DNA of 15,910 nt from JAYEMH01 sp034717985 [NCBI: Candidatus Ratteibacteria bacterium]. Lineage in GTDB: Bacteria > CAZDME01 > JAYEMH01. The translations under genes and the position numbers were made by a program. Numbering within the stretch: position 1 is the first letter of the stretch; every line of letters starts with the position of its first letter. Shown here one piece after another: positions 1 to 15,910 of the stretch. The stretch is from the NCBI GenBank assembly GCA_034717985.1, contig JAYEMH010000016.1, positions 1 through 15,910 of the forward strand, in the 5' to 3' direction. The notes beneath the pieces are model-generated. The model was not told the DNA's origin, searched no databases, and saw nothing but the letters and a program-made list of their open reading frames with translations.

Positions 1-1
1 A

Positions 2-277
2 GAATCAATAGAGGCATTTAAAAGAGGCAACCGCCCTGACCTGACAAAAAAAGAAGAGGAAGAGTTAGCTGTCCTCACTAAATATCTGCCGGAAGAACTC
101 CCTCAAGAAGAAATTCTTAAATTGGTCATGAAAGCAATTGAAGAAAGCGGCGCTCAAAGCAGAAAGGAGATGGGGAAAGTAATGAAAATTCTTCTGGCAG
201 AGGCCAAAGGGCAAATAGACGGGAAAGAAGCCAGTCTTTTGGTTTTGAAAGAGTTAGAAAAAAAAGAAACCAAATGA
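2..277 (+). CDS. YqeY/GatB C-terminal-like protein, 3' part
   Basis: The gene enters from the left edge; 91 codons remain before a TGA at 275-277, roughly the last 60 percent of a YqeY family protein (usually near 148 residues). Visible family marks are the charged start ESIEAFKRGNRPDL, the YLPEELP turn, and the C-terminal helices with the MGKVMK and AKGQIDGKEA segments, which match the helical tail domain shared with GatB of the Asp/Glu-tRNA amidotransferase. In GatB that domain contacts tRNA; what free-standing YqeY does is not well established. Its stop overlaps the next gene's start as ATGA, so the two are likely co-transcribed and translationally coupled. The family assignment is fairly secure; the cellular role is not. 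Confidence 0.85.
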   Translation, partial: ESIEAFKRGNRPDLTKKEEEELAVLTKYLPEELPQEEILKLVMKAIEESGAQSRKEMGKVMKILLAEAKGQIDGKEASLLVLKELEKKETK

Positions 278-1650
278 AAAAAACAAAACAAAATTTTCAA
301 GTAAAATTGGCCTTTTCTCTCCTGGACAACGGCATCGGCATAAAGTTTCGGAACAGATCTTTTTCTCTTTCTTATCCTGAAAAAATCTGGAGAGCTTATC
401 CGAAAAATGAAAAAGATTTCTTGTTTGACAACCTGGTTTATCTTTTAACCATTACCTTCCCTCTCGTTTCAGAATTCAAAAAGATCCGCTATAATACCGC
501 ATATCCTCTTTTCAAACCTTATTTCCAGCAGATGGTCATCCGCGATATTCCCTCCTCTACCGAAGATTATCCTGTTTCAACCGCAAAAACAGTGAAGAGA
601 TTTATGAATTTAGAGGTTAATTTTAAAGATTACCAAATAAAGAATCCGGTTTATCGAACCAGGCCGGTGAAAAAACGCCTCATCGTTCCCTTATCCTTCG
701 GGAAAGACAGCCTTTTAACCTTAGCTGTCGCCCGGGAAATCGGGTTTGAACCCGTTGCGGTTTATATAAACGATACCATTTCGGGCTTGGAAAACAGGTG
801 GAAACTTGAATTGATTAAAAAACTATCGCGGGATTTTAAAATAGAAACCATGGTGATTACTAACCAGATTGAAAATTTAAACGATTTTGAATATTGGGGT
901 AAAAACGAATCATCTTTAGGTTATGCCCATATGATTGCCGGATTTTGCTTCTTAAGCCTGCCCCTGGCTTATTTCTTCAAGGCCGGCTATATTGCCCTGG
1001 GGAACCAGCAGGATATGAGTTTTCCCTTCTGGAATAAGGAAGGGTATCGCGCCTTTCCTTCTTTTGACCAGAGTCTTGAAGGGACGAAACAGCTTGACGG
1101 CATTATCGGTCTGGCGACTCAAAACAAGGTCAGGCTGATAAGTTTAATTGAACCGTTGACCAATCTGGCGATTACAAAAATTTTAAATCAACGTTACCCG
1201 GATTTAGCCAAACTTCAGATTTGTTGTGATGCCCTTAACACCCTTGATAACCGCCAGAGGTGGTGTTTGAATTGTTCCAAGTGCGCCCGTCTGTTTATAT
1301 TTATGAAAGCCTGGGGAATCAATACGAAAAAATCAGGTTTTACCAGGGAGCTATTGGGGAAGAGTTCAGAAAAGCTTTACCGGTTGTTTTCCGGCCGGTT
1401 AGCTGATAACTACGAAAAAAGCGAGGAAGCCCGGGACGAACAACTGCTGGCTTTTTATTTAGCTTATAAAAAAGGCGCCCGGGGATACCTGATGGATAAA
1501 TTCAAGAAAAACTTTTTAAATGAAACCATGAGGCGGGAAAAATCTCTAAGGAAAAATTTTTTGGAACTTCATTCGATGGAAACCATTCCGGAAAATCTCA
1601 AAAACAAAGTCGGGAAAATTTATCATCAGGAACTAAAAGAAAGCTTTTAA
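274..1650 (+). CDS. PP-loop ATPase superfamily protein, QueC/MurL-like, unassigned
   Basis: 458 residues. I do not recognise an exact function. Residues 141-146 read SFGKDS within LIVPLSFGKDSLL, a variant of the SGGKDS PP-loop that binds ATP for adenylation (N-type ATP pyrophosphatases). After a Rossmann-like stretch (150-300), C317/C318 and C331-x2-C334-x2-C337 resemble the zinc-binding cysteines of QueC. An N-terminal domain of about 130 residues before the PP-loop and the whole length recall MurL, the ATP-dependent epimerase of UDP-MurNAc-L-Ala-L-Glu, which I recall as having the same order: N-domain, PP-loop core, CxxC tail. Alternatives are a base- or tRNA-modifying enzyme, or an amide-forming enzyme. 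There is no signal peptide or membrane span, so it is probably cytoplasmic. No clear Shine-Dalgarno is visible, and translation probably depends on the ATGA overlap with the YqeY-like gene. Its stop meets the stop of the convergent pilin-like gene. Confidence 0.75.
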   Translation: MKKTKQNFQVKLAFSLLDNGIGIKFRNRSFSLSYPEKIWRAYPKNEKDFLFDNLVYLLTITFPLVSEFKKIRYNTAYPLFKPYFQQMVIRDIPSSTEDYPVSTAKTVKRFMNLEVNFKDYQIKNPVYRTRPVKKRLIVPLSFGKDSLLTLAVAREIGFEPVAVYINDTISGLENRWKLELIKKLSRDFKIETMVITNQIENLNDFEYWGKNESSLGYAHMIAGFCFLSLPLAYFFKAGYIALGNQQDMSFPFWNKEGYRAFPSFDQSLEGTKQLDGIIGLATQNKVRLISLIEPLTNLAITKILNQRYPDLAKLQICCDALNTLDNRQRWCLNCSKCARLFIFMKAWGINTKKSGFTRELLGKSSEKLYRLFSGRLADNYEKSEEARDEQLLAFYLAYKKGARGYLMDKFKKNFLNETMRREKSLRKNFLELHSMETIPENLKNKVGKIYHQELKESF

Positions 1651-2849
1651 CCGCCCCAGTAGATAATCTCCATACTTGTTTCCCCCGCCGGTAATCCCGG
1701 AGGATTGGGTTTTACATAATCCATGTTGGTCTGGGCAGACAGCCTGACTTGTCCCCTTCCGTAGATACTGCCGGTTATGGTGGTGGGGCCATAAGTTCCA
1801 AAGAGAGATTCGATAAAAACCTCATCGCCGCCATATACCATCCCTTCAATACTGGTCGGATCCCAGATTTCAATATCCGAATTTTTGCTCATAAAAGCCG
1901 GCAGATTCTCATATTGATGCTGGGTAATTTGTCCATGCGCCCATTTATTTACAATAATTTTTCCGGTCGCGACAATACATCCGGTCATTTCCCAGGTGCC
2001 GGACAGGCGGGCTTCTCCCTGGACATAGACAACATGATTGTCCGTTCCGGCACAGGGATCCGACGTAAACCACTGAATATAAGGCCAGCCCGGCGTGTAA
2101 ACTTTATTATCCTGCGCCGCCAGATTATAATAATACTGGAAGAAATTATCATCAAAAGGAGGAAGCTCTACATAGGCCGCACTGGAGATAACGTTTCCGG
2201 ATACCGCGCTGCCGTGATCGGTATTAACATATACTTCACCGCAAGCGCTGGCATCTCCATATACCGTTCCGGTTGTCCAATCGGTACCTACTTGGACGGC
2301 CGGGTCTGTCCAGTAGCCCCAGCCTAACCATTCAACAATCCATTTCCACTCTCTAATTTTGGTGCTGTTGGAGTGAATCTTGCTGGGATTCTCTGCCGAA
2401 GATATTATCGTTCCGCCGGCAACTTTCATACTGCCTCCACCCAGGGCAAGAAAATCAAAAACCTCCGGCCCGCTATAACCGACCTGAACCTGAATGGTCT
2501 TAACGACCTCTTTAACCGTTCCGGTTGAGATTATTAATTTCATATTTGGATCGCTCGGATGAGTAGTCACCGTAATATTATATTCTCCTCTCCCCAACTC
2601 TTTAGGGAAACCGCTGGGAGTGTAAGAAAAATCTTCACTAAGTTCCTTTAAGGCTTCTTCAATACCCGCTTCAGCCAGGTAATCTGCCTGGGTAGAATAG
2701 TTCATTTTTCTCATGGTATAGACATCTTGAAAAACCATGGCCGCCATAGACATACAGGCAAAAATTACTAAACTTAATACAACCAGGGTGGTTAAAAAAG
2801 CTATTCCCTGCCGGCTTAATTTTTTAAATTTGAACTTTCTTGCTATCAT
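1647..2849 (-). CDS. PilX/GspK-like minor pilin with large C-terminal domain
   Basis: 400 residues. The N-terminus has a basic leader ending in RQG followed by a hydrophobic helix (IAFLTTLVVLSLVIFA, about residues 15-35), which is a class III prepilin signal cut after Gly. Position +5 of the mature protein is Thr, not the usual Glu, as in GspK-type tip pseudopilins and many PilX-like proteins. The helix continues to TQADYLAEAGIEEAL, a segment typical of PilX N-terminal domains. The rest (about 130-400) is rich in G, V, T and Y, with short beta repeats such as GEVYVN and GSIYGRGQVRL, suggesting a beta-helix or beta-sandwich outside the membrane. It is last in the three-gene pilin operon, 16 nt after the 713-residue protein, with no obvious Shine-Dalgarno. 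It probably caps or primes a pilus or pseudopilus. Confidence 0.75.
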   Translation of the reverse strand: MIARKFKFKKLSRQGIAFLTTLVVLSLVIFACMSMAAMVFQDVYTMRKMNYSTQADYLAEAGIEEALKELSEDFSYTPSGFPKELGRGEYNITVTTHPSDPNMKLIISTGTVKEVVKTIQVQVGYSGPEVFDFLALGGGSMKVAGGTIISSAENPSKIHSNSTKIREWKWIVEWLGWGYWTDPAVQVGTDWTTGTVYGDASACGEVYVNTDHGSAVSGNVISSAAYVELPPFDDNFFQYYYNLAAQDNKVYTPGWPYIQWFTSDPCAGTDNHVVYVQGEARLSGTWEMTGCIVATGKIIVNKWAHGQITQHQYENLPAFMSKNSDIEIWDPTSIEGMVYGGDEVFIESLFGTYGPTTITGSIYGRGQVRLSAQTNMDYVKPNPPGLPAGETSMEIIYWGG

Positions 2850-2865
2850 TTTTTAAACGCAGTTA

Positions 2866-5007
2866 TCATCTGTCTGTATTTCTTGGTTCAATCTCGGTGC
2901 TAATTGAGCGGGTAACCGGGCCAACCCCAAATACGTCTTTAGTAAGTTCTAACGTTAACCCCAAACCTTTGGTTAGACTGTTTCCGTCAACTTCCACCGA
3001 GAATCTGCCATATTCCGGCCGGGAAGTAATGAATCCGTTTAAAGAAACAACGGTAGTTCCTCCCGGAGTAGATTCACCCGGCCACTTAATATTTACCTTT
3101 TTCAAAACACAGGATTTTGTGTAATCATACATACTTAATGTCGGCTGGGAATCAAAGTCAACCTGGAATTGAACATAGCGTCCACCAGCTATACTGCTTA
3201 TACCGGCGCTTCCCGTGGCGGCGGATTGAGTATCGATGGCCAGTTCATCACTCCAGTCATTATCGATTAGAAGGGCATCCTTGCTATCATTGCTTCTCAC
3301 TCTGATTATTACATTTGCCCCTAAACCGCCGCTGGCATAATCGCCGTAATTATTCTTAGCCATAGTCCAGGAAAGGGTGCTGTAAACCGGGTTATCAAGC
3401 TGGGTGTCATAAATCGGTGAAATCAAGGTGCCCGAAGAATAGTAACTCACTTCAATAGATTCAAGGGCATAAATAGTATCACTTTCTAAGGCCGAATCCG
3501 GCCAGTCCGCAACTTCCGAATAATCAGTGTCACTTCCAATATAATAAGAATGGGGCGCACCGCCCGGCCCCTGCCAGGAAGACATCCCCAGGGAATTGCT
3601 CCCACTAACAAAGAAACTTATCAGATAGTCTTCATCTTTGTTGAAATTATTTATATTCAGCATATTAATCCAGTCAGACCAGAGGTAACTTCCCCGGGGA
3701 ATGGTAACCGAGTTGTTTCCGGAAAAGGTTATTATTTTCTTCGTGCTTTCTTCTCCGTCTTGCCCGTCGGAACGTTCAAATAAAGTGGCCGACTCTATCG
3801 GTAAATCGTAAGTCGCGCTGCAATTTTTAAATTTGAACCTTACCGCACTGCCGCCGGTATCCGTTATCTGATAAGATATCACATTTCTGTAGTTCCGGCC
3901 TGTCCCGGGACCGGTAATATTTACCGCTTGTTCCGGAGTCGTCTCGCCTGCCTGTTCTAAAACATTCCAGGTTTCACCATAACCGGAAAGCCTGACAATG
4001 TAATCCTTGATTGCGGTAGTACCGCCATCACCGTCGGTATCGTTGTAATCTATCAGGGTTTTTGACGGTGAACAACGATGAAAATTAGTTTCAATCCATT
4101 CATCATAATAAAACTTCAGACTCAGGTAGTCTGTCTCATCGGCGGCTTGATATTCCAGGTGACGATTTCCGCTCCAGCTGCCATAACTGACCATATCTTC
4201 GTTTGTTTTACTCTTGCCGGAATCATTATGGACAACCGCCTCTTCTGCTTCCCGGCTGCATCCACAGGGAGAAAGACGGAAAGAATCAATACCCAGCTTA
4301 TATCCTGTTTGAGATGTTCCTTCTACCGCAAAAGTAACATAATGTTCACCGGCGGTAAGAGTAACGCTGCCGAAAGATATCTCGGCGCTTCTGGCGGTGC
4401 TTTCGTTGTAACCGTCAAACTCCCGGGCGCTGGGTTGAATTATTAAAACAACCGGCTCCGCGGATGACGTAGCCGAGCAGGTAAACAAAAATCTTGTTGA
4501 AGCATTGCCGGTATTGGGAGTGGTTTCTATGGCTTCACCATTGGTAACCACCTCATTTATCTGTATTTGGCGATTTTCTTTTGACAAATCAATACGCGGG
4601 TCAAATAAGGTCCGTCTCAATTGCGTCTCTCCCCCCAGAGTCTGGTAAACATGATAAATAACCGTCTGGTCCCAAACAACATTCCCGCCCGCATCAACTT
4701 CAATAAAACCATCACCATCGTTATCTACGGCCGCGGGAAAACTTATTGCTTCATAAGTCAAGGCATCTCCCGGATAAAAAAACATCTTATTGCCGTCCGA
4801 AGCAGCAATTTCTTTTTTGAATCTCTCCATAAACATCTCAAGCTCACCGATTAATCTGGAATTTATTTGTTCGCTAAGCCAGGCTTTTTCTACCGATTGC
4901 CAGACTATAACAACGGCAGCCAGAAGAACCACACCGATAACAAAAGCAATTAGAAATTCAATTATTGAAATGCCCCTCTTTCGGTGATTCTTTTTCATTC
5001 TATCCAT
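2866..5007 (-). CDS. giant PilW/GspJ-like minor pilin with adhesin-like modules
   Basis: 713 residues, several times the usual size of minor pilins (about 200-350). The leader MDRMKKNHRKRG is followed by ISIIEFLIAF, so cleavage after Gly12 leaves Glu at +5, then a transmembrane helix to about residue 37. A Ca-loop-like DNDGDGFIE lies at 95-103 and NDTDGDG at 322-328. Residues about 170-245 (VTLTAGEHYVTFAVEG, then KLGIDSFRLSP) resemble the end of a CBM6/35-type jelly roll. Residues about 385-495 (VRFKFKN, VTIPRGSYLWSD, YLISFFVSG) resemble the beta-sandwich found beside SGNH esterases, but no esterase follows. Residues about 525-645 (SPIYDT, WSDELA, GRYVQFQVDF) form another sandwich typical of surface proteins. 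These domain calls are by eye. An alternative start is ATG at 4998. It begins 6 nt after the PilV-like gene. Likely role: the tip subunit of a type IV-like fibre, with ligand binding as inference. Confidence 0.75.
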   Translation of the reverse strand: MDRMKKNHRKRGISIIEFLIAFVIGVVLLAAVVIVWQSVEKAWLSEQINSRLIGELEMFMERFKKEIAASDGNKMFFYPGDALTYEAISFPAAVDNDGDGFIEVDAGGNVVWDQTVIYHVYQTLGGETQLRRTLFDPRIDLSKENRQIQINEVVTNGEAIETTPNTGNASTRFLFTCSATSSAEPVVLIIQPSAREFDGYNESTARSAEISFGSVTLTAGEHYVTFAVEGTSQTGYKLGIDSFRLSPCGCSREAEEAVVHNDSGKSKTNEDMVSYGSWSGNRHLEYQAADETDYLSLKFYYDEWIETNFHRCSPSKTLIDYNDTDGDGGTTAIKDYIVRLSGYGETWNVLEQAGETTPEQAVNITGPGTGRNYRNVISYQITDTGGSAVRFKFKNCSATYDLPIESATLFERSDGQDGEESTKKIITFSGNNSVTIPRGSYLWSDWINMLNINNFNKDEDYLISFFVSGSNSLGMSSWQGPGGAPHSYYIGSDTDYSEVADWPDSALESDTIYALESIEVSYYSSGTLISPIYDTQLDNPVYSTLSWTMAKNNYGDYASGGLGANVIIRVRSNDSKDALLIDNDWSDELAIDTQSAATGSAGISSIAGGRYVQFQVDFDSQPTLSMYDYTKSCVLKKVNIKWPGESTPGGTTVVSLNGFITSRPEYGRFSVEVDGNSLTKGLGLTLELTKDVFGVGPVTRSISTEIEPRNTDR

Positions 5008-5013
5008 CTTTCA

Positions 5014-5412
5014 CTATAAATATGAAGATAATAAAGTTACCAGCTCAAATACGACTGGATGGTTTAATTCTTCTTTTTTACATTCCACACTTACCGTTAC
5101 CTTAGTCAACCCGGAGGCATATTCAACCTGAGTGGTTCGCTCAAAGTCTCCACCAGCATTGCCTAAATAGTCAATTAATTCAATTTGCGTCTCAGGTAAA
5201 TCAGCCAGAGCCATATAGCCTTTAGTTTTTCTCAGTTCTCGAATCAGCTCCACTCTATTTTTAGCCAGGTTCGCAGCTACATAGGTGTAATAGACGCAAT
5301 GACTCGTTTCGGTGCTTTGATAGAGCAAAGCGGTAATGCCGCCGATACAAATAAGCAGCAAGATAATTGATGCGATAACTTCTATTAGCGTCATACCGTT
5401 CTTATTGCGCAT
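5014..5412 (-). CDS. PilV/GspI-like small minor pilin
   Basis: With the start used here (ATG at 5410-5412) the protein has 132 residues: leader MRNKNG, then MTLIEVIASIILLL, a clean type III prepilin signal with cleavage after Gly6 and Glu at +5. The frame stays open to an ATG at 5457, but I prefer 5412 because an AGGGGT ribosome-binding site lies 5 nt upstream, the six-residue leader is typical, and the predicted promoter -10 (5459-5464) would put the transcript start close to 5457. The remainder is a short alpha/beta globular domain of about 100 residues. First gene of a three-gene set whose order matches the GspI-J-K / PilV-W-X minor pilin series, so it is likely part of the initiating tip complex in the inner membrane. 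Confidence 0.8.
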   Translation of the reverse strand: MRNKNGMTLIEVIASIILLLICIGGITALLYQSTETSHCVYYTYVAANLAKNRVELIRELRKTKGYMALADLPETQIELIDYLGNAGGDFERTTQVEYASGLTKVTVSVECKKEELNHPVVFELVTLLSSYL

Positions 5413-5458
5413 CAGATACCCCTGAATAATGAGAGAGTCGGATATATCATTATTCATT

Positions 5459-5487
5459 AATATATACCGTTCTCAGCTGATTATCAA
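5459..5487 (-). promoter_or_regulatory. sigma70-type promoter of the pilin operon
   Basis: Reading the minus strand, TTGATA (5482-5487) and TATATT (5459-5464) are separated by exactly 17 nt; each differs from consensus at one position. The transcript would begin near 5452, leaving a leader of about 40 nt with AGGGGT ahead of the ATG at 5412. Tandem repeats lie just upstream of the -35. Confidence 0.6.
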
Positions 5488-5495
5488 GTAAAAAA

Positions 5496-5518
5496 TGGAC
5501 TTTTCATTGGACTTTCAT
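5496..5518. repeat. tandem direct repeat upstream of the pilin promoter, possible operator
   Basis: On the plus strand TGGACTTTTCAT (5496-5507) is followed immediately by TGGACTTTCAT (5508-5518), identical apart from one T in a run. The repeat unit of 11-12 bp is one helical turn, and the block ends 8 bp upstream of the -35 element of the pilin promoter. That is the placement expected for an activator binding as a tandem dimer, such as a response regulator. No regulator gene is in the window, so this is inference. Confidence 0.45.
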
Positions 5519-5580
5519 TTATAAATTGGAATTTTAACTGCGGAAATTTACGGAATGATTTAGCTGGAAGGATTCATCCG

Positions 5581-5588
5581 AAAAAAAA
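5581..5588 (-). terminator. possible terminator: T8 tract after tRNA-Glu
   Basis: Directly after the encoded CCA of tRNA-Glu the minus strand has one G, then eight T residues. A U-tract just after a structured RNA could end transcription of the tRNA pair, but there is no separate GC-rich hairpin, so this is tentative. Confidence 0.3.
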
Positions 5589-5589
5589 C

Positions 5590-5664
5590 TGGCGTCCCCA
5601 ATGGGAGTCGAACCCATGTCGTCACCTTGAAAGAGTGATGTCCTAACCACTAGACGATGGGGAC
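5590..5664 (-). tRNA. tRNA-Glu (anticodon TTC)
   Basis: Complete cloverleaf of 75 nt including an encoded CCA (5590-5592). The acceptor stem GTCCCCA (5658-5664) pairs with TGGGGAC, the discriminator is G, the D-arm contains AGTGGTTAGGAC, the anticodon loop is CTTTCAA with stem TCACT/GGTGA, and the T-arm contains GGGTTCGACTCCC. It lies 4 nt downstream of tRNA-Lys on the same strand and must be cut from the same precursor. Confidence 0.97.
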
Positions 5665-5668
5665 GCAA

Positions 5669-5744
5669 TGGTGAGCCGCGAAGGACTCGAACCTTCCACA
5701 CCCGCCTTAAAAGGGCGGTGCTCTACCGGATGAGCTAGCGGCCC
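5669..5744 (-). tRNA. tRNA-Lys (anticodon TTT)
   Basis: Complete 76-nt cloverleaf with encoded CCA (5669-5671) and discriminator A. The acceptor stem GGGCCGC pairs with GCGGCTC with one G-U pair, the D-loop includes GGTAGAGC, the anticodon loop is CTTTTAA flanked by a CCGCC/GGCGG stem, and the T-arm contains AAGGTTCGAGTCCTT. It is transcribed first, before tRNA-Glu, about 50 nt downstream of the predicted start site of its own promoter. Confidence 0.97.
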
Positions 5745-5801
5745 GATTATAAAATCAAACATCAAAAATAAAATGTCAAAATTTATTTGAGAAGGCACTG
5801 T

Positions 5802-5830
5802 AGCATACCAAGATTTAGGTTGGTTGTCAA
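5802..5830 (-). promoter_or_regulatory. sigma70-type promoter of the tRNA-Lys/tRNA-Glu pair
   Basis: On the minus strand a perfect TTGACA (5825-5830) and TATGCT (5802-5807) are 17 nt apart. It lies just after the end of purA, in the otherwise gene-free stretch 5745-5842, so the tRNAs can be expressed independently of the upstream long operon. The -10 continues as TATGCTACAGT, an 11-nt string also present in the rpmE promoter. Confidence 0.6.
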
Positions 5831-5842
5831 AACAATTCTAAG

Positions 5843-7399
<1,557 letters not shown>

Positions 7400-7403
<4 letters not shown>

Positions 7404-8371
7404 GATTCATCTCCTTTCTCCTTAAAAACACCGAATTTACGGTATTTGCCATAGCGCGACTTCAATAATTCGTCAATCGATAACTCCTTCAATTCTTCCA
7501 AGTAACGCAGAAGAACTTCCTTAAGAATATCGGCGGCTTCCTCTTTGGCCCGGTGAGCACCACCGAGGGGTTCGGGGATGATTTCGTCAATTATCCCTAA
7601 ACGTAAAAGATCAAACGATGTCAGCTTCATCGCCTCGGCCGCCAATTCCGCTTTCTTGCGGTCCTTCCAGAGAATGGCAGCGCATCCCTCCGGAGAAATT
7701 ACAGAATAAATAGAATTTTCCAGCATTAAGACTCTATCTCCGACGCCAATCCCTAAAGCGCCGCCGCTTCCTCCTTCTCCGATAATTACAGCAATTATGG
7801 GAGTGAACAATCGGGACATCTCCATTAAATTGCGGGCAATTGCCTCTGCCTGCCCCCGCTCTTCAGCACCGATCCCCGGATAAGCTCCCGGGGTATCAAT
7901 CAGAGTTACTAACGGAAATGAAAATTTTTCAGCCGTCTTTATCAACCGCAATGCCTTCCGGTACCCCTCCGGATGCGGCATACCGAAATTCCGGCGCACA
8001 TTCTCCTTGGTATTCTTGCCTTTCTGGTGCCCGACAATTACCACCGAATGCCCGGCAAGTTTTCCGATGCCGGCCACCACTGCTTCATCATCAAAAAACA
8101 ATCTATCTCCATGCAGTTCGATAAAATCATCCATCATCAATTTCATATACTCCAGTGTGGAAGGACGTTCCGTCAGTCTCGCTAATTGCGTCCTCTGCCA
8201 GGCATTAAGATTTGAAAAAATATCCCTTTTAAGTTTGCCGGCTCTTTCTTCCAGCTGGACGATTTCCTGCTGAATATTCAAATGCTCTTTTGAAGATATC
8301 CTTTTTAATTCTTCGATTTTCTTCTCGAGCTCAACAATCGGTTTTTCGAAATCTAATCCGCTTCTCTGCAT
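7400..8371 (-). CDS. accA: acetyl-CoA carboxylase carboxyltransferase subunit alpha
   Basis: 323 residues. The alpha subunit of the carboxyltransferase moves CO2 from biotin on BCCP to acetyl-CoA, giving malonyl-CoA for fatty-acid synthesis; it works with AccD, which is not in this window. The N-terminal helical region (about 1-70, with LEKKIEELK) precedes the crotonase-like core. Diagnostic segments are [68 protein letters not shown] and [16 protein letters not shown]; the Gly-rich oxyanion-hole stretches are intact. The open frame extends four codons further to a TTG at 8383, but the ATG at 8369-8371 has AGGG at 5 nt and avoids overlap with the gene before it. Follows the L,D-transpeptidase by 8 nt. 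Confidence 0.97.
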
Positions 8372-8379
8372 TTTTTCCC

Positions 8380-9513
8380 TCAATCAACAATTTTTACCGC
8401 CGTGCCCGTGGTCACCAATCTGTATACTTCTTCCACATTCTTATTTAACATTCGCACACAACCGTCCGTAGCCTGCTTGCCGATAGATTCCGGCTGGGTG
8501 GTGCCATGAATGCCGTATCCGGCTTCAGAAAGTCCAAGCCAGCGCGTTCCGAGAATATTGTCAGGATGACCGCTGGGAATTTTTCGCCCGTAGCGATACC
8601 ACACAGGATTTTTCAATCTGTCGGTAATTTTAAAATCTCCTACTGGAGTAGAGTTAAATTTTCCCGTCGCGACCGAATAAATTTTTATTATTTCATCGTT
8701 ATATTTCAAAACCAATATGTTTTTTGCTTTACTGACGTAAATATTGAAATGAGAAGGAGTAATTTTAAGACGCTGGCCGATAGAAAGATAATTTGATTTT
8801 AATTGATTGGATTCTTCAAGTAAATCAACAGTGGTGTTAAACCGCCGGGCGATACTGTCCAGGGTATCACCGGATCCAACTTTATAGTTAAAACTGCCCA
8901 CACTGGGGTAAGAAGAATATATCATCTTTACGTTCAGATCCCCTAAATGTTTCCGGGCGCTGGAATAAAAATCATCCTGGGGAAATTCATTAATCACTCT
9001 TTCATAAAAACTTTTCGCCTCCGCTAATTCTCCCTTTATCGCGTAAATCCCACCCAGCCCCAACCAGGCTTCTTCAACCGATGCAGAGTCTTTGAACTCA
9101 GAAGCAACCTTTTCATAAAGTTCCTGCGCTTCCAAAAGCGCTCCTTTTTCCGTTTTTATTTGCGCCAGCATTATCAAACTCGGCGCCACCCAGGTGGACA
9201 TGGGAAATTCTTCAATGATTTTAGTCAAAAATGAGGCGGCTTCATCGATCCGGTCAAGTTTCTCAAGTGAAAAGGCATAATAAAAAATTGAACCAACCGA
9301 ATTTTTACTTTCCGGATAATTAGTGAATATTTCCTCAAAAATACCAGTTGCTTCCTTCCATTTTTTTTCCTCGATTAAATTCCTACCGAAATAAAACTTC
9401 TGGGCAATCCGCTTTTCAATACGGCTCTGAATCAAAAGAAAAAAACCGACCAGCAAGATAACCACGATAAAAGAACCTGCGAAAATACAAATTGCCTTCT
9501 TTTTAAGTTTCAT
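8380..9513 (-). CDS. membrane-anchored TPR-LysM L,D-transpeptidase (YkuD family)
   Basis: 377 residues from the ATG at 9511-9513. A short basic start MKLKKK and a single hydrophobic helix (about 7-29) anchor it in the inner membrane with the rest outside. Residues about 36-195 form TPR-like helical repeats ([25 protein letters not shown]) like those of YbgF/CpoB. A LysM domain at 209-252 ([16 protein letters not shown], then LSIGQRLKI) binds peptidoglycan. The YkuD catalytic domain is 256-377, with His336 in GYGIHGTTQ and Cys352 in ATDGCVRM; Thr replaces the commoner Ser of SHGC. It likely makes 3-3 cross-links or attaches proteins to the wall. AAGGAG lies 11 nt before the chosen start; the open frame continues to TTG at 9537 without a binding site. 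The 43-nt gap before it is the longest in the operon. Confidence 0.92.
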
Positions 9514-9556
9514 TGCCTTTATTTCTCCTTCAATCAATTAAATTGCGGTAAGTTCC

Positions 9557-10192
9557 CTAATATTCTTTCTTTCCCCACCCTTTTATTTGAAAACTTTTAC
9601 GATGAAGAAAACATCTCCCGGAATCGTTAATGATTCTAAGATGCCCCTCTGTTCCGTATCCTTTATTCTGCGAAAAACAATACCGAGGGAAAATCTTATC
9701 GTAAATATCCATAAGGTGGTCCCGGATTACCTTGGCAACAATAGAAGCCGCCATTATGGAAATACTTAAATTATCTCCTTTGGTTATGGCTAACTGAGGA
9801 ATACTTACCTCGAAAACAACAAAACCATCAATTAAAACCATATCCGGCGGTGGATTTAAATTCAATATGGCTCTCTCCATGGCTTTAAAAGAGGCCTCTC
9901 TGATATTTAAATAATCAATCGCCCGTTCGTTAATTATGCCCAGGCCGAAACTAACGGCCTCTTCTAAAATCACACCAAAAAAGTTCTCTCTTTCCCGGGG
10001 CCGGAGTTTCTTTGAGTCTTTTATTCCCGGAAGATGAAATTGCCCCGGTAGTATTACCGCTGCCGCTACCACCGGCCCGGCTAAAGGGCCCCGGCCAGCC
10101 TCATCCACCCCGGCTACTAATCGATAACCGGTATTCTGTAAATGCCTTTCGTAGAAATCCGGCGGCAGATCGATGTTTGCTTTTTTCGCCAT
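9557..10192 (-). CDS. rnhB: ribonuclease HII
   Basis: 211 residues. Cleaves RNA in RNA-DNA hybrids and starts removal of single ribonucleotides misincorporated in DNA; cytoplasmic. Catalytic residues are all visible: Asp30-Glu31 in AGVDEAGRGPLAGP, Asp122 in LIDGF and Asp140 in TKGDNLSISIMAASIVAK. NKGYGTEGHLRII is the conserved GYGT segment. No Shine-Dalgarno is apparent; the start lies 6 nt after the rplS stop, so translational re-initiation is likely. The rplS-rnhB pairing is widespread in bacteria. Confidence 0.96.
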   Translation of the reverse strand: MAKKANIDLPPDFYERHLQNTGYRLVAGVDEAGRGPLAGPVVAAAVILPGQFHLPGIKDSKKLRPRERENFFGVILEEAVSFGLGIINERAIDYLNIREASFKAMERAILNLNPPPDMVLIDGFVVFEVSIPQLAITKGDNLSISIMAASIVAKVIRDHLMDIYDKIFPRYCFSQNKGYGTEGHLRIINDSGRCFLHRKSFQIKGWGKKEY

Positions 10193-10198
10193 TTTGAC

Positions 10199-10585
10199 TT
10201 ATGAAGCCGGTTTTTCCTCCTTAATTACTACCGGTTCCCCCGATCCCTGGCGTTCTTTCAATTTAGCTTTCTTCCCTATCTTCTTTCGGAGATAATAAAG
10301 CTTGGCCCTTCTGACCTTGCTTTTTTTTACCACCCTGACACTTTTAAGCCCGGGCGAATGAAGCGGGAAAGTTCTCTCTACCCCTTCGCCATAAGAAATT
10401 TTCCTCACCGTAAATGTTTCGCTCACGCCTTTGTTCTGCCTGCGAATTACGATTCCAATAAAGGTTTGAAGCCTGGTTTTTTCTCCTTCGCGGATCGTAA
10501 AATCAACCTCCACGGTATCCCCGACGGAAAAAGAAGGGAGCTCTGTCTTTAAATAAGCTTTTTCGAAATCCTGCAATTTATTCAT
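10199..10585 (-). CDS. rplS: 50S ribosomal protein bL19
   Basis: 128 residues. Large-subunit protein at the interface with the small subunit. Recognised by [52 protein letters not shown] and [12 protein letters not shown]. About 15 extra residues follow the usual end ([14 protein letters not shown]). Its ATG overlaps the end of trmD by 8 nt, and the AAGGAG ribosome-binding site is built from the last codons of trmD (encoding LLKEKN), giving close coupling. Confidence 0.97.
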
Positions 10586-11300
10586 AGTTTTTCTCCTTCA
10601 ATAGCAGGTCCGGCCTTCTGGAAAAAGTCTTCTCCAAAGCCTTTTTTCTTCGCCAGACCTGAATCTTTTTATGATTCCCAGAAATTAGAATTTTAGGCAC
10701 CGGCCATCCCCGATATTTAAACGGACGGGTATAATGCGGCCAGTCAAAAATATTTTCCCGATAAAAAGAATCGGTTTCTACCGATTCTTTATCGCCCACG
10801 ACACCCGGAATTAACCGGGTAACTGCCTCGGTTATCACCCATGCGGCCGCTTCCCCTCCGCTTAAAACATAGTCGCCGATAGAAATTTCCTCATTGATCA
10901 GATACCGGCGCACTCTTTCATCTATTCCCTTATAACGGCCGCAAATAAAAATGAGATGTTTCTTCCCGGCAAACACTTTTGCCTTTTTTTGAGTGAACTG
11001 AACACCCTGCGGCGATAACAGAATAATCCAGGGAAACCTCCGGTTCTTTTTTTGTAATTTGGAATAAGATTCCCCGGAAGCTGCTTTAACAGCCTCAAAA
11101 ATCGGCTCGGGCTTCATAATCATCCCTGAACCGCCGCCATAAGAATAGTCATCAGCCAGGCGGTGTTTTCCTTTAGTAAAATAGCGGATATCGAAAATGC
11201 GAATATTTACTGCTTTCTTAGCCCGGGCCCGTTTGAGCATACTCATCTCCAGCGGCCCCCGGAACATATCTGGAAATAAAGTTAATACGTCTATCTTCAT
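10578..11300 (-). CDS. trmD: tRNA (guanine37-N1)-methyltransferase
   Basis: 240 residues from the ATG at 11298-11300; a TTG codon directly before it (11301-11303) could add one residue. Makes m1G37 next to the anticodon, which prevents +1 frameshifting. It is a SPOUT trefoil-knot enzyme: [13 protein letters not shown] start, [17 protein letters not shown] (51-67), LLSPQGVQF (94-102), [12 protein letters not shown] (119-130), [12 protein letters not shown] (143-154) and VETDSF with the catalytic Asp at about 177. Gly-Ser-Gly-Met replaces the E. coli GPGM. Lies 4 nt after rpsP with no rimM between. Confidence 0.96.
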
Positions 11301-11304
11301 CAAA

Positions 11305-11544
11305 TTAAATTTTTGAAATTTTTAAAAGTTTCTTAACCGTGGCTGAAGGTTTAACTCCTTTTTCCAACCAACTAACCGCTTTCTTCTGGTCAACTTTTAT
11401 CAGCGAAGGATTTTTTAAGGGGTTATAAGTTCCGATGTTATCTTTAAACTTACCTTCCCGTTTAGAGCGAGAATCGATTATCACAATTTGATAAAATGGT
11501 TTCTTCTTAGTTCCCTCCCGCCGCAAACGCATCACTAAAGCCAT
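11305..11544 (-). CDS. rpsP: 30S ribosomal protein bS16
   Basis: 79 residues, the usual size. Recognised by ALVMRLRREGTKKKPFYQIV, DSRSKREGKF, IGTYNPL and the VSWLEKGVKPSATVKKLL end. A near-perfect AGGAGG site 5 nt ahead of the ATG overlaps the murA stop codon, leaving only 2 nt between genes. Confidence 0.97.
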   Translation of the reverse strand: MALVMRLRREGTKKKPFYQIVIIDSRSKREGKFKDNIGTYNPLKNPSLIKVDQKKAVSWLEKGVKPSATVKKLLKISKI

Positions 11545-11546
11545 TT

Positions 11547-12809
11547 TTACCTCCTATTTGCTATTCGTTCTATCCTGGCGCCTAATTTTTCCAGTTTGCC
11601 AACAAGGTTTTCGTATCCCCTATCCAGATGATAAATACGCGAGATTACCGTCTCTCCTTCGGCTGCCAATCCGGCAATAATCAAGGCTACGCTGGCCCGC
11701 AGGTCGGTCGCCATAACCTGTGCCCCGCTTAATCGCTTAACTCCTTCAATAACAATACTGGATCCTTTCTGGTGAATCCGTGCCCCCATTCGTTCCAGTT
11801 CTTCAACATGCATGAAACGGCTCGGCCAAACAGTTTCGGTAACCATACTTGTCCCCGGAGTAACCGCCAGAAGCGCCACAGCCTGCGCCTGCATATCGGT
11901 CGGAAATCCGGGATAAGGGTGGGTAATTATTTCAGCCGGAGATAGTTTCCTGCTTTTGTGCACCTGAATGCAATCCGGCTTTGAATCTATTAAAGCGCCC
12001 ATTTCCTTTATTTTATCAATTACCGCCGTTAAATGTTCCGGCCGGCAGTTTTTGATTTTTACTTTTCCGCCAGTCATTATGGCGGCTGCCAGATAACTTC
12101 CCGCTTCAATCCTGTCCGGAATAACCCGATAATTAACCCCTTTCAAACTTTTTACCCCTTCAACATTAATCTGGTCGGTTCCTTCGCCGGAAATTCGAGC
12201 CCCCATTTTTTTTAAAAAATTTACCAGATCGATAATTTCCGGATCACAGGCGGCATTTTTAAGCCGGGTCTCCCCCTCAGCCAGGACCGCCGCTAACAAA
12301 ATATTAACCGTTGCCCCGAGGCTGGGAACATTCAGGTAAATTTCCGCTCCGACAAGCTTTCTGGCTTCACCGTAAATATATCCGTGTTCCAAAGAAAATT
12401 TGGCTCCTAATTTTTTCAGTCCCTTAAGGTGTAAATCTACCGGACGGAATCCAATGGCACATCCACCGGGCATTGAAACTTTGGCCCGACCGCGTTTAGC
12501 CAAAAGAGCACCTAAAACGTAAATAGAGGCGCGCATTGTTTTAACTAATTCATACGGCGCTTCATACCCTTGAAGAGTTGAGGGATCAATTTCTACTTTA
12601 TTCCCCGGTTTAAAACTTACCCCGGCGCCCAGAATTCGTAAAACCTCGCCGATAGTGTGAACATCCCTAAGATTGGGAACATTTTCAATTTGAGACTGGT
12701 CATCGGCCAGAATAGCAGCCGCTAAAATGGGTAGACTGGCGTTTTTAGAACCGCTAATTTCTACCTCACCGATCAGACTTCTTCCCCCGTTTACGACAAT
12801 CTGATCCAT
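11547..12809 (-). CDS. murA: UDP-N-acetylglucosamine 1-carboxyvinyltransferase
   Basis: 420 residues, full length. Transfers enolpyruvate from PEP to UDP-GlcNAc, the first committed step of peptidoglycan precursor synthesis, in the cytoplasm. SGSKNASLPILAAAIL (19-34), MRASIYVLG, and MPGGCAIGFRPVDLH with the active-site Cys at 117 place it as MurA rather than AroA. Cys is kept, not the Asp found in fosfomycin-resistant forms. YPGFPTDMQAQ and the DLRASVALIIAGLAAEG end are also diagnostic. Its AGGAG site lies in the last codons of prmC. In the equivalent chlamydial gene order, as I recall it, this slot is held by ffh. Confidence 0.97.
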   Translation of the reverse strand: MDQIVVNGGRSLIGEVEISGSKNASLPILAAAILADDQSQIENVPNLRDVHTIGEVLRILGAGVSFKPGNKVEIDPSTLQGYEAPYELVKTMRASIYVLGALLAKRGRAKVSMPGGCAIGFRPVDLHLKGLKKLGAKFSLEHGYIYGEARKLVGAEIYLNVPSLGATVNILLAAVLAEGETRLKNAACDPEIIDLVNFLKKMGARISGEGTDQINVEGVKSLKGVNYRVIPDRIEAGSYLAAAIMTGGKVKIKNCRPEHLTAVIDKIKEMGALIDSKPDCIQVHKSRKLSPAEIITHPYPGFPTDMQAQAVALLAVTPGTSMVTETVWPSRFMHVEELERMGARIHQKGSSIVIEGVKRLSGAQVMATDLRASVALIIAGLAAEGETVISRIYHLDRGYENLVGKLEKLGARIERIANRR

Positions 12810-12814
12810 TTAGT

Positions 12815-13675
12815 TTAATTTCTCCTCAAGACAACAATTCGATCGAGCCGGCGGTAATCCTGAATGACCCGGATAAATTCAAAACCCTCTTCTTCTTCAG
12901 CCAGCTTCCGCAAAAGCTCGGTTTGTCCTTCGCCGATTTCTAAGACAATAAAGCCTTTTTCTTTAAGATAACACCCGGAGCGGGATAACAGGCGGCGATA
13001 AAGCTCAAAGCCGTCTTTGCCACCGTCAAGACTCTGCCTCGGTTCAAAATTTTTCACTTCAATTGGTAAAGTCGGCAATGAAACCGTCGGAATATAGGGA
13101 AGGTTGGCTGCAATCAGGGAAAATCCCGGCTCATAATCCCTCTTTTTAAGGGCGGAAAAGAGGTCCCCTTGCCGAAAACAAATTCGGTCTTTCACGCCTA
13201 AAATCCCGGCATTTCTTCGGGCTAACCGAATCGCCCGGCTGGATTTATCAACGGCAAAAAGCCGGCTTTCAGGGAACTTTTTCGCCAGAGATATGGCAAT
13301 AATCCCTGAACCGGTTCCCATGTCTAAAATTTTCGGCTCAGAGCGGGAAAAATATTTTTCAATAATCCGGTATGCTTCCTCAACCAGAAACTCTGAATCC
13401 CAGCGGGGGATAAAAACTCCCTTTTGAACTAAAAATGTCCAATCCATAAACTGGGTCCGGCCTAATAAAACCTGCCGGGGGACGCCCCGGCTTCTTTTCG
13501 CCGCCAGCCGGCAAAAAATCTTCTCTTTACGGAGCGCTATGGCGGGCATATTTAGATATAAGTCCGTCTTTGAACATCCGAGGAATCCGCTCAAGAGAAA
13601 TTCTGCCTCAGACCTGGCATTGGCAATATTAGAATTTGCGAAATAGTTCTCTGTCCAGCTTAATAAATTAGGCAT
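12815..13675 (-). CDS. prmC: release factor glutamine methyltransferase
   Basis: 286 residues. Methylates the Gln of the GGQ motif of RF1/RF2 with SAM. The N-terminal helical domain (1-75) is followed by the Rossmann methyltransferase: ILDMGTGSGIIAISLA (116-131), AVDKSSRAI, QGDLF (169-173) and AANLPYIP with the catalytic loop at 191-194. The family usually has NPPY; the NLPY form here is a known variant. At 89-94 IPRWDSE has Trp where IPRPETE is normal. Directly follows prfA, its substrate gene, after 20 nt. Confidence 0.93.
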   Translation of the reverse strand: MPNLLSWTENYFANSNIANARSEAEFLLSGFLGCSKTDLYLNMPAIALRKEKIFCRLAAKRSRGVPRQVLLGRTQFMDWTFLVQKGVFIPRWDSEFLVEEAYRIIEKYFSRSEPKILDMGTGSGIIAISLAKKFPESRLFAVDKSSRAIRLARRNAGILGVKDRICFRQGDLFSALKKRDYEPGFSLIAANLPYIPTVSLPTLPIEVKNFEPRQSLDGGKDGFELYRRLLSRSGCYLKEKGFIVLEIGEGQTELLRKLAEEEEGFEFIRVIQDYRRLDRIVVLRRN

Positions 13676-13695
13676 AATTGACTGTCTTTAAGGAT

Positions 13696-14754
13696 TTAGG
13701 CGGCAAGCGCCTTTTGAAGCGCCTCAAAAAGTTCTTCCAAATTGCCATCCAGAATATCGTTCAGTCGGTAAAACGTGAGATTGAAACGATGGTCGGTAAG
13801 GCGGTTTTGAGGAAAGTTATAGGTGCGAATTTTTTCGCTGCGGTCACCTGACCCAACTTGAGTTTTGCGGAGTTTTGAGATTTCCTTTTGTTTCCTGTCC
13901 TGAATCTCCTGATTTAACCTGGCTCGCAGCACCCGAAGAGCCTTGCTTTTGTTTTTATATTGCGAGCGTTCGTCCTGGCAGGTTACCACTGTCCCGGTGG
14001 GGAGGTAGGTAATCCGCACCGCTGAATCGGTGGTGTTTACGCTTTGCCCGCCGCACCCGGAAGAACGAAATACATCAACGCGAATATCTTTAGGTTCAAT
14101 AACCAGCTCCTGCTCCTTTATTTCCGGGAAAACAGCTACCGTAGCAGCCGAAGTATGAATGCGTCCGCTTGATTCGGTCACCGGCACTCTCTGGACCCGA
14201 TGAATACCGCTTTCATAACGAAGTGAACCGTAGGCTCCGACACCGTTAATTTCAAAAATAATTTCCTTCATTCCCCCTTTGCCGGTAAAGTTTGTATTCA
14301 TCACCTCAATATGCCATTGTTTAGTCTCGGCAAACTTGCTGTACATCCGAAAAAGAGCCGCGGCAAAGAGAGAGGCTTCTTCCCCCCCGGTTCCGGCCCG
14401 TATTTCTACAATCGCATTCCGTTTAGCGTCAGGATCAGGTGGATTAAGTAAAACCGTTATTTCTCCTTCCACCTTCTCTCTTTTTGTGTTGATTTTTTCT
14501 ATTTCCTCTTTCGCTAAACAGGCCATTTCTCTATCCTTGCTTTCGGTAAGCTCCCGGGTTTCTTTCAGCTCCTCATCTAATTTTTTCCAGAGCCGGAATT
14601 TTTCGACTACCGTTTTAATTTCAGAAAACTCCTTGGAAAGTTTTTTGTATTCCTGAAGTTGATTTAATGTCTGCTGGTCAGCTAAAAGCTTCTCTATTTT
14701 CAAAAAACGGCTTTCAAGCTTTCTGATTTTTTCTAAATTTCCTTGCGCAATCAT
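13696..14754 (-). CDS. prfA: peptide chain release factor 1
   Basis: 352 residues. Reads UAA and UAG stop codons and triggers peptide release. The PVT tripeptide at 191-193 (in HRVQRVPVTES) is the RF1-type PxT stop-reading motif, which separates it from RF2 (SPF). GGQ at 235-237 in SSGCGGQSVNTTDSAV is the hydrolysis motif that PrmC methylates. AGTGGEEASLF is the domain 2 signature. There is no in-frame break, as expected for RF1. The start overlaps the thyX stop by ATGA. Confidence 0.97.
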   Translation of the reverse strand: MIAQGNLEKIRKLESRFLKIEKLLADQQTLNQLQEYKKLSKEFSEIKTVVEKFRLWKKLDEELKETRELTESKDREMACLAKEEIEKINTKREKVEGEITVLLNPPDPDAKRNAIVEIRAGTGGEEASLFAAALFRMYSKFAETKQWHIEVMNTNFTGKGGMKEIIFEINGVGAYGSLRYESGIHRVQRVPVTESSGRIHTSAATVAVFPEIKEQELVIEPKDIRVDVFRSSGCGGQSVNTTDSAVRITYLPTGTVVTCQDERSQYKNKSKALRVLRARLNQEIQDRKQKEISKLRKTQVGSGDRSEKIRTYNFPQNRLTDHRFNLTFYRLNDILDGNLEELFEALQKALAA

Positions 14755-15449
14755 TTCTTTTTACTCTTCTTTACCCTTTTTTTCGGCATTAAACCACAAG
14801 ATTTTTCCTCGTCACAATAACCTGAAACCTGGCATTTGGGCACTAACTTCTTGCCGAAAAAAGGCTCCAGCTGGCTAATTTCCCTCTTCATTTCTTTGAA
14901 AAGCGCCCTAATCTCCCATTGCGCCTGCTGGCATAAACGCAAAGATGCTGTATGTAATAACTCCCGAAAATTCATGGTAATAACAATGTTAGTCAAGGCC
15001 GCATTGGGTAAAAGGTAACGGGCGTCCTCGGGCAGTATGCCTCTTTTGACCAATTGCAAATAGATATGCCGGCTTTTTTCCATTGTTTCCAGATAAGGAA
15101 TAAGGGCTTTATGGCGCTTCTTCTTTATCTTCCCAGGAATAGCGTAGCCTAAATTTTCCCCGAAACGAACGTACCTCTGGCTCTGCTGGCTGAAACTGGC
15201 CAGACGGCTTCTGACCAACTGATGGGTGCAAGCCCGGCTAATCCCGGAAACAGCCCAGGTAAATGATATGTGTTCAGTTACCGAAAGGTGTCCCGCCTGC
15301 AGGATACCCTCGATAAATTTCCCCATATTTTCTCTCGGAACAGACTTGTCCCATATCTCCTGCGGGGTTGAGGCCGAGGCGCAGGTTTTAGCGGCTACAT
15401 AGATTACCTTAAGCGGCTTCGGGGTATGAGCAATTAATCTTACTTTCAT
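14751..15449 (-). CDS. thyX: flavin-dependent thymidylate synthase
   Basis: 232 residues. Makes dTMP from dUMP using methylene-THF and FADH2, so thymidine supply would not need ThyA. The ThyX motif lies at 80-92 as [13 protein letters not shown]: both arginines and the active Ser90 are kept but the His of RHR is Ser81. Other marks are [13 protein letters not shown] (53-65), [23 protein letters not shown] (142-164) and [12 protein letters not shown] (170-181). The C-terminal [14 protein letters not shown] has the cysteines usual in many ThyX proteins, followed by a Lys/Arg-rich tail. It overlaps both neighbours by 4 nt (ATGA), so it is fully embedded between rpmE and prfA. Confidence 0.95.
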
Positions 15450-15682
15450 GACGTTTTTTTCTCTTTGGGCTTTTTAATAATTTTCCCTTTAGCGTATCTC
15501 TGTTCGAAACGCTCAACCCGGCCGGCTGTATCCAGAAGTTTCTGTTTGCCGGTAAAAAGCGGATGGCATTTGGAACAAATTTCAATCCTAATATTCTGCT
15601 TGGTGGAACGAATAGGAATAACCTCTCCGCAGGCACAGGTAATGGTGGTTTCTTTATAAGCTGGATGAATTTTCTTTTTCAT
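15446..15682 (-). CDS. rpmE: 50S ribosomal protein bL31, zinc-binding form
   Basis: 78 residues. First gene of the long operon. Cys16, Cys18, Cys36 and Cys39 (CACG and CSKC) give the four zinc ligands of the C+ type, often the form used when zinc is plentiful. [33 protein letters not shown] is the family pattern read in two parts. An AAGGAG site lies about 9 nt before the ATG. The basic tail overlaps the thyX start as ATGA. Confidence 0.96.
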
Positions 15683-15735
15683 TTTTGTCTTCTCCTTGTG
15701 GTATGAAAGGTTTAGCGAAAGCGAAAACAGGACTT

Positions 15736-15764
15736 ACTGTAGCATATATAGGCAGGGATGACAA
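15736..15764 (-). promoter_or_regulatory. promoter of the rpmE-to-purA operon
   Basis: Minus strand TTGTCA (15759-15764) and TACAGT (15736-15741) are 17 nt apart, with TG one base ahead of the -10 (extended -10, TGCTACAGT). The transcript would start near 15730, about 47 nt before the rpmE ATG. The leader contains a short AGCGAAAGCGAAA repeat and no clear attenuator or riboswitch. Confidence 0.55.
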
Positions 15765-15910
15765 GGGAAAAATACGTCAGGAATGGGAATGGGAAGAAAC
15801 ATAGTATCCCCCTCCCCGAGAGACCGCGGAAAATTAAAAGAATAACTTCCGAGGCGTTTTTAGGTATTAAAGAGCTTTTAAAGAAACTAAAGCGGCCTCG
15901 GGTTAATAAA
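15758..15910 (+). CDS. possible divergent gene, 5' part, unrecognised
   Basis: An ATG at 15758 opens 51 codons without a stop to the right edge; an in-frame TAG at 15749-15751 bars an earlier start. The product is very basic (MTREKYVRNGNGKKHS, then LPERPRKIKRI and IKELLKKLKR), with a possible amphipathic helix at its end. No family is recognised and there is no good Shine-Dalgarno (only GCAGGG directly abutting the ATG). The -35 of the opposite promoter lies inside its first codons. One minus-strand frame is also open here, so this may be chance. Confidence 0.3.
   Translation, partial: MTREKYVRNGNGKKHSIPLPERPRKIKRITSEAFLGIKELLKKLKRPRVNK

What the first reader, a model, noticed from the sequence alone, without database searches (positions are those of the whole stretch)
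2866..5007. Minor pilin of 713 residues with several adhesin-like modules
A clean prepilin start (cleavage after Gly12, Glu at +5) is fused to about 670 extracellular residues that look like three beta-sandwiches: a CBM6/35-like end (170-245), a sandwich like the one beside SGNH esterases (385-495) and a surface-protein sandwich (525-645). Minor pilins of GspJ/PilW type are usually a third of this size. A possible meaning is a pilus tip that binds a carbohydrate or surface.
Basis: partly seen in the sequence, partly recalled or inferred. Interest (0 to 1): 0.62.

Follow-up and report, generated by a model that had tools for sequence, protein, structure and literature searches.

The report
Large pilus-tip protein with sugar-binding-like domains
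This gene of an uncultured bacterium encodes an oversized minor pilin that carries domains related to those beside sugar-degrading enzymes, so it probably sits at the tip of a hair-like fibre and helps it grip a surface; modular pilins of this sort are already known, so it is an unusual member of a known kind.

Summary
In detail: the minus strand at 2866-5007 encodes a 713-residue prepilin (leader to Gly12, Glu at +5) with coding-like codon usage, between a PilV-like and a PilX/GspK-like gene. Of three proposed sandwiches one is well supported: residues about 366-523 are homologous to the N-terminal CBM-like domain of SGNH esterases (52.8 bits; best of 5000 shuffles 11.7), without the esterase. 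Residues 188-245 match the C-terminal half of a CBM84/CBM35-like module (24 bits; best shuffle 12.5); its N-terminal half is not recognised. Residues 527-645 have weak support only. Best reading: a modular tip pilin presenting CBM-like modules as an adhesin. Tip position and ligand are inferred; the one sugar-contacting arginine that could be checked is lost. Insertion of the modules into the pilin sheet was tested and not shown. Modular pilins are published (over 1,200 proteins, 264 architectures), so this is a new member of a known kind. No relative of the whole protein was found, but genomes of its likely superphylum could not be searched.

The parts
2866..5007 (-). Modular minor prepilin, 713 aa
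   Evidence: ORF; codon usage and start; N_methyl just under cut-off
4972..5007 (-). Prepilin leader, residues 1-12, cleavage expected after Gly12
   Evidence: sequence, Glu at +5
4528..4971 (-). Pilin helix and first part of the pilin head, residues 13-160, with a DNDGDG loop at 95
   Evidence: N_methyl; weak match to NF007848 at residues 5-67, E 0.018, far under cut-off; end of this part set by eye
4273..4446 (-). C-terminal half of a CBM84/CBM35-like module, residues 188-245
   Evidence: 7ehg E 0.0045; 24.1 bits, best of 5000 shuffles 12.5; hhalign 88.4%
4072..4254 (-). Stretch like the N-terminal half of the same module, residues 252-312 (unsupported lead)
   Evidence: by eye; 3.0 bits, reached by 100 of 5000 shuffles; hhalign probability 0.35%
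3439..3912 (-). CBM-like N-terminal domain of SGNH esterases without the esterase, about residues 366-523
   Evidence: the profile match itself is 372-494, envelope 345-528
3073..3426 (-). Possible third beta-sandwich, about residues 527-645
   Evidence: weak: CBM_6 under cut-off, phage-module profile 11.2 bits
2869..3045 (-). C-terminal part, residues 655-713, possibly the last strands of the pilin sheet
   Evidence: by eye and by a low-confidence hairpin 682-692/696-706; not significant against shuffles
5014..5457 (-). PilV-like minor prepilin, 147 aa, 6 bases upstream
   Evidence: N_methyl 25.5 bits, over cut-off; TIGR02523 E 4.6e-7, 30.4 bits, under its cut-off 52.2
1647..2849 (-). PilX/GspK-like minor prepilin, 400 aa, 16 bases downstream
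   Evidence: NF037980 GspK E 1.5e-4 over residues 14-75, 21.4 bits, under its cut-off 130; no PDB hit

Best explanation
A modular minor type IV (pseudo)pilin in the GspJ/PilW position. Shown: it has a prepilin start, sits in a PilV - this gene - PilX/GspK-like cluster, and carries at least two stretches homologous to CBM-like modules of polysaccharide-active enzymes. Inferred: the leader is cut, the N-terminal helix packs into the fibre, and with its two neighbours it forms the tip complex, because about 500 extra residues would fit badly in the shaft. Inferred: the modules work as an adhesin that grips a polysaccharide or another cell's surface, as the lectin module of S. sanguinis PilC does. 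The esterase that normally follows the SGNH-side domain is absent, so binding and not catalysis is expected.
For: Prepilin start and gene order. SGNH-side domain: 52.8 bits against at most 11.7 in 5000 shuffles, hhalign 95.7%, PDB esterase hits. CBM84/35-like half: 24.1 bits against at most 12.5, hhalign 88.4%. In 7TOG-type esterases the domain lines the sugar site (PMC9105624, passages). Precedents: PilB and PilC of S. sanguinis (PMC8179133, PMC9934059, passages) and ComZ (PMC6561018, passages).
Against: No fold was shown. The arginine that holds the glucuronic acid in the 7TOG-type esterase (Arg139) aligns with Ala484, and the authors saw no pocket equivalent to that of a CBM1 in that domain. 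Only half of the first module is recognised, and the third module is weak. No relative with the same architecture was found. No assembly machinery lies in the window and no genome is held.
Confidence: 0.55

Rival explanations
1. A modular tip pilin whose sandwiches bind a protein partner or act as a spacer (as CofB carries the secreted protein CofJ), and not a sugar.
For: The SGNH-side domain lies packed against another domain in its home enzymes, and its sugar-contacting Arg139 is lost here. CofB and TcpB are published tip pilins with extra sandwich domains that serve as adapters (PMC8179133, passages).
Against: At least two modules come from families tied to polysaccharide enzymes.
Confidence: 0.25
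2. A type II secretion pseudopilus subunit that recognises enzymes or their polysaccharide cargo during secretion.
For: The downstream neighbour matches GspK best, and GspI-J-K is a tip complex of type II secretion (PMC8179133, passages).
Against: The upstream neighbour matches PilV of type IV pili best. No secretion gene is in the window, and the genome cannot be searched.
Confidence: 0.1
3. A DNA receptor of a competence pilus, like ComZ.
For: ComZ also has a large module inserted in the pilin sheet and is encoded beside other minor pilins (PMC6561018, passages).
Against: The recognised modules are CBM-like, not beta-solenoids, and acidic residues outnumber basic ones (D+E 10-19%, K+R 6-8% in four segments).
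Confidence: 0.04

Closest known systems
Modular pilins PilB and PilC of Streptococcus sanguinis (PMC8179133, PMC9934059; passages seen)
   Same: A pilin start followed by large adhesive modules not specific to pili; PilC carries a lectin module and binds glycans.
   Different: Their modules are C-terminal vWA and concanavalin-A-like domains; here they are an SGNH-side CBM-like domain and a CBM84/35-like half, possibly inside the pilin sheet. Binding is untested here.
ComZ of Thermus thermophilus (PMC6561018; passages seen)
   Same: Possibly the same topology: a large module between the penultimate and last strands of the pilin sheet; cluster of minor pilins.
   Different: ComZ carries a beta-solenoid and binds DNA. 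The insertion is not shown for this protein.
N-terminal CBM-like domain of SGNH acetyl xylan esterases such as 7TOG (PMC9105624; passages seen)
   Same: Clear sequence homology over residues 372-494.
   Different: No SGNH catalytic domain follows; Arg139 is replaced by Ala484.
CBM84/CBM35-like modules such as MiXBM (7ehg) and the one in a Paenibacillus xanthan lyase (6f2p)
   Same: The last strands match residues 188-245.
   Different: The N-terminal half is missing or displaced. The CBM84 label is inferred: PMC11002231 (passages) puts the known xanthan-binding modules of Microbacterium sp. XT11 and P. nanensis mainly in CBM84; that 7ehg is the former is my reading of its name.
GspI-GspJ-GspK tip complex and the E. 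coli ppdA-ppdB-ygdB-ppdC set
   Same: A run of adjacent minor-pilin genes; here PilV-like, this gene, GspK-like.
   Different: The GspJ/PilW-type member is about four times as long here as PpdB (187 aa).

Membership tests
Type IV pilin-like proteins (class III signal peptide) | Short basic leader ending in Gly, hydrophobic stretch, Glu at +5 | tested here: met
   sequence; N_methyl 19.8 bits against cut-off 21.2 for the full protein, 21.8 bits for a shortened copy
Type IV pilin-like proteins (class III signal peptide) | Long N-terminal helix and pilin head with antiparallel sheet | tested here: inconclusive
   helix 15-68 in a model of mean pLDDT 34.9; the head is not modelled with confidence
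GspJ/PilW minor pilins | Score over the cut-off of a GspJ or PilW family model | tested here: not met
   no Pfam or NCBIfam GspJ/PilW model passes for the full protein or a shortened one; PF16074 could not be validated, its controls stayed silent
Modular pilins (Raynaud et al. [quoted passage not shown]
   prepilin start and SGNH-side domain
Modular pilins (Raynaud et al. 2021) | The extra module has a direct role in a pilus function | not testable with these tools
   needs binding or mutant assays
ComZ-like pilins | Module inserted before the last strand of the pilin sheet | tested here: inconclusive
   residues 651-713 against three pilin C-ends matched or beaten by 267, 455 and 990 of 2000 shuffles; weak hairpin in a poor model
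SGNH-esterase N-terminal CBM-like domain | Sequence homology over most of the domain | tested here: met
   52.8 bits over 372-494, best of 5000 shuffles 11.7; hhalign 95.7%
SGNH-esterase N-terminal CBM-like domain | Arg139, which binds glucuronic acid in the 7TOG-type esterases | tested here: not met
   Ala484 at that place in the phmmer alignment; Arg25 and Asn26 lie outside the aligned part
CBM84/CBM35-like module | Complete module, both halves in order | tested here: not met
   only profile columns 94-146 of 146 match; the front half is not recognised before it
CBM6 (Pfam PF03422) | Score over the gathering cut-off | tested here: not met

The most novel reading that the evidence does not exclude
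The whole cassette of about 490 residues is spliced into the pilin sheet before its last hairpin (as in ComZ), and its first module is a circularly permuted CBM84/35-like jelly roll: the C-half (170-246) comes first and the N-half (EAEE...SGNRHLEY...LSLKF, 252-312) follows. The pilus tip would then hold a sugar-binding head on a two-stranded stalk, with SGNH-side domains reused as lectins.
Probability: 0.15. Interest if true: 0.6.

Novelty: new member of a known kind. Interest (0 to 1): 0.36.

Why it matters
Modular pilins explain how one simple fibre serves many functions, and the 2021 survey notes that many modules escape domain signatures. This protein is such a case: its clearest module had no Pfam hit and was seen only with a profile made for it. 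If the modules bind sugars, it would be a candidate handle by which an uncultured bacterium, perhaps of a lineage suspected of attaching to other cells, holds on to its partner or its food.

Tried and rejected
Structure: the full-length protein (mean pLDDT 34.9) and residues 366-532 (33.3) folded poorly without relatives. I ran no fold search on them, because matches would be meaningless.

Relatives of the protein: none confirmed in genome contigs, in viral contigs with the whole protein or two segments, in phages or, beyond the N-terminal helix, in 146 sampled genomes of one phylum (2 of 146 matched, residues 8-77 at most). The contig scans need short shared peptide stretches, and the phylum was probably the wrong one, so absence is not shown. 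PVC genomes could not be reached: the last genome-contig scan, spent on ThyX, gave 3 loci, titled Melainabacteria, Gastranaerophilales and uncultured bacterium. Scans with the PilX-like neighbour and the small basic protein also found no relative.

Pilin split by the modules: plausible by eye, not significant. Residues 651-713 against the C-ends of three pilins were matched or beaten by 267, 455 and 990 of 2000 shuffles; the PpdB and PilV ends scored better elsewhere in the protein. A shortened pilin matched 7 of 292 genomes at E <= 0.01: four over the N-terminal helix, one at 39-109, and two across the joint (L019, L020; E 0.004 and 0.005), which I took for chance and did not follow. It also gave 1 plasmid record at E 6 and no pilin in the PDB (nor did residues 1-160). 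PF16074 rang in 0 of 292 genomes and in no control, so that search says nothing.

Circular permutation: the second half alone scores 3.0 bits, reached by 100 of 5000 shuffles, and the rotated construct gains nothing; no Pfam or plasmid match for it, and in the PDB only the 7ehg match of the first half. Kept only as part of the novel case.

Third module: segment and consensus searches in plasmids gave nothing; the consensus found 4 phage records, whose profile gives 11.2 bits for the segment, beaten by 1 of 5000 shuffles, and 10.5 bits for the whole protein, reached by 2 of 5000.

Full report
What is there. The minus strand of 2866-5007 holds a 713-codon ORF. In-frame codon usage resembles nine neighbouring genes; the other two frames and the antisense do not. 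GC of the pilin part (0.41) and of the module part (0.46) lies within the 0.40-0.47 range of those nine genes. The protein begins MDRMKKNHRKRG, then ISIIEF: a prepilin start with Glu at +5. Pfam N_methyl gives 19.8 bits, just under its cut-off. Upstream by 6 bases lies a PilV-like prepilin, and downstream by 16 bases a 400-residue prepilin whose best match is GspK; both model matches are under their NCBIfam cut-offs. The order PilV - this gene - PilX/GspK is that of a minor-pilin set. Calling the middle one GspJ/PilW rests on this order; no GspJ/PilW model passes its cut-off.

The organism. A small protein at 7140-7403 passes the cut-off of TIGR04137 (64.3 bits, cut-off 50). From memory, that family marks the PVC superphylum (Chlamydiota, Verrucomicrobiota, Omnitrophota). 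No genome is held for the window, so the phylum is a guess; Omnitrophota would be mine.

The SGNH-side module. The whole protein against plasmids gave 13 records with a match (E 6e-4 to 6, limit 10), and in 13 of 13 the best place lies within query residues 345-530. Three of the 13 have a named feature there, and all three are GDSL/SGNH hydrolases. I fetched 8 of the 13. In 8 of 8 the open frame goes on into a GDS-like catalytic block; I wrote that motif after seeing the sequences. A profile from these 8 N-domains, without the query, scores the pilin at 52.8 bits, over residues 372-494. The best of 5000 shuffles reaches 11.7 and the reversed protein 1.5. hhalign gives 95.7% over 382-471. PDB hits for the segment 354-520 are SGNH esterases 9kr0 and 9kqz (whole-sequence E 5.6e-5) and 7tog (E 5.3e-4). 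Homology is therefore clear. No esterase domain was found in the pilin by Pfam or NCBIfam.

What that module does elsewhere. In the 7TOG-type acetyl xylan esterases the domain is called CBM-like, and two of its loops line the substrate site; Arg25, Asn26 and Arg139 contact the glucuronic acid (PMC9105624, passages). The same authors see no pocket equivalent to that of a CBM1 in the domain. In the pilin, Arg139 aligns with Ala484; the other two lie outside the alignment. The domain is thus a reason to suspect sugar binding, not proof, and the same ligand is unlikely.

The first module. Residues 188-245 match the end of 7ehg, MiXBM (E 0.0045; E 0.03 when the whole protein is the query). A four-sequence profile (7ehg, 6f2p and two domains from Haladaptatus plasmids) gives 24.1 bits for segment 161-250 (best of 5000 shuffles 12.5) and 24.5 for the whole protein (best 10.2). 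Only profile columns 94-146 are matched. hhalign gives 88.4% in the whole protein. Of the three family members scanned, one has a CBM_35 match, under its cut-off, so the family label is loose. The missing front half should contain a pattern like EAE...SGG..L.F; such a stretch (EAEEAVV at 253, SGNRHLEY at 279) lies after the C-half. It scores 3.0 bits, reached by 100 of 5000 shuffles, and the rotated construct scores no better than the native order (24.4 against 24.5 bits; hhalign score 47.9 in both). The permutation is a lead only.

The third module. Pfam CBM_6 matches 584-644 at E 5.5e-4, under its cut-off, and E 0.015 when the segment is scanned alone. A profile of five domains from four phage records gives 11.2 bits for segment 526-655 (1 of 5000 shuffles higher) and 10.5 for the whole protein (2 of 5000 as high), in register on Trp585 and Arg610-Tyr611. 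I regard a sandwich as likely but not shown.

Where the pilin domain ends. The last residues (LGLTLELTKDVFGVGPVTRSISTEIEPRN) look to me like the final hairpin of PilW-type pilins, and the low-confidence full-length model makes a hairpin of 682-692 and 696-706. So an insertion into the sheet, as published for ComZ (between the penultimate and last strands; PMC6561018, passages) and GspK, is my preferred topology but unproven; a C-terminal fusion is not excluded.

Structure prediction.

Mechanism. By analogy with PilB and PilC (passages) and ComZ, a pilin with about 500 extra residues is hard to place in the fibre shaft, so a tip position beside the PilV-like and GspK-like neighbours is the natural reading. 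The modules would be the part that touches the target. Relatedness of two modules to domains of polysaccharide enzymes favours a sugar ligand; loss of the Arg and the lack of a clear pocket argue for caution. If the host belongs to Omnitrophota, type 4a pili are common there and have been proposed to attach to host cells (PMC10066038, passages).

Novelty. Modular pilins number over 1,200 in 264 architectures in the 2021 survey, some with carbohydrate-binding domains (PMC8179133, passages). Searches for pilin + SGNH + adhesin (6 papers) and minor pilin + carbohydrate-binding module (7 papers) listed none whose title or start of abstract describes this combination. I saw only those listings and not the survey's dataset, so the combination may be in it. 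It is best filed as a new member of a known kind.

Noticed in passing
window 1647-2849 (-): A 400-residue PilX/GspK-like prepilin whose body, rich in Gly and short repeats such as VYVQGEARLSG...GCIVATGKIIV, looks to me like a beta-helix, as in ComZ; no PDB or Pfam hit.
   Followed up: partly
window 7140-7403 (-): Small basic protein TIGR04137, over its cut-off; recalled as a marker of the PVC superphylum.
   Followed up: partly
window 274-1650 (+): A 458-residue protein with an almost full-length but weak match to MurL (NF041275, E 4.2e-9, 35.4 bits, cut-off 700), facing the pilin cluster.
   Followed up: no
window 8380-9537 (-): One protein that matches a YbgF-like TPR region and, further on, LysM-bearing proteins and the L,D-transpeptidase LdtE, all under cut-off.
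   Followed up: no
window 5590-5744 (-): A tRNA-Glu and tRNA-Lys pair between purA and the pilin cluster.
   Followed up: no
L023, L024 (Haladaptatus plasmids): Proteins annotated as hypothetical and as heparinase II/III family carry a CBM84/35-like domain.
   Followed up: partly
L026-L029 (phage records): Phage proteins, one annotated as minor tail protein, carry domains resembling the third module.
   Followed up: partly
window 4690-4725 (-): DNDGDGFIEVDA at residues 95-106 resembles a calcium-binding loop; E. coli PpdB has DANSNGIWD in its head. The likeness is by eye.
   Followed up: no
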